Origin: Hyphomicrobiales bacterium
GTDB taxonomy: Bacteria > Pseudomonadota > Alphaproteobacteria > Rhizobiales > Rhizobiaceae
Assembly: GCA_900466005.1 (NCBI GenBank)
Contig: UEGQ01000007.1
Coordinates: 186,001-250,000 of the forward strand
Direction of reading: 5' to 3'
DNA length: 64,000 nt
Part shown: positions 1-64,000 of the stretch, in pieces
How the letters are laid out: each line of letters opens with the position of its first letter
Numbering within the stretch: position 1 is the first letter of the stretch
Notes under the pieces: model-generated
What the model saw: only the letters and a program-made list of their open reading frames with translations
Database searches by the model: none
Told to the model about the DNA's origin: nothing
Position numbers and translations under genes: made by a program

Positions 1-422
1 TCCGTAAGCTCGACGAGATCCTCGCTTCGGAAGCCCAGGGCTATTCGAAGAAGGAACGCCTCAACCTCGAGCGCGAACGCGAAAAGCTGAACAAGGCTCT
101 CGGCGGTATCCGCGATATGGGCGGCACCCCGGACCTGATGTTCATCATCGACACCAACAAGGAGAAGATCGCAATCGATGAAGCCAAGCGCCTGGGTATC
201 CCGGTCGTTGCCATCATCGACTCGAACTGCGATCCGGACCAGATCGACTACGCGATCCCCGGCAACGACGACGCCTCGCGCGCCATTGCTCTCTACTGCG
301 ACCTGATTGCCCGCGCGGCGATCGACGGTATCGCACGTCAGCAGGGTGCGTCCGGTCGTGACATCGGCGCCTCTGCCGAAGCCCCGATCGAGCCGGCGCT
401 CGAAGACGAAGCCGGCGCCTGA
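1..422 (+). CDS. rpsB: 30S ribosomal protein S2, 3' part
   Basis: This is the C-terminal part of ribosomal protein S2, open at the left window edge; about 140 residues are present and the reading frame begins at base 3. The stretch containing [11 protein letters not shown] and the following [20 protein letters not shown] are hallmark S2 segments of the globular domain that binds the 30S head-body junction. An acidic, alanine-rich tail follows, typical of alphaproteobacterial S2. It is followed by tsf after a 264-bp gap holding a hairpin, the usual rpsB-tsf order. Confidence 0.97.
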
Positions 423-431
423 CGATGGCGA

Positions 432-464
432 GCGGCGGAGCCCTTTCGGTCTTCGCCGCGTTTT
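432..464 (+). terminator. Hairpin after rpsB, possible attenuator before tsf
   Basis: A 9-bp stem (GCGGCGGAG pairing with CTTCGCCGC, one G-U pair) encloses a 10-base loop and is followed by GTTTTCC. It lies 10 bases after the rpsB stop. This is either a terminator or a partial terminator that sets the rpsB to tsf transcript ratio. The T-run is short, so efficiency is uncertain. Confidence 0.5.
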
Positions 465-686
465 CCTGATACGGGACGGGGCCGCTCTCAGCGATGCTGT
501 TGGCGGCCTGTTCCTTTGCGGCGCGGACGTTTCGAACTCGCCGCCGCGATAGTCACCAGAGTTTATTATCGTGATGGCGCTGCTTCATCACGTTGTCATA
601 CTTCCGGGTACAGTTCGTGCCCCAAACAGGGCGCCCTCCGTCGTTTCGGGGGCGGGCGCACCGCTTGAACCGACAAGAGGCAAACA

Positions 687-1613
687 ATGACCGAGATCAC
701 TGCTGCAATGGTGAAGGAACTGCGCGAAAAGACCGGCGCAGGCATGATGGATTGCAAGAAGGCGCTCGCCGAGACCAACGGCGACATGGAAGCCGCCATC
801 GACTGGCTGCGCGCCAAGGGCATCGCGAAGGCCGACAAGAAGTCCGGCCGTACCGCAGCGGAAGGTCTCGTCGGCATCGCCGGCGCCGGCACCAAGGCCG
901 TCGTCGTCGAAATCAACTCCGAGACCGACTTCGTCGCCCGCAACGACGCCTTCCAGGACCTCGTTCGCGGCGTTGCCGGCGTTGCGCTTTCGACCGACGG
1001 CTCGGTTGACGCGATTGCCGCCGCCACCTACCCGGCAACCGGCAAGTCTGTCGCCGAAAGCCTGAAGGACGCGATCGCCACCATCGGCGAAAACATGACG
1101 CTGCGTCGCGCGACCCTGCTCTCCGTCGAAGACGGCGTCGTCGCCACCTACATCCACAACGCCGTCGCCGATGGTCTCGGTAAGCTCGGCGTTCTGGTCG
1201 CGCTGAAGTCGACCGGCAACAAGGACGCGCTGAACGCCATCGGCCGCCAGGTCGCCATGCACATCGCTGCCACCAACCCGCTCGCCATCCGCGCCGAGGA
1301 AGTCGACGCCGCTGTTGCCGAACGCGAACGCAACGTCTTCATCGAGCAGTCGCGCGCTTCCGGCAAGCCGGACAACATCATCGAGAAGATGGTCGAAGGC
1401 CGCATGCGCAAGTTCTTCGAGGAAGTCGCGCTGCTCTCGCAGGCCTTCGTCATCAATCCCGATCTGACGGTCGGCGCTGCGATCAAGGAAGCCGAGAAGG
1501 AAGTCGGCGCTCCGATCGAAGTCACCGGCATGGCTCGTCTGCTGCTCGGCGAGGGCGTCGAGAAGGAAGCGACCGACTTCGCCGCCGAAGTCGCAGCCGC
1601 CGCCAAGGGCTGA
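687..1613 (+). CDS. tsf: Elongation factor Ts
   Basis: This is the guanine-nucleotide exchange factor for EF-Tu in the cytoplasm; 308 residues, normal length. The N-terminal UBA-like domain carries [16 protein letters not shown] and the core domain begins with [15 protein letters not shown], both diagnostic. The ATG start has AAGAGG about 8 bases upstream. It lies between rpsB and pyrH, the standard bacterial order, and is probably co-expressed with S2. Nothing is unusual in the sequence. Confidence 0.98.
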
Positions 1614-1644
1614 TCGGCGCTTTCGTCCTTCATTGGAAAAACAT

Positions 1645-1670
1645 GGGCATCGCGTGACAACGCGATGCCC
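1645..1670 (+). terminator. Perfect hairpin between tsf and pyrH
   Basis: An 11-bp perfect stem (GGGCATCGCGT / ACGCGATGCCC) with a GACA tetraloop lies 31 bases after the tsf stop and 37 bases before pyrH. Only TT follows, so it may be an mRNA 3'-end stabiliser or weak terminator rather than a full intrinsic terminator. Confidence 0.5.
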
Positions 1671-1707
1671 TTCGTGTATCCGGCATCTAGTCATTCAAGG
1701 AGCGATC

Positions 1708-2430
1708 ATGTCTTCCGCACCTCTCTACAAACGCGTTCTTCTGAAGGCCTCGGGCGAAGCCCTGATGGGCAGCCAGGGTTTTGGTATCGACGTGGCGGTC
1801 GCGGACCGTATTGCCTCCGATATCGCCGAAGCGCGGGCCATGGGTGTGGAGGTCGGCGTCGTGGTCGGCGGAGGCAACATCTTCCGGGGTGTCGCGGTGG
1901 CCTCCAAGGGTGGAGACCGGGTGACCGGCGACCACATGGGGATGCTTGCGACCGTCATCAACGCTCTGGCGCTCGCAACCTCGCTGCGCAAGCTCGAGAT
2001 CGACACGGTGGTGCTCTCGGCCATCGCCATGCCCGAAATCTGCGAGAGCTTCTCGCAGCGTGCGACGCTCTACCATCTCTCGCTCGGTCGCGTCGTGATC
2101 TTCGCAGGCGGCACGGGCAACCCCTTCTTCACGACCGATTCGGCGGCTGCGCTTCGTGCCGCCGAGATGGGTGCGGAGGCGATCTTCAAGGGAACCCAGG
2201 TCGACGGCATTTATTCGGCCGATCCGAAGAAGGATCCGACCGCCACCCGCTTCGAAAAACTTACCCATGACGAGGTTCTGCAGAAGGGCCTCGCTGTGAT
2301 GGACGTCGCCGCCGTCGCGCTGGCGCGCGAGAACCACATTCCGATCATCGTCTTCTCCATCCACGAAAAGGGCGGGTTCCGTGACATCCTCGCCGGTGGC
2401 GGCAGGAAGACGGTTGTTTCCGATACCTGA
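1708..2430 (+). CDS. pyrH: UMP kinase
   Basis: Phosphorylates UMP to UDP in pyrimidine nucleotide synthesis; hexameric cytosolic amino-acid-kinase fold enzyme, 240 residues. Motifs seen are [11 protein letters not shown] near the N-terminus (phosphate loop), [11 protein letters not shown] and [17 protein letters not shown] (nucleotide and UMP binding). The frame stays open upstream to 1633, but the ATG at 1708 follows AAGGAG with good spacing and matches the family start ([13 protein letters not shown]). It sits in the tsf-pyrH-frr cluster. Confidence 0.97.
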
Positions 2431-2488
2431 AACGCCCGGGGCATTCTTTCTCCAGGCCGCCGGCCATATCGACTACAGGAGTATCATC

Positions 2489-3049
2489 ATGACTGCAGAG
2501 GTTGATCTCAACGATCTGAAGCGCCGCATGGAAGGCGCGATCAACGCGTTCAAGCACGATATAGCGTCGCTGCGTACCGGGCGCGCTTCGTCCAACCTGC
2601 TCGACCCGGTCCAGGTGGAAGCCTACGGCTCGCGGGTGCCCCTCAATCAGGTGGCCAACATCACCGTCCCGGAGCCGCGCATGCTCGGCGTATCCGTCTG
2701 GGACAAGTCGATGGTCGGCGCCGTCGATCGGGCGATCCGCGAATCGAATCTCGGCCTCAATCCGATCATCGACGGTCAGAACCTGCGCATTCCGCTGCCG
2801 GAATTGAACGAGGAACGCCGCAAGTCTCTGGTCAAGATCGCCCACGATTATGCGGAGAAGGCGAAGGTCGCCGTTCGCCACGTGCGTCGCGACGGTATGG
2901 ACGGCCTTAAAAAGGCCGAGAAGGACGGCGTTATCGGTCAGGACGAGAGCCGTGCGCAGTCGGACAAGGTCCAAAAGATGACCGACGATACTATTTCTGA
3001 GGTCGACCGCTTGCTCGCGGAGAAGGAAAAGGAAATCATGCAGGTCTGA
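2489..3049 (+). CDS. frr: Ribosome recycling factor
   Basis: Acts with EF-G to split post-termination ribosomes. At 186 residues it is the normal length. It shows the three-helix-bundle signature including [15 protein letters not shown] and the C-terminal [14 protein letters not shown] region. The frame is open further upstream (from 2381, overlapping pyrH), but the ATG at 2489 has an ACAGGAG-type ribosome site and matches the family N-terminus. It follows pyrH by 58 bases and precedes uppS. Confidence 0.97.
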
Positions 3050-3101
3050 GGACGCCGGGCGCGTCCCCTGTCGTCCTGCCGAACGGAGAACCGGATCGAA
3101 C

Positions 3102-3845
3102 ATGTCCATATCCGAGAGCCGCGCTGCCCCGCAGCATGTTGCGATCATCATGGATGGCAACGGCCGTTGGGCAAACGCGCGCGGCCTTCCGCGGGCGGTC
3201 GGTCACCGCAAGGGGGTCGAAGCAGTCCGGGAGGTCGTTCAGGCCGCCGCCGATGCGGAGATCAAGTATCTGACGCTCTTTGCCTTTTCCTCTGAGAACT
3301 GGCGGCGCCCTCAGGCGGAGGTCAATGATCTGTTCGGGCTTTTGAAGACCTTCGTCCAGCGCGACCTTGCCGAACTTCATCGCAAGGGCGTCCGCATCAG
3401 GGTGATTGGCGACCGCGTGCACCTGCGCGACGACATCCGCCTGCTTCTGCTCGAGGCGGAAGAGACGACGCGCGCCAATGGTGCGCTGACCTTGATCATC
3501 GCGTTCAACTACGGCTCCCGCGACGAGATCGCGCGAGCCTGCGCGGGGATCGCTGCAGACGTCCAGGCCGGCCGTCTGCAGCCTTCGGACATCGACGCGC
3601 AGATGATCAACGACCGGCTGGACACAGCCGGCATTCCCGATCCGGACCTCGTCATCCGCACCAGCGGCGAGGAGCGGCTCTCCAATTTCCTGCTTTGGCA
3701 GGCGGCCTATGCGGAGCTGATGTTCGTGCCGGAATACTGGCCCGATTTCACCCGTGAAATCTTCTTTTCAGCACTCGATCGCTATGCGGCGCGCGACCGG
3801 CGATTTGGCGGGCTGTCGGCCACGCCCGTGGCTGTGAGCTCGTAA
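3102..3845 (+). CDS. uppS: Di-trans,poly-cis-undecaprenyl diphosphate synthase
   Basis: cis-Prenyltransferase that extends farnesyl-PP with isopentenyl-PP to the C55 lipid carrier for peptidoglycan and LPS. The 247 residues carry the catalytic [10 protein letters not shown] motif (Asp about residue 18), [13 protein letters not shown] in the substrate tunnel, and the C-terminal [19 protein letters not shown] and PDF(T) segments. The start follows a purine-rich GGAGAA. The cdsA start lies 2 bases after its stop, so the two are probably translationally coupled. Confidence 0.97.
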
Positions 3846-3847
3846 CG

Positions 3848-4681
3848 ATGGCCCAAGAACTCCGTCTTCGCATTTATTCGGCAATTGTCCTTGCCGCGAT
3901 CGTGCTGGCCGCGACCTGGATCGGAGGTCTGGCGTTTCGCATCGTCGCCTCGGTGATCGGCCTGCTCGTCTACTACGAGTGGTCGATGATGACAGGACTC
4001 GCAGAAAAGAGCGTGCGCGGCAACGCCTGGGGATGGTTCTCCGTCGTGGCGGTTACGGCGACGCTGCTGCTGACCTCGGGCGAGATGACGGTTCCGCTTT
4101 TCGCCGGCCTGGTGCTGACGGCGGCACTGCCGGCAATCGCAGGGCGCTGGAGCTGGTGGCAGCCCGGCGGCATATTCTATGCGGGCCTGAGCGCGATCTC
4201 GCTGTCGGCGATCCGCGGCGAGGATTCGCTCGGCTTCACGGCCATGCTCTTCGTCTTCGCGGTCGTCTGGGGTACGGATATCCTCGCCTATTTCGTCGGC
4301 CGGGCGCTCGGCGGACCAAAGCTCGCGCCCAAGATATCACCCGGCAAGACCTGGTCCGGTGCCATCGGCGGCACGGTAGCGGGTGTTGCGGGAGGAATTG
4401 CCGTCGCGCTCGCCTATTTCCAGAGCGTCGCGCTGTGGGTGCCGGCCGTCGCCTTTGCGCTCTCGGTGTCGAGCCAGATCGGAGATCTCTTCGAGTCCTT
4501 CATAAAGCGTCGCTTCGGCGTGAAGGATTCCGGACGGATCATTCCGGGACACGGCGGCATCATGGACCGCGTCGACGGACTTGTTTTTGCCTGTTTTTCG
4601 GCTTTCCTTCTGGCTGTCGGCTATTCGGCGGTCACCGGCGCCGGAATAGAATCGCTCGGCGGCTTCCTGCTCGGCCTCTGA
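3848..4681 (+). CDS. cdsA: Phosphatidate cytidylyltransferase
   Basis: Integral membrane enzyme making CDP-diacylglycerol from phosphatidate and CTP, the branch point of phospholipid synthesis. It has 277 residues and about seven to eight hydrophobic segments. The C-terminal CDS signature is present as SSQIGDLFESFIKRR, GVKDSGRIIPGHGG and MDRVD. It starts 2 bases after uppS, the usual uppS-cdsA pair, and rseP follows 24 bases later. Confidence 0.96.
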   Translation: MAQELRLRIYSAIVLAAIVLAATWIGGLAFRIVASVIGLLVYYEWSMMTGLAEKSVRGNAWGWFSVVAVTATLLLTSGEMTVPLFAGLVLTAALPAIAGRWSWWQPGGIFYAGLSAISLSAIRGEDSLGFTAMLFVFAVVWGTDILAYFVGRALGGPKLAPKISPGKTWSGAIGGTVAGVAGGIAVALAYFQSVALWVPAVAFALSVSSQIGDLFESFIKRRFGVKDSGRIIPGHGGIMDRVDGLVFACFSAFLLAVGYSAVTGAGIESLGGFLLGL

Positions 4682-4705
4682 CGCAAACCATCAAAGGGAG
4701 CGGAA

Positions 4706-5836
4706 ATGGATCAGATCACGGCGTTTTTTGGGTTCCTCACGGGCTATATCCTGCCCTATGTGATCATCCTGTCTCTGCTCGTCTTCGTGCATGAGATGGG
4801 TCACTATCTCGCAGGGCGCTGGTCCGGCATCCGCATTCTCGCCTTTTCCGTCGGCTTCGGACCGGAGCTCGTGGGCTTCACCGACAAGCACGGCACGCGC
4901 TGGAAGATTTCCGCGATCCCGCTCGGCGGCTATGTTCGCTTCTTCGGCGACGCGGACGCGGCGAGCCGTCCGGGCGGGGAACTGGAAGGCCTGAGCCCGG
5001 CGGAGCGCGAACAGACGCTCGCCGGCGCGCGGCTGTGGAAACGGGCGGTCACCGTCGCCGCCGGGCCGATCGCCAATTTCCTGCTCGCGATCGTCATCTT
5101 CGCGGCGATCTTCGGCGCCTACGGCAAGCCGGTCGCCGATCCGGTGGTCGCCGAAGTCAAGGCGGAGAGCGCAGCCGAGGCCGCGGGTGTCAGGCCGGGC
5201 GACCTGCTGATCGCCCTCGACGGTTCCAAGGTGGAGACGTTTGATGACGTCGTCCGCTACATCACCATGCGGCCGGAAATCCCGGTCGTCGTGACCGTCA
5301 AGCGTGGCGAGAGCCTTCTCGATCTCGAAATGGTGCCGCGCCGGACGGTGACGACCGACCGCTTCGGCAACAAGATGGAAGTCGGCCAGATCGGCATCGT
5401 CACCAACAAGGACAGCGGCAATTTCCGTATCGAGCCGCTGTCGCCGTTGCAGGCCGTGGGCGAGGGCTTCCGCCAGACCTGGCACATCGTCACAGGAACC
5501 GTCGATTATATCGGGAACATGTTCGCGGGACGGATGAATGCCGATCAGCTCGGCGGGCCGGTGAGGGTCGTGCAGGCATCCGGCCAGATGGCGTCCCTCG
5601 GCGTTCTGGCTCTCCTCAATCTTGCGGCCGTATTGTCCGTTTCTCTTGGACTGTTGAATTTGATGCCAGTTCCGGTCCTTGACGGAGGCCATCTGGTGCT
5701 CTACGCGCTTGAGGCCCTGCGTGGGAAACCGGTCGGGGCGGCGGCCCAGGAGATCGCCTTCCGGATCGGTTTGGCGATGATCCTGTCGCTGATGGTTTTC
5801 GCGACGTGGAACGACATCAGCCGGCTGATCGGATGA
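4706..5836 (+). CDS. rseP: Site-2 zinc metalloprotease RseP
   Basis: Inner-membrane intramembrane protease of the M50 family, which in characterised bacteria cleaves anti-sigma factors in the envelope-stress cascade and remnant signal peptides. Of 376 residues, the first membrane segment holds the zinc motif HEMGH (residues 29-33). A PDZ domain follows at about 125-200 (AGVRPGDLLIALDG), and the third zinc ligand lies in LMPVPVLDGGHL near residue 320. RBS is AAGGGAGCGG. Upstream of bamA, the conserved cdsA-rseP-bamA order. Its substrate here is not known. Confidence 0.95.
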   Translation: MDQITAFFGFLTGYILPYVIILSLLVFVHEMGHYLAGRWSGIRILAFSVGFGPELVGFTDKHGTRWKISAIPLGGYVRFFGDADAASRPGGELEGLSPAEREQTLAGARLWKRAVTVAAGPIANFLLAIVIFAAIFGAYGKPVADPVVAEVKAESAAEAAGVRPGDLLIALDGSKVETFDDVVRYITMRPEIPVVVTVKRGESLLDLEMVPRRTVTTDRFGNKMEVGQIGIVTNKDSGNFRIEPLSPLQAVGEGFRQTWHIVTGTVDYIGNMFAGRMNADQLGGPVRVVQASGQMASLGVLALLNLAAVLSVSLGLLNLMPVPVLDGGHLVLYALEALRGKPVGAAAQEIAFRIGLAMILSLMVFATWNDISRLIG

Positions 5837-6029
5837 GGCCGTCTTGAAAGGTAAGATACGATTTGTTTACGATGATTCAAACTCGTAGTGGCGATTGGGT
5901 CACGGATACAAACGAAGTAAATAGAAATTAACGTCCACACTTGCTTGTAGGGTAAAACCCGTTAAAACCACTCACGGGCCGGAGTCGGCATACGGCTGCG
6001 GGACATTGGGAAGAAGGTTGGAAATACAC

Positions 6030-8360
6030 ATGAAGGCTGGTTCAAAGTTTTTGAACGCAGTATCGGCGGTCGCTCTGTCTGCTGGTGTTGTTTCATCTGG
6101 CGCAGGCGTTGCCTTTCTCGCATCGGCGGTTGTTGCCGAAGCGGCGGTCATTCAGCGTATCGATGTCCGGGGTGCCCAGCGGGTCGGCGTCGAGGCCGTG
6201 CGTTCCAACATCACCATCAAGCCGGGCAAGAGCTTCTCGAATGCGGATATCGATGAATCCGTGAAGCGCCTTTACGAGACCGGCTTCTTCTCGGACGTCC
6301 GTATTTCCGTTTCCGGCGGAACGCTTGTGGTTTCCGTCGTGGAAAACAAGCTGGTCAATCAGGTGGTCTTCAACGGCAACCGGAAGATCAAGGACGACAA
6401 GCTGCAGACGGTCGTGCAGACCCAGGCGCTCGGTCCCTACAGCGAGAGCCTGATCGCAGCCGACATCCAGCGCATCAAGGAAGCCTATTCCGCGATCGGT
6501 CGCAGCGATGTCGAGGTGACGACCCAGGTCGCCGAAGTCGGCGAGGGGCGCGTCAATCTCGCCTTCGTGATCAATGAAGGTGAGCGCACCAAGATTTCCC
6601 AGATCAATTTCGTCGGCAATCAGGCCTACAGCGACGGCCGTCTGGCTGCGGTCATCCAGACGAAGCGTTCGAACATGCTGTCGTTCCTGACCCGTCGTGA
6701 CGTCTACAACGAGGACAAGCTGCGCGCCGACGAAGAGGCGCTGCGCCAGTTCTATTACAATCACGGTTATGCCGACTTCCGCGTCGTTTCCTCGGATGTG
6801 TCTCTGAACGAGGCAGGCAACGAGTACACGATCACGCTGACGGTCGACGAAGGTGAGCGCTACAAGTTCGGCGACATCAACGTCGAGTCGACCGTCGAGG
6901 GCGTCGATGGCGAAGAGCTGAAGCGCTATGTCGAGTCGCGCACCGGCGACACCTACAGCGCCAAGGATGTCCAGAAGTCGATGGAAGCGATCTCGCGTCG
7001 CGTCTCGTCGGAAGGCTATCCGTTTGCTCGTGTCGTTCCGCGCGGCGACCGCAATTTCGAAAACAACACGATCGGCGTGACCTATCTCGTCGACCAGGGC
7101 GAGCGCGCCTACGTCGAGCGCATCGAGATCCGCGGCAACACCCGGACGCGTGACTATGTCATCCGTCGCGAGTTCGACATCAGTGAAGGCGACGCCTTCA
7201 ACCAGGAAACCATCTCGGCGGCCAAGCGCCGTCTCGAAGCGCTCGGGTACTTCACGACGGTCAATATCTCGACCGCGCCGGGCAGCGCTCCCGACCGCGT
7301 CGTCGTCGTCGTGGAAGTCGAAGATCAGCCGACCGGTTCGTTCGGGATCGGCGCCGGCTACTCGGTCGGTGGTGACGGCTTCGTCCTGGAAGCTTCGATC
7401 GAAGAAAAGAACTTCCTCGGTCGCGGCCAGTTCATCCGTCTGGCGGCTGGTGGCGGCTTTGACGATGCCCGCAGCTACAACTTCTCCTTCACGGAGCCGT
7501 ACTTCCTCGGTTACCGTCTCGCGGCCGGCTTCGATCTCTTCAAGAGCTCGACCAGCAGCAATGATAACTATGATTACGACGAGCAGGGCGGTACCGTTCG
7601 CGTGACCGCGCCGATCACCGAAGATCTGGCGACGACGCTGAAGTACACCTACAAGGAAATCGACTACAGTGCGAGCGGTAGCGATTACGCAGCGCTTTCG
7701 GCGCCCTACCAGGATCTGGTGGACGGTAGCCCGTGGAAGCAGTCGATCATCGGCAATACCTGGGTCTACAACACGCTGGATGATCGCATCATCGCGCGTG
7801 AAGGCATGTACCTGAACGTCACGCAGGAATATGCGGGTCTCGGCGGCGATTCCGACTTCTACAAGATCTACGGCCGCTTCCGTTACTTCCACAGTCTGTC
7901 CGACGAGATGGACATCATCGGTTCGGTCTCGCTCGGTGGTGGCCATGTGGTCTCGACCGACGGATCGCTCAAGGTCTTCGACCAGTTCATGATCGGCGGT
8001 AAGGATCTGCGTGGCTTCGAAAGCAGTGGTATCGGCCCGCGCATGGCAAACGGCGATGCGCTCGGCGGCACGACCTACTTCACGGCTTCGGCTGAGGCGA
8101 GCTTCCCGATGCCGGGCATCCCGCAGGACTTCAACCTGCGCGGCGCGGTGTTCGCCGACGCCGGTACGCTCTACGGCAACGACGTTGCCAACAGCGCCGG
8201 TGCTGTCGGAACGGATATGTCGTGGCGCGCTTCCGTCGGTGCCGGCATCGTCTGGGTGTCGCCCTTCGGTCCGTTGCGCTTCGACTATGCTGTCCCGGTC
8301 GTCAAGGAAGACTTCGACAAGGTTCAGAACTTCCGCTTCAGCATGGCGAACCAGTTCTGA
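6030..8360 (+). CDS. bamA: Outer membrane protein assembly factor BamA
   Basis: Central Omp85 component of the BAM complex that inserts beta-barrel proteins into the outer membrane; 776 residues. A signal peptide (MKAGSKF start, cleaved near VVAEA-AVIQRI) is followed by five POTRA repeats spanning roughly residues 30-430 and a C-terminal 16-strand barrel ending in the aromatic motif NFRFSMANQF. The barrel contains FMIGGKDLRGFESSGIGPR, resembling the conserved lid-loop RGF region. The frame also permits a TTG at 6006, but the ATG at 6030 gives the better signal peptide. The 193-bp gap upstream suggests its own promoter. Confidence 0.96.
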   Translation: MKAGSKFLNAVSAVALSAGVVSSGAGVAFLASAVVAEAAVIQRIDVRGAQRVGVEAVRSNITIKPGKSFSNADIDESVKRLYETGFFSDVRISVSGGTLVVSVVENKLVNQVVFNGNRKIKDDKLQTVVQTQALGPYSESLIAADIQRIKEAYSAIGRSDVEVTTQVAEVGEGRVNLAFVINEGERTKISQINFVGNQAYSDGRLAAVIQTKRSNMLSFLTRRDVYNEDKLRADEEALRQFYYNHGYADFRVVSSDVSLNEAGNEYTITLTVDEGERYKFGDINVESTVEGVDGEELKRYVESRTGDTYSAKDVQKSMEAISRRVSSEGYPFARVVPRGDRNFENNTIGVTYLVDQGERAYVERIEIRGNTRTRDYVIRREFDISEGDAFNQETISAAKRRLEALGYFTTVNISTAPGSAPDRVVVVVEVEDQPTGSFGIGAGYSVGGDGFVLEASIEEKNFLGRGQFIRLAAGGGFDDARSYNFSFTEPYFLGYRLAAGFDLFKSSTSSNDNYDYDEQGGTVRVTAPITEDLATTLKYTYKEIDYSASGSDYAALSAPYQDLVDGSPWKQSIIGNTWVYNTLDDRIIAREGMYLNVTQEYAGLGGDSDFYKIYGRFRYFHSLSDEMDIIGSVSLGGGHVVSTDGSLKVFDQFMIGGKDLRGFESSGIGPRMANGDALGGTTYFTASAEASFPMPGIPQDFNLRGAVFADAGTLYGNDVANSAGAVGTDMSWRASVGAGIVWVSPFGPLRFDYAVPVVKEDFDKVQNFRFSMANQF

Positions 8361-8410
8361 GTTGAGTGCTCCCGGACTGCAGGCAGTAATACGTTCTGGG
8401 GCTATGGCTT

Positions 8411-9475
8411 ATGGAGCATGAGTATTTCTTTCCGCCCCATGACGGCATAAGCCTCGCTTCGTTGGCTGCGCAGATCGGGGCGGAACTCGAAGACGAGAAT
8501 CACGCAGATCGACTGATCCACTCCGTTTCGCCCGTATACCGGGCGAAACGGGGGCAGATTTGTTATATCCTCTCGCGCAAGAACCGCGAGGAGCTGCAGA
8601 CCTGCGAGGCCTCCGCGATCCTGTGTGACAAGGCGCTGCGCTCTCTCGTTCCCGATCACGTTCCCGTCCTGCTGACCAAGACGCCGCACACCGCCTTTGC
8701 GATGGCGGGTGCGATCCTGCATCCGAAGGCGATGCGGCCGCTGATGACGGCCGAAAAGGCGGAGGGCATTTCGCCGGCTGCGTTTGTCGATCCGACGGCA
8801 AGGCTCGAGCCGGGTGTTGTCGTCGAGCCGATGGCAGTGATCGGCGCTCACGTCGAAATCGGCAGTGGAACGCGGATCGGAGCGGGCGCGGTGATCGGCG
8901 AGCATGTCCGCATCGGCCGCGAGTGTTCGATAGCCTCCGGGGCGACCATTCTGGCGGCGCTGATCGGCAACAACGTCATCATTCATAACGGCGCCCGCAT
9001 CGGTCAGGATGGTTTCGGCTACGCGCCGGGTCCGCGCGGCATGCTGAAGATCGTTCAGGTCGGGCGGGTCATCATTCAGGATCACGTCGAGATCGGCGCG
9101 AACACGACGATCGATCGCGGCACGATGGACGACACCGTGATCGGCGAGGGCACGAAGATCGACAATCTCGTGCAGATCGGCCACAACGTGCGGATCGGCC
9201 GTCATTGCGGCATCGTGAGCCAGGTCGGCATTGCCGGCAGCGCGAAAATCGGCGACGGCGTGATGCTCGGCGGCGCCTGCGGCGTCAACGGACACATCAC
9301 GATCGGCGACGGCGCGCAGATCGCGGCGATGAGCGGCGTTCTGGCAGACGTGCCACCCGGCGAGCGCTATGGCGGCGTGCCGGCTCGGCCGCTCAAGGAT
9401 TATCTGCGCGAGGTGGCCGCGGCGCTCGGCCAGGCGGACAGTCGCGCAAAGGAGAAAGGGGGCAAGAATGACTGA
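8411..9475 (+). CDS. lpxD: UDP-3-O-(3-hydroxyacyl)glucosamine N-acyltransferase
   Basis: Third step of lipid A synthesis, adding the N-linked hydroxyacyl chain. It has 354 residues: an N-terminal uridine-binding domain to about residue 110, then a left-handed beta-helix of hexapeptide repeats (for example [18 protein letters not shown]) and a C-terminal helix. [15 protein letters not shown] and the downstream IGHNVRIG carry the expected histidines. Its last 8 bases overlap the fabZ start, so the two are likely coupled. It follows bamA by only 50 bases. Confidence 0.96.
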
Positions 9476-9935
9476 AGACGCGAAGCCGATATTGGGTTCG
9501 GCGGATATCCTCGAGATCATGAAGCTGTTGCCCCATCGCTATCCGTTCCTGCTCGTGGACCGGATTATCGAGATCGACGGCGACAATTCCGCGATCGGCA
9601 TCAAGAACGTGACGGCGAACGAGCCACATTTCACCGGCCACTTTCCTGACGCTCCGATCATGCCGGGCGTGCTGCTGGTCGAGGGGATGGCCCAGACGGC
9701 GGGTGCGATCTGCGCGCGCAAGCAAGGCGAAGGTGGAAATCTCGTCTACTTCATGACGATCGACAACGCGCGCTTCCGTAGGCCTGTCGTTCCTGGTGAC
9801 CGCGTCGAGTTCCATGTCGTGAAGCAGAAGCAGCGCGGCAACATCTGGAAGTTCCATTGCGAGGCAAAGGTCGACGGCGCGCTTGCAGCGGAGGCCGATA
9901 TCGGTGCCATGATCATGCGCAAGGACGATAAATGA
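9468..9935 (+). CDS. fabZ: 3-hydroxyacyl-ACP dehydratase FabZ
   Basis: Hot-dog fold dehydratase of type II fatty acid synthesis, 155 residues. The catalytic His is in [14 protein letters not shown] and the catalytic Glu in [11 protein letters not shown]. The ATG lies inside the lpxD 3' end behind GGAGAAAGGGGGC, which decides the start over upstream in-frame codons. Placement between lpxD and lpxA couples supply of hydroxyacyl-ACP for lipid A with its dehydration for phospholipid. It overlaps lpxA by 4 bases. Confidence 0.97.
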
Positions 9936-10747
9936 GCGGTATCGCAGCAAGCGCCGTCATCCATCCGCTCGCGGTCGTCGAGGACGGAGCGGTTGTCGGC
10001 GAAAACGTGAAGATCGGGCCATTCTGCCATGTCGGCCCGAAGGTCACGCTCGGCGACGGATGCGAGCTGCTGTCGCATGTCTCGGTGACGGGGCTTACGA
10101 CCATCGGTCGGAATGCGCGGATCTTTCCGTGCGCCGTCATCGGCGGCGAGCCGCAGAGCGTGCATCATGAGGGCGAGGAAACCACGCTCTCGATCGGCGA
10201 CAACTGCACGATGCGCGAAGGCGTGACGATGAACGCCGGCACGGTCGGCGGTGGCGGCAAGACCATCGTCGGCAACAACAACCTGTTTCTCGCCAACTCG
10301 CATGTCGCCCATGACTGCAGGCTCGGCGATCACATCATCCTGTCGAACAACGTCATGCTGGCGGGGCACGTCACGGTCGAGGACCGGGTGATCCTGGGCG
10401 GCGGATCGGCCGTGCACCAGTTCACCCGCATCGGCCGTCAGGCCTTCATCGGCGGGCTGTCGGCGGTCAGCTATGATGTCATTCCCTACGGCATGCTGAA
10501 CGGCAACCCCGGCGTGCTCGGCGGTCTGAACGTTGTCGGCATGACGCGTGCAGGCGTCGAGCGCTCGGTGATCCACCGTGTTCGTCGCGCCTTCAAGCAG
10601 ATATTCGAAGGCGAAGGCTCGGCGCGCGCCAATGCCGCCGCCATTCGCGAGGAATATCTCGATTGCCCGCAGGTGATCGAGATTCTGGACTTCATCGCCG
10701 CCGAGAGTGACCGGGCGCTTTCCTCGCCCTTCCGCGGAAAGAACTGA
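9932..10747 (+). CDS. lpxA: UDP-N-acetylglucosamine acyltransferase
   Basis: First step of lipid A synthesis, O-acylation of UDP-GlcNAc. It has 271 residues made of hexapeptide repeats (left-handed beta helix) and a helical C-terminal region. The conserved [19 protein letters not shown] segment carries the catalytic His, and [14 protein letters not shown] is also diagnostic. The ATGA junction overlaps the fabZ stop, implying translational coupling; lpxI starts 5 bases after its stop. Confidence 0.97.
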
Positions 10748-10752
10748 CGGCG

Positions 10753-11631
10753 ATGTCCGCCCCTGCCGGAGAGCATGGCGGTCGGCTGGCGATCGTCGCC
10801 GGCAGCGGCATGCTTCCGCATTTCGTTGCCGAGGCGGCGCGAGAGGCAGGCGAGGACCCCTTCATATTCCGGCTCAGCAACGAATCCGACCAGACCTGGG
10901 ACGGTTTCGACAGTACGGTGATCGGCGTCGGCGACATGGCCGGGCTTTCCCGTCTCGTAAAGGCGAAGGGCATCGGCCGCGTGGTGCTGTCCGGTGGTGT
11001 CAAGCGTCGTCCGGCCTTTCGTGACATCCACGTCAACCTTCGTTCGCTTCTGAAATTGCCGATGGCGGTGAAGACCCTGCTTGCGGGTGGCGACGACGCG
11101 GTTTTGAAGATGGTGATCGCACTGATCGAGGCGCAGGGCTGCAGGGTGCTCGGCGCCCACGATATCGCCCCCGATCTGTTGGCCGAGACCGGGCCGCTCG
11201 GCAGCATCAAGCCTTCCGGCGAGGACATGCGCGACATTGCGCGGGCCGCCGAAGCTGCGGAAGCGCTCGGAAGGCTGGACGTGGGGCAGGGTGCCGTCAG
11301 CGTCGGCGGCCGCATCGTGGCGCTGGAAGGCGTCGAGGGTACGGACGCCATGCTGGCACGCGTGGCCCGGCTTCGCGCGGAAGGCCGCATATCGAGCTAC
11401 CGCAAGGGTGTGCTTGTGAAGCTCTGCAAACCGCAGCAGGATATCCGGGCCGACTTGCCGGCAATCGGGCGTTCGACGGTGGAGAACGCCGCGAAGGCGG
11501 GGCTTGCCGGCATTGCCGTCGAGGCGGGGCGCGCGCTTGTGATCGAGCGGGCGGCGGTGCTTGAGGCTGCCGACGCCGCCGGGATCTTCGTCTGCGGGAT
11601 TGATCTTGGTCTGCCGGGAGGAGTGATGTGA
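10753..11631 (+). CDS. lpxI: UDP-2,3-diacylglucosamine diphosphatase LpxI
   Basis: Hydrolyses UDP-2,3-diacylglucosamine to lipid X. LpxI replaces the unrelated LpxH of gammaproteobacteria in most alphaproteobacteria. It has 292 residues with N-terminal AGSGMLPHFVAEAAR, GGVKRRPAFRDI in the middle and the C-terminal DLPAIGRSTVENAAKAGLAGIAVEAGR region typical of the DUF1009 family. It sits between lpxA and lpxB with a 4-base overlap into lpxB, which fits the pathway order. Confidence 0.94.
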   Translation: MSAPAGEHGGRLAIVAGSGMLPHFVAEAAREAGEDPFIFRLSNESDQTWDGFDSTVIGVGDMAGLSRLVKAKGIGRVVLSGGVKRRPAFRDIHVNLRSLLKLPMAVKTLLAGGDDAVLKMVIALIEAQGCRVLGAHDIAPDLLAETGPLGSIKPSGEDMRDIARAAEAAEALGRLDVGQGAVSVGGRIVALEGVEGTDAMLARVARLRAEGRISSYRKGVLVKLCKPQQDIRADLPAIGRSTVENAAKAGLAGIAVEAGRALVIERAAVLEAADAAGIFVCGIDLGLPGGVM

Positions 11632-12812
11632 GCGCGAGGAGCCTGAAGATCGCGGTCATCGCCGGCGAGGTCTCCGGCGATCTTCTGGGTGGCGATCTCG
11701 TTGCGGCGCTCAAGACCCGGTACTCCGGTCCGGTTGAGCTGGTAGGGGTTGGCGGCGAGGCGTTGCAGGCGCAGGGTCTGAAATCGCTCTTCGATTTTTC
11801 CGAACTCTCTGTCATGGGACTGACCCAGGTTCTCTCGCGGCTTCCGCGCTTCATCAAGCTCATCTCGTGGACGGCAGACGCGATCATCGCAGGAAAGCCC
11901 GACCTGCTGCTGATCGTCGACAGCCCGGACTTCACCCACCGCGTGGCGAAGAAGGTCCGCAAGGCACTGCCCGACCTGCCGGTTGTGGATTATGTCTGCC
12001 CGAGCGTCTGGGCCTGGAAGGAATATCGCGCTCGCGACATGCTCGCCTACGTCGACCGCGTGCTTGCGATCCTGCCCTTCGAGCCCGAGGTTATGGAGCG
12101 GCTCGGCGGCCCGGAAACCCGCTTCGTCGGCCATCGGCTGACCGCCTATCCGAAACTCGTCGAGACGCGCGCCGCCCGCACTGCCAGAGGGGCTCCAGTC
12201 GAAGGGGCTACGCGGACGATCCTTCTGCTGCCGGGGTCACGCAGGGCGGAGGTCACGACGCTGTTGCCGGTGTTCGGGGAGGTGGTGCACCAGTTCGTCG
12301 AACGCAACGGACCGGCGCGTTTCCTGCTGCCGGCCGTGCCGAAACAGGTGGAGCGGATCCGGACGATCACCGACGGCTGGACGGTGCGGCCGGAAATTTT
12401 CCTCGGCGAGGATGACAAGTGGCGGGCCGTCGAAGCCGCCGATGCCGCGCTGGCCGCCTCGGGCACGGTCATCCTGGAGCTCGCGCTCGCCGGCATCCCG
12501 ACTGTCTCGTCCTATAAGGCGGACTGGTTGATTACGCTCCTGAGGAATCGCATCAAGGTCTGGTCCGCGGCGCTACCGAACATCATCGCCGACTACCCGG
12601 TCGTGCCGGAATATCTGAACGATGCAGTCCGGCCCGGTCCGTTGGTCCGCTGGCTGGAGCGGCTTTCGGCCGATACGCTCGACCGCAGGGCCATGCTCGC
12701 CGGATTCGACGAGGTCTGGGCCAGGATGAAGACCGAGACTGCGCCAGGCGAGGCGGCCGCAGCCATCGTTCTCGATCTCCTGCGGCAGAGGAGCGTCGTC
12801 TCGTCTCTCTGA
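11628..12812 (+). CDS. lpxB: Lipid-A-disaccharide synthase
   Basis: Family 19 glycosyltransferase that joins lipid X with UDP-diacylglucosamine to the lipid A disaccharide at the inner membrane. It has 394 residues with AGEVSGDLLGGDLV at the N-terminus, the PSVWAWKEYRARDM motif in the middle, and LLPGSRRAEV and ASGTVILELALAGIP in the nucleotide-sugar half. Its ATG overlaps the lpxI stop. It is the last gene of the 1-12.8 kb plus-strand run and converges on the COG0523 gene with a 27-base gap and no clear terminator. Confidence 0.96.
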   Translation: MSARSLKIAVIAGEVSGDLLGGDLVAALKTRYSGPVELVGVGGEALQAQGLKSLFDFSELSVMGLTQVLSRLPRFIKLISWTADAIIAGKPDLLLIVDSPDFTHRVAKKVRKALPDLPVVDYVCPSVWAWKEYRARDMLAYVDRVLAILPFEPEVMERLGGPETRFVGHRLTAYPKLVETRAARTARGAPVEGATRTILLLPGSRRAEVTTLLPVFGEVVHQFVERNGPARFLLPAVPKQVERIRTITDGWTVRPEIFLGEDDKWRAVEAADAALAASGTVILELALAGIPTVSSYKADWLITLLRNRIKVWSAALPNIIADYPVVPEYLNDAVRPGPLVRWLERLSADTLDRRAMLAGFDEVWARMKTETAPGEAAAAIVLDLLRQRSVVSSL

Positions 12813-12839
12813 GTCCGGCTTGCGTGGCGACGCGCGCCG

Positions 12840-14042
12840 CTACGCACGCGGCGTGGTCCAGGAGGCGAACGGATCGGGCAGGGTGCGCCATGCCTCCGGC
12901 GTGAAACCCTCCGTAGGAACGAGGCAGTCGTCGAGTTTGGCGCGGATATCCTTCTCGCTCATAGGATCGCAACCGATGAAGACGAGTTCCTGCCGGCGGT
13001 CACCCCAGACGGGATCGAGATAGGGTGCCATGGCGCGCAGGAAACCCGGGTCGTCCGGCCATTGTTTGCGCGGCACGGAAGCCCACCAGAGCCCCATCCG
13101 GCCGGTGCGGACGAGCGGTCCGGCCTGACTGAGCTCGCCGACATGATGCGGCCGGGTTGCGAGCCAGAAGAAGCCCTTGGAGCGTATAACGCCCGGCCAC
13201 GGGCTGTTGAGGAAGGCCTGAAACCGCGTCGGGTCGAAGGGCGCGCGCGCCTTGTAGACGAAGGAGCGGATACCGTATTCCTCCGTCTCCGGGATGTGGT
13301 CCTTGAAGCCGTGCAGTTCCTTGAACCACAGCGGATGCGTTTCGGCCTCGGCGAAATCGAAGAGCCCGGTCCCAAGGATGTCGCCCGGTGCCACCGCTCC
13401 GAAATCCGTTTCAATGATCCGTGCATCGGGGTTGAGCCCGGCGATGATCTTGCGGGCTGCATCACGGTCTTCGGCGCTCGCGAGGCCGATCTTGTTGAGT
13501 ACGACCACGTCGGCGAACTCAATCTGTTCCACCAGCAGGTCGACGATGGTGCGGCCGTCTCCGGGGCCCGCTGTCTCGCCGCGATCGGCGAGGAAGTCGG
13601 AAGAGCTGTAATCACGCAGAAGGTTCGCCGCATCGACCACGGTGACCATGGTGTCGAGCCGGGCGATATCGGAGAGGCTCATGCCGTTCTCGTCGCGGAA
13701 TTCGAAAGTGGCGGCGATCGGCAACGGCTCGGCGATACCGGTCGCCTCGATCAACAGGTAGTCGAAACGTCCTTGCGCGGCGAGGTCGCGCACCTCCGAG
13801 AGAAGATCGTCGCGCAGTGTGCAACAGATGCAGCCGTTGCTCATCTCCACGAGCTGTTCGTCGGTGCGGGAAAGGGCGGCGTCCCCGCCGCGCACCAGCG
13901 CGGCATCGATATTGATCTCGCTCATGTCGTTGACGATGACGGCGACCCGGAGGCCGCTGCGGTTGCGCAGCACATGATTGAGCAGGGTCGTCTTGCCGGC
14001 GCCCAGGAAGCCCGAAAGGACGGTGACGGGGAGCTTGTTCAT
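12840..14042 (-). CDS. COG0523 zinc metallochaperone GTPase (CobW/ZigA-like)
   Basis: G3E-family GTPase thought to load zinc into client proteins during zinc shortage. The 400 residues carry Walker [16 protein letters not shown], the metal-binding GCICC motif, the NKIG-type guanine motif (VVLNKIG) and a C-terminal CobW domain. The ATG at 14042 has GGAAAGATCCC upstream; longer in-frame starts read into the Zur box and are less likely. It lies next to znuA, and a box matching those of znuA and znuCB sits 24 bases upstream, so zinc repression by Zur is strongly suggested. The client protein is unknown. Confidence 0.9.
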
Positions 14043-14065
14043 GGGATCTTTCCTGCCATTGATGA

Positions 14066-14080
14066 TGTAATAGTATAACA
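14066..14080. promoter_or_regulatory. Putative Zur box upstream of COG0523 gene
   Basis: TGTAATAGTATAACA is an imperfect palindrome (half-sites TGTAAT and ATAACA, three-base centre). It is the same pattern as the two boxes in the znuA-znuC gap, 24 bases upstream of the metallochaperone start. The identity of the regulator is inferred from the neighbouring zur gene. Confidence 0.8.
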
Positions 14081-14090
14081 AGTTGAGCAC

Positions 14091-14117
14091 AAAAGAAGGC
14101 GGATGTCGCCATCCGCC
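14091..14117 (-). terminator. Intrinsic terminator of znuA
   Basis: Read on the minus strand, an 8-bp stem GGCGGATG / CATCCGCC with a 4-base loop is followed by TTCTTTT. It lies 19 bases past the znuA stop and just before the Zur box of the COG0523 gene, so it insulates the two transcription units. Confidence 0.8.
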
Positions 14118-14135
14118 GTTTTCAGTTTCGCCTGA

Positions 14136-15089
14136 TTACTTGGAAAGGCAGTCGACGAGCGAGGTCGCCATGGCGCGCAGGAGGTCGCCATAGAGGGCCG
14201 GACCTTCGGCGAGAGCCCCGCCTGCCGGATCGAGCACGCCGGACTTTGCCGCCGTGCCCTCGGTGACGACGTTCAGCAGCTTCGGCTCGAACTGCGGTTC
14301 GGCGAAGACGCATGCCGCGCCGAGTTCGCCGATCTTGGCGTGTATCGTCGAAAGGCGCTCGGCGCCCGGCATCGTCTCGGGGCTCACGGTGACGGAGCCG
14401 GCGACGCGGACATGATAGCGGTTCTCGAAATACTGGTAGGCGTCATGGAAGACGACGAAGGGCTTGTCCTTGACCGGCGCGATGGTCGCTGCAATCTCCT
14501 GATCGAGTGCGTCGATCTGCTTGTCGAGCGTTTCGGCATTCTTCCGGTAAGCGTCGGCATTGCTCGGGTCGGCGGCGGCGAGCGTATCCCTGATCTCGGC
14601 GGCCATGGCCTTGGCGTTCATCGGGTCGAGCCAGAGATGCATATCCGTGCCCCCATGCTCGTCATGGTGTTCTGCCTCGCTGCCCGCCTCGGCCGCATGA
14701 TCTTCGTCGTCGTCATGGGCCTCGAAGGGGCCACCTTCGCGGAAGGGAAGCTTGACGAGCCCGGGTGTGTCACTCAGGGCGACGACCTTGGCGTTGCCGG
14801 GCAGCGCTTCGAGCGGCTTGTCGAGGAAAGCCTCGAAATCGTGTCCGATCCAGAAGACGACGTCGGCATCCTCGATCTTCTGCGCGTCTGATGGCTTCAA
14901 CGAGTAGGTATGCGGCGAGGCGGCGCCGCCGACGATGAGGGCGGGCTCGCCCACACCCTGCATGATTGCGGCGACCAGCGAATGCACCGGCTTGACTGAA
15001 GCGACGACCCGAACTTCGGCTGCGGCGAGGGAGGGCATGACGAGTAGCGCGGCGACCGATGCTGCCGCGCGGAAGAGGCTTTGATTCAT
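14136..15089 (-). CDS. znuA: Zinc ABC transporter substrate-binding protein ZnuA
   Basis: Periplasmic cluster A-I solute-binding protein capturing Zn2+ for ZnuBC; 317 residues. A signal peptide ends near LAAAEVR. Zinc ligands expected of the fold are seen as a His in SVKPVHSLVAAI, a His in TDMHLWLDP and a His in FVVFHDAYQYF. Between them lies an acidic His-rich loop (about residues 118-140, DDDEDHAAEAGS then EHHDEHGG), characteristic of high-affinity zinc ZnuA. It is divergent from znuC across two Zur boxes. Confidence 0.96.
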   Translation of the reverse strand: MNQSLFRAAASVAALLVMPSLAAAEVRVVASVKPVHSLVAAIMQGVGEPALIVGGAASPHTYSLKPSDAQKIEDADVVFWIGHDFEAFLDKPLEALPGNAKVVALSDTPGLVKLPFREGGPFEAHDDDEDHAAEAGSEAEHHDEHGGTDMHLWLDPMNAKAMAAEIRDTLAAADPSNADAYRKNAETLDKQIDALDQEIAATIAPVKDKPFVVFHDAYQYFENRYHVRVAGSVTVSPETMPGAERLSTIHAKIGELGAACVFAEPQFEPKLLNVVTEGTAAKSGVLDPAGGALAEGPALYGDLLRAMATSLVDCLSK

Positions 15090-15115
15090 TTCGAGACTCC
15101 AGCTTGCGAACGATA

Positions 15116-15130
15116 TGTAATGTTATTACA
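15116..15130. promoter_or_regulatory. Putative Zur box 1, znuA-znuC gap
   Basis: TGTAATGTTATTACA is a near-perfect palindrome (TGTAAT / ATTACA around GTT). It lies 26 bases upstream of znuA and 62 bases before znuC. Confidence 0.88.
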
Positions 15131-15137
15131 TCAATTG

Positions 15138-15152
15138 CGTAATGCTATAACG
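15138..15152. promoter_or_regulatory. Putative Zur box 2, znuA-znuC gap
   Basis: CGTAATGCTATAACG is a palindrome of the same type as box 1, with both outer bases changed. Its centre lies 22 bp from that of box 1, two helical turns, so two Zur dimers could bind on the same face and shut both divergent promoters. Confidence 0.78.
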
Positions 15153-15192
15153 TGTGTCATAGCCGTTCGCAACAGCAAAACGTCAGGTCACC

Positions 15193-16119
15193 ATGCTTCA
15201 TTCTGCCAAACCGGGCGGCAAGCCGCTCGTCAGTCTTTCCGGCGCCGGCGTCCGCCGTAACGGTCGCTGGCTCGTTCGCGGCGTCGATTTCGCCGTTCAC
15301 CGCGGCGAGATCGTGACCCTGATCGGGCCGAACGGATCGGGAAAATCGACCAGCGCCAAGATGGCGATCGGTGTCCTGCGGCCTGACGAGGGGCAGGCAG
15401 CGCGCGAAGCCGGCCTGACTGTCGGCTATGTTCCGCAGAAGCTCGCCGTCGACTGGACCATGCCGCTCACCGTGCGTCGGCTGATGACGCTGACTGGCAG
15501 GCTTTCCGAACGAGACATCCTCGAAGCGCTGGATGCCGTCGGCATCGCCCACCTTGCAGGTGCCGAGGTCCAGCACCTATCGGGAGGTGAGTTCCAGCGC
15601 GCCCTGCTGGCAAGGGCGATCGCCCGCAAGCCCGACCTGCTGGTGCTCGACGAGCCCCTCCAGGGTGTGGATTTCGCCGGAGAGATTGCGCTTTACGATC
15701 TCATCACCTCGATCCGCAACCGCACCGGCTGCGGCATCCTGCTGGTTTCTCACGACCTGCATGTCGTCATGGCGGAGACGGACACGGTCATCTGCCTCAA
15801 CGGCCACGTCTGCTGTCGCGGCACGCCGGCCCATGTCAGCCAGAGCCCGGAATATATGCGCCTCTTCGGGGCGAGGGCGGCCGGTACGCTCGCCGTCTAC
15901 CGTCACGAACACGACCATACCCATCTGCCGGACGGGCGGGTACTCCATGCCGACGGTTCGGTGACGGAACACTGCTATCCTGGCGACGGCCATCACGACC
16001 ACGCGGGACACGATCATCATGATCACAGTCATGACCACGATCATGACGGCGCCCACCAGCATGAGGCTGCCAGCGGCCCGGCGCACGGCGAAGAGAGAAG
16101 GGGCGACCGCCATGCTTGA
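15193..16119 (+). CDS. znuC: Zinc ABC transporter ATPase ZnuC
   Basis: ATP-binding subunit driving ZnuAB zinc import. In 308 residues it has Walker A GPNGSGKST (about residue 45), the ABC signature LSGGEFQRALL, Walker B LLVLDEP and the H-loop SHDLHVV. The C-terminal 60 residues are very rich in histidine and aspartate (HDHAGHDHHDHSHDHDHD), an extension typical of rhizobial ZnuC that may sense or buffer zinc. Overlaps znuB by 8 bases. Transcribed away from znuA under the paired Zur boxes. Confidence 0.96.
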   Translation: MLHSAKPGGKPLVSLSGAGVRRNGRWLVRGVDFAVHRGEIVTLIGPNGSGKSTSAKMAIGVLRPDEGQAAREAGLTVGYVPQKLAVDWTMPLTVRRLMTLTGRLSERDILEALDAVGIAHLAGAEVQHLSGGEFQRALLARAIARKPDLLVLDEPLQGVDFAGEIALYDLITSIRNRTGCGILLVSHDLHVVMAETDTVICLNGHVCCRGTPAHVSQSPEYMRLFGARAAGTLAVYRHEHDHTHLPDGRVLHADGSVTEHCYPGDGHHDHAGHDHHDHSHDHDHDGAHQHEAASGPAHGEERRGDRHA

Positions 16120-16921
16120 CGACTTCTTCACCCGCGCGCTGATCGCCGGCATCGGTCTCGCGTTGACGACCGGGCCGCTCGGCTGCTTCGTGGTCTGGCG
16201 GCGAATGGCCTATTTCGGTGACACCATGGCGCATTCCGCCCTGCTCGGGGTTGCCCTTTCGCTGCTCTTCTCGGTGAACCTGATGGCGAGCGTGTTCGCA
16301 GTCGCCGTCACTGTCTCGCTCGTCCTTCTCCTGCTGCAGCGGCGGCAGGCGCTTTCGGCCGATGCGCTCCTCGGCATACTGAGCCATGCGACGCTCGCCG
16401 TCGGCCTCGTCATGGTCGCCTTCATGTCCTGGGTGCGCTTCGATCTCATCGCCTTCCTGTTCGGCGACATTCTTGCAGTCACACCGGCCGACATCGCAAT
16501 CATCTGGGGCGGCGGCGCGCTGGTTCTGGCTCTTGTTGCCTGGCTCTGGCGACCGCTGCTTGCGGCGACCGTCAATCCCGAGGTCGCCGAGGCGGAGGGC
16601 ATGCATCCCGAACGGTCACGGCTGGCCTTCATGCTGCTGATGGCACTGGTGATCGCGATCGCGATGAAGATTGTCGGCATTATGCTGATCACGTCGCTGC
16701 TGATCATCCCGGCGGCGGCCGCACGTCGCTTTTCGTCGACGCCCGAGGTCATGGCGGTGCTCGCCTCGCTGATCGGCGCGCTTGCCGTCGCGGGCGGTCT
16801 GTTCGGCTCGCTGACCTATGACACGCCGTCCGGCCCATCGATCGTCGTCGCGGCAACGGGCCTGTTTCTCGCAAGCCTGCTGCCCTTCAGGCTGCGGCGT
16901 GCCGAGACCACGGCCCGTTGA
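16112..16921 (+). CDS. znuB: Zinc ABC transporter permease ZnuB
   Basis: Integral membrane channel of the zinc importer, 269 residues with about eight hydrophobic segments. Family landmarks are GPLGCFVVWRRMAYFGDTMAHSALLG at the N-terminus (read in parts) and the central DALLGILSHATLAVGLV. The ATG at 16112 lies within the znuC end behind GAGAGAAGGGGCGACC, favouring it over upstream in-frame starts in the His-rich region. zur follows 22 bases later. Confidence 0.95.
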   Translation: MLDDFFTRALIAGIGLALTTGPLGCFVVWRRMAYFGDTMAHSALLGVALSLLFSVNLMASVFAVAVTVSLVLLLLQRRQALSADALLGILSHATLAVGLVMVAFMSWVRFDLIAFLFGDILAVTPADIAIIWGGGALVLALVAWLWRPLLAATVNPEVAEAEGMHPERSRLAFMLLMALVIAIAMKIVGIMLITSLLIIPAAAARRFSSTPEVMAVLASLIGALAVAGGLFGSLTYDTPSGPSIVVAATGLFLASLLPFRLRRAETTAR

Positions 16922-16943
16922 GAAAGTGAACCCGGAGGAGACC

Positions 16944-17339
16944 ATGACCACACCGCAACTGACGCGCAATCAGTCTCTCGTCTTCGACATGCTCATGCGG
17001 TCGGAAGGGCCGATGTCGGCCTATACCATCCTCGACCGGCTGCGCGATCACGGGTTTCGGGCGCCGCTGCAGGTCTACCGTGCGCTCGAGAAGCTGGTGG
17101 AATTCGGGCTGGTCCATCGCCTCGAGAGCATCAACGCCTTCGTTGCCTGCTCCCACCCGGCGGAAGAGTGCTGCCGGCACGGCACGGTCGCCTTCGCGAT
17201 CTGCAACAGCTGCGGCGGCGTCACCGAATTTCACGACCACTCGATCGACCACCGGCTCTCCGAATGGGCAAAGGGACAACAGTTCAAGGCGGAGAAGACG
17301 ACCATCGAGATCCGCGGTCTCTGCCGCCAGTGTAGCTGA
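16944..17339 (+). CDS. zur: Zinc uptake regulator Zur (Fur family)
   Basis: Zinc-responsive repressor, 131 residues. A winged-helix DNA-binding half (residues 1-75, with DRLRDHGFRAPLQVYRALEKL as the helix region) is followed by the zinc dimerisation half. The structural zinc cysteines are in CNSCGG and the C-terminal CRQCS, with further ligands in SHPAEECCRHG. RBS CGGAGGAGACC decides the start over the longer in-frame reading. Last gene of znuCB-zur, so it would be autoregulated through the divergent Zur boxes. Confidence 0.93.
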   Translation: MTTPQLTRNQSLVFDMLMRSEGPMSAYTILDRLRDHGFRAPLQVYRALEKLVEFGLVHRLESINAFVACSHPAEECCRHGTVAFAICNSCGGVTEFHDHSIDHRLSEWAKGQQFKAEKTTIEIRGLCRQCS

Positions 17340-17361
17340 GGGGAGGCGATAAGTGCCCGCT

Positions 17362-17889
17362 TCAGAGCGGCCGCAGCTCGCGCGCAAACCGCTGCCAGTT
17401 GCGGATGTAGTTCTCCGCCGAGAGCTTGAGGCCCGCGGCGGCCCGCTCGTCCAGCGTGCGAACGATCCGCGCCGGCGAGCCGACGATCAGTGAATTGTCG
17501 GGAAATTCCTTGCCTTCCGTCACCAGCGCGTTGGCTCCGATCAGGCAGTTGTTACCGATTTTCGCGCCGTTGAGCACCGTCGCCCCCATGCCTATCAGCG
17601 AATTGTCGCCGATCGTGCAGCCGTGGATGATCGCGTGGTGGCCGATCGTGCAACCCTTGCCGATCCGCACCGGAAAGCCCGGATCGACGTGTACCATGGC
17701 GCCTTCCTGGATATTGCTGCCGTCACCGATCACAATCGGCTCGTTGTCGCCGCGCAATACCGATCCGAACCAGATTCCGACGTCGAGCCCGAGTTCGACC
17801 TGGCCGATCACATGGGCATCCGGCGCGATCCAGAAGCGGTCGGGGGCGGGCGTCTTCGGGACGAAGTTTCCGAGCGCATAAAGGGGCAT
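17362..17889 (-). CDS. Gamma-carbonic-anhydrase-like hexapeptide protein (YrdA/PaaY type)
   Basis: Left-handed beta-helix trimer related to gamma-carbonic anhydrases, 175 residues. Hexapeptide repeats run throughout (IGDGSN, IGKGCT, IGDNSL, IGNNCL). The three metal-ligand histidines appear in MVHVDPGF and CTIGHHAIIHGC. Whether it hydrates CO2 or acts on thioesters cannot be told from sequence. It is at the end of a minus-strand series, converging on zur with 22 bases between. Confidence 0.88.
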   Translation of the reverse strand: MPLYALGNFVPKTPAPDRFWIAPDAHVIGQVELGLDVGIWFGSVLRGDNEPIVIGDGSNIQEGAMVHVDPGFPVRIGKGCTIGHHAIIHGCTIGDNSLIGMGATVLNGAKIGNNCLIGANALVTEGKEFPDNSLIVGSPARIVRTLDERAAAGLKLSAENYIRNWQRFARELRPL

Positions 17890-17930
17890 TGCGGTACTCC
17901 GTGCTGCCGGCTGGCGTTGGTTGCGTGATC

Positions 17931-18194
17931 TCAGCGAAGCCTCAGCACCACCGGCGCGCGGCCTCCGGGTGCGCAGACATGCAGGTGGATGTTGGTTTCC
18001 GGCTGCGAGTAGCGCCAGGCGCGCGCGCCGTGGCAGAGGAGAAGACCGATCAGGTCCTTCGTCATCGACCGTTTCCGACCGAGGTCGGCGATCCGCATCG
18101 CCGCCTCGTGGAGCGGATGCAACGTGTTGCGACTGGGCCTTTTCGCTTCTCCGCCATGGGGCGAGAGGCCGAAGCTGTTCTCGTTCGATGCCAT
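17931..18194 (-). CDS. Small unknown protein
   Basis: An 87-residue reading frame with a GAGG ribosome site 8 bases before the ATG, located between the D,D-carboxypeptidase and the carbonic-anhydrase-like gene on the same strand (41-base gap to the latter). It is basic, with no hydrophobic segment and two cysteines. I do not recognise a family. The tight fit, RBS and lack of a rival frame favour a real gene, but conservation was not checked. Confidence 0.5.
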   Translation of the reverse strand: MASNENSFGLSPHGGEAKRPSRNTLHPLHEAAMRIADLGRKRSMTKDLIGLLLCHGARAWRYSQPETNIHLHVCAPGGRAPVVLRLR

Positions 18195-18245
18195 GTCTGC
18201 TACCTCGTACTCACTACATTTCGAGGTGGCCGACGGGCGTCCTGC

Positions 18246-19754
18246 TTACTGCAGGGAAGCCCAACAGCCAAATCCTTTGTTCTTCAGCGCCTTGCACGCG
18301 TTTACGGCTGCCTTCTGGTCGGCGAACCCGCCGAAGCGTGCACGGTGGACCAGCTCGGAACCGTTGCCATAGGCGACGGTGAAGGGGGAGGCGGAACGCA
18401 ATACCTTGCCGCCTTTGTCCTGCGCCTTGCGCAGAAGCTCCATTGCGAGTTTCTTGTCGGCCGCGGCACCGATCTGGATCACCCATCCCGACGGGGCCTT
18501 CGGGGTCGAAGCGGTAACGGTGTTGTCGATCTCATCGGTGGAAGGCGCAGGCGCAGTGGCCGGTTCGAGAGACGCCTGCTCGTTCGTGACGCGGGCGGTC
18601 TTCAAGCTCGATTCCGGCATATAGGCAGGCGCGGGCTCGGGCACCGGAAGGCTGGCGGCCGCCGGAGCGGCGACGGGAGCGGTGACCGCTTCCAGCGCAG
18701 GACTTGCGCCGCCCGTGCTCGCGTAGGCCGTCTGCATGCCGGCCGGTTCGTAACGGATTTCCGGAAGCGGGCCGCGCGAGGGAAGATCGACGGCAGACGC
18801 GGAAGCGGATGCGGCGGCGGCCGAAGGCTGTGCCGAGAGGGGCGCTTCCGGTGCGATGGTCGATTCGCTTCGGGCGACGACAAAATCGCCGGTGCCGGAC
18901 CGCGAGGCCTTCGGAAGGTAGCGAAGCACGAGCTGCTTCATCGTCTCATTGCGCTTGCTGCCGGAGGAGGAGCCCATGACGACACCGACGATCGAGCGGC
19001 CGTCCGCCTGGGCCGACGTCACGAGATTGAAGCCGGCGGCACGCGTATACCCGGTCTTGATGCCGTCGACGCCACGAACGGCACCGAGCAGGCGATTGTG
19101 ATTGCCGATCACCTGCTTGCCGAACTTGAAACTCCGCGTCGAAAAATACCCGTAGTACTGCGGGAAATGCTGGCGCAGCGCGATGCCGAGGCGGGCCTGG
19201 TCGCGCGCGGTCGTCATCTGCGCAGTGTTCGGCAGGCCGTTGGCGTTGCGATAGGTCGTCTTGCTCATGCCGAGGCTGCGGGCCTTGGCGGTCATCATCT
19301 TGGCGAAACGGGCTTCCGAACCGCCGAGATACTCGCCGAGGGCCGTCGCGATGTCGTTCGCCGAACGGGTGACGAGCGCAAGGATCGCCTGCTCGACGGT
19401 CACCGAGCGACCGGCACCGACGCCAAGCTTGGACGGCGGTTCGGCCGCAGCATTGGCCGAAACCGGAACGCGGCTGCTCAGGCTGATCTTGCCCGATTCC
19501 AGGGCCTCGAAGGTCAGATAGAGCGTCATCATCTTGGTGAGCGACGCAGGATAGCGCAGGCTGTCGGCGTTTTCGCTGTAGAGCACCTTGCCGGTCTTGG
19601 CGTCGATCACGATGCCGGCATAGGTCGGGGCCGCATTCGCCGGCGCGCCGACAATGAACAACAGCGCCAAGAAAGCCATGGCAGCCACCATCGCCTTGCG
19701 TGCCGACGCCGAGAGGATGGAGGTTAAGTCTCGGAAATTCCTGATATTTTTCAC
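18246..19754 (-). CDS. D-alanyl-D-alanine carboxypeptidase with SPOR domain
   Basis: Penicillin-binding serine peptidase of family S11 trimming peptidoglycan pentapeptides; 502 residues. An N-terminal signal segment ends near APANA. The catalytic motifs are present in order: SLTK (nucleophile and base), SAN (in TRSANDIAT) and KTG (GIKTGYTRAAG). A low-complexity Ala/Pro/Ser linker follows (about 290-410), then a C-terminal SPOR domain (SGWVIQIGA to the end) that would target the enzyme to denuded glycan at the septum. The unusual length is due to this fusion, common in rhizobia. Confidence 0.93.
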   Translation of the reverse strand: MKNIRNFRDLTSILSASARKAMVAAMAFLALLFIVGAPANAAPTYAGIVIDAKTGKVLYSENADSLRYPASLTKMMTLYLTFEALESGKISLSSRVPVSANAAAEPPSKLGVGAGRSVTVEQAILALVTRSANDIATALGEYLGGSEARFAKMMTAKARSLGMSKTTYRNANGLPNTAQMTTARDQARLGIALRQHFPQYYGYFSTRSFKFGKQVIGNHNRLLGAVRGVDGIKTGYTRAAGFNLVTSAQADGRSIVGVVMGSSSGSKRNETMKQLVLRYLPKASRSGTGDFVVARSESTIAPEAPLSAQPSAAAASASASAVDLPSRGPLPEIRYEPAGMQTAYASTGGASPALEAVTAPVAAPAAASLPVPEPAPAYMPESSLKTARVTNEQASLEPATAPAPSTDEIDNTVTASTPKAPSGWVIQIGAAADKKLAMELLRKAQDKGGKVLRSASPFTVAYGNGSELVHRARFGGFADQKAAVNACKALKNKGFGCWASLQ

Positions 19755-19847
19755 CGCGAAACTCTTCGTATGCTAACGACGACGAACTGAGCGTGCCCCC
19801 ACACGACCAATTCATCGGAGCTTACGGCGGTAGCCTTACCAAGAAGT

Positions 19848-20645
19848 TTATAATGAATCATTTCTTGCCGGTTCATCTGCAATTTTAGTGAAAGTCGATG
19901 AAGGCGCCGCCGATACATCGAGATGGGAAGTGACGTAGCTGCGCACGGCCGTATCGATGGCGCTCCAGTCGGAAAGGAGGGCGCTCGAGAACCGGTAGAG
20001 GACGCTGAGGTCGCGTCCGACATGGATGTCGCGCTGGCAGTCACCGCTGCTGGCCGGCGTTCCTTCGGGAGGGAGGATACAGCGGACCGCGAAGTCGGGC
20101 GCTCCCGGACGCTGGGCGGTGAGGAGGACCTCGTTGCCGTAGCCGGCGTCGGATTTCAGGCGGTGCAGGGTAAGTCCGTGTGGTCCCTTCTCAGGAAGAC
20201 CCTCGAAGAGATGGCTGTAGATCGGCTCCACGCGTCCGGACATGTCGCGGGACATCGTGCTTTGCGAGAGTTGTACGAAGACGAGGCCGTCGGGCTGGGT
20301 GACGTCATCGAAGCGCGCGCGCAAATCACTGCGATACCCCGACATTTCCGGCCAGAGCAGGTAGAGATCGGCGCGTTCCGCGGGGCCGTCGCGGCGCTGG
20401 CTCTCGAAGCGGATCGTATTGGCGGCCAGGCGAAGCTGATCCTGCCCGATTGTTATCAGAAAGTCCTGTGTGCTGTCGCTGTGGCCCGCAAGCGCCAGTT
20501 CGGCACCCAGCCGTCGGCCGCCGAGATTGATCACAACGGAGAGCGCGGCAAGGGTCGCGATGAGCGCGGTCGCCGTGTAGACGAACCGGTTGGATATCAG
20601 GGGCAGATGCTCGGAGGCTTGTCCAGGTGCAGCCGACTTCTTCAT
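19848..20645 (-). CDS. Unknown single-pass membrane protein
   Basis: 265 residues with one hydrophobic segment at about residues 22-44 and a predicted extracytoplasmic remainder; the basic N-terminus suggests N-in topology. Two cysteines about 15 residues apart in RCILPPEGTPASSGDC may form a disulfide. Tryptophan and tyrosine are scattered through the soluble part and no catalytic motif is visible. I recognise no family name; the type occurs as a conserved hypothetical in Rhizobiaceae, as far as I recall. It stands alone between the carboxypeptidase gene (93-base gap) and a terminator. Confidence 0.75.
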   Translation of the reverse strand: MKKSAAPGQASEHLPLISNRFVYTATALIATLAALSVVINLGGRRLGAELALAGHSDSTQDFLITIGQDQLRLAANTIRFESQRRDGPAERADLYLLWPEMSGYRSDLRARFDDVTQPDGLVFVQLSQSTMSRDMSGRVEPIYSHLFEGLPEKGPHGLTLHRLKSDAGYGNEVLLTAQRPGAPDFAVRCILPPEGTPASSGDCQRDIHVGRDLSVLYRFSSALLSDWSAIDTAVRSYVTSHLDVSAAPSSTFTKIADEPARNDSL

Positions 20646-20828
20646 GTGACGTCCCGTCCGCCGGCAGTCGTTGATGCAGTCTGTTACGCGGGACCAGAGG
20701 CAAGGACCGCCGACGTCGGTGGGCGGAGCATCACGCGCTGCGAATGATACAGTGCCTGAAGAGATAGTCGGATGATGGTTAACGCAGCGTAAATGTAGCG
20801 AATGGGCTTGTGCTTTCGCCCGGAAGGC

Positions 20829-20863
20829 AAAAGCCGGTCCCGCGGGGCACGGGACCGGCTTTT
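20829..20863 (-). terminator. Strong terminator downstream of LapG-like gene
   Basis: A perfect 14-bp stem, AAAAGCCGGTCCCG pairing with CGGGACCGGCTTTT, with a 7-base loop. It lies 59 bases beyond the stop of the minus-strand peptidase gene. The A/T ends make it work in either direction. Confidence 0.9.
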
Positions 20864-20921
20864 GGTTCGGTCAAGGGACGGGGTGACGGAATGACCGAAC
20901 CGTAAGCGCGTATCTGGCGGG

Positions 20922-21533
20922 TCAGTTCGAGCCGACGCTGCCGACCGCAGTCGCCCGACCGTCCTGCAGTTTGACCCAGCGGCCGGGATCGTCGGCCGAC
21001 TGACGCTTCAGGTAGGTGTATTCCGTGTCCGACCAGAGCAATACCTTGTTGCGCATGTTGTCGAGAATGAAGTCGCCGCGGTCGGTACGAACCGTCAGGA
21101 CGGCGTGGCCTTCGCCGTTCGGCTGCAGGACGACCGTCATCAGGAGATCGGCCGGCGAGAAGCCGCGGTCGATAAGGAGCTTGCGCTTCAAGAGCGCGTA
21201 GTCCTCGCAGTCTCCGACCGAACGTGGATAGGCCCAACGCTCCTCGACGCCATAGATGTCCTCGTCCGTCAGCGGTTCGATGGAGGTGTTGACGGTGTAA
21301 TTGACGTCGAGAAGGGTTCGCCAGGCGTCCTCCGTCAATACCGCCGGACCGGTGTCGCCACCCTTGACGCGGCATTCGTCCGGATAGCTCCGGCAGAACT
21401 CGTAATGCCCGATCGGCGGGTTCGCCTTGCCGACCACGTGCATGTTGGACGGCATTGCCGTGGCCGGTAGCGCGATGGCGCTGCTCAGAAGGGCCACCAG
21501 AACTCCAACACTCAGACTTCTTTTCTTGATCAT
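20922..21533 (-). CDS. Periplasmic transglutaminase-like cysteine peptidase (BTLCP/LapG type)
   Basis: Member of the bacterial transglutaminase-like cysteine proteinases (peptidase C93, DUF920). A signal peptide (residues 1-26, ending ATAMP) precedes a domain with catalytic Cys in VGDCEDYALLKR, His in EGHAVLTV and Asp in GDFILDNM. 203 residues, the usual size. LapG relatives cleave large adhesins under c-di-GMP control, but many rhizobial members lack a LapD partner and their substrate is unknown. A palindrome lies 41 bases upstream and a double-PilZ gene is the next gene upstream on the same strand. Confidence 0.88.
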   Translation of the reverse strand: MIKKRSLSVGVLVALLSSAIALPATAMPSNMHVVGKANPPIGHYEFCRSYPDECRVKGGDTGPAVLTEDAWRTLLDVNYTVNTSIEPLTDEDIYGVEERWAYPRSVGDCEDYALLKRKLLIDRGFSPADLLMTVVLQPNGEGHAVLTVRTDRGDFILDNMRNKVLLWSDTEYTYLKRQSADDPGRWVKLQDGRATAVGSVGSN

Positions 21534-21995
21534 TTGTCGTCTCCCCGTGTTGGGAAGACAATGACAGGAGCAGTTTTACTCTGCGCAAAAACGCGAAGTA
21601 AAATTCGCCGATTACTTGAGTATAATTACGTGAAAAACAGAAGAAAATAAGAATAAATCTGTATTTGTATTTGATGATAATTTATATAAAATTTTACGTA
21701 CGCTCGCGTGCGTGGATGCGGGATGTCGTCAGCATGAGGCATGCAAGTGACTGAAAATAAGTCGGAATTCTGGAATTTGTGCCGCAGCTCCGGCTGTGGC
21801 TGTTCCGGCGATCACGCTGCGCAGGCGAGGAACGCCTGCCGTCAAGCGATGCCTGAGGCCGTCACGCGCGGAAAATCGAGGGATGCGAACGCGCCTTTCG
21901 CGTTCAGGATTTCTTTAGCGTAATTGAAAGTGGTGAGCGCGCGGCGAAGCCGGCGTGTGTCCAGGGAACGGGCAGCTCGCCGCGTCGCCCCGAGA
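21534..21995. other. Non-coding 462-bp gap between peptidase and PilZ genes
   Basis: No convincing gene. Positions about 21590-21700 are strikingly AT-rich against the high-GC surroundings and probably hold the promoter of the peptidase gene (minus strand). A 7-bp GAACGCG / CGCGTTC hairpin at 21887-21905 lies past the PilZ stop and may end that transcript, although no T-run follows on the minus strand. Confidence 0.6.
21574..21603. promoter_or_regulatory. TTTTACT...AGTAAAA inverted repeat upstream of LapG-like gene
   Basis: A 7-bp inverted repeat with a further GCG/CGC pairing inside, separated by 16 bases in total. It lies 41 bases before the start of the peptidase gene, where an operator or a 5'-UTR hairpin would be expected. 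The regulator is unknown. Confidence 0.4.
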
Positions 21996-22607
21996 TCAGA
22001 GGAATTCGGTGAGGGCTTCGCGAGACTGCAGGGTGAGGAATTCGATCGCGACGCCCTCGACGAAATGTCGGACGACGCGGCCGCGCATGTTGCCCACGCG
22101 CACCGCCGTGCCGATCGGCGGGCGAATGTCGATGTCGATCGCAGCTCCCGAGAGCGACAGGTCCATGAGGCGGCATGGATAGCGCCGGCCGTCTTCGAGG
22201 ACGAGCTCGGTGCGCGTCTGGCGTGGCGTGAGGCGATCGTGGCGGCGATCCTCGGGCAGGCCGAGTTCGTGCTTGTTGGCGATCCAGGTGAGCTGCGCGG
22301 CGAGCTTCTCGCGCTTGCGGCCGGTCGCCACGATCGACATGACGAAGCCGTCCTCGGTCAGCTTTATGGTATTGCCTTCCAGGCGCCCGAGGTGGTCGAT
22401 GTAGGCGATGACCTTCTCGCCGGGTGCTGGACGACCCGCACAGGCGAACCGCACGTCTCCCGGAGACATGTCGATGACCTGGCAGACATACTCGTCATAG
22501 CTGGCGAGCATCAACCGTCCCTGAAGGCTGACGCTGACGCGCTGGAACGCCCGACGCCCGGCGGGAGAAACTGCACTACCGGTCTGGGATGCCTGCGAAG
22601 TGAACAT
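21996..22607 (-). CDS. Double PilZ domain protein
   Basis: Cyclic-di-GMP effector candidate of 203 residues with two PilZ-like domains. The first has GRRAFQRVSV followed by VIDMSPGDVRF (a degenerate D/N-x-S-x-x-G); the second has DRRHDRLTPR and LMDLSLSGAAID, a canonical RxxxR plus DxSxxG pair. No other domain or membrane segment is visible, so output would be by protein-protein contact, for example on motility or polysaccharide export. It is divergent from the sRNA/rhomboid region. Confidence 0.88.
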   Translation of the reverse strand: MFTSQASQTGSAVSPAGRRAFQRVSVSLQGRLMLASYDEYVCQVIDMSPGDVRFACAGRPAPGEKVIAYIDHLGRLEGNTIKLTEDGFVMSIVATGRKREKLAAQLTWIANKHELGLPEDRRHDRLTPRQTRTELVLEDGRRYPCRLMDLSLSGAAIDIDIRPPIGTAVRVGNMRGRVVRHFVEGVAIEFLTLQSREALTEFL

Positions 22608-22723
22608 GGTGTCGATTCTTGGCGGTTCAGCTATGGTTAAATCCTTACCGCCGAGCGGTTAACAGAAAGTTTTGCGAGCGTTGTGCCAATCCGCAGCCAA
22701 GAGGTGAAACCGCCGCGGTTAAT

Positions 22724-22755
22724 CTTGTTTTCGAAACTGGATTGCATGCTAATAT
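22724..22755 (+). promoter_or_regulatory. Candidate promoter of the putative sRNA
   Basis: TTGTTT at 22725-22730 and TAATAT at 22750-22755 are spaced 19 bases, slightly long for sigma-70. Transcription from about 22761 would begin exactly at the first hairpin of the structured RNA. Confidence 0.45.
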
Positions 22756-22760
22756 TACCT

Positions 22761-22874
22761 GTGGCACATCGTGCCCATTGATTTCGAAGGGTCTCCTTCG
22801 GCACCAACTGTCGAGCACGGCTTTCCCGTGCATTCGATTGGCCGTCCGGTTATCGAGCCGGACGGCTTTTTTTT
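22761..22874 (+). ncRNA. Putative intergenic small RNA with T8 terminator
   Basis: About 114 nt in the gap between the PilZ gene (-) and the rhomboid gene (+), folding into four successive hairpins: GGCAC/GTGCC (22763-22775), CGAAGG/CCTTCG with loop GTCT (22785-22800), GCACGG/CCGTGC (22815-22831) and a 9-bp terminator GCCGTCCGG/CCGGACGGC (22841-22866) followed by eight T. The second hairpin exposes TCTCCTT, complementary to Shine-Dalgarno sequences, like several rhizobial trans-acting sRNAs. I cannot assign it to a named family. Confidence 0.72.
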
Positions 22875-22899
22875 GCCCCTTGTCTGCTGTAAGGCTCCG

Positions 22900-23682
22900 A
22901 TGGCGAGTGGTCACAGGGATGCGCCAGACATGGATGAGACGCCGAAACGGCCCTCGGGCGACGATTGGCCGGGTGGCGAATCAGCCGACGGTGGCGCGGC
23001 GCGCACGCCGATCTTCAACATGCCGACCGGCATTCTGCTTTGCCTTGCGGGGCTGGCCGCGATCTATTTCGTCCAGTCGACGCTGCTGTCGCCGAATTCT
23101 GCCGAGTGGCTGGTCATAGAGTTCGGCTTTTCGCCGCTGCGTTACGTCTACGGATTCTCCGAGCAGGGTTACGAATGGCTCTGGACGCCGCTGACCTATT
23201 CCTTCCTGCACGGCAGTCTCGAACATCTCGCCTTCAATGGCCTGTGGCTTGCTGCCTTCGGCACGCCGGTGGCGCGACGGATCGGCGGATGGCGCTTCGC
23301 AGCATTGTGGGTGGTATCGGCCGCCGGCGGAGCACTGATGCATGCACTCGTGAACTGGGGGCAGCCGACGCTGATGATCGGTGCGTCAGGGGTCATATCC
23401 GCACTCATGGCGGCGGCGTGCCGCTTCGCCTTCGGACCGGGAAGATCGGTTCGCGTCCAGCCTGACCGGCCGCTCCCGAGACTTTCGATTCTCGCGGCGC
23501 TCCGTCAGCGGACGGTGGTGGTCTTCATCGCCGTCTGGCTCTTCGGTAATCTCGTGATTGCGATCGGGTTGCCGCTGGTGGGCGCGCTCTCCGGGGCGGT
23601 TGCCTGGGATGCGCATATCGGCGGGTTCCTGGTCGGTTTTCTGGGATTTGCCGCCTTCGACCGCCCGCAACGACGTGGTTGA
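22900..23682 (+). CDS. Rhomboid family intramembrane serine protease
   Basis: Polytopic serine protease of about 260 residues with six hydrophobic segments after a hydrophilic N-terminus. The nucleophile is in LMIGASGVISALMA (GxSG) and the catalytic His in AWDAHIGGFLVGF. HGSLEHLAFNGLWLAAFG is the oxyanion-region motif with conserved His and Asn. The frame is open from 22771, but the sRNA terminator ends at 22874, so the start must be downstream. The ATG at 22900 has AAGG at 5 bases; the ATG at 22930 is the alternative. The substrate is unknown. Confidence 0.9.
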   Translation: MASGHRDAPDMDETPKRPSGDDWPGGESADGGAARTPIFNMPTGILLCLAGLAAIYFVQSTLLSPNSAEWLVIEFGFSPLRYVYGFSEQGYEWLWTPLTYSFLHGSLEHLAFNGLWLAAFGTPVARRIGGWRFAALWVVSAAGGALMHALVNWGQPTLMIGASGVISALMAAACRFAFGPGRSVRVQPDRPLPRLSILAALRQRTVVVFIAVWLFGNLVIAIGLPLVGALSGAVAWDAHIGGFLVGFLGFAAFDRPQRRG

Positions 23683-23854
23683 ACCGGCCTGACGATCGCG
23701 CGGGCGCAAACCCCTCGTTTCGCAGGGTTGGCCGAACCGTCGAACTTGTTGCAAACTTCATCGAATAGGGGCACCATTTTTTCAGTGTTCCGTCGCGGCC
23801 GGGAGGGGCTGATGGCGGTCCATTGAATGCCAGCGATCTGGAAAAGGAGGAGCC

Positions 23855-24289
23855 ATGTCTGCAACGGTCAGGAGCATACTCGAAGAGAAGGGCCGCAACG
23901 TCGTCACCATTGCGCCCGATACCACCCTTGCTGACGCCGCGCACATCCTGGAGGAGAACCATATTGGCGCTGCCGTGGTTTGCGACGCGAAGGGAAAGAT
24001 CGCCGGAATCTTTACCGAACGTGACCTCGTCCGGGCCGTTGGTCGCAGCGGTTCGATCAGTCTGAACCAGTCGGTCGCAGCCGTGATGACCAAGAACGTC
24101 CACCTCTGCAGCGAGGAGACGACCGTCAACGAACTGATGGAAGTGATGACCGGGCGGCGTTTCCGTCACGTTCCGGTGGAGAAGGACGGCAAGCTCGCCG
24201 GCATCATCTCGATCGGGGACGTGGTGAAGTCGCGCATTCGCGACATCGAGACCGAGGCGGAGCAGATCAAGGCCTATATCGCCGGCTAG
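23855..24289 (+). CDS. CBS domain pair protein
   Basis: 144 residues forming a stand-alone Bateman module: CBS1 about residues 8-60 (AAHILEENHIGAAVVCDAKGKIAGIFTE, read in parts) and CBS2 about 73-130 (VNELMEVMTGRRFRHVPVEKDGKLAGIISIGDV). Such proteins bind adenine nucleotides and often regulate other proteins. AAGGAGG lies 6 bases before the ATG. It is convergent with the patatin gene. The partner cannot be told from sequence. Confidence 0.9.
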   Translation: MSATVRSILEEKGRNVVTIAPDTTLADAAHILEENHIGAAVVCDAKGKIAGIFTERDLVRAVGRSGSISLNQSVAAVMTKNVHLCSEETTVNELMEVMTGRRFRHVPVEKDGKLAGIISIGDVVKSRIRDIETEAEQIKAYIAG

Positions 24290-24310
24290 CGGTTCTGGCC
24301 GACATGTCTG

Positions 24311-25270
24311 TCAGCGCACGAAGGCTTCCTGCATCCGCTTGAGTTCGCCCAGGCGGAGCTTTGCCTCCTCGTAGCCGCGGTCGATCGCTTCGCCGGCGCG
24401 GTGAAACTCGGAAAGGCCGATATCGTTGACGCGCGGTTGCAGGGCCAGATCCGGCGGGTCGCCGGCAAGCCGGGCGCGCGAGATGCGATCCTGGATGATG
24501 TTGAAGGCTTGAACCATGACGCCCGTCATGCCGAGGCGGCCGTGATGCTTCCGCGGCTCTCCTTCGGGCGACGCGATTTCGCCGGCCTTGTGCTTGACGA
24601 CGGCCGAGCGGCCGAAAAGGTCGTAATGGAGGTTTACCGCCATGACCAGCGGCTGCTCGTAGGCGCGGCAGACCGAAACCGGCACCGGATTGACCAGTGC
24701 TCCGTCGATCAGCGTGCGGTTGTTGCAGAGAACCGGTTCGAAGATGCCGGGAAGGGCGTAGGAGGCGCGCAGGGCCGTGATCAGCGGTCCACCGTCGATC
24801 CAGACTTCATGGCCGGTCTTGAGCTCGCAGGCGACCGCGATGAAGGGCTTCGGCAGATCCTCGATCGCAAGCCCCTGCAGATGTTCCTGCATCCGCTTGG
24901 TGAGGCGCATGCCGCCGAGGAGGCCGCCACCGCCGATCGTGAGATCGAGCAGCGATGCGATGCGTCGCATCGTCAGCGACCGGGCAAAGAGTTCGAGCTC
25001 ATCGAGCTTGCCGGCCAGATAACAGCCGCCGACCAGTGCACCGATCGAGGTGCCGGCGATCATGCTCACTTCGACGCCTGCTTCGTCGAGCGCCCTCAGC
25101 ACGCCGATATGCGCCCATCCGCGGGCGGCTCCGCCGCCGAGCGCGAGCGCGATCGGTGCCTTCTTCGGCGGCGAGGGAACAGGGCCGGGATCGATGACGA
25201 TCGGCTCCTGGCCGCTTCCCTGGACGGGCCCCGCGGCAGACGGATTGTTCCTCGTATTCCAGTTCAGCAT
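24311..25270 (-). CDS. Patatin-like phospholipase (RssA/NTE type)
   Basis: Ser-Asp dyad lipid acyl hydrolase of 319 residues. The oxyanion-hole GGGAARGWAHIG lies near residue 45, the nucleophile elbow GTSIGALVG near residue 75 and the catalytic Asp in LIDGALVNPVP near 190. No signal peptide or membrane segment is visible, so it should act in the cytoplasm or at the inner membrane. The N-terminal 35 residues are proline-rich. It is upstream of, and on the same strand as, nothing obviously lipid-related; hisI ends 105 bases upstream. Confidence 0.91.
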   Translation of the reverse strand: MLNWNTRNNPSAAGPVQGSGQEPIVIDPGPVPSPPKKAPIALALGGGAARGWAHIGVLRALDEAGVEVSMIAGTSIGALVGGCYLAGKLDELELFARSLTMRRIASLLDLTIGGGGLLGGMRLTKRMQEHLQGLAIEDLPKPFIAVACELKTGHEVWIDGGPLITALRASYALPGIFEPVLCNNRTLIDGALVNPVPVSVCRAYEQPLVMAVNLHYDLFGRSAVVKHKAGEIASPEGEPRKHHGRLGMTGVMVQAFNIIQDRISRARLAGDPPDLALQPRVNDIGLSEFHRAGEAIDRGYEEAKLRLGELKRMQEAFVR

Positions 25271-25374
25271 CTACGCACACCCTTGGCTGAACGCTCCCAA
25301 TGCCTAGATTAACGCACCGGAGACTTACCAAACCGTTTAACGAAAGGGCGCCGCTGTGTCGTCCTGGCTCGAAG

Positions 25375-25836
25375 TCAGCCCTTTGATACATCTCCGTAGA
25401 CTGCGTCCGGATCGAAGTGCCGGTCGTGGTCGACGATCTCGAGTCGAGCTTCGCCGCCGGCCGATGTCGCACGCCTGTAGAAGCAGGAGCGACGGCCGGT
25501 GTGGCAGGTGGCATCATGTCCGGCGACCTCGACCTTCAGCCAGACGGCGTCCTGGTCGCAGTCCACGCGCATTTCCCTCACATGCTGGAGATTACCGGAG
25601 GTTTCCCCCTTCTTCCATATCTTGTTGCGGGAGCGGCTGAAATAGTGCGCGATGCCGGTTTCCAGCGTCAGGCCGAGTGCTTCGGCGTCCATGTGGGCCA
25701 CCATCAGCAGTTCGCCGTCGCGCGCGTCGGTCACGACTGCGGTCACGAGGCCGTTGCCGTCGAATTTCGGCGTGAAGGCACCCTCCGCCTCCAGCGCGCC
25801 CTTGTCTGCCGGGGGACGTTCGAACGTGATGGTCAT
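25375..25836 (-). CDS. hisI: Phosphoribosyl-AMP cyclohydrolase
   Basis: Third step of histidine synthesis, ring opening of PR-AMP. This is the monofunctional form (153 residues, no HisE domain). Diagnostic are [22 protein letters not shown]-like [19 protein letters not shown], the metal-binding VDCDQDAV and [12 protein letters not shown] with the zinc cysteines. The ATG at 25836 with a GACAGG ribosome site is the family start; the frame upstream is only the antiparallel shadow of folE. It lies 28 bases after folE on the same strand. Confidence 0.96.
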
Positions 25837-25864
25837 GACCTGTCTTTCGGACGTGTTACGGGGG

Positions 25865-26470
25865 TCAACGGCCGCGCACCATGGACATGAAGCGCGCCTG
25901 TTCGGCGGCGTTGTCCTTGAAGCTGCCCGTGAAGGTGGTGGTGAGCGTGGTGGAGCCGGATTTCTGGACCCCGCGCATCGCCATGCACATGTGCTCGGCT
26001 TCGACGAAGACAGCCACGCCGCGCGGGCTGAGGCCATGGTTGATCGCATCGGCGATCTGCGCGGTCATCGCTTCCTGGGTTTGCAGACGGCGGGCGAAGA
26101 CCTCGACGATGCGGGCGATCTTCGAAAGCCCGAGCACGCGGCCGGACGGCAGGTAGGCGATGTGCGCCTTGCCGATCACCGGCAGCATGTGGTGCTCGCA
26201 ATGAGAAAAGAAGGGGATGTCACGGACGAGCACGATGTCGTCATAGCCGGCGACTTCTTCGAAGGTCGTGCCCAGCACGTCCTCGATGTCGGCGTCGTAA
26301 CCGGCGAAGAGCTCGCTATAGGCCTTCACGACGCGCTTCGGTGTGTCGATCAGCCCTTCGCGGGCGGGATCGTCGCCGGCCCAGCGCAGCAGCACGCGAA
26401 CGGCTTCCTCCGCTTCCTCGCGGGTCGGCCGAGCGCTCTCCTGCGACAGTTTCTTGGCGAATGCGTCCAT
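25865..26470 (-). CDS. folE: GTP cyclohydrolase I
   Basis: Converts GTP to dihydroneopterin triphosphate for folate synthesis. 201 residues with [17 protein letters not shown], the zinc site [12 protein letters not shown] (Cys and His), the conserved [21 protein letters not shown] and the second zinc Cys in [12 protein letters not shown]. The ATG at 26470 has GGGAGA 8 bases before it; an ATG at 26548 would add a non-homologous leader. It probably forms a unit with hisI. Confidence 0.96.
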
Positions 26471-26748
26471 GCCTTCGGTCTCCCGGTCCGTCGACGGCCC
26501 GACGGAGTTTTGTGTTCTTCCAGCCTGTAAATGCGTAACTCGGCTCATGATGGCAAGCCCATATCTCTCGATTGTCCGTGGCCGTGCGCGACAAGGCTCT
26601 TGTTTTCTTTGGACCGCGTTTGCACTTCTTATATAGTGAGACCGACGCGGCATGTGAAGGAATGACGGTGCGACACACTGTTGCCGGGGCGTCGACAGTT
26701 GCCCGGAACGGGCCGCTAATAGCATCGCATTCTAAGGTTCGATAGCGC

Positions 26749-27195
26749 ATGGACGACATTTACAACAGCAAGATCCTCGAATTTGCCGGCAATATCGCGC
26801 GGATCGGAACCTTGCCGGATGCCGACGCGGTCTCCGAAAAGCACTCCAAGCTCTGCGGCTCGAAGGTCAGGGTCTACCTGAATATGGATGGCGGCGTTGT
26901 CACCGATTTTTCCCACGAGGTGAAGGCCTGTGCCCTCGGTCAGGCGTCCTCCTCTATCATGGCGCGCCATGTCGTCGGCGCGACTGCAGACGAGCTTCGC
27001 CGGGCGAGGGAAGATATGCTCGCCATGCTGAAGGCCGATGGCGATGGGCCGACGGGCCGTTTCGAGGACATGCGGTTCCTGAAGCCTGTGAAGGACTACA
27101 AGGCGCGACATGCGTCCACCATGCTGACCTTCGATGCCGTGGTCGACGCGATCGACCAGATCGAGGCGAAGCGACCGGCCGCGGTGGCGGGCTGA
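26749..27195 (+). CDS. NifU/IscU-like iron-sulfur scaffold protein
   Basis: Cytosolic Fe-S cluster scaffold homologue of 148 residues. The family cysteines are seen in KLCGSKVRV and VKACALGQASSSIMARHV. The third ligand position, normally a Cys before LL/LP in the C-terminal helix, reads YKARHASTMLTFDAV here, so only two of the usual three ligands are present. Divergent from folE with a 278-base gap, which contains a likely promoter (TATATAGTG near 26630). yidD starts 2 bases after its stop. Confidence 0.85.
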   Translation: MDDIYNSKILEFAGNIARIGTLPDADAVSEKHSKLCGSKVRVYLNMDGGVVTDFSHEVKACALGQASSSIMARHVVGATADELRRAREDMLAMLKADGDGPTGRFEDMRFLKPVKDYKARHASTMLTFDAVVDAIDQIEAKRPAAVAG

Positions 27196-27196
27196 A

Positions 27197-27580
27197 ATGT
27201 GCAACGCTCCCGAGTGTGGCGGCGGTCACGACGATGGCCCGCCGGCGCGCCGCTCGCGCAACTGGTCCGGCCCCTTCGCCAAGACACCCGGTCGACTCCT
27301 CGGCATGGGCTTCATCCGCCTTTATCAACTGACGCTCTCCGGCTTCGTCGGCAATTCCTGCCGTCACATGCCGACCTGCTCGGAATACGGTTACGAGGCG
27401 ATCGCCCGACATGGGCTCTGGGCGGGCGGCTTCCTGACGCTTTTCCGCGTCGGACGCTGCGGCCCGGGTGGCACCTGGGGCTACGATCCGGTGCCGGAGA
27501 CGCTGGATGACCGCTACCGCTGGTGGGCACCCTGGCGCTACTGGCGGGCGGGCCTGCACCGGTCGGATATAAACCGTTGA
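27197..27580 (+). CDS. yidD: Membrane protein insertion efficiency factor YidD
   Basis: Small membrane-associated protein (127 residues) that helps YidC insert inner-membrane proteins. The YidD core is clear: IRLYQLTLSGFVGNSCRHMPTCSEYGYEAI (read in parts) with the two conserved cysteines, then GGFLTLFRVGRCGPGGTWGYDPVP. The N-terminus is extended by about 35 residues containing CNAPECGGGHDDG. The start is two bases after the scaffold gene stop, so coupling is likely. Not next to rnpA-yidC, as is usual in rhizobia. Confidence 0.93.
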   Translation: MCNAPECGGGHDDGPPARRSRNWSGPFAKTPGRLLGMGFIRLYQLTLSGFVGNSCRHMPTCSEYGYEAIARHGLWAGGFLTLFRVGRCGPGGTWGYDPVPETLDDRYRWWAPWRYWRAGLHRSDINR

Positions 27581-27646
27581 CGGAGACCGGTTGGTGTCTC
27601 CGACAGCTGATACCGCCGCTGCAACAGGGAAGGCGTGAACGGCGTC

Positions 27647-28066
27647 ATGACGGTTCCGATGGAGTATCGACAGGCCACACGTGATTTCGAGACCTTCCTG
27701 GTCGCCGTGCGCGACCGCGCCGGCCTCGCCACCACCAACCAGGCCTTCACCATGGTGGATGGTGTGCTGCGCACGTTCCGGCGTCGCCTGGAACCGGCGG
27801 AGGCGATCGCCTTCGCGCAGATACTGCCGGCCTGCCTTCGCGCGCTCTTCATTCGCGAGTGGAACCTCGACGAACCGCGAAAAGCCTTCGGCCCGAGGGA
27901 GGAGATGACGCGGGAAGTGAAGGCGCTGCGGCCAGACCACAATCTCTCGACCGAAAGCGCCATAGCGGATGTGGCGGCCGCTCTCAGGGAAATGCTCGGC
28001 GCCGCGGTGCTGGATCAAGGCCTTTCCGGCCTGCCCGACGGGGCGAAACAGTTCTGGTTCAGCTAG
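27647..28066 (+). CDS. DUF2267 domain protein
   Basis: A 139-residue soluble helical protein of the DUF2267 family. The family pattern of an aromatic N-terminal helix (YRQATRDFETFLVAVRDRAGL) and a TMVDGVLRTFRRRLEPAEAIAFAQILP segment (read in parts) is visible. Biochemical role unknown. An in-frame GTG at 27635 and ATG at 27659 are alternative starts; AGGGAAGG lies 13 bases before the chosen ATG. It follows yidD by 66 bases and precedes thrS. Confidence 0.82.
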   Translation: MTVPMEYRQATRDFETFLVAVRDRAGLATTNQAFTMVDGVLRTFRRRLEPAEAIAFAQILPACLRALFIREWNLDEPRKAFGPREEMTREVKALRPDHNLSTESAIADVAAALREMLGAAVLDQGLSGLPDGAKQFWFS

Positions 28067-28217
28067 CGTATCCTTGCCTTGACCAACACGGATGCTCTGG
28101 CCGGCTATCGCCTTTACTCCCGGCGGATTTCCCGGTATCACGCGCGACGTCGCGGCCGGTCGACTCCGGCCCTTTCACCACCCGCATTCGTTGGCGGGAC
28201 TGGATAAGGAGAACTTC

Positions 28218-30206
28218 ATGTCTGCTTCCGTTTCCCTGAAATTTCCCGATGGTTCCGAGCGCAGTTTTCCTGCCGGCGCGACCGGTCGGGACGTCGCCGA
28301 ATCGATCTCGAAGTCGCTGGCCAAGAAGGCCGTCGCCGTCACGCTGAACGGTGTGATGACCGATCTTGCCGATCCGGTCACCGACGGCGCGAAGATCGAG
28401 ATCGTCACGCGCACCGATTCGCGCGCGCTGGAACTCATCCGTCACGATGCCGCCCATGTCATGGCCGAGGCCGTGCAGGAGCTCTGGCCGGGAACCCAGG
28501 TGACGATCGGTCCGGTGATCGAGAACGGATTCTATTACGATTTTGCCAAGGATGAACCCTTCACGCCCGACGATCTGCCGAAGATCGAGAAGAAGATGAA
28601 GGAGATCATCCAGCGCAACAAGCCGTTCACCAAGGAAGTCTGGCCGCGCAACAAGGCGAGGGAAGTCTTCGCCGCCAAGGGTGAAGCCTACAAGGTCGAG
28701 CTCGTCGACGCGATCCCGGAGGACCAGGACCTCAAGATCTACTATCAGGGCGACTGGTTCGATCTCTGCCGCGGCCCGCACATGGCCTCCACCGGACAGA
28801 TCGGAACGGCCTTCAAGCTGATGAAGGTCGCCGGCGCCTACTGGCGTGGTGACTCGAACAACCCGATGCTGACCCGCATCTACGGAACGGCCTGGGCGGA
28901 GCAGGAAGATCTCGACAACTACCTGCACATCCTGGCGGAAGCCGAAAAGCGCGACCACCGCAAGCTCGGCCGCGAGATGGACCTGTTCCATTTCCAGGAA
29001 GAAGGCCCCGGCGTCGTCTTCTGGCACGGCAAGGGCTGGCGCATGTTCCAGACGCTGGTCTCCTACATGCGTCGCCGGCTTTCCGGCACGTACCAGGAAG
29101 TCAACGCGCCCCAGGTGCTCGACAAGTCGCTGTGGGAAATCTCCGGCCACTGGGGATGGTACCGCGACAACATGTTCAAGGTGACGGTCGCCGGCGAGGA
29201 CCACGAGGACGACCGCGTCTTCGCGCTAAAGCCGATGAACTGCCCGGGGCACGTGCAGATCTTCAAGCACGGCCTGAAGTCATACCGCGAACTGCCTGTC
29301 CGTCTTGCGGAATTCGGCATCGTTCATCGGTATGAGCCGTCCGGCGCCCTGCATGGCCTGATGCGTGTGCGCGGCTTCACGCAGGACGACGCGCACGTCT
29401 TCTGCACCGACGAGCAGATGGCGGCGGAATGCCTGCGCATCAACGACCTGATCCTCTCGGTCTACAAGGACTTCGGCTTCGACGAGGTCGTCGTGAAGCT
29501 CTCGACCCGTCCGGAGAAGCGCGTCGGTTCCGACGAGCTCTGGGATCGCGCCGAGGGCGTGATGATGGAAGTGCTGCAGAAGATCGAGGCACAGTCGGGC
29601 GGCCGCATCAAGACCGGCATCCTGCCGGGCGAGGGCGCCTTCTACGGCCCGAAGTTCGAATACACGCTGAAGGATGCGATCGGCCGTGAGTGGCAGTGTG
29701 GTACGACTCAGGTCGACTTCAATCTGCCGGAACGTTTCGGCGCCTTCTACATCGACCAGAACTCGGAGAAGACCCAGCCGGTGATGATCCACCGGGCGAT
29801 TTGCGGTTCGATGGAGCGCTTCCTCGGCATCCTGATCGAGAACTTCGCCGGGCACATGCCGCTATGGATCGCACCGGTCCAGGTGGTCGTCGCGACGATC
29901 ACCTCGGACGCCGACGCTTACGGCAGCGAGGTGGCGGAAGCCCTGCGCGAGGCCGGAATGACGGTGGAGACCGATTTCCGTAACGAGAAGATCAACTACA
30001 AGGTCCGCGAACACTCCGTGACCAAGGTTCCGGTGATCATCGTCTGCGGCAAGCGCGAGGCGGAAGAGCGCACGGTCAATATCCGTCGCCTCGGCTCGCA
30101 GGAGCAGATCTCGATGTCGCTCGACGAAGCCGTCTCCGCGCTGTCGTGGGAAGCGACGCCGCCGGACGTCAAGCGCAAGGTCGAGGCGAAGAACGCCCGC
30201 GCCTGA
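28218..30206 (+). CDS. thrS: Threonine-tRNA ligase
   Basis: Class II aminoacyl-tRNA synthetase of 662 residues. Domains in order: TGS (1-65), editing domain with [12 protein letters not shown] and the zinc-like HxxxH (65-245), catalytic core with class II motif 1, motif 2 ([23 protein letters not shown], read in parts) and zinc ligands Cys/His (MNCPGH; motif 3 in [13 protein letters not shown]), and the anticodon-binding domain (from about 560). AAGGAGAACTTC before the ATG fixes the start; the frame continues 42 codons upstream without homology. No T-box leader is visible. Confidence 0.98.
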
Positions 30207-30230
30207 GCAGTCCGCGATCATGAATGAACG

Positions 30231-30264
30231 CCGGCGGGCTCTTCGGAGTCTGCCGGTTTTCTTT
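30231..30264 (+). terminator. thrS terminator
   Basis: 11-bp stem with two G-U pairs, CCGGCGGGCTC / GAGTCTGCCGG around TTCG, followed by TTTTCTTTT. The sequence is very similar to the secG terminator. Confidence 0.9.
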
Positions 30265-30302
30265 TGTGCTTTTCGTGGTGGGCGGGGACGCTGAAAGGTG
30301 CG

Positions 30303-31247
30303 TCAGTTCAGGATCAGTTCGACGTCGATGTTGTGGCCGGCTTCGACGGTGAAGTCCTTCTGGTAGATCTTGTCCTTGTTGCGGGCGATCGCCGTATAGC
30401 CGCCCTCGGCGAGGACCATGACCGGGAAGGCGCTGACACTTTCGGCGACCACGTCGCCGGAGGCCGTGAGGATCGACCAGGCGGTATCCGCGATCGCCTC
30501 GCCACCGGCTTCGGACACCAGCTTGAAACTGATCTGCGAGGCGCGGTGCTGGATGGTCGCTTCCGTGAGTTTGCCGGCCTCGACCTTCAGGTCGGCCCGC
30601 ACCACGGCGTTGACCGAACCGTATTCCGACACGACGTGGTAGGTCCCTGTGTTCAGCCGCACGATGGTGTTCGGTTTGACATTGGCCACCACCAGCCCGC
30701 GCTCGCCGTCTTCCTGCGTTTCCGAAGAATAGACGCTGAATTTCAGATCGGCCGTCGGTATGCGGGTGTCGTCGCCCGAGACGGCATTGAGCAGCATGCC
30801 TCCTGCGTCGAGCACCAGGACCTGCTTGTCGACGTCGCCGCTTTCCGGAACCGCAAGTTTCTTTGTGGCGCCGGCACGGCCGAACGAGACGTTGACGAAA
30901 TAGTCGCCCGGCGAAAGCTGGAAGTCGGCCGATCCTCCCTCGGAACTGGCAACGAGCGGCAGTTTTCCGTCGTCGGCGGGAATGGGACTGAAGACGCGCC
31001 AGGAAAGGCCCTGCTGGACCGGCTCGCCGTCGCCTGTGAGCTTGGCTTCGAAGATGATGTTCTTGGCGACCGGAGGCTTCAGCGTCGCGCCAAAATCCGG
31101 GGAGAAAGCCTTGAGCTTCGGCATTTTGGCGGTGCTGTCGAGTTGCTTGAACGACTTGAACGCATCGTCGGCTCCCGTCGACGGCATCGCCGGCAGGCTG
31201 ACCGCCAGCATGAGGGCCAGGCGGGCGACAAAACGATGAACTCTCAT
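30303..31247 (-). CDS. Unknown secreted beta-rich protein
   Basis: 314 residues beginning with a signal peptide (RFVARLALMLAVSLPAMPSTGA). The rest is built from repeated short beta-strand blocks reminiscent of Ig-like or carboxypeptidase-regulatory folds, for example QLSPGDYFVNVSFGRAG, RLNTGTYHVVSEYG and AEGGYTAIARNKDK; three such G-x-Y strands are about 100 residues apart, suggesting three to four sandwich domains. No catalytic motif, cysteine or anchor is evident. An in-frame GTG three codons upstream is an alternative start. It converges with thrS and is divergent from the nitroreductase gene. Function not recognised. Confidence 0.8.
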   Translation of the reverse strand: MRVHRFVARLALMLAVSLPAMPSTGADDAFKSFKQLDSTAKMPKLKAFSPDFGATLKPPVAKNIIFEAKLTGDGEPVQQGLSWRVFSPIPADDGKLPLVASSEGGSADFQLSPGDYFVNVSFGRAGATKKLAVPESGDVDKQVLVLDAGGMLLNAVSGDDTRIPTADLKFSVYSSETQEDGERGLVVANVKPNTIVRLNTGTYHVVSEYGSVNAVVRADLKVEAGKLTEATIQHRASQISFKLVSEAGGEAIADTAWSILTASGDVVAESVSAFPVMVLAEGGYTAIARNKDKIYQKDFTVEAGHNIDVELILN

Positions 31248-31356
31248 GGGATGCACAATCAGTTGACTTCCTCACCAATGGAAGCAACTTCAATCCGAAT
31301 GCGATGGCAATTTCAAGACTTGTCCGTCGTGCTAGCCGAAGGGAAAGCAAATCAAC

Positions 31357-31941
31357 ATGAAAAATGACATCCACCTTGCCGAATATCTGGCGACTCGTCG
31401 CTCTGTGCCCGCCTTCCAGATGTGTGAACCCGGGCCGTCGAGGGAGGAGATCGAAGCGATTCTGACGCTGGCCGTCAGGGTTCCCGATCACGGCAAGCTG
31501 GCCCCGTGGCGCTTCATCGTCTATCGGGGCGCCGAACGTGCGCGGATCGGCGAGGCGTTCCTTGCCATGGCGATGGAGAAGAACCCCGACCTGAGCGGCG
31601 AGATGCAGATCGTCGAGAAGACCCGGTTTACCCGGGCGCCGGTCGTCATCGCCGTCGTCAGCCGTGCTGCTCCGCACCAGAAGATCCCGGAATGGGAGCA
31701 ACTGATGTCGGCCGGTGCCGTCTGCCTCAACCTGCTGATGGCGGCCAATGCGTATGGCTACGTCTCGAACTGGCTGACCGAGTGGTTCGCCTATGACGAA
31801 GGTGCCTACCCCTTGCTCGGCGTGGCTCCTGGAGAAAAGGTCGCCGGTTTCATCCATATCGGCTCGACGACCTTCCCCGTCACCGAGCGTCCGCGCCCGT
31901 CGCTCACGGACGTCGTAACATGGGTCGGTGGAGACGAATGA
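31357..31941 (+). CDS. Nitroreductase family protein
   Basis: FMN-dependent NAD(P)H oxidoreductase of the nitroreductase superfamily, 194 residues. The FMN-binding RRSVPAFQM region and [16 protein letters not shown] at residues 43-60 place it with the small YdjA/RutE-like type. C-terminal [27 protein letters not shown] (read in parts) is the dimer-flavin segment. Its TGA overlaps the next ATG (ATGA), so it is likely co-translated with the flavin reductase-like gene. The natural substrate is unknown. Confidence 0.9.
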
Positions 31942-32555
31942 TGTTCTATACGACCGATACGAACCGGCACGGCCTGCCGCACGATCCATTCAAGGCGATC
32001 GTGACGCCGCGGCCGATCGGCTGGATCGGCTCGAAGGGGCGGGACGGCTCGATCAATCTCTCGCCCTATTCCTTTTTCAATGCCGTCAGCGACCGGCCGA
32101 AGATCGTGATGTTCTCGTCGAGTGGACGAAAGGACACGTTACGCAACGTCGAGGAGTCCGGCGTCTTCACCACCAGCTTCGTCGGCGCAGAGCTCCTGAA
32201 GCCGATGAACGAATCATCGGTCGTCGTGCCCTATGGTGTCGACGAATTTTCGATCGCGGGCCTTACGCCCGTCGCGGGCAAGCTGGTCGATGCGCCCTAT
32301 GTCGGCGAGGCGCTTGCGGCCTTCGAGTGCAAGGTTACGGAAATCCACCGGCTGAAGACGGCTGCCGGCGGCTTCTCCGACAGCTACGCGGTCTTCGGCG
32401 AGGTCGTCGGCATCCATATCGATGAACGGGTGCTGCGCGACGGCCGTTTCGACGCCGCGCTGGCAAGGCCGATGGCGCGGATGGGTTACATGGATTACGC
32501 CGAGGCGTCGGCGACCTTCGAGGTCCTGCGACCGGCGCCGCCTTCGCAAACCTGA
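31938..32555 (+). CDS. Flavin reductase family (FMN split-barrel) protein
   Basis: 205 residues with the FMN-binding split-barrel fold. [17 protein letters not shown] near the N-terminus, [20 protein letters not shown] and [20 protein letters not shown] (read in parts) match the flavoprotein oxygenase/DIM6-NTAB group. Starts inside the nitroreductase stop codon; a second ATG follows directly. The pair may form a small redox unit, with this protein passing reduced flavin, but no substrate can be inferred. Confidence 0.87.
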
Positions 32556-32562
32556 CGCTGTC

Positions 32563-33306
32563 TCACGAGAAAGCCCGATTGACTGTTGCGACCTGTTCCG
32601 GTCGCTCGCAGATCATCGCCGAAAACCCATCCCGCAACGCGGTCCGGCACGCCTCGGACACACGGTCCTCGTCGGTCTCCGCTCCCAGCCAGTCGATGGC
32701 GGAGACGCTGGCCGACGCCGCGCCGAGCAATATGAGCCCGCGTGCGGTCGCCAGGCCGGAGGGAAGGGGCGTCGAGTGGAGGGCGGCGGCTACCCCAAGG
32801 CTCGCGGCAAGATCCGAGGGATTCCATGCAAGTGCCGCCAGACGTCCGGACTTCCCGGCAAAGCTCATCGCCGACAAGGGCCCCGCCGGATTGTCGCCGG
32901 CAACGGCAAGGATCGCCGTGCGGCCGACCGTCAGGCCCGCCTTCGCCTCTTCGACCGACATCATGACATCGGCCTTCTGGATGTCCGCTCCGCAGATGGC
33001 GCCGGAAAGCACGACAGCCTGCGGGGCGTAGGGGACGACGAGGGAGAGGGCCAAGGCAAGGGCTTCCGTGTCGTGAGCTTGCGGAACAAGCGCAAGAAGT
33101 GCTGGCGGCGGCGTGTCCGCGCCCATTCTTCGGGCGAATCTTGCGAGAGCATCCTCTACATTCGCGATCTCGCTCAACCGATCTCCCCGCATGTCGATTG
33201 CGACGGCGTCGGCGCCGGCAAAGTCTCCGCGCTCGGCAAAAAGCCCCTGCAAAAGCACGGACCTGATGCGTCGACGACCGAGCTCAAATCGCCCGTATGT
33301 TTTCAA
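32563..33306 (-). CDS. Degenerate CitE/HpcH-type aldolase (CoA ester lyase-like)
   Basis: 247 residues of the HpcH/HpaI TIM-barrel family by pattern: RRRIRSVLLQGLFAERGDFAGADAVAIDM at the N-terminus (read in parts), LAALAWNPSDLAASLGV mid-protein (the second metal Asp kept) and AIDWLGAETDEDRVSEACRTALRDGF at the C-terminus. The usual ET-A motif with the metal-ligand Glu is replaced by VAGDNP, and the LPKVES motif by MMSVEEA. The start is inferred as TTG at 33306 with CGAGG 6 bases before it; an ATG upstream at 33387 would run into the divergent DUF2336 gene. Confidence 0.72.
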   Translation of the reverse strand: MKTYGRFELGRRRIRSVLLQGLFAERGDFAGADAVAIDMRGDRLSEIANVEDALARFARRMGADTPPPALLALVPQAHDTEALALALSLVVPYAPQAVVLSGAICGADIQKADVMMSVEEAKAGLTVGRTAILAVAGDNPAGPLSAMSFAGKSGRLAALAWNPSDLAASLGVAAALHSTPLPSGLATARGLILLGAASASVSAIDWLGAETDEDRVSEACRTALRDGFSAMICERPEQVATVNRAFS

Positions 33307-33385
33307 GGGAAACCTCGTGGTTAACGGATATGGTGAACCAATCTTAAACACTTTGGCGATAACGTGAAACCGTGGCTGAAAGGCC

Positions 33386-34558
33386 ATGGGGACTCGCTTG
33401 CATCCGCTGGGGCTGGAATTGATCGTAGAGACATTTCTTCGTTGGGTTGAGACCGCAAAGGCGGGCGACCGCGCGCGGGCTGCCAATGCCCTTGCACGGG
33501 CGTTCCTGCGCTCGACCATGGCCGCCGAAGAGCGGCGCGCCGCCAAGGTGGCGATGACGTATCTGCTGGACGATCCGTCGCCGCGGGTTCGCCTTGCTCT
33601 CGCCGAGGCGCTCGCCGGCTCACAGGAAGCGCCGCGCGCCCTGATGATCTCGCTTGCGGAGGACCAGCCCGAGATCGCCTCTTTGGTGATCCTTCACTCG
33701 CCGGTCTTGAGCGAATCGGATCTTGTCGATCTCGCCGGCCGGGGATCTGGCGCAACCCGTATGCTCATCGCCGCCCGTCCGCGTATCGGTCGGGGGCTCG
33801 CCGCCGCGCTTGCCGAGATCGGTGACGCCGCGGAGACACAGGTATTGCTCGAGAACCCGTCTGCCGCGATTGCACGCTTCACGCTGAAGCGGATCGCCGA
33901 ACGGCACGGCGGTGATGAGAATGTCCGGGCACTGCTGCTTGATCGCGACGACCTTCCGGCCGATGCCCGCCAGCTGCTCGTCCAGCATGTGACGGAAGCG
34001 CTCACCAGATTCGGTCTCGTCAGGGCGGCGGTCGACAGCCGTCGAATCGATCATCTGATCCGCGAGGCGGGCGCCAGCGCGACGATCACCATCGCCGCCA
34101 ACGTACTTCCCGACGAACTTCCATCGCTTGTCGAACATTTGCGCGACACCGGCCGCTTGACGCCCGCCTTCCTCATGCATGCCCTGTGCTCGGGGCGCAC
34201 CGACTTTTTCGCTGCCGGCATGGTGAGCCTGTCGGGTGTCGACGAACGGCGCGTCCGGTCGATCCTCGCGACGGGGCGCTTCCATGCGGTCCGCGCGCTC
34301 CTCGAAACGACAGGGCTGCCGCGGGAGGTAAGCCCGGTGTTCGTCGAGGCGATCATGCTCTGGCGGAACGCGATCCAGGCGGCTTGTGGCAGCGAAATGG
34401 AGAGCGTTTCCGCTCGTCTGATCGAGCGTTATCGCCAGGAACCGCCGGAAAGTGAGACCGCAAGAGCGCTTCTCGACATGGTCGAGAAGCTCGCCATCAT
34501 CGACCAGCGTCGTCTTGCCCGCGATTACGCGACCGGGCTTGCGCTCACGGCGGCCTGA
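33386..34558 (+). CDS. DUF2336 domain protein
   Basis: 390-residue soluble, largely alpha-helical protein of the DUF2336 family, with HEAT-like repeats of Leu/Ala-rich helices (LLDDPSPRVRLALAEALAGS is typical of a repeat unit). No enzyme motif, membrane segment or signal peptide. The function is unknown in the family. It is transcribed away from the CitE-like gene with 79 bases between starts. Confidence 0.82.
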   Translation: MGTRLHPLGLELIVETFLRWVETAKAGDRARAANALARAFLRSTMAAEERRAAKVAMTYLLDDPSPRVRLALAEALAGSQEAPRALMISLAEDQPEIASLVILHSPVLSESDLVDLAGRGSGATRMLIAARPRIGRGLAAALAEIGDAAETQVLLENPSAAIARFTLKRIAERHGGDENVRALLLDRDDLPADARQLLVQHVTEALTRFGLVRAAVDSRRIDHLIREAGASATITIAANVLPDELPSLVEHLRDTGRLTPAFLMHALCSGRTDFFAAGMVSLSGVDERRVRSILATGRFHAVRALLETTGLPREVSPVFVEAIMLWRNAIQAACGSEMESVSARLIERYRQEPPESETARALLDMVEKLAIIDQRRLARDYATGLALTAA

Positions 34559-34563
34559 GAGAC

Positions 34564-34974
34564 TCAGGGCGTCAGTTTCTTGGCAACCCAGGAATAGCCG
34601 TCTGCGACCACGTGCAGCGGTGTTTCGAACACCATCTTGATCCGTTCGGTACCGGGCAGCACGCCGCGGATTTTCGCCACGGCCCTGGCCGTAAGGCTCT
34701 CCTGTTGCTCCACCGGCGGCTTTGCCGTATCGGCAGGCTGCGCCTCGGTTGCCTGGGGGGCTGTCGCGGTCTCGCTTCCGGCATTCTCCGGAGGCTGGCA
34801 AACGGCGATCACCATGGGGTAGTTGGCGTCCGAATAACCTCCGAGAACCTGCTCCGACGCGGCGTGGCAAAGCTCGATCGAAACCCATTTCTGTTCGGCC
34901 GTGTCGATATAGTGGCACTGGCTGACGCTGTCGTCGCAGCCGAGAATGGTCATGATGATGGCGGCTGTTTTCAT
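34564..34974 (-). CDS. Unknown small exported protein
   Basis: 136 residues. The N-terminus is MKTAAIIMTILGCDDSVSQC, a short hydrophobic stretch followed at once by cysteines. It could be a non-cleaved or unconventional export signal, but it is not a standard lipobox. Four cysteines (two in the first 20 residues, then ELCHAA and VCQPPE) could form disulfides. A Pro/Ala/Gln linker (75-100) leads to a C-terminal PGTERIKMVFETPL segment. The ATG at 34974 was chosen because homologous-looking sequence starts there. Family not recognised. It converges with DUF2336. Confidence 0.65.
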   Translation of the reverse strand: MKTAAIIMTILGCDDSVSQCHYIDTAEQKWVSIELCHAASEQVLGGYSDANYPMVIAVCQPPENAGSETATAPQATEAQPADTAKPPVEQQESLTARAVAKIRGVLPGTERIKMVFETPLHVVADGYSWVAKKLTP

Positions 34975-35183
34975 GCGGCTGGTCCCCTGAATCTGCATCG
35001 CGTGAAGATCTGTTAACGCCGGCATTCGAGCGACACCATGGCGAACGCCGATCCTGAACGGAATTTAATGAACAACGACGTGCCCGGCCGCCACTTGATC
35101 GCTGCGGCGAAAGCCGCCATTGCTTGGCGGACTCGGCCAGCGTGCCGGGCCTTGGCGAATGTTGAAACCGGGTTTGTTCTTCC

Positions 35184-35639
35184 ATGACCGTGACGATCAC
35201 TGCCGAACCGCCCCGCCAGGCGGAAGTCCTGCGCCTTCTCGAAATGTCGGATGCCTACATGGCCTCGCTCTATCCGGCCGAGAGCAACCATATGCTGGAC
35301 ATATCGTCATTGGAGAAGCCCGGCGTGAACTTCTTCGTCGCGCGCCACGACGGCCGCATTGTCGGATGCTGCGCGCTGGTGGAGGCGGGTGACGGCACTG
35401 CCGAGATCAAGCGCATGTTCGTCGATCCCGAGGCCCGCGGCCTGTCGATCGGCCGCCGCCTCATGGAGATGATCGAGGTGTTTGGACGGGAGAAGGGCAT
35501 TTCGGCAATCCGGCTCGAAACCGGCATCAGCCAACCGGAAGCGCTCAGCCTCTATCGACGTTTCGGCTATGGAGAGATCGGGCCCTTCGGCGATTACAGG
35601 CCCGATCCTTTGAGCCTCTTCATGGAGAAGCGCCTCTGA
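35184..35639 (+). CDS. GNAT family N-acetyltransferase
   Basis: 151 residues with the GNAT fold. The acetyl-CoA motif A is IKRMFVDPEARGLSIGRRLMEM (read in parts; the R-G-L-S-I-G stretch substitutes for Q/RxxGxG/A), followed by the YRRFGYGEIGPFGDY segment. Substrate not predictable. It is flanked by the divergent unknown 34.5 kb gene and the convergent AI-2E permease gene. Confidence 0.9.
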   Translation: MTVTITAEPPRQAEVLRLLEMSDAYMASLYPAESNHMLDISSLEKPGVNFFVARHDGRIVGCCALVEAGDGTAEIKRMFVDPEARGLSIGRRLMEMIEVFGREKGISAIRLETGISQPEALSLYRRFGYGEIGPFGDYRPDPLSLFMEKRL

Positions 35640-35676
35640 CGGCTGCTGGTGCGGGAAAGGTCTTCCCGCGCGTTTC

Positions 35677-36876
35677 TCAGGGAGCCGAAGCCTTGCGGAT
35701 CAGCGGTGTTTCCGGCGGGAACTCGTCGATCACCGGTTCAATGCCGTCGGTATCGCGCGGCTCGGACAGCTCGACCTCGCGCATCCACTCCCGCCAGATG
35801 GACACGATGAGCGCCATCAGCACCGGGCCGATGAAAAGCCCGAGGAAGCCCATGGTCTTCACGCCACCGACAAGGCCGAAGAAGGTCGGCAGGAAAGGCA
35901 GCTTGATCGGCCCGCCGACCAGTCGCGGCCGAACGGTCTTGTCGACGATGAAGAGTTCGACCGTGCCCCAGGCCAGGAGCCCGATGCCTGCGACGTAGGA
36001 GCCGCGCGCCAGCAGATAGAAGGAAACGAGGGTGAACGAGAGCGGAGCGCCGCCTGGGACCAGTGCCATCACGCCCGTGAGAACCCCGAGCGTCACCGGC
36101 GAGGGCACTCCGGCCAGCCAATAGGCGATGCCGAGCACGATGCCTTCGCCGATCGCGATCAGGGTCATGCCGGTGACCGTCGAACTGATGGTCGCCGGAA
36201 CGACGCGGGAAATGCGCTCCCAGCGGGTCGGAAGGATGCGCTCGCCGAGCAGATCGAGCTGGCGGGTGAAATTCGAGCCGTCGCGGTAGACGAAGAACAG
36301 CGCGATCAGCATGAAGAGCAGCGTCAGCAGCAGGTGGAAGGCTCCGTCGCCCGCCGCGATCAGCGCCCGGTATATGTTGCCGATGTTGGCGCCGCTGACG
36401 ATCTGGATGAGTTCGCCGATGGCGCCCGGTGATCCGATGTGCTCCTGCCACTTTTCCCCGAGCCAGGGCCCGACGCCCGGCAGTGCGGTGATCCAGTCCG
36501 GCGGCGGTGCACCTGAATGGTTGACCTCGAGGGCCCAGCCGATCCACTGGCGCACCTCGCCGATCGTGTAACTGACGGCGATGCCGATCGGCACGACCAG
36601 GAAGGCGATGATGAACAGGATGGCGAGTGTCGCGCCGAGCGTGGTGTTTCCGCCGATTCTATGCAGAAGTTTCTTGTAGAGCGGCCAGCTGGCGAAGGCG
36701 ATCACCAGCGCCGCGAGCACCGGCACCACGAAGCCGTGGAAGAAATAGATGCCGGCGATCACAATCAGGACGAGGAGCCAGCGGGCTGCGGAAATCGGCG
36801 GAATAAGGGCCGTCCGGCTCGGCGCCACCGGCCCGAGCCAACGTGGTGCGTTCGGTTTCTTGTTGTTCTCGGTCAT
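35677..36876 (-). CDS. AI-2E family transporter (PerM/YdiK type)
   Basis: Polytopic inner-membrane protein of 399 residues with about eight hydrophobic segments in the AI-2E exporter-family pattern, and the conserved PGGAPLSFTLVSFYLLARG region near residue 270 and FGLVGGVKTMGFLGLFIGPVLMAL near 340 (read in parts). Some members export autoinducer-2, others act in ion or proton exchange; substrate here is unknown. The ATG at 36876 is preferred over a GTG two codons upstream. Confidence 0.9.
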   Translation of the reverse strand: MTENNKKPNAPRWLGPVAPSRTALIPPISAARWLLVLIVIAGIYFFHGFVVPVLAALVIAFASWPLYKKLLHRIGGNTTLGATLAILFIIAFLVVPIGIAVSYTIGEVRQWIGWALEVNHSGAPPPDWITALPGVGPWLGEKWQEHIGSPGAIGELIQIVSGANIGNIYRALIAAGDGAFHLLLTLLFMLIALFFVYRDGSNFTRQLDLLGERILPTRWERISRVVPATISSTVTGMTLIAIGEGIVLGIAYWLAGVPSPVTLGVLTGVMALVPGGAPLSFTLVSFYLLARGSYVAGIGLLAWGTVELFIVDKTVRPRLVGGPIKLPFLPTFFGLVGGVKTMGFLGLFIGPVLMALIVSIWREWMREVELSEPRDTDGIEPVIDEFPPETPLIRKASAP

Positions 36877-37097
36877 GCTCACGACGATAGGCTACTCGAT
36901 TTCTTCGGCCGGCTACGAACGGCACGCGCTTCCGGACGGGCGCACCATGCATCCAATAGGTGACATCGCCATCCTCGACGAACAGCGCCGGGCGACGGCT
37001 GTCGCTCTTATATCAGGGATGTTTGCGTCTGCCTAATGACATCTCTCGTCAGGCCTACGAATGCCGTGTCACCACCGGCCTCGCGGCGCGCCTGCCG

Positions 37098-39158
37098 TCA
37101 GATGTCGAGGTTCTCGGCGAAGATCGCGCGCTCCTGGATGAAGCGGAAGCGGGCTTCGGGCTTCGAGCCCATCAGCGCATCCACCGCGTCGCGGGTACCC
37201 TCGAAATCGACGTCGTCGATCTCGACCCGCAGCAGCGTGCGCTTGCCGGGATCCATGGTCGTCTCCTTGAGCTGGGCCGGCATCATCTCACCCAGGCCTT
37301 TGAAGCGACCGACTTCGACCTTCTTGCCCTTGAACACGCTCTCCATCAGCTCTGCCCGATGGGCATCGTCGCGTGCGTACACGGTCTTCGCACCCTGGCG
37401 GATGACATAAAGCGGCGGCACGGCGAGATAGAGGTGATTGCCGCGGATGAGCTCTGGCATTTCCTGATAGAAGAAGGTGATGAGCAGCGAGGCGATATGC
37501 GCGCCGTCGACGTCCGCATCGGTCATGACGATGATGCGTTCGTAGCGAAGGTCTTCGTCACGGTATTTCGTACGCGTGCCGCAGCCGAGGGCCTGGACGA
37601 GATCGGCGATCTGCTGGTTGGCCATCAGCTTTTCGCGGCTGGCATTGCCGACGTTCAGGATCTTGCCGCGCAGCGGCAGGATCGCCTGGTTGGCGCGGTT
37701 GCGCGCCTGCTTGGCCGAGCCGCCGGCCGAGTCACCTTCGACGATGAAGAGCTCGGCGCCTTCCGCGGTGTTCTGCGCGCAGTCGGCAAGCTTGCCGGGC
37801 AGGCGGAGCTTGCGCACCGCCGTCTTGCGATTGACTTCCTTCTCCTTGCGCCGCCGGAGGCGTTCCTCGGCGCGCTCGATCACCCAGTCGAGCAGCTTCG
37901 CCGCTTCGGCCGGATTGTCCGCGAGGTAATGGTCGAAGGGATCGCGCAGCGTGTTCTCGACGATGCGCTGGGCTTCGACCGTCGCGAGCTTGTCCTTGGT
38001 CTGGCCGACGAATTCCGGCTCGCGGATGAAGACGGAGAGCATGCCGACGGCGGAGATCATCACGTCGTCGGTGGTAATCTGCTGCGCGCGCTTGTTCTGC
38101 GTCAGTTCGGCATAATTCTTGAGCCCCTTGGTGAGCGCGATGCGCAGGCCCGCTTCGTGCGTGCCGCCTTCCGGCGTGGGGATCGTGTTGCAGTAGGAGT
38201 GGAGCGCGGGGTCGCCGCCATACCACGTGACGGCCCATTCCATGGCGCCGTGGCCGCCGGTCTTCTCTGTCCGTCCGGCGAAGATCTCGCGGGTGACGGT
38301 GAAGTCCTTGCCGATGGTTGCAGCAAGATAGTCCTTGAGACCGCCGGGGAAATGGAAGAGGGCCTTGTCCGGGACGTCGCCACCTTCCGGCACGAGGCTC
38401 GGATCGCAACTCCAGCGGATTTCGACGCCGCCGAAGAGATAGGCCTTGGAGCGGGCCATGCGGAAGATGCGTGCCGCCTCGAACCGCGCCTTGTCGCCGA
38501 AGATTTGCGGGTCGGGATGGAAGCGCACCCGTGTGCCGCGGCGATTATGGACCTCGCCGAGTTCTTCGAGGCCGCCGAGCGGCACGCCGCGGGAGAAGCG
38601 CTGGCGATAGAGTTTCCGGTTGCGGGCAACCTCGACCTCCAGGCTGTCGGAGAGTGCGTTGACGACGGAAACGCCCACGCCATGGAGACCGCCGGAGGTC
38701 TCGTAGGCCTTGCCGTCGAACTTGCCGCCGGCATGGAGCTTGGTCATGATGACTTCGAGCGTCGACTTGCCCGGCACCTGCGGATGGTTCTCGACCGGGA
38801 TGCCGCGGCCGTTGTCGGTGACCGTCAGGAAGCCTTCGGCGTCGAGATGGACGTCGATGAAGTCGGCATGGCCGGCCACCGCCTCGTCCATCGAGTTGTC
38901 GATGACTTCGGCGAAGAGGTGATGAAGCGCCTTTTCGTCGGTGCCGCCGATATACATGCCGGGACGCATGCGCACCGGCTCCAGTCCTTCGAGCACGCGG
39001 ATCGAGGACGCGCCGTACTCGTTATCGGTCGACGAGGCGGGCGCGGCGCGCGGCTTCGCGGCCTCGTTCGAAGGCTCGGATGGCGTGGTCGGGGCAGGGG
39101 TCTGCTCGGGCCTCGGGCCGAGCGGCATGCCGGCAAAGAGATCGCTGTTGTCGTCCAT
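37098..39158 (-). CDS. parE: DNA topoisomerase IV subunit B
   Basis: ATPase subunit of topoisomerase IV, which decatenates daughter chromosomes with ParC; 686 residues. The GHKL ATPase motifs are present: EVIDNSMDEAVAG, DNGRGIPVE and GGLHGVGVSVVNALS. The Toprim domain has IVEGDSAGGSAKQ and MTDADVDGAHI. Length and motifs favour ParE over GyrB (no long insertion). The N-terminal 50 residues are a variable Pro/Ala-rich tail. A TTG 12 bases upstream is a possible alternative start. Transcribed opposite to the hydrolase gene. Confidence 0.95.
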   Translation of the reverse strand: MDDNSDLFAGMPLGPRPEQTPAPTTPSEPSNEAAKPRAAPASSTDNEYGASSIRVLEGLEPVRMRPGMYIGGTDEKALHHLFAEVIDNSMDEAVAGHADFIDVHLDAEGFLTVTDNGRGIPVENHPQVPGKSTLEVIMTKLHAGGKFDGKAYETSGGLHGVGVSVVNALSDSLEVEVARNRKLYRQRFSRGVPLGGLEELGEVHNRRGTRVRFHPDPQIFGDKARFEAARIFRMARSKAYLFGGVEIRWSCDPSLVPEGGDVPDKALFHFPGGLKDYLAATIGKDFTVTREIFAGRTEKTGGHGAMEWAVTWYGGDPALHSYCNTIPTPEGGTHEAGLRIALTKGLKNYAELTQNKRAQQITTDDVMISAVGMLSVFIREPEFVGQTKDKLATVEAQRIVENTLRDPFDHYLADNPAEAAKLLDWVIERAEERLRRRKEKEVNRKTAVRKLRLPGKLADCAQNTAEGAELFIVEGDSAGGSAKQARNRANQAILPLRGKILNVGNASREKLMANQQIADLVQALGCGTRTKYRDEDLRYERIIVMTDADVDGAHIASLLITFFYQEMPELIRGNHLYLAVPPLYVIRQGAKTVYARDDAHRAELMESVFKGKKVEVGRFKGLGEMMPAQLKETTMDPGKRTLLRVEIDDVDFEGTRDAVDALMGSKPEARFRFIQERAIFAENLDI

Positions 39159-39361
39159 GGCGTCGTTCAATAATCTATTTCGTCGGGCGGAACCAGCATG
39201 GCGTCCACACCTGATCGCCCTTGCGAATCACCCGAATTGTGCCAGAAAGGCGGCGCAGGCGCGACGTGGTCGGACCGGCGCCGCGTTCGTTCAGGCAAGC
39301 TTTGCGGTCGCCGGCCGGCAATGGCAAGGCGCGTTCCGGCAAGGAGGCGACGGTCGTCGAG

Positions 39362-40240
39362 ATGTCCACAGCTCATTTCCGCCTTGCTCTCGCTTTCGGC
39401 ACATTCCTGTTCCTTGCGGGTGCCACGAGGGCTGGTTCCGAAGCGCTCAAGCCTTTCAAGGATGAACTCTTTTCCAGCCAGACGGTGGTCGAAACCGGCG
39501 ACGGCGGCGACTTCAAGGTCATCGACTATCAGGAGATGCGCGACATCAACGGCCGCGACCAGATCCCGGAACGGCGTGCCAAGTCGGCTTATGTCTCGCT
39601 CGGGGTCCGACGCCAGCAGGTCGACGAAACCCTCGACCTGGGAGGCAGGAAGCTCGCGGTGACGCGAACCGGAGCAGCCGAAGGGGGCCGCTTCACCGTG
39701 ATCTTCATCCACGGACGCGGCGGCGACCGCAGGCTGGGCGCGAACGACTTCACCTTCGGCGGAAACTTCAACCGGCTGAAGAACCTCGCGGTCGAGAACG
39801 GCGGCACCTACTACGCACCGAGCGTTCCCTCTTTCGACAGTGACGGCGTAGCGGCGATCGCTGATCTGATCCGGTTCAGTTCGGCGCAGTCGTCGGGACA
39901 GCCGGTCGTGCTTGCCTGCGCCTCCATGGGCAGCTTCATCTGCTGGGGGATTGCCCGCGACGCGGCAAGCGTCGAGAGGCTTGCAGGCATGGCGATCCTC
40001 GGCGGTGCGACGGACCCGGCCTTCATCGGAAGCGCCGCGTACAGGCGGAAACGTCCGCTGTTCTTCACCCATGGCAGCCGCGACAGCGTCTACGCGGCCG
40101 ACGACCAGATCGCGCTCTACCGGCGCCTGCATGGCGAAAATTATCCCACGCGCTTCACCCTCTTTCAAACCGGCTCCCACGGTACACCCGTGCGCATGAG
40201 CGATTGGCGGGAAATCCTCAACTGGATCCTCGTCCGCTGA
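39362..40240 (+). CDS. Exported alpha/beta hydrolase
   Basis: 292 residues with a signal peptide (LALAFGTFLFLAGATRAGS). The hydrolase core has the oxyanion HGRGGDRR turn (about residue 120), a nucleophile Ser in the GxSxG-like ACASMGS elbow, Asp in HGSRDSVYAADD and His in TGSHGTPVR. Related to periplasmic serine esterases, dienelactone-hydrolase-like. Substrate unknown. Start chosen at 39362 because it begins the signal peptide; further upstream the frame is an Arg-rich non-coding stretch. Confidence 0.78.
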   Translation: MSTAHFRLALAFGTFLFLAGATRAGSEALKPFKDELFSSQTVVETGDGGDFKVIDYQEMRDINGRDQIPERRAKSAYVSLGVRRQQVDETLDLGGRKLAVTRTGAAEGGRFTVIFIHGRGGDRRLGANDFTFGGNFNRLKNLAVENGGTYYAPSVPSFDSDGVAAIADLIRFSSAQSSGQPVVLACASMGSFICWGIARDAASVERLAGMAILGGATDPAFIGSAAYRRKRPLFFTHGSRDSVYAADDQIALYRRLHGENYPTRFTLFQTGSHGTPVRMSDWREILNWILVR

Positions 40241-40382
40241 GGGGCGCGGCACGCGTGACCGACGACCCGGTTCCATTTGCGGCGGACGCTGCTTTATCCC
40301 TGCAGAACGGGCGTTGCCGCTTTCCTTTCGCTGTCGCATTTGCTAGTCGGGCAGGGACGTTAAAGAGGGGTAGGAGTTTGCC

Positions 40383-41153
40383 ATGACGCCGAATGTTCGT
40401 CCGCTGGTCGCGGGAAACTGGAAAATGAACGGCACGCGTGCCTCGCTTGACCAGATCAAGGCGATCGCGGAAGGCGTGAAATCACCCCTGTCGGAGAAGG
40501 TCGAAAGCCTGATCTGCCCGCCGGCGACCCTGCTCTATGTCGCGACCGCGCTCTGCGACGACAGTCCGCTCGCGATCGGCGCGCAGGATTGCCACCAGAA
40601 CGTCTCCGGCGCCCATACCGGCGACATCTCGGCTGAAATGATTGCGGATTGCTTCGGAACCTACGTCATCGTCGGCCATTCCGAGCGCCGCACCGACCAT
40701 GCCGAGACCGACGATCTCGTCCGGGCGAAGGCGGAAGCCGCCCATGCGGCCGAACTCGTCGCGATCGTCTGCATCGGCGAGACCGAGGCGGAACGCAAGG
40801 CCGGTCGCACGCTCGACGTGCTGAAGGGCCAGCTTGCCGGATCGCTCCCGGACGCCGCAACGGTGGCGAACACCGTCATCGCCTACGAGCCGGTCTGGGC
40901 GATCGGCACCGGTCTCACACCGACGGTCGAGGACGTCCGGGAAGCCCACGCTTTCATGCGTTCCGAACTCGTGAAGCGCTTCGGTGCCGAGGGTGAGAAG
41001 ATGCGCATTCTCTACGGCGGCTCGGTCAAGCCTTCGAACGCCAAGGAACTGATGGCGGTCGCCAATGTCGACGGCGCGCTGATCGGTGGAGCGAGCTTGA
41101 AGGCCGCCGACTTCCTCGCCATATACGGCGTCTATGGAGAACTCCTCGCCTGA
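40383..41153 (+). CDS. tpiA: Triose-phosphate isomerase
   Basis: Interconverts DHAP and glyceraldehyde-3-phosphate; 256 residues. All signatures are present: [10 protein letters not shown] with the active Lys, VGHSERR with the catalytic His, [10 protein letters not shown] with the catalytic Glu and phosphate-binding [14 protein letters not shown] purine-rich GAGGGGTAGGAG lies upstream of the ATG. It starts the tpiA-secG-pyrG run typical of Rhizobiaceae. Confidence 0.98.
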
Positions 41154-41244
41154 TTTGGTGCCGAGGGGCTTTCTTTGATGCGACCTCTCATGTAAAGAGC
41201 CGCCAATCCTTTCAGATTTTGCCCATGGGCAGGATGGAACATCC

Positions 41245-41685
41245 ATGCAGACCGTTTTGATTGTCATTCATCTCATGATCGTGCTGGCGCTGGTCGGCGT
41301 CGTGCTCATCCAGCGCTCCGAAGGCGGCGGCCTCGGCATCGGCGGCGGCTCTGGCTTCATGTCGGCACGCGGCACCGCGAACGCGCTGACCCGCACGACG
41401 GCAATCCTGGCGACGCTGTTTTTCATCACCTCGCTCGGCCTCGGCATTCTCGCCCGCTACGAGGCGAAGCCGACCGACATCCTCGACCGCATCCCGGCTG
41501 GTACATCCGACGGCTCCAACGTTCTCGACCAGCTCGGTGGCGCGCCGGCGCAGGCTCCGGCCTCGGGCACGACTGCTCCGGCTGAAGCGCCGGCCGCCGG
41601 CACCACGGCTCCGGCCACAGGCACGCAGGGTGAGGCCCCGGCCCAGAAGCCGGCCGACCCGAACGCCGTTCCGACCGGCAACTGA
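41245..41685 (+). CDS. secG: Protein translocase subunit SecG
   Basis: Auxiliary SecYEG channel subunit. It has two transmembrane segments (about 4-24 and 53-73) joined by the conserved RSEGGGLGIGGGSGFMSARGTAN loop (read in parts) and is 146 residues long because of a disordered C-terminal tail of Ala-Pro-Thr repeats, longer than the 80-110 of many bacteria. Between tpiA and pyrG, with its own terminator. Confidence 0.95.
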   Translation: MQTVLIVIHLMIVLALVGVVLIQRSEGGGLGIGGGSGFMSARGTANALTRTTAILATLFFITSLGLGILARYEAKPTDILDRIPAGTSDGSNVLDQLGGAPAQAPASGTTAPAEAPAAGTTAPATGTQGEAPAQKPADPNAVPTGN

Positions 41686-43458
<1,773 letters not shown>

Positions 43459-43490
43459 CGAACGGCCATATTGCTGAGACTGTGACGAAA

Positions 43491-43514
43491 CCCGGCTGCG
43501 ACAGCCGGGTTTTC
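43491..43514 (+). terminator. pyrG terminator
   Basis: 8-bp perfect stem CCCGGCTG / CAGCCGGG with loop CGA, followed by TTTT, 33 bases after the pyrG stop. Confidence 0.88.
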
Positions 43515-43587
43515 TATTGCTCGGTCGTCGGCCCAAGGTCCGAGCAAGCCTCCTGCGCTACTCTGCGCGCAATTCTTGGAGGTCGTC

Positions 43588-44019
43588 ATGCGTATCGCTG
43601 CAATGCCCATGTTCTCGTCGCAGGATATTCCTGGTGCAACGGGCGCTTCCCGAAGTTCGGGAAACTCAGATTTCTCCGCGCTGCTGGATGAGAAGAGCAA
43701 TCCTCGCTCGTTCATCAGCGAAGAGGATCTCGAGGCGCGCAAGAATGAACAAGAGGCCCGGCAGAAGGCGGAGAAGAGCGCCGCCCGGGCCGACGTCATC
43801 TCGCAGTTCCTCGATTATTCGGAGATGACGTTCGCCGAGAGGATTCGCGCGGCCTGGCTCGCCGACCACGATCTGACCGAAGAACAGCTTGCGGCGCTGC
43901 CGGACGATCAGCGCGAGGCGATCGAGGACGAGATAGAGGAAGCCGTCAAACGGCAGCTCGGCCTCGAAGGCGCAAGCGCTGGATCGACGGAGATCGCCGT
44001 CGACGGCGATCATCGCTGA
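43588..44019 (+). CDS. Unknown acidic cytosolic protein
   Basis: 143 residues, rich in Glu, Asp and Ala, with a central helical, coiled-coil-prone region (residues 45-70: EDLEARKNEQEARQKAEKSA) and a C-terminal EEAVKRQLGLEG helix. No cysteines, signal or membrane segment. The ATG is preceded by GGAGG at 5-6 bases, a strong ribosome site, which decides it over an upstream TTG. Family not recognised; it lies between pyrG and, tail to tail, the TadG-like gene. Confidence 0.68.
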   Translation: MRIAAMPMFSSQDIPGATGASRSSGNSDFSALLDEKSNPRSFISEEDLEARKNEQEARQKAEKSAARADVISQFLDYSEMTFAERIRAAWLADHDLTEEQLAALPDDQREAIEDEIEEAVKRQLGLEGASAGSTEIAVDGDHR

Positions 44020-44031
44020 CGACGCCGCGCG

Positions 44032-45273
44032 TCAGTTGACCAGCCGGACTCCCGACGCGGTTCCGCCCGAACCCCCGCCCGACGAGGTAAAGGGCTCGAT
44101 CTGCCAATTGGCGGAGTTCATGATCATGCTGTTCACGACCATCGAAATACGGTTCACCTGATTGGTGGTCGAGTTGTAGGTGACGTCGCGGTTCGGCAGG
44201 TAGATGATGCCTTCCAGCGTCTCGCCGAGTGATCCGTTGAAGATGTACTGCTGCGAATAGAGGTTGTTGGCCGGGTCGCTCGTCTTCTCGAACATCAGGA
44301 TGCCCTTGTAAGTACCACTGGTCGGCGCGATGCCGCGGAACTTGACGCCGCCGTTGATGCGGATCTCGCTGTAGACGTTGGGGAAATAGAAGGTCACGCC
44401 CTCGGCGATCACAGTCGCATTGCTGTTGATGATCATCCGGCCCCGGATGATGTGCAGGCCGGGTTCGAATGTGATCGTCGGACTGCCATTGAAGCCCGTG
44501 TCGCAATGGAGACCGGGCTTCAAAGAGACCACCTGGTCGTTGATCCAGCCGCTGCTGGTGCAGTTGGAGGGCACGCTCGGCTCGGGAAGGGCGCCGGCAT
44601 AGGGATCTGGATCGACGGAACAGCCGACCTGCATGTTGGAGATGGTTCCGCCGTTCTTGATGTAGTTGGTGCCCTTCACGCAGAACTTTGCGGTGTCGAT
44701 CGTCGAACCGGCATTCATGATGAAGGCGGGGGCGGCCTTCGAATGGACGTGGATTTCGCAGGCCTTTGACGTGATGTTGGCACCCGAGTTGATCAGCACG
44801 TCCTGGCCGCGACTTGCGAGGACATAGATGCAGGGGCCCCCGGCCGTCGTCGACGTGGCCGCGATGGCCGTCGCAGTGACCGAGACGTCGAGGGACGAAA
44901 GGCCGATAAGGCTCAGGAACGGGCTGTCGCTCTTGCCGGCATAAACGCCGCTGAGACTGCCGTCGCCACTTCTGGTGAGTGTCAGCGTCTTGCTGTAGTC
45001 GACGCCCGCATCCCCGCCCGAGGCCAGGAACTGCTTGACCGTCTCGAACTGGCGACCAGCGTCTGTCTCCTGCACTGCGGCCAGCAACGCGCTATCGAGC
45101 AAGTCTTGCAGCCGCTCCTTCTCGAGATAGGCGCTGGCCACGTCGATTGCGCCGCCGGCAACCAGCAGGAGCACGGTCATGAGGAGGGCCGTTATGATGC
45201 CGAAGTTTCCGGAGCGGTTTTGGAGTAGTCCTCGAAAGACGTGAAAAAGAAGCGAAAGTCTGTTCGTCTGCAT
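44032..45273 (-). CDS. TadG-like pilus assembly protein (orphan)
   Basis: 413 residues with the N-terminal prepilin/TadE-TadG pattern: RSGNFGIITALLMTVLLLVAGGAIDVASAYLEKERLQDLLDSALLAA (read in parts), a short cytoplasmic part and one hydrophobic helix. The rest is a beta-rich extracellular part with several cysteines and Asn-rich strands, like TadG-related surface proteins. No TadABC or flp gene lies nearby in the window, so it is an orphan. Start set at MQTNRLSL; upstream in-frame codons are non-homologous. Confidence 0.78.
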   Translation of the reverse strand: MQTNRLSLLFHVFRGLLQNRSGNFGIITALLMTVLLLVAGGAIDVASAYLEKERLQDLLDSALLAAVQETDAGRQFETVKQFLASGGDAGVDYSKTLTLTRSGDGSLSGVYAGKSDSPFLSLIGLSSLDVSVTATAIAATSTTAGGPCIYVLASRGQDVLINSGANITSKACEIHVHSKAAPAFIMNAGSTIDTAKFCVKGTNYIKNGGTISNMQVGCSVDPDPYAGALPEPSVPSNCTSSGWINDQVVSLKPGLHCDTGFNGSPTITFEPGLHIIRGRMIINSNATVIAEGVTFYFPNVYSEIRINGGVKFRGIAPTSGTYKGILMFEKTSDPANNLYSQQYIFNGSLGETLEGIIYLPNRDVTYNSTTNQVNRISMVVNSMIMNSANWQIEPFTSSGGGSGGTASGVRLVN

Positions 45274-45460
45274 TATCTTGCTATCTAAAAAGGCATGCGT
45301 GAAAAGATGGGCGCCCGGTGGCGGGAGCCACCTGGAGAATATTCTCACAGCCTGACAGATGGTCGTGAAGATTCGGCCAAGATATATGGTTATCGATATT
45401 GAACGATATGGTTTCGAGCCAGGGCGGCTCGAAGGTTTCGCTCGCCGGAGCGCATGCTGC

Positions 45461-46684
45461 TCAGCCTTCGAGCGGCCTCAGCAGCAGAACGGAGCAGGGG
45501 GAGCCTGGAACAAGTTCCGGCGCATGCGGCGGCCGGATGATCAGGCAGTCGGAGTTGGCGAAGGTCTTCATCATCGAAGAGTCCTGCTTTTCGTATGCCT
45601 CCGCGACGAGACCACCTTCGTCATCCCGGGTGAGCCGTGCCCGCAGGTGGTCCTGCCGCCGGTCGTTGGCGCGCAGAACGTTCGCCGTTCTCGCGATCGC
45701 TTCACGGTTGCGCGGCGCCCGCCGTGCGAGCTTGCAGACCAGCGGTTCGAGGAACAGCAGGCCGCAGACCATGCTCGAAACCGGATTTCCGGGGAGGCCG
45801 AGCACGTGCATGTCTCCGAGCGAGCCGACCATCAGCGGCTTGCCCGGCCGCATCGCGATTTTCCAGAAATCGAGGCGCATCCCGGCGTCGACCAGCGTCT
45901 TTTGAACGAGGTCGTGGTCGCCGACCGATGCACCGCCGAGCGTCACGAGAACGTCGGCTCCCGCTTCCTGTGCTTTGCGGACCGCGGCGGTGATCTGCGC
46001 CTGATCGTCAGGCACGATGCCGAGATCGATGACGTCTGCGCCGTTCTCACGCGCCAGCGCGGCAACGCCGAAACTGTTTGATCCGACGATCTGGTCGGGG
46101 CCGGGCCGTTCTCCCGGCCGCACGAGTTCGTCACCGGTCGCCAGAACGGCGACCTGCGGCCGCCGATAGACGACGACCTCGCGATGGTTCAGCGCCGCGG
46201 CAAGCGTCAGGCGTGCGAAGTCCAGGGACTGCCCGGCCGTAAGGACCGTTTCCCCCTCGGCGAAGTCCTGCCCGCGGGGCCGGATATGACGGCCCGCGAT
46301 GGCGGCGAAAGTCGTTCGTATGCAGCCGTCTTCGAGCTTTTCCGTGTCCTCCTGGATCAGGACGGCATCGGCACCCGCCGGCACGGGCGCACCCGTGAAT
46401 ATCCGCACGGCTTCTCCTTCGCCGACCGCGCCGTCGAAACCATGGCCGGCCGAGGCCGTACCGATTACACGAAGGATCGCGCCGGGCGAAGCGGCGTCTC
46501 GACTCCTCAGCGCGTAGCCGTCCATGGCCGATGCGTCGAACGGAGGTTGGGTCAGCCTCGCGACAAGGCCTTCGGCGAGCACGCGGGCGGCCGCGTCATG
46601 GAGGTTGAGAACTTCGGTCCGGCCGATCGGTACCGCCGGATCGAGGAGCCTGGAACGTGCTTCGCTGACCGAAAGAAGGGTCAT
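45461..46684 (-). CDS. moeA: Molybdopterin molybdenumtransferase
   Basis: Inserts molybdate into MPT-AMP in molybdenum-cofactor synthesis, 407 residues. Diagnostic segments are PPFDASAMDGYAL and RIFTGAPVPAGADAVL in the N-terminal half, GDELVRPGE and the MoaB-like LVTLGGASVGDHDLV in the C-terminal half. Its ATG lies at the position directly after the moaC stop (adjacent, same strand), so it is the distal gene of trpC-moaC-moeA. Confidence 0.95.
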   Translation of the reverse strand: MTLLSVSEARSRLLDPAVPIGRTEVLNLHDAAARVLAEGLVARLTQPPFDASAMDGYALRSRDAASPGAILRVIGTASAGHGFDGAVGEGEAVRIFTGAPVPAGADAVLIQEDTEKLEDGCIRTTFAAIAGRHIRPRGQDFAEGETVLTAGQSLDFARLTLAAALNHREVVVYRRPQVAVLATGDELVRPGERPGPDQIVGSNSFGVAALARENGADVIDLGIVPDDQAQITAAVRKAQEAGADVLVTLGGASVGDHDLVQKTLVDAGMRLDFWKIAMRPGKPLMVGSLGDMHVLGLPGNPVSSMVCGLLFLEPLVCKLARRAPRNREAIARTANVLRANDRRQDHLRARLTRDDEGGLVAEAYEKQDSSMMKTFANSDCLIIRPPHAPELVPGSPCSVLLLRPLEG

Positions 46685-47173
46685 CTATGGGGCCTCGGGA
46701 TGGCGATAGTGTCCGGATTTCCCGCCGGTCTTTTCGATCAGTCGGATGCCGCCGATCTCCATGCCCTTGTCGGCGGCTTTCGCCATGTCGTAGATCGTCA
46801 GGCACGTGACCGATACGGCGGTCAGCGCTTCCATCTCGACACCTGTCTGCCCGGTGAGCTTGACGGTTGCGGTGACCCTGAGACCGGGGAGCTGCGGTTC
46901 CTCGTCGATGTCGATGGTGACCTTGGATAGCATCAGCGGGTGACAGAGAGGGATCAGATCGGATGTCCGCTTCGCCGCCATGATGCCGGCGATACGGGCG
47001 GTACCGATCACGTCACCCTTCTTGGCGTTCCCTTCGCGGATCAGCGCAAGGGTCTCCGGCTTCATGCGGATCCGGCCCTCGGCGACGGCGATGCGAACGG
47101 TCTCGGCCTTGTCCCCCACATCGACCATGTGGGCTTCGCCCGAGGCTGCGATGTGCGTGAGACTATTGGTCAT
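46685..47173 (-). CDS. moaC: Cyclic pyranopterin monophosphate synthase accessory protein MoaC
   Basis: With MoaA makes cyclic pyranopterin monophosphate, first step of Moco synthesis; 162 residues. Catalytic motif [24 protein letters not shown] (read in parts) and [20 protein letters not shown] are present. 4-base overlap with trpC and abutting moeA, the usual rhizobial cluster. Confidence 0.97.
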
Positions 47174-47985
47174 TCCGCGGCCATGACCCCGGCACCATCG
47201 CCGAGCAGCGCCTTCGTCGCGGCCGTTACGTCGTCCTTGCGCATCAGGCTCTCGCCGACGAGGAACGTGGTGATGCCGCTCTTCTTGAGCCGGACGCAGT
47301 CGGCATGGGTGAAGATGCCGCTTTCGCCAACCAGCAGCCGCTCGGGCGGCACCATCGAGGCAAGCCGTTCGCTGACGGCGAGGTCGACCTCGAAGGTCCT
47401 CAGATTGCGGTTGTTGATGCCGATCATCGGCGAGGTCAGCTTCAGTGCTCTCTCGAGTTCCGCCTCGTCATGAACCTCGATGAGCACGTCCATGCCGAGT
47501 GCCATCGCCTCGGCCTCGAGCATCGCCGCATCCGCATCGGAAAGCGACGCCATGATCAGGAGAATGCAGTCCGCACCCCAGGCGCGGGCCTCGTGCACCT
47601 GGTAGGCGTCGAACATGAAGTCCTTGCGCAGCGCCGGCAGCGTGCAGGCGTCGCGGGCAGCCTGGAGGAATTCGAGCCTGCCCTGGAAGCTCGGTGTGTC
47701 GGTGAGCACCGAGAGACAGGCCGCCCCGCCGGCCTCGTAAGCCGTGGCGAGTGCCGGCGGATCGAAGTCCGGGCGGATCAGCCCCTTGGAAGGGCTCGCC
47801 TTCTTGATTTCGGCGATGAGGCCGAAGAGGCCGGCCGCGCGCTTCTCGGCCAAAGCACGGAAGAAACCGCGGGGCGCTTCCTGGTCGGCGGCGATCGCCT
47901 TGAGCTCGGCAAGCGGAACCGCCGCCTTCGCCGCGGCGATCTCTTCACGCTTGTAGACTTCGATGCGCTTCAGGATATCGGTCAT
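47170..47985 (-). CDS. trpC: Indole-3-glycerol phosphate synthase
   Basis: Ring closure of carboxyphenylaminodeoxyribulose-5-P in tryptophan synthesis, 271 residues, monofunctional (no TrpF fusion). [14 protein letters not shown] (phosphate and substrate binding), [22 protein letters not shown] and [14 protein letters not shown] are family signatures. Overlaps moaC by 4 bases and follows trpD by 9. Confidence 0.97.
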
Positions 47986-47994
47986 GGCGCAAGC

Positions 47995-49017
47995 TTAGCC
48001 CTGTGCGACGGAATTGGAAACCTCGATCAGCTTGTCGAGCGCGGCGGCCGCAGCACCCGAATCGAGCGACCGGCTGGCGAGCACCATACCCTCGCGGACG
48101 TTTTCCGCCTTTCCGGCGACGACGAGCGAGGCCGCAGCATTGCAGAGCGCCACGTCGCGATAGGCGGTCCTGGCGCCGGCAAGCACGTCACGCAACGCGG
48201 CCGCGTTGACGACACCGTCACCGCCGCGGATCGCCTCCAGCGGAACGACCGGCACGCCGAAATCCTCCGGCGTCAGCTCGAACGTGGTGATCTCGCCGTC
48301 CTTCAGCGCGGCGACCATGGTCGGACCGGTCGTCGTGACCTCGTCGAGGCCGCTTCCATGAACGACCCAGGCGCTCGTCAGGCCGAGATCGCGGAGCGCC
48401 TCGGCACCGGGCACCAGCCATTCGGGCGAATAGACACCGAAGAGCTGCCGCTTGACGCTGGCGGGACTCGAAAGCGGGCCGACGATGTTGAAGATCGTGC
48501 GGGTGCCGAGTTCGACACGCGCCGGTCCGACATGGCGCATGGCGGGATGATGAAGCTGGGCGAACATGAAGCCGATGCCTGCTTCTCGAATGCAGCGCGA
48601 GATGGTCTCTGGATCGATGTCGAGCTTGACGCCGAGTTGCGAGAGCGCGTCGGCCGTTCCCGACTTCGAGCTCAACGCCCTGTTGCCATGCTTGGCGACC
48701 GGAACACCGGCGCCGGCGACGATCAGCGAGGCGAGGGTCGAGATGTTGTAGGTATTGGTGCCGTCACCGCCGGTCCCGACGATGTCGATGGCGTCTTCCG
48801 GGGCTTCGACCGGAACCATCTTGGAGCGCATGATCGAGACGGCGCCGGCGATCTCGTCGACGGTCTCTCCACGCACGCGAAGTGCCATCAGGAATCCGCC
48901 GATCTGGGCCATACTGGCCTCGCCCGACATCATGACTTCGAAGGCGTCGCTGGCCTCGATGCGGCTCAGCGCCTGGCGCGTTGCGACCTTGGCGATAAAT
49001 GGTTTCAGTCCGGACAT
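47995..49017 (-). CDS. trpD: Anthranilate phosphoribosyltransferase
   Basis: Transfers phosphoribose to anthranilate, 340 residues. PRPP and magnesium motifs are [14 protein letters not shown] and [17 protein letters not shown] (read in parts); [23 protein letters not shown] is the anthranilate-binding region. Start at MSGLKPF, 6 codons into the longer reading. First trp gene of the operon, 21 bases after ppiD. Confidence 0.97.
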
Positions 49018-49038
49018 GCTGTCGTTTTCCCCCAAGGC

Positions 49039-50925
49039 CTAGCGAACCATCGCCTGCTCGGCGAGCGTGCGATTGATGGTCACGCCGTATTCGGTCTGCA
49101 GACGATTGACCATCTGGTCGAGGATATCGTCACCGGCGGCCTTGGCAAGCGCAAGTACCTGGGCGTCATCATCACCGAGGATGTTTGTCGTCGGCTGTTC
49201 GCTGATCGCGGTCACCTTGAGCAGGATCTGCGTTTCCGGGTCGGCGCCCGGAGCCGCCGCAACGGTGCCGTTCGGTCCGGAGAAGGCGGCAGCAACGGCC
49301 GCCCGGCCGAGGATCGGGTCGTCGGTTGTGCGACGGATGCCGGTCTTGGTTTCGACCGCGAGGCCGAGTTCCTTCCCGAGCGCGGCAAGGGTCTCGCCCT
49401 TTGCAAGACGGGCCTTCAGGCTCTCCGCCTTGGTGCCGAGGGCGATTTTCTGCTGTTCGGCAGTCCAGTCGGCCGTTGCCTTCTCGCGAACTTCGTCGAG
49501 CGTGCGGTCGCGTTCGGGCACGATCTCGCTCACGTCGAACCAGAGATAGCCGTCGCTGCCGATGTTGAGCGGCAGGGCCTCGGTGCCGACGTCCGTCTTG
49601 AAGACTTCGGCCAGCAATTCGTTGCGGGTCGGGAGCGTGACCTCGGCTTCAGCCATGTCGCGGCCGCGTCGGTCGACGGGCTTGACGCTGACCGGCTTCA
49701 GCTTCAGCTGGGTCGCGGCCTCGGCAAGCGTCGAACCCGAGGCGCGCAGATCCTCGAACTGGTCGTGGATCGTGATGATGTCTTCCTGGGCGGCGGCCTC
49801 GGCGAGCGCCTTACGAATGTCGTCCTTTACCTCGTCCAGGGTGCGCGTGCGGCCTTCCTTGATGTTGGTGACGCGCAGGATGACGGGCCCGAAGGTTCCT
49901 TCGACAACCGGCGTCGTTCCGCCTTCCGCCGTGACGGCGAAGGCAGCGTCCGCAAGGGCCTGGTCGGGCATCTGTTCGCGGGTGAAATCGCCGAGCAGTA
50001 CGTCGCTCGCCGTCTTGCCCTGGTCGGTGACGAGCTGGTCGAAGGGCGTTCCGGAGGCGAGTTCGGCTTGCGCCGCCTCGGCCATCTCGCGGGTTTCGAA
50101 GGTCAGCTGTTCGACCGTGCGCGTGCCGGGGATCTCGTAATTCTTCTTGTGGGCCTCGTAGTCCTGCTTGATCGCCTCGTCCGAGATGGAGGCGAGATCG
50201 GCGATATCGGACGGTTCGAGCTTCACATAGGAGAAGCTGCGGTATTCGGGCGCCCGGTAGCGGCTCTTGACGGTCTCGAACCATGCTCCGAGCGCCTTGT
50301 CGTCCGGCGCCGCGATCGGCTCGATATTGGCCTTGGTGAGCAGGAGATAGTCGAGCGAACGGTTTTCGTCACGGTAGCTCTTCAGCGCGTCGACCAGCAC
50401 CTTCGGCGGCTCGAATCCGTCAGCCGTCGCCTCGACGATCTGGCTGCGGACGGCAACCTTCGAACGTTCGCTGATATAGTCGTCCTCGCGCAGGCCGGCA
50501 TTGCGCAGCCGCGACGTGAAGAGCTGGCGGTCGAACTGGCCTGACGGCGAGTGGAAGGCCGGGTCGTCGGCAATCAGCTTGGCGAGGCGGTCTTCCGAAA
50601 GCCCGAGATTCATCTCTTCCGAAAGCTGGTCGAGCGCGGCGCCTGCGGCGAGTTGGGCGAAGACCTGGTTCTCGACGCCCAGCGCGCGCGCCTGCTCGGA
50701 GGTGATCTGTGTGCCGAAGCGGCGGCCGAGGTCTGCAAGCTGCCGCTGGTAGGCGAGGCGGAATTCGCTGACCGACACGCTCTGGTCGCCGACGGCAACC
50801 ACCGTTTCAGAAGCGGTGCTCATCAAGGACTGAGACGCGCCCCAGACGCCGAAGGAAACGGCGAGAACGAGCAGAAGGAATTTCGCCACCCACGTCCGGG
50901 CGGCCTTTCTCATGACGACGAGCAT
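49039..50925 (-). CDS. ppiD: SurA/PpiD-type periplasmic peptidyl-prolyl isomerase
   Basis: Inner-membrane-anchored periplasmic chaperone, 628 residues. A single N-terminal membrane helix (ARTWVAKFLLLVLAVSFGVWG) is followed by an SurA-N chaperone region (about 30-220) and a parvulin domain (about 240-360, e.g. ASGTPFDQLVTDQ, FTREQMPDQALADAAF). The ATG four codons upstream of M-RKAA is chosen (GAGG upstream). It leads into trpD with 21 bases between, so the pair can share a transcript. Confidence 0.9.
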   Translation of the reverse strand: MLVVMRKAARTWVAKFLLLVLAVSFGVWGASQSLMSTASETVVAVGDQSVSVSEFRLAYQRQLADLGRRFGTQITSEQARALGVENQVFAQLAAGAALDQLSEEMNLGLSEDRLAKLIADDPAFHSPSGQFDRQLFTSRLRNAGLREDDYISERSKVAVRSQIVEATADGFEPPKVLVDALKSYRDENRSLDYLLLTKANIEPIAAPDDKALGAWFETVKSRYRAPEYRSFSYVKLEPSDIADLASISDEAIKQDYEAHKKNYEIPGTRTVEQLTFETREMAEAAQAELASGTPFDQLVTDQGKTASDVLLGDFTREQMPDQALADAAFAVTAEGGTTPVVEGTFGPVILRVTNIKEGRTRTLDEVKDDIRKALAEAAAQEDIITIHDQFEDLRASGSTLAEAATQLKLKPVSVKPVDRRGRDMAEAEVTLPTRNELLAEVFKTDVGTEALPLNIGSDGYLWFDVSEIVPERDRTLDEVREKATADWTAEQQKIALGTKAESLKARLAKGETLAALGKELGLAVETKTGIRRTTDDPILGRAAVAAAFSGPNGTVAAAPGADPETQILLKVTAISEQPTTNILGDDDAQVLALAKAAGDDILDQMVNRLQTEYGVTINRTLAEQAMVR

Positions 50926-51163
50926 CGGGACGGAAACCTCATTTCTTTCGCTCGCCAGACGGCGAGGCAGATGACGTTCCATAAATCAAACCGGCAAGGA
51001 AATGAAGGCGTGATCTCGGAAATCTGGGGGCAGACGAGGGGCACGCCAGGCACACGTCGCCGGCGTGCCGGCACCCTCGTATGATAAATATCAATGTTCG
51101 CCATGCGCCAGGCTTTCTATAGTGTCACGGCGGCCATCCGATGGGCGAATGGAGAACGGACAC

Positions 51164-53821
51164 GTGACAGCGCAAGCAGAGATGCCAACCAGTGCCTGCA
51201 GAAAAGGACTGACCTCGCAAGAGGTGGCGGTGGCGCTCGAAACCTATGGCGCGAACGTCCTGCCGGTGGGCAAGCCGCCATCCTTCCTCAAGGTGCTGCT
51301 CATGCAGTTCCTGAGCCCGCTCATCTACATCCTCATGGCCGCGGCGGTAGTCTCCGCCTTCGTCAGCGAGATCACCGACGCGCTTTTCATCGCGGTCGTC
51401 CTGGCGATCAACGGCATTATCGGCGCCGTGCAGGAGTATTCTGCGGGGCAGTCCGCGAACGCCCTTCGCGCACTGGAGGAGCCGCGAGCGATTGTCGTCC
51501 GCGACGGCATTCGTCAGGTGATCGATGCAACCGGATTGGTGCCGGGTGATCGTGTATTACTGGAATCCGGACAGCGCGTTCCCGCCGATATCCTGCTCGA
51601 CGCATCCGAGCACCTGCAATGCGACGAGGCCACCCATACGGGGGAATCGCGACCCGTCTACAAGTCCACGGATGATCCTGTCTTTGCGGGGACGATCGTC
51701 ACTCGCGGCCGCGGAGAGGGTCTGGTGACGGCGACCGGCAGTCGCACTGAACTCGGCCGGATCGCAGACGCCATCCGCGAGCGCACGACGGCCAAGCCGC
51801 CCCTGATGATCCGCATGGAGGAGTTCACGCGCCGGATCGCAGTCGCCGTCGGCGTTGCGATCCTCTTCCTTTTCGCGGTCGGCTGGTGGCGCGCCATGCC
51901 GGTGGGCGATCTCTTCACCATGTCGATCGGCCTCGCCGTCAGTGCAATCCCTGAGGCCTTGCCGATCGCCATCTCGGTCGCACTCGCGATCGGCATGCGG
52001 CGCATGGCCCGCGTCAACGTCATCGTCCGTAATCTGCCGGCGGTGGAATCGCTCGGCTCCTGCACGATGATCGCGACCGACAAGACCGGCACGCTCACCC
52101 TGAACGAGCTGACGGTGACGGATATTCGCCTGCCCGACGACAGCCACTGGGTTCTGGAGGCCGGACCGCATCCGTTGTCGGGCGGCATCAAGAGCCGCGA
52201 CGGCGGCAAGGATGGCCCGAATGCGGCCGTGCGGCGGTTGCTCGGCGTCGGGAGCCTGCCGAACGAGGCGGAGATCAGTGTCGACGGTGCCGAAACCTGG
52301 CGGCCGGTCGGCGATACGGTGGACGTGGCGCTGCTTGCCGCAGCGCACAAGGCCGGCATCAGCCGGTCGAGCCTTCTTGAGAGATTTCCGCTCGAACGGC
52401 GCATTCCCTACGAACCTGAGCAGAAATACGCCGCCTCCTTCCACCAGGTCGAGGATCGTATGCACGCCTTCGTCAAGGGCGCGCCGGAACTGCTGCTGTC
52501 GATGTGCAAGACGATGGAGACGGCCGAGGGTGCCGTGCCGATCGACCGCGCCCATGTGCGTCGCCAGATGAAGGAGATGGCCCGCGAAGGGCTGAGAGTG
52601 CTCGCCTTCGCCGCCGGCGAGATCGGCGTTTCCGGCGACGGCGAATACGGCGGGCAGCTGCTGATCGACCTGAACTTTCTCGGTCTTGTCGGGATGCAGG
52701 ATCCGATCCGCCCGGAAGTGCCGGCCGCGCTCGACGCCTGCCGCCAGGCCGGCATCGGGGTTGCCGTCATCACCGGCGACGATCCGACGACGGCGAGCGT
52801 GATCGCCCGCCAGGCGGGCATGCGGTTCGAGGAGGCGGACGTGGTGACGGGCGACCAGATCGCCGATGCCGTCGCTGCCGGGGAGAGCGTGCTCGACGGG
52901 ATCACCCGGCACGGACACATTTTCGCGCGCGTGAAGCCGGATCAGAAGCTCGCGATCATCCGCTCCCTCGCTCGCAACGGCCACTACGTTGCCGTGACCG
53001 GCGACGGCGTCAACGATGCGCCGGCGCTCAGGCACGCCCATGTCGGCGTGGCGATGGGGCACGGCGGAACCGAGGTTGCCAAGGAGAGCGCCGACATCAT
53101 CCTGACCGACGACAATTTCGCCTCGATCGTCGCCGGCATACGGGAAGGGCGCGTCGCCTACAACAACATACGCAAGGTGATCTTCATGCAGGTCTCGACG
53201 GGTGCCGCCGAGGTCCTGCTCTTCCTGCTCGCCATGGTGCTCGGCACGCCAATGCCGATGACGGCCGTGCAACTGCTCTGGCTCAATCTCGTCACCAATG
53301 GCGTGCAGGACGTGGCGCTGGTGACCGAGCCCGCGGAAGGCGACGAGTTGCGTTCGCCGGTGCGGCGACCGGGAGAACCGATCTTCGATCGGCTGATGCT
53401 TCGACGCATCGTCGTGGCGACCGTGGTGATGGGGGGAGGCGGCTTCGCCTTCTTCTACTGGGCGACGACGTCCGGTCTGTCGCATTTTTCGGCGAGCAAC
53501 CTTCTGCTGTTGCTCTTTGTGCTCTTCGAAAACGTCCAGTGCATCAACAGCCGCTCGGAGCGCCGTTCGGTCTTCCGTCAGTCACATTTTTCGAACCCGT
53601 TCCTGCTGCTCGGGGTCCTGGGTTCGCAGGCGCTGCACATCGGCGCCATGTATGTGCCGGGCGTGAACGACCTTCTGGAAATCGCGCCGATTTCGCTGGA
53701 GCAGTGGCTGTTCTTGCTCGCCGCCGCCGCACCGCTTCTCGCCGTGAGCGAAATCGACAAATGGCTGTTGCGCCGGCAGGAGTCGATGAAGCGCGGCGAC
53801 GACGACAGCAAAGCACAATGA
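51164..53821 (+). CDS. P-type cation-translocating ATPase (P2 type)
   Basis: 885-residue membrane ATPase. Cytosolic signatures: THTGES (dephosphorylation loop), DKTGTLT phosphorylation site, VAVTGDGVNDAPAL hinge and KGAPELLLSMC in the N domain. Ten membrane helices are expected. In M4 the ion site reads PEALP (E retained), in M5 GAAEVLL (E retained), but M6 reads NLVTNGVQDVAL, with Asn where SERCA has the shared ligand Asp. M8 keeps FENVQCINSRS. The substrate ion is uncertain, Ca2+, Mg2+ or a monovalent. GTG at 51164 has GGAGA at 8 bases; an ATG at 51149 is the alternative. Confidence 0.88.
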   Translation: MTAQAEMPTSACRKGLTSQEVAVALETYGANVLPVGKPPSFLKVLLMQFLSPLIYILMAAAVVSAFVSEITDALFIAVVLAINGIIGAVQEYSAGQSANALRALEEPRAIVVRDGIRQVIDATGLVPGDRVLLESGQRVPADILLDASEHLQCDEATHTGESRPVYKSTDDPVFAGTIVTRGRGEGLVTATGSRTELGRIADAIRERTTAKPPLMIRMEEFTRRIAVAVGVAILFLFAVGWWRAMPVGDLFTMSIGLAVSAIPEALPIAISVALAIGMRRMARVNVIVRNLPAVESLGSCTMIATDKTGTLTLNELTVTDIRLPDDSHWVLEAGPHPLSGGIKSRDGGKDGPNAAVRRLLGVGSLPNEAEISVDGAETWRPVGDTVDVALLAAAHKAGISRSSLLERFPLERRIPYEPEQKYAASFHQVEDRMHAFVKGAPELLLSMCKTMETAEGAVPIDRAHVRRQMKEMAREGLRVLAFAAGEIGVSGDGEYGGQLLIDLNFLGLVGMQDPIRPEVPAALDACRQAGIGVAVITGDDPTTASVIARQAGMRFEEADVVTGDQIADAVAAGESVLDGITRHGHIFARVKPDQKLAIIRSLARNGHYVAVTGDGVNDAPALRHAHVGVAMGHGGTEVAKESADIILTDDNFASIVAGIREGRVAYNNIRKVIFMQVSTGAAEVLLFLLAMVLGTPMPMTAVQLLWLNLVTNGVQDVALVTEPAEGDELRSPVRRPGEPIFDRLMLRRIVVATVVMGGGGFAFFYWATTSGLSHFSASNLLLLLFVLFENVQCINSRSERRSVFRQSHFSNPFLLLGVLGSQALHIGAMYVPGVNDLLEIAPISLEQWLFLLAAAAPLLAVSEIDKWLLRRQESMKRGDDDSKAQ

Positions 53822-53854
53822 GAAAAGGCCCGGAAGACCTTGGTCTGCCGGGCC
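53822..53854 (-). terminator. gltA terminator
   Basis: GGCCCGG with AGACC / GGTCT and CCGGGCC arms form a long stem (one bulge) around TT; read on the minus strand TTTTCT follows. It lies just past the gltA stop and the end of the convergent P-type ATPase gene. Confidence 0.88.
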
Positions 53855-53879
53855 CTGTGTTGCTGCCTTGACGGCGTTC

Positions 53880-55169
53880 TCAGCGTTGCGAAACCGGGAC
53901 GTAATCGCGCTTCGGTGCGCCGGTGTAGAGCTGGCGCGGACGGCCGATGCGCTGCTGCGGATCCTCGATCATCTCGTTCCACTGGGCGATCCAGCCGACG
54001 GTGCGGGCGAGCGCGAAGAGAACGGTGAACATCGTGGTGGGGAAGCCGAGCGCACGCAGCGTGATGCCGGAGTAGAAGTCCACGTTCGGATAGAGCTTCT
54101 TCTCGATGAAGTAGTCGTCGTTGAGGGCGATCTTCTCGAGTTCCAGCGCCACCTTCATCAGCGGATCGTCGCCATGGCCGGTCGCTTCCAGCACCTCGTA
54201 CATGGTCTTCTGCATGATCTTCGCGCGCGGATCATAGTTCTTGTAGACGCGATGACCGAAGCCCATCAGGCGGAACGGGTCGTTCTTGTCCTTGGCACGG
54301 GCGATGTATTCCGGAATGCGGTCGACGGAGCCGATTTCCTGCAGCATGTTGAGGGCCGCTTCGTTGGCGCCGCCGTGGGCCGGACCCCAGAGGCAGGCAA
54401 TGCCGGCCGCGATGCAGGCGAACGGATTGGCGCCCGACGAGCCGGCGAGACGCACGGTCGACGTCGAGGCGTTCTGCTCGTGATCGGCGTGCAGGATGAA
54501 GATCCGGTCCATGGCGCGGGCGAGCACCGGGTCGACCTTGTACTCGTCGCAGGGTACGGCGAAGCACATGTGCAGGAAGTTTGCCGCGTAGTCGAGATTG
54601 TTCTTCGGGTAAACGAAGGGCTGCCCGACATGGTACTTGTAGGCCATGGCGGCGATCGTCGGCATCTTGGCGATCATGCGCAGCGACGCGACCATGCGCT
54701 GGTGCGGATCGGTGATGTCCGTCGAGTCGTGGTAGAAGGCGGAGAGCGCGCCGACTGTGCCGACCATCACGGCCATCGGATGGGCGTCGCGGCGGTAGCC
54801 GGAGAAGAACTTGCTCATCTGTTCGTGCACCATGGTGTGGTGCGTGACGCGGTAGTCGAAGTCCTTCTTCTGGGCGGCAGTCGGCAGGTCACCGTAGAGA
54901 AGCAGATAGCAGACTTCCAGGAAGTCACCTTTCTCGGCGAGCTGTTCGATCGGATAGCCGCGGTGCAGCAGGACGCCGGCATCGCCGTCGATATAGGTGA
55001 TCTTGGATTCGCAGGACGCAGTCGAGGTGAAGCCCGGATCGTAGGTGAAGGAGCCCGTGTGCTTGTAGAGGGCCCCGATGTCGATGACACTCGGTCCGAT
55101 GGTTCCTTCCTTCACCGGAAGGTCGACCTTCTTGTCGCCAAGTGCCAGTGCTGCGCTTTTTTCCGTCAT
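53880..55169 (-). CDS. gltA: Citrate synthase (type II)
   Basis: Condenses acetyl-CoA and oxaloacetate at the entry to the TCA cycle; 429 residues, hexameric gram-negative type. Catalytic segments are [32 protein letters not shown] and [15 protein letters not shown] (read in parts) with the two His and Asp. Long intergenic region upstream (55170-55446) contains no gene. Convergent with the P-type ATPase gene. Confidence 0.98.
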
Positions 55170-55446
55170 GCTAATCCTCCGAAATTGGCGGTCCGGCGCC
55201 TTCGAAAAGGCGTCGCAGGTTAAGCGTCCCGTGTTAGCTATATGATCCCGACGTTAATGCCAAGCTAGCCAAAGGGCAAATTGTGCGATGCGAAATGCCA
55301 GCAACATATCGTGATTTCCGCAGCTTATCCTCGTGCCATCAGGAGGTGTTTTCGACTTCCGTCCGCTCGCTTTGATTGCTACTCTCGCTTTGCGATGTCG
55401 GTACCGGGGTGCCGTCATCTGATGTCCGATCGGGGCGGGGGCCGTC

Positions 55447-57939
55447 TTGGAAAAGATCGCGGAAGACCGCGCCGGGACGGGGGCAGGGGAGAGCCCGGCA
55501 TTCGCCGTTGCCGTCCCCGTCAACGCGGCATTGGTCGCGGAACCGCGCTCGGCTGGCGCACTCGTCGTTCGACAGGCGACGAGCCGGGAGAGCCTTGTTG
55601 CGCGCATCTCCCGTTCAGCCACTGCCATCGCGTCGTCGGGCCGCGCGGCGATCGGTCGCGAGGAGGCGTTCGGGCATGTCTTCCTCTTCGTGCCCGTTGC
55701 GCTCGGGGCAGGCGCCGTCATCTGGTTTGCCTTGCCGCAAACCTTGCCGGTTGCAGCGCCCATGCTTTTGTTGACGATGTCCACCGTCTTCGCGGTGCTG
55801 TCGCGCTTCGGCAGACCTGTTGCATATCGGACATGGTCGGCGCTGGCGCTCTGTGCCGCCGGAATGCTGCTTGCCGATGCCGAGGTCCGCAGGCTGCAGA
55901 CGGTCATTCTCGACACACCGGTCACGACGCAGGTGACGGGACGGGTGCTCCGGCGGGAGGCTGGTGCAGGCGGCGACTGGCGCTATCTGGTGCGCGTCGA
56001 GGCGACGGCGGAGCCTGCAATCAGGCGCGCGCCGGAACAGGTCGTGCTTGTGACCCGCGCCCGCCACGAGCCGTTTGCGCTCGGTGAGAGACTGCACGGC
56101 AAAGCGCGGCTATCGCCGCCTTCCGGCCCTGCCTTGCCGGGCCTCGACGATTTTTCGTTCGCCAGCTACTTCGGTGGCATCGGTGCGGTCGGCTACTTCC
56201 TCGGAGCGCCGACGCGCGCGGAGGGGGCGCCGGCGGCCGGGCCCAGTGTATGGTGGGAGGCGGCCGAGCAGACGCTTCTTGTCGTTCGCGACGGGATCAC
56301 ACAGAGAATCAGAGGGCTCGTCCCGGGGGATGCCGGCGGCTTCGCCGCCTCGATCGTCACCGGCGACCGGCGGTCGATGTCGAAGGAGACGACGGAGGCG
56401 CTGCGCCTTTCCGGGCTGGCACACATCACCGCGATCTCCGGGCTCAACATGGCGCTCGCCGCCGGCATTTTCTTCGTCGGTCTGCGCAAGCTGCTCAGTC
56501 TCTCGCCCGGTCTCGCCGAGGCCTTGCCGGTCAAGAAGATCGCTGCTGCCGGCGCGCTCGTTGCCGCGTTTCTCTATCTGATGATCTCCGGCTACCAGGT
56601 CTCCGCCGTCCGCGCCTTCCTGATGACGGCGATCATGCTGGTCGCGGTCCTGTTCGATCGCCCGGCGATCAGCCTGCGCAATCTGGCGCTCGCGGCGATC
56701 GTCATTCTCGCCGTCTCTCCGTCACAGGTGCTTGGTGCGAGCTTCCAGATGTCGTTTGCCGCTACCGCCGGGTTGATTGCCGGCTACGACGGCTGGCGGC
56801 GAGGCGGAAGCCGGCAGCCGCGCTTCGCCCCGGACTTTCCGGGCCGCAAGGCACTCTCCCTGCTCTCGACTTTTGTGGCCGGCACCTTCGTGACCTCCCT
56901 GATCGGCGGCTTGTCAACGGCAATCTTCGCCGTCGCCCATTTTCATCGCCTCGCGCCCTACGGCCTTGTCGCCAATCTCGCGGCGATGCCGATCATCTCG
57001 ATCGTCGTCATGCCGGCGGCGCTGGTTGGAATGCTGCTCATGCCTCTCGGGCTCGACGCGCCATTCCTGATTCTCGCGGGCGAGGGACTCGAGATCGTGA
57101 TTGTGATCGCGACCACGGTGGCGGGCTGGAGCGAGGGGACGTCCTTCGGCCGGTTCGGGGACTGGTTCCTGCCGCTCGCCTCCACGGGGATCCTGCTGCT
57201 CACTCTGCTGCATACGCGGCTGCGCTGGACCGGCGCGGCAGTGCTCTCGGCTGCGATCGGGCTTGCGGTGTTCTCGTCACGGGAAGAGACAGCCGACCTT
57301 GTCATCTCCGAGGACGGACGGCTGGTCGGATTGCCCGGCGCCGACGGTAGGACGATTGCGACCAACCGCAGCAAGCCGTCGGACTTCCTCTTCTCCCAAT
57401 GGCAGCATGCGCTTGCACGCCCCGATCATCTCGGCCCGCTCCGCAGCGCAGACGATCCCGTCACCGAAATCCGGGCGGCCGGAACGGACCGGCTTTCCGC
57501 AGAACAGATCCGGACCGTTCGCGACACGATGCGCCGACAGTTCGAAGCGGCGGTTCCTGGCCGCTTCCTCTGTACCGGAAAGGTCTGGTGTGTCGCCGGG
57601 CTGGCCGATGGATGGCGCGTTGCGACGGTCGAGGATCCGGCACTTCTCGGCGTCGCATGTGACGTCGCCGACCTCGTGATTACGCCGCGTCGTTCACCCT
57701 TCGTCGTCTGCCGCTCCGGCGCGAGGATGATTGATGCGGGGGTGCTGCGCCGAACAGGCGCGACCGAATTCCATCTCGGGAATCACGACAATCGAGAAAT
57801 CCGCCAGCGCACCGCGTTCACCACTCTCGACAGGCCGTGGCAGCGGCATCGCCTTTACGATTGGCGAACCGGCGGCTTCGCCGACGAACAGCCCGCGAAG
57901 CTCGCCCCCACGGCACAGGTCAGTGATAGCGGCGGATGA
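55447..57939 (+). CDS. comEC: ComEC/Rec2 family DNA-uptake membrane protein
   Basis: Polytopic membrane protein of about 830 residues forming the inner-membrane channel for single-stranded DNA in natural transformation. An N-terminal DUF4131/OB region is followed by the Competence domain with about eight helices ([43 protein letters not shown]; read in parts) and a C-terminal extracellular part with reduced metallo-beta-lactamase motifs, as usual for rhizobial homologues. Start TTG at 55447 is tentative. The 3' end overlaps the lexA 3' end by 20 bases. Confidence 0.88.
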
Positions 57940-58633
57940 GTCCGACGAGCTTGCCCTGGATCTTGACGCGGTCGGGGCCGAAGATGCGGGTCTCGTAAGC
58001 CGGGTTCGCAGCCTCGAGCGCGATCGAATCGCCGCGGCGGCGGAAGCGTTTCAGCGTCGCCTCCTCGTCATCCACCAGTGCCACCACGATGTCGCCGGGC
58101 GTTGCGTTGCTGGCGTTGCGGATGATGACCGTATCGCCGTCGAGGATACCGGCCTCGATCATCGAATCACCTTTGACTTCGAGCGCATAGTGCTCGCCTG
58201 AACCGAGCATCTCGGCCGGAATGGTGATTTCGTGGGTGTTGTGCTGGATCGCCGAGATCGGCACGCCGGCCGCGATGCGGCCCATGACGGGCACGGCGAC
58301 CGAATTCGAACGCTCCTCCGCGGGTGGCTTGGCGGACGGGGAGGGTTGGCCCTTGCCGAGGCTTCCTTCGATGACGCTCGGCGAGAAACCTCGCCGCGGC
58401 TGCAGGCTGGAGGAATAGGCCTCCGGCAGCTTGATGACCTCCAGAGCCCGCGCCCGGTTCGGCAGTCGGCGGATGAAGCCACGCTCCTCGAGCGCCGTAA
58501 TGAGGCGGTGGATACCGGACTTCGAGGCGAGGTCGAGCGCGTCCTTCATCTCGTCGAACGACGGCGGCACGCCCGATTCCTTCATCCGCTCGTGAATGAA
58601 GAGAAGCAGTTCCTGTTGCTTGCGCGTCAGCAT
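57920..58633 (-). CDS. lexA: LexA repressor
   Basis: SOS repressor, 237 residues. N-terminal winged-helix ([27 protein letters not shown], read in parts) and a C-terminal peptidase domain with the Ala-Gly cleavage site (RIAAGVPI), catalytic Ser in KGDSMIEAG and Lys in EATLKRF, so it can self-cleave on RecA-ssDNA. A matching LexA box lies 48 bases upstream, so autoregulation is expected. Convergent with comEC, overlapping by 20 bases. Confidence 0.97.
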
Positions 58634-58680
58634 GATCCAGAGCCCCGTCGTATGAAACAAATCCAGAACATACACTATCT

Positions 58681-58695
58681 GTTCCATATGTGTTC
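58681..58695. promoter_or_regulatory. LexA box upstream of lexA
   Basis: GTTC-CATATGT-GTTC is an exact match to the alphaproteobacterial GTTC-N7-GTTC LexA operator. It lies in the lexA upstream region and is also the region before the divergent glyoxalase-fold gene (start 58850). Confidence 0.9.
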
Positions 58696-58849
58696 CGCAA
58701 GTACTTAAATATTGGTAAGCAATTGGAGCTCCGGCGCATTTTTGCCGTGCATCCACCCGTTCCGGGCTGCTGCCGGGCAGGGGCCGGTTCGCCTTGCAAA
58801 GGGCAGGCAAATCGCGCACATCAAACGCGACCGACAAGGAGGGAGCGGA

Positions 58850-59746
58850 ATGTCCACTGCCATCGAGGCGCCGCGTGGCGTCGATCACATCGTTTTGCCC
58901 GTGCACGGGCTGAAGGCTGCGCGCGAGCGACTCGGCGCGCTCGGCTTCACGGTCGCCGCCGATGCGCTGCATCCCTTCGGCACCGAGAACGCCTGCGTGT
59001 TTTTCTCCGACAAGACCTATCTGGAGCCACTCGCCGTGGCGAGCCGGGAGGCGTGCGAAGAGGCCGCCCGCAAGGGCAACGTCTTCGTCGCCCGCGATCG
59101 CGCCTTCCGCTTCCGCGTGCCGGACGGCGAGGGACTGTCGGGAATAGCGGTTGCCTCGACGGATGCGGCTGCAGACCATGCGCTCTATACCGAGCACGGC
59201 CTCTCCGCGGGCGACATCCTGCATTTTTCGCGGCCCTTGAGGTTGCCGGACGGCACCGAGGCGACGGCCTCGTTCAGGCTTGCCTTCGCCGCGGACCTGC
59301 GCGCGCCCGATCTTCTCCTCTTCTCCTGCGAACGGGCCAATCCACTGCCGGCGGATCGTTCCGCGCTCGAACGCCACGGCAATGGTGTGACGGGCGTCTC
59401 CGCGGTCGTGCTGACGGAGGAAAACCCCTCCGACTTCCAGGAGGTGCTGGAAACCGTCTTCCACCAGCGAGAGATCGAAGCGCATTCCTTCGGTCTCGTC
59501 GTCCCTTCGGCAAACGCGAAGATCGAGGTGCTGACGCCGGCCGGTCTCACCGGCTATTTCGGGCTCGACGCGCGAAATGCCGGACGCGGCCTCGTCGGTG
59601 CGGCGATCGTCTTCCGGACTGGGGATATCGGCGTGACAGAACGCTTGCTGGCTGCTAATGGCGTTCGCCATGCACGCAAGGATGGCCGCCTGATCGTACC
59701 GCGTGAAGCGGGGCAGGGCGCGCATTTCGTATTCGAGGAAGTTTGA
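58850..59746 (+). CDS. Glyoxalase-like (VOC superfamily) protein
   Basis: 298 residues with two vicinal-oxygen-chelate modules (about 12-150 and 165-290). [27 protein letters not shown] is a typical first strand-helix unit with a metal His (DHIV); the other ligands are less clear. Related to Glyoxalase_3-type dioxygenase or lyase domains; substrate unknown. GGAGGGAGCGG lies just before the ATG. Its TGA overlaps the kdsA ATG, so the two are coupled. Confidence 0.84.
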
Positions 59747-60591
59747 TGAGCAATCCGACCAATTCCGAAGTCGTCGTCGGCGAAGGTGCCGCCAAGGTCG
59801 TCTTCTCCAATTCCAGGCGCTTCTCGCTGATTGCCGGTCCCTGCCAGATGGAAAGCCGCGATCATGCCTTCATGATGGCCGGTGCGACCAAGGAAATCTG
59901 CGACAAGCTCGGTATCGGGCTCGTCTACAAGTCGTCCTTCGACAAGGCCAACCGCACGTCCTTGTCCGGCAAGCGGGGCATCGGCCTCGAAAAGGCGATG
60001 GAAGTTTTCGTCGATCTCAAGAAGGAATTCGGCTTTCCGGTTCTGACCGACATTCACACCGAGGAGCAATGCGCGATCGTCGCCCCTGTCGTCGACGTTC
60101 TGCAGATCCCGGCCTTCCTCTGCCGCCAGACCGATCTTCTGGTCGCTGCCGCGAAGACCGGTCGGGTCATCAACGTCAAGAAAGGCCAGTTCCTCGCCCC
60201 ATGGGACATGAAGAACGTGCTCGCCAAGATCACCGAAAGCGGCAATCCGAACGTGCTGCTGTGCGAGCGTGGCGCTTCCTTCGGGTACAACACCCTTGTC
60301 TCGGACATGCGTTCGCTGCCGATCATGGCGGCAATGGGGGCGCCCGTGGTGTTCGACGCCACCCACTCGGTGCAGCAGCCCGGCGGGCAGGGCGGCTCGA
60401 CCGGCGGGCAGCGGGAATTCGTGGAGACACTGGCCCGCGCAGCGGTTGCCGTCGGCGTCGCCGGCCTCTTCATCGAAACCCATGAGGATCCGGACAATGC
60501 CCCGTCCGACGGGCCGAACATGGTGCCGCTGAAAGACATGCCGCGTCTTCTCGAAAAGCTGCTCGCCTTCGACGCCATCGCCAAGGGTTGA
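59746..60591 (+). CDS. kdsA: 3-deoxy-8-phosphooctulonate synthase
   Basis: Makes KDO-8-phosphate from arabinose-5-P and PEP for the LPS inner core; 281 residues, TIM-barrel. Signatures: IAGPCQMES (PEP-binding), [23 protein letters not shown], and [14 protein letters not shown]. Starts in the VOC-gene stop (TGATG overlap), so translation is probably coupled. A TTG one codon upstream is ignored. Followed by a bidirectional terminator. Confidence 0.97.
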
Positions 60592-60625
60592 GCGACCGCT
60601 GGGCGCAAAACAGGAATGACATGAG

Positions 60626-60657
60626 AAAAGGCGCCGGTCCTGGATCGGCGCCTTTTT
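60626..60657. terminator. Bidirectional terminator between kdsA and chemoreceptor gene
   Basis: Stem AAAAGGCGCCG / CGGCGCCTTTTT with a 9-base loop. T-runs occur on both sides, so it can end kdsA (+) and the chemoreceptor gene (-). Confidence 0.9.
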
Positions 60658-60671
60658 CTGTGTGGGCGGTT

Positions 60672-62669
60672 TCAGAACTCTTCCCAGTTGCCGCCTGCGC
60701 CCGCACCTCCGCCGAGACCGAGGGCGCCGGCGAGTTTCTGACCGAGCGCCCGGGCGGGCGAGGGGGTGGGACGGGTCTTCTCACCGGCAAGGGCGACTGC
60801 AGGTTTTCGGACCGCAGGCGCCGTGGCGGGGCGCGATGCCGGCGGAAGGGCCGCAGGGGCGGCGTGTGCCCGGACGGCGGTGCCGGCCCCGAGTGCGAAG
60901 CGTGCCAGCAGCGAGTCGAGATGTCCGGCCTCTTCGGACAGCTCTCGGCAGGACGCATTTGTTTCTTCGACCATGGCGGCGTTCTGCTGGGTGAGCTGGT
61001 CCATCTGGTTTACGGCCGAGTTGACCTCGTTGAGCGCAGCGGCTTGTTCGGAGGACGCCTGTGCGATCGTTTCTATCAATCCGTCGACGGCGTTGATCTG
61101 GGTGTCGATCTCACTGAGCGCCGAACCGGTGCGATTGACGAGGGCGACGCCGGCGGCGACCTGCGTGGATGACGTCTCGATCAGCGTCTTGATCTCCTTT
61201 GCGGCGTTCGCCGAGCGACCGGCGAGGTCTCGTACCTCCTGGGCGACGACGGCAAATCCCTTGCCGGCTTCACCGGCGCGGGCGGCCTCGACGCCGGCGT
61301 TCAGTGCAAGAAGGTTGGTCTGGAAGGCGATCTCGTCGATCACATTGATGATCTGGCGGATTCTGGACGCGGAGTCAGCGATCCTGTCCATCGCGGCGAC
61401 CGCCTCGCCGACGACTGTGGACGAGTGGGTCGCGCTCTTCTTGGTGCCGGCGATCATGGTGCCGGCCTCGCGGGCGCGCTCGGTCGCGTTCCGCACGGTG
61501 GCGGTGATCTGGTCGAGCGCGGCGGCAGCCTCCTCGAGGGAGGCCGCCTGGGTCTCCGTGCGTCGGGCGAGATCATCGGTTGCGGAAGCGATTTCGGCCG
61601 AACCGCTGCGTACCGTGGTCGTGGCGCGTGAAATGTCCGTCAGGGTTCCCGCCAGCGCGTCCATGCTGGAGTTGAACGCGCTTCGAAGGGCTTCGTAGTC
61701 CGCCGCGAAAGGCCGCTCGATCCGGAAGGCGAGGTCCCCGGCTGCGAGCCGATCGAGACCTGCGCTGATGTCGTCGATAACGCGTGCCCGTTCGGCGTCT
61801 GCCGCGGACTTCGCCTCCATTTGGCGGCGCTCGTCCTCGATCTGTCGTTCGCGCATCTCTTCCTGGCGCTTGCGGTTGATCGAGCGCTCCAGAGCGGCTT
61901 CGCGAAAGACGGTGACGGCGCCGGCCATCTCGCCGATTTCGTCGGCGCGACCGGCGAAGGGAACGGGTCGGGAATAGTCGCCGCTCGCCAGCACCGCCAT
62001 ATAGTCCCGCATGGATGTCAGCGGAACGATCGCCCGGCGGCGAAAGGCAAAGAGACCGCCGAACAGGATGAGGATCGCAAGAAACGCGCCCGCAAACGAG
62101 AGGGTGGTAAAGAACGACGTCTCGTCGGCGGCCATGGCCTCGGCTTCGGTCTGGAAGGCGATCGCCATGGCGACCAGCTCGTTGACCGTCCGGTCATGGG
62201 CGTGGAAGGCGTCCTTCAACTGATCGAAGGCTTCGACGACGACAGCGCGGTCGCTTTGCTGCAGCGCCGGCTTCACCTTCCGGTCGAGGACGGCCCAGAA
62301 GGCGTCTCCCGTATCGACCACATCGCCGAGCAGCTTCTCCTTGAGATTGACGGCGAGTTCTGTCCGGCTCCAATAGGCGCGCCGGTCGTCGTAGGCGGGC
62401 TTCAGGACCTCGTCGATGCGACGCAGATTGGTTTCCGTCACCTCGGGATGCGTCGCGGCTTCAAGCGCGAGCGAATAGGATTCCACGACATAAAGGGGTG
62501 GCGGCAGAATGTCAGCGACGAGATCCTTGCCGTAGACGATCTGCTGATAGGAGGGCCCGTTCACCTTCAGCTTGTTGAAGGCGTAGGTCTGTATGCCGAC
62601 GGACGCAAGCGTCGCAACGCAGACGACGCAGCCGAAAACGATCAGAGCACGGGCGATATTGAGTTTCAT
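60672..62669 (-). CDS. Methyl-accepting chemotaxis protein with CheR/CheB tether
   Basis: Transmembrane chemoreceptor of 665 residues. N-terminal helix ([20 protein letters not shown]), periplasmic ligand domain of about 150 residues, second helix ([18 protein letters not shown]), HAMP (about 215-270) and a cytoplasmic signalling domain with the hairpin tip [27 protein letters not shown] (read in parts). The last five residues are NWEEF, matching the pentapeptide that binds CheR and CheB in enteric receptors, after a flexible Ala/Pro/Gly linker. GAGGAAACG precedes the ATG. Ligand unknown. Confidence 0.94.
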
Positions 62670-62828
62670 CGTTTCCTCGCAAGAGCGACCTATGGAGTGG
62701 CAGGGTCCACCCACTCCAAGAAAAATGACGACCTCCCGCCCTTTTGTGCGCGATTGTTGCCGTGGCCGGGAGTGCCGACAGATCATGTAGTCGATGCTGA
62801 TTGCTGATCGCTTAATTCATAGGACTAG

Positions 62829-64000
<1,172 letters not shown>

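Follow-up and report, generated by a model that had tools for sequence, protein, structure and literature searches.

Relation to described rhizobial small RNAs

By description, the RNA closest to the one reported here is SmelC165 of S. meliloti. It is described as a trans-encoded, single-copy sRNA with a poly-U tail, 116 nt long by its coordinates, which occurs throughout the Rhizobiaceae with both neighbours kept and is absent from A. tumefaciens C58 (PMC3927594, PMC7143759). On the S. meliloti 1021 map SmelC165 is listed at 910 kb, whereas the present locus was interpolated to ~1.41–1.47 Mb. The interpolation was made between the cobalamin riboswitch (954 kb) and AbcR (1.699 Mb; PMC7143759) and gave 1.47, 1.45 and 1.41 Mb for genomes G274, G130 and G405, which presupposes that these three belong to Sinorhizobium and have retained the order of genes. 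The position of SMc00982/983 near 954 kb could place the locus near 1 Mb if the gene numbering follows the map.

Two other described sRNAs share features with the present RNA. EcpR1 (SmelC291) is a trans-acting RNA of ~100 nt with stem-loops and a conserved place, but its excerpted description puts it at 1.412 Mb between divK-pleD and rpmG, not between PilZ/PAS_5 and rhomboid (PMC4414408). The alpha-r14 / NfeR1 sRNAs of the Rhizobiaceae likewise have three hairpins; they differ in that their anti-Shine-Dalgarno letters are described as unpaired in all loops (PMC7143759), whereas here CCUUCG is paired and the loops vary.

A covariance search of Rfam 15, one of the checks proposed by an earlier sequence-only reading of this DNA, returned no family at the gathering cut-off in the window (the whole stretch of 64,000 nucleotides that was analysed) or in 13 homologous loci. 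Below the cut-off, the Qrr RNA (RF00378) was matched weakly along the full length of its model (25.2 bits, E 0.014; gathering score 50), the Rhizobiales-2 RNA (RF01723) was alike at its terminator-like end (20.2 bits; gathering score 40), and suhB/MmgR (RF00519) reached 14.5 bits against a gathering score of 41. The Rhizobiales-2 RNA was matched in none of 60 relatives, yet the controls also matched nowhere. An sRNA at the PilZ-rhomboid locus is not described in the excerpted text of PMC2864571, PMC4414408, PMC7143759, PMC3927594, PMC2873474, PMC4241560, PMC2245857, PMC2573895, PMC2881028 or PMC4432633, the supplements of which may list the transcript. The RNA would be a new family of a known kind, unless it proves to be SmelC165, which it resembles by description, or SmelC416, another RNA considered. 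For an sRNA family absent from Rfam, there are now a covariance model, predicted ends and a known phylogenetic range, and the bacteria that carry it are ones in which sRNA function is actively studied.

Locus and gene neighbourhood

The RNA sits in the gap between two genes that point away from each other:

21996..22607, minus strand: PilZ gene (PF07238), divergent neighbour
22777..22874, plus strand: predicted small RNA, ~98 nt, with its start placed from the predicted promoter and its end from the T-run
22930..23682, plus strand: rhomboid gene (PF01694), neighbour, with a start common to near relatives

The rhomboid gene had been thought to start 25 bases after the terminator. The shared start is the ATG at 22930, 55 bases past the T-run, and the ATG at 22900 is not shared.

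Five of the six adjoining frames received Pfam names (Peptidase_C93, PilZ, Rhomboid, CBS and Patatin). In a survey of neighbours, PilZ and rhomboid were present in 28 of 28 loci and CBS in 27, and the RNA was immediately upstream of the rhomboid gene, on the same strand, at every locus inspected. The PilZ gene was on the strand opposite to the RNA in 55/55 loci. Its distance from the RNA was 140–170 nt in 28 loci (21 of the window's genus and seven of named near relatives) and 834–942 nt in 27 loci of other genera. In all of these 27 (L097–L123), the longer gap is filled by a minus-strand MopJ-like PAS_5 gene, for which PF07310 was confirmed in both of the genes tested in Pfam. Within the stretches fetched, none of the 28 near relatives of the window had a PAS_5 gene. 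The two groups differ by the loss or gain of a gene next to an RNA that both retain, and a lineage with the RNA but without PAS_5 offers a natural test of joint function.

PMC4432633 gives S. meliloti SMc01000 as the orthologue of MopJ, a Caulobacter protein with a single PAS_5 domain; the abstract of that paper ties MopJ to CtrA re-accumulation. The PilZ-like SMc00999 is named among genes with upstream CtrA sites (excerpt of PMC4414408), and the promoter of the transglutaminase-like gene SMc00998 is reported to have a CtrA site (excerpt of PMC4241560). Judging from gene content, SMc00998–SMc01000 would be the orthologous S. meliloti locus. With PilZ and MopJ-like genes next to it, the sRNA can be tested for a link to cell-cycle or stress control.

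Predicted structure of the RNA

The RNA is predicted to fold into the following elements; the percentages are pairing cells in the alignment of 55 loci described below.

22784..22801, plus strand: hairpin 1, CGAAGG/CCUUCG core (helix 1, 94.1% of cells paired, two-sided changes at 3/5 pairs)
22801..22809, plus strand: linker GCACCAACU, with a conserved GCAC, mostly unpaired, candidate pairing site
22810..22838, plus strand: hairpin 2, variable in sequence (helix 2, 83.7% of cells paired, two-sided changes at 6/6 pairs)
22840..22874, plus strand: intrinsic terminator with T8 at 22867–22874 (helix 3, 96.7% of cells paired, two-sided changes at 8/10 pairs)

The covariance models R1 and R3 matched positions 22775–22874 at 94.7 and 73.8 bits, respectively. 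The folding energy of the stretch 22724–22880 was −56.1 kcal/mol, compared with an average of −41.9 for shuffled sequences (z −4.05), and none of 200 shuffles was as good. The strong terminator noticed earlier, with no plus-strand coding gene preceding it, was borne out: its stem has 12 pairs, eight of them GC, followed by T8. A terminator scan of 22000–24000 found seven sites against a mean of 1.8 in shuffles, and the terminator of the RNA had the most pairs. The T-run was 7 or 8 long in 51 of the 55 homologues.

Sixteen members were folded one by one before a model was built, and the terminator was present in 16/16 and all three hairpins in 12; in L018, L027, L032 and L039, hairpin 1 or 2 was partial or missing from the best single fold. 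The fold z-scores of these members ranged from −1.03 (L031) to −4.96 (L014). Across the 55 homologues, the terminator helix had a median probability of 0.99 and hairpin 1 reached at least 0.5 in 48, while the 5' end and the linker were unpaired (medians 0.86 and 0.79). The GCAC after hairpin 1 was kept in at least 97% of homologues. The consensus of the 5' segment is CAUCACUUCA, from which the window's subclade has diverged to CAUUGAUUUC. No shared reading frame was found, an ATG or GTG frame of at least eight codons being present in only 9/55 homologues.

Four hairpins had been proposed in the gap. Those at 22784–22801, 22810–22838 and 22840–22867 have conserved counterparts, whereas the first (GGCAC/GTGCC, 22763–22775) overlaps a conserved promoter element and, of the 28 near homologues, is limited to those of the window's subclade (L014, L015 and L077). 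The second hairpin had also been suggested to expose TCTCCTT, complementary to a ribosome-binding site. This loop mechanism found no support: CCUUCG is paired, as the 3' side of the stem, UCU alone lies in the loop, and the loop letters vary.

Covariation

The proposed check of hairpin conservation, with a model built from homologues, came out in favour of the structure. In the wider alignment of 55 loci (54 distinct sequences), all 55 of which were matched, 92.5% of cells pair, and 17 of the 21 pairs, together with 162 cells, changed on both sides. None of 500 shuffles reached any of the pairing or covariation measures, and sliding the partners by one column lowered the pairing from 92.5% to 42.9% and 51.2%. 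Duplicates and 27 hits of the family scan without a fetched locus were left out of this alignment. In a narrower set of 40 matches (28 distinct), 91.2% of cells pair and 15/21 pairs changed on both sides. The pair counts lean towards the structure, because the later alignments were fitted to a structure that had first been drawn up by hand on the basis of single folds. RNAalifold recovered only the terminator from alignment A3, because hairpin 2 is misaligned there. In alignment A6, the source of model R1, the row of L026 is off by one base in hairpin 2; alignment A8, with one row misplaced, was left out.

Promoter and upstream box

Two conserved elements lie upstream of the RNA:

22716..22722, plus strand: CGGTTAA, remnant of the conserved box TTAAGGTTAA and a possible operator, judged by conservation
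22742..22766, plus strand: predicted promoter of TTG (22742–22744), 16 nt and GTGGCA (22761–22766), with fixed spacing in homologues

The pattern TTG-N16-nTG(G/C)(C/G)A was present in 28/28 near homologues, and the relaxed form TTG-N16-nTGn(C/G)A in 52/55 (missing in L110, L122 and L123); the search pattern fixed TTG, TG and A and left the other letters free. From its sequence, the element would be a sigma-70 promoter with a −35 and an extended −10. The first T of TTG was taken as −35, and +1 would therefore be A22777, within two bases of the first position of the model in 51 of 52 homologues. A 5' end near 22761, as previously suggested, found no support. The pair CTTGTT/TAATAT named as its promoter has a 20-nt spacer, and a consensus scan of 22000–24000 yielded no promoter. 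TAATAT is not conserved (TAACAT and TAATTA in the two nearest relatives), and CTTGTT falls on the degraded second half of TTAAGGTTAA.

The box TTAAGGTTAA, which was outside the search pattern, ends 13 nt upstream of TTG in 49 of the 52 anchored homologues. The three homologues of the window's subclade retain its first half only, with the GGTTAA end 19 nt before TTG. The CtrA box is given as TTAA-N7-TTAA in the excerpted text of PMC4241560; the conserved box is TTAA-N2-TTAA and thus lacks the spacing of a full CtrA box.

On the minus strand, ~65–88 nt upstream of the RNA, TGGCA-N6-TCGC (TTGC in one case) was observed in 28/55 loci; in the window it lies at ~22673–22687, and it points towards PAS_5 or PilZ. 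A −24/−12 spacing is that of sigma-54 promoters. The element has this spacing, but C rather than T precedes its GC.

Phylogenetic range

The window is close to Ciceribacter lividus, the RNA of which (L077) differs at 1 of 100 positions. DNA similarity revealed the RNA in six of 60 genomes, including its own. Searching with the rhomboid protein, which matched 56 of the 60 genomes, gave 30 loci; 19 of these were aligned, model R1 added L023 and L040, and a genome scan added that of G025 (L059). In the window's genus, the RNA is thus present in 22 of 36 genomes, its own among them. It was absent, by R1 and R3, from nine rhomboid loci (L028–L030, L033, L036–L038, L041 and L043; at most 20.0 bits). 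In a genome-wide scan of G003, G004, G007, G018 and G027, the best R1 hits were 20.3–29.6 bits or none.

An exact pattern scan of 84,980 species found 22 stretches: nine in Rhizobium, five in Ciceribacter, three in 'Rhizobiales bacterium', and single ones in Peteryoungia, Agrobacterium albertimagni, Allorhizobium, 'Rhizobiaceae bacterium' and a MAG called Arenimonas. The exact pattern reaches close forms only, because it was written from known members. The RNA of the contig titled Arenimonas (JAIBEK010000059.1, L081) is identical to that of L021, and this contig is probably a mislabelled or mixed MAG.

Model R2 gave 57 hits in 14 of 109 genera among 394 sampled genomes of the family, which is the Rhizobiaceae to judge by the named hits of the pattern scan; the R2 scan used strict filters, and weak matches were lost. 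Model R3, applied to 397 genomes of the order, gave six hits inside the family, at the same locus wherever inspected, and four outside it (L161–L164, 35.9–36.7 bits). These four were rejected as family members; their neighbours are missing and they look like plain terminators. Because they score similarly, the three lowest R2 hits (36.6–37.5 bits) are insecure. Model hits away from the locus were weak (at most 33.3 bits), and the RNA was not matched in plasmid records. Extra copies in the window's own genome were also discounted: of 14 blastn matches, 13 were only 15–22 nt long, and the three inspected (L007, L008 and L013) looked coding-like by eye, without the layout of hairpins and terminator.

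Proposed function and search for targets

Compensatory changes, a promoter at fixed spacing and a fixed gene neighbourhood all strongly support the earlier proposal of a plus-strand small RNA at this terminator, and very likely it is an RNA gene of its own. Conservation, and conservation only, indicates its own promoter and an intrinsic terminator with a U-tract, the features of trans-acting, Hfq-dependent sRNAs. We propose, with a probability of roughly 65%, that the locus encodes an independently transcribed, intrinsically terminated regulatory sRNA of ~98 nt that would base-pair in trans, the likeliest mechanism for it. Transcription would start near 22777, controlled by a regulator that binds the TTAAGGTTAA box, the U-tail would keep the RNA stable, probably by Hfq, and pairing may occur via the unpaired 5' segment CAUCACUUCA and/or the GCAC(CAAC) linker. 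Several findings count against this proposal: the searches described below gave no conserved target, the window's subclade has not kept the consensus of the candidate pairing segment at the 5' end, and the position before the rhomboid gene is constant, as that of a leader would be.

A complement of 11 nt of the RNA 5' end had 22 matches in nine genomes, nine of which were the RNA gene itself. We claim no target enrichment, because the rough expectation from base counts is ~26, despite the absence of any match to the reversed control pattern in all nine genomes. No conserved gene start was found among the 13 other matches. L134, L138 and L141, which represent one orthologous place with an open frame on the other strand by eye, were rejected as targets. 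Two matches (L130 and L143, in two genomes) span the start of queD; as a conserved target it was discarded, since a search of 30 genomes, among them 27 carriers of the RNA, did not find it in 17. Duplex energies with the starts of the neighbouring genes were no better for cognate than for non-cognate pairs (PilZ, −31.6 vs −31.3; rhomboid, −40.9 vs −40.3).

Because the RNA is divergent from the MopJ-like PAS_5 gene beside PilZ in other genera, a role in cell-cycle or nutrient-stress control can be guessed at, a weaker claim than that of the sRNA itself. A fuller picture, which we consider unlikely as a whole, would make the sRNA the RNA arm of a cell-cycle/starvation locus. One TTAAGGTTAA operator between divergent promoters would drive both PAS_5 and the sRNA, and the 5' end CAUCACUUCA would repress a small set of targets; PAS_5 would have been lost in the Ciceribacter group and the 5' end re-targeted in the window's subclade.

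Alternative explanations and the terminator-rhomboid interval

The alternative already raised from the sequence is a rhomboid leader, in which the RNA would be the 5' part of the rhomboid mRNA and a signal would control read-through of the terminator. One further element bears on it:

22890..22895, plus strand: TAAGGC, possible −10 of a promoter of the rhomboid gene's own

In 28/28 near homologues, T8 is exactly 8 long and TA follows exactly 15 nt after it (22867–22895 in the window), as would befit a separate promoter. In other genera this spacing after the T-run is not kept, which favours a leader. Against a leader, the best fold with the 3' arm of the terminator free was less stable by 11.6 kcal/mol or more (median 16.0) in 55/55 homologues, so no competing antiterminator is evident. 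The scarcity of reading frames noted above leaves no leader reading frame, and the nine genus members that have the rhomboid gene but not the RNA likewise speak against it. The part of this alternative that stands is the place of the RNA just before the rhomboid gene at every inspected locus, for which reason it keeps some weight, and we regard it as quite unlikely.

The RNA could instead bind a protein, as a sponge or scaffold, rather than pair with mRNA. Conservation is higher in hairpin 1 and GCAC than in any long single-stranded seed, and the target searches gave no conserved target, both of which would suit such a role; the unpaired 5' end and the U-tail, on the other hand, appear more like those of pairing sRNAs, and we judge protein binding to be very improbable. 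That the element merely insulates the rhomboid gene from stray transcription of the divergent promoter, leaving a short RNA without a role, agrees with a strong terminator that has no coding gene upstream but is scarcely credible, as hairpin 1, the conserved GCAC and the own promoter at fixed spacing would all be superfluous for an insulator. A trans-pairing sRNA thus remains our preferred reading.

The spacing of T8 and TA looks as if the T-run of the terminator belonged to the next promoter. In one subclade only (L023 and L026), the RNA linker CGGCACCAA has a 9-nt complement in TTGGTGCCG, which lies in the ribosome-binding region upstream of the rhomboid start.
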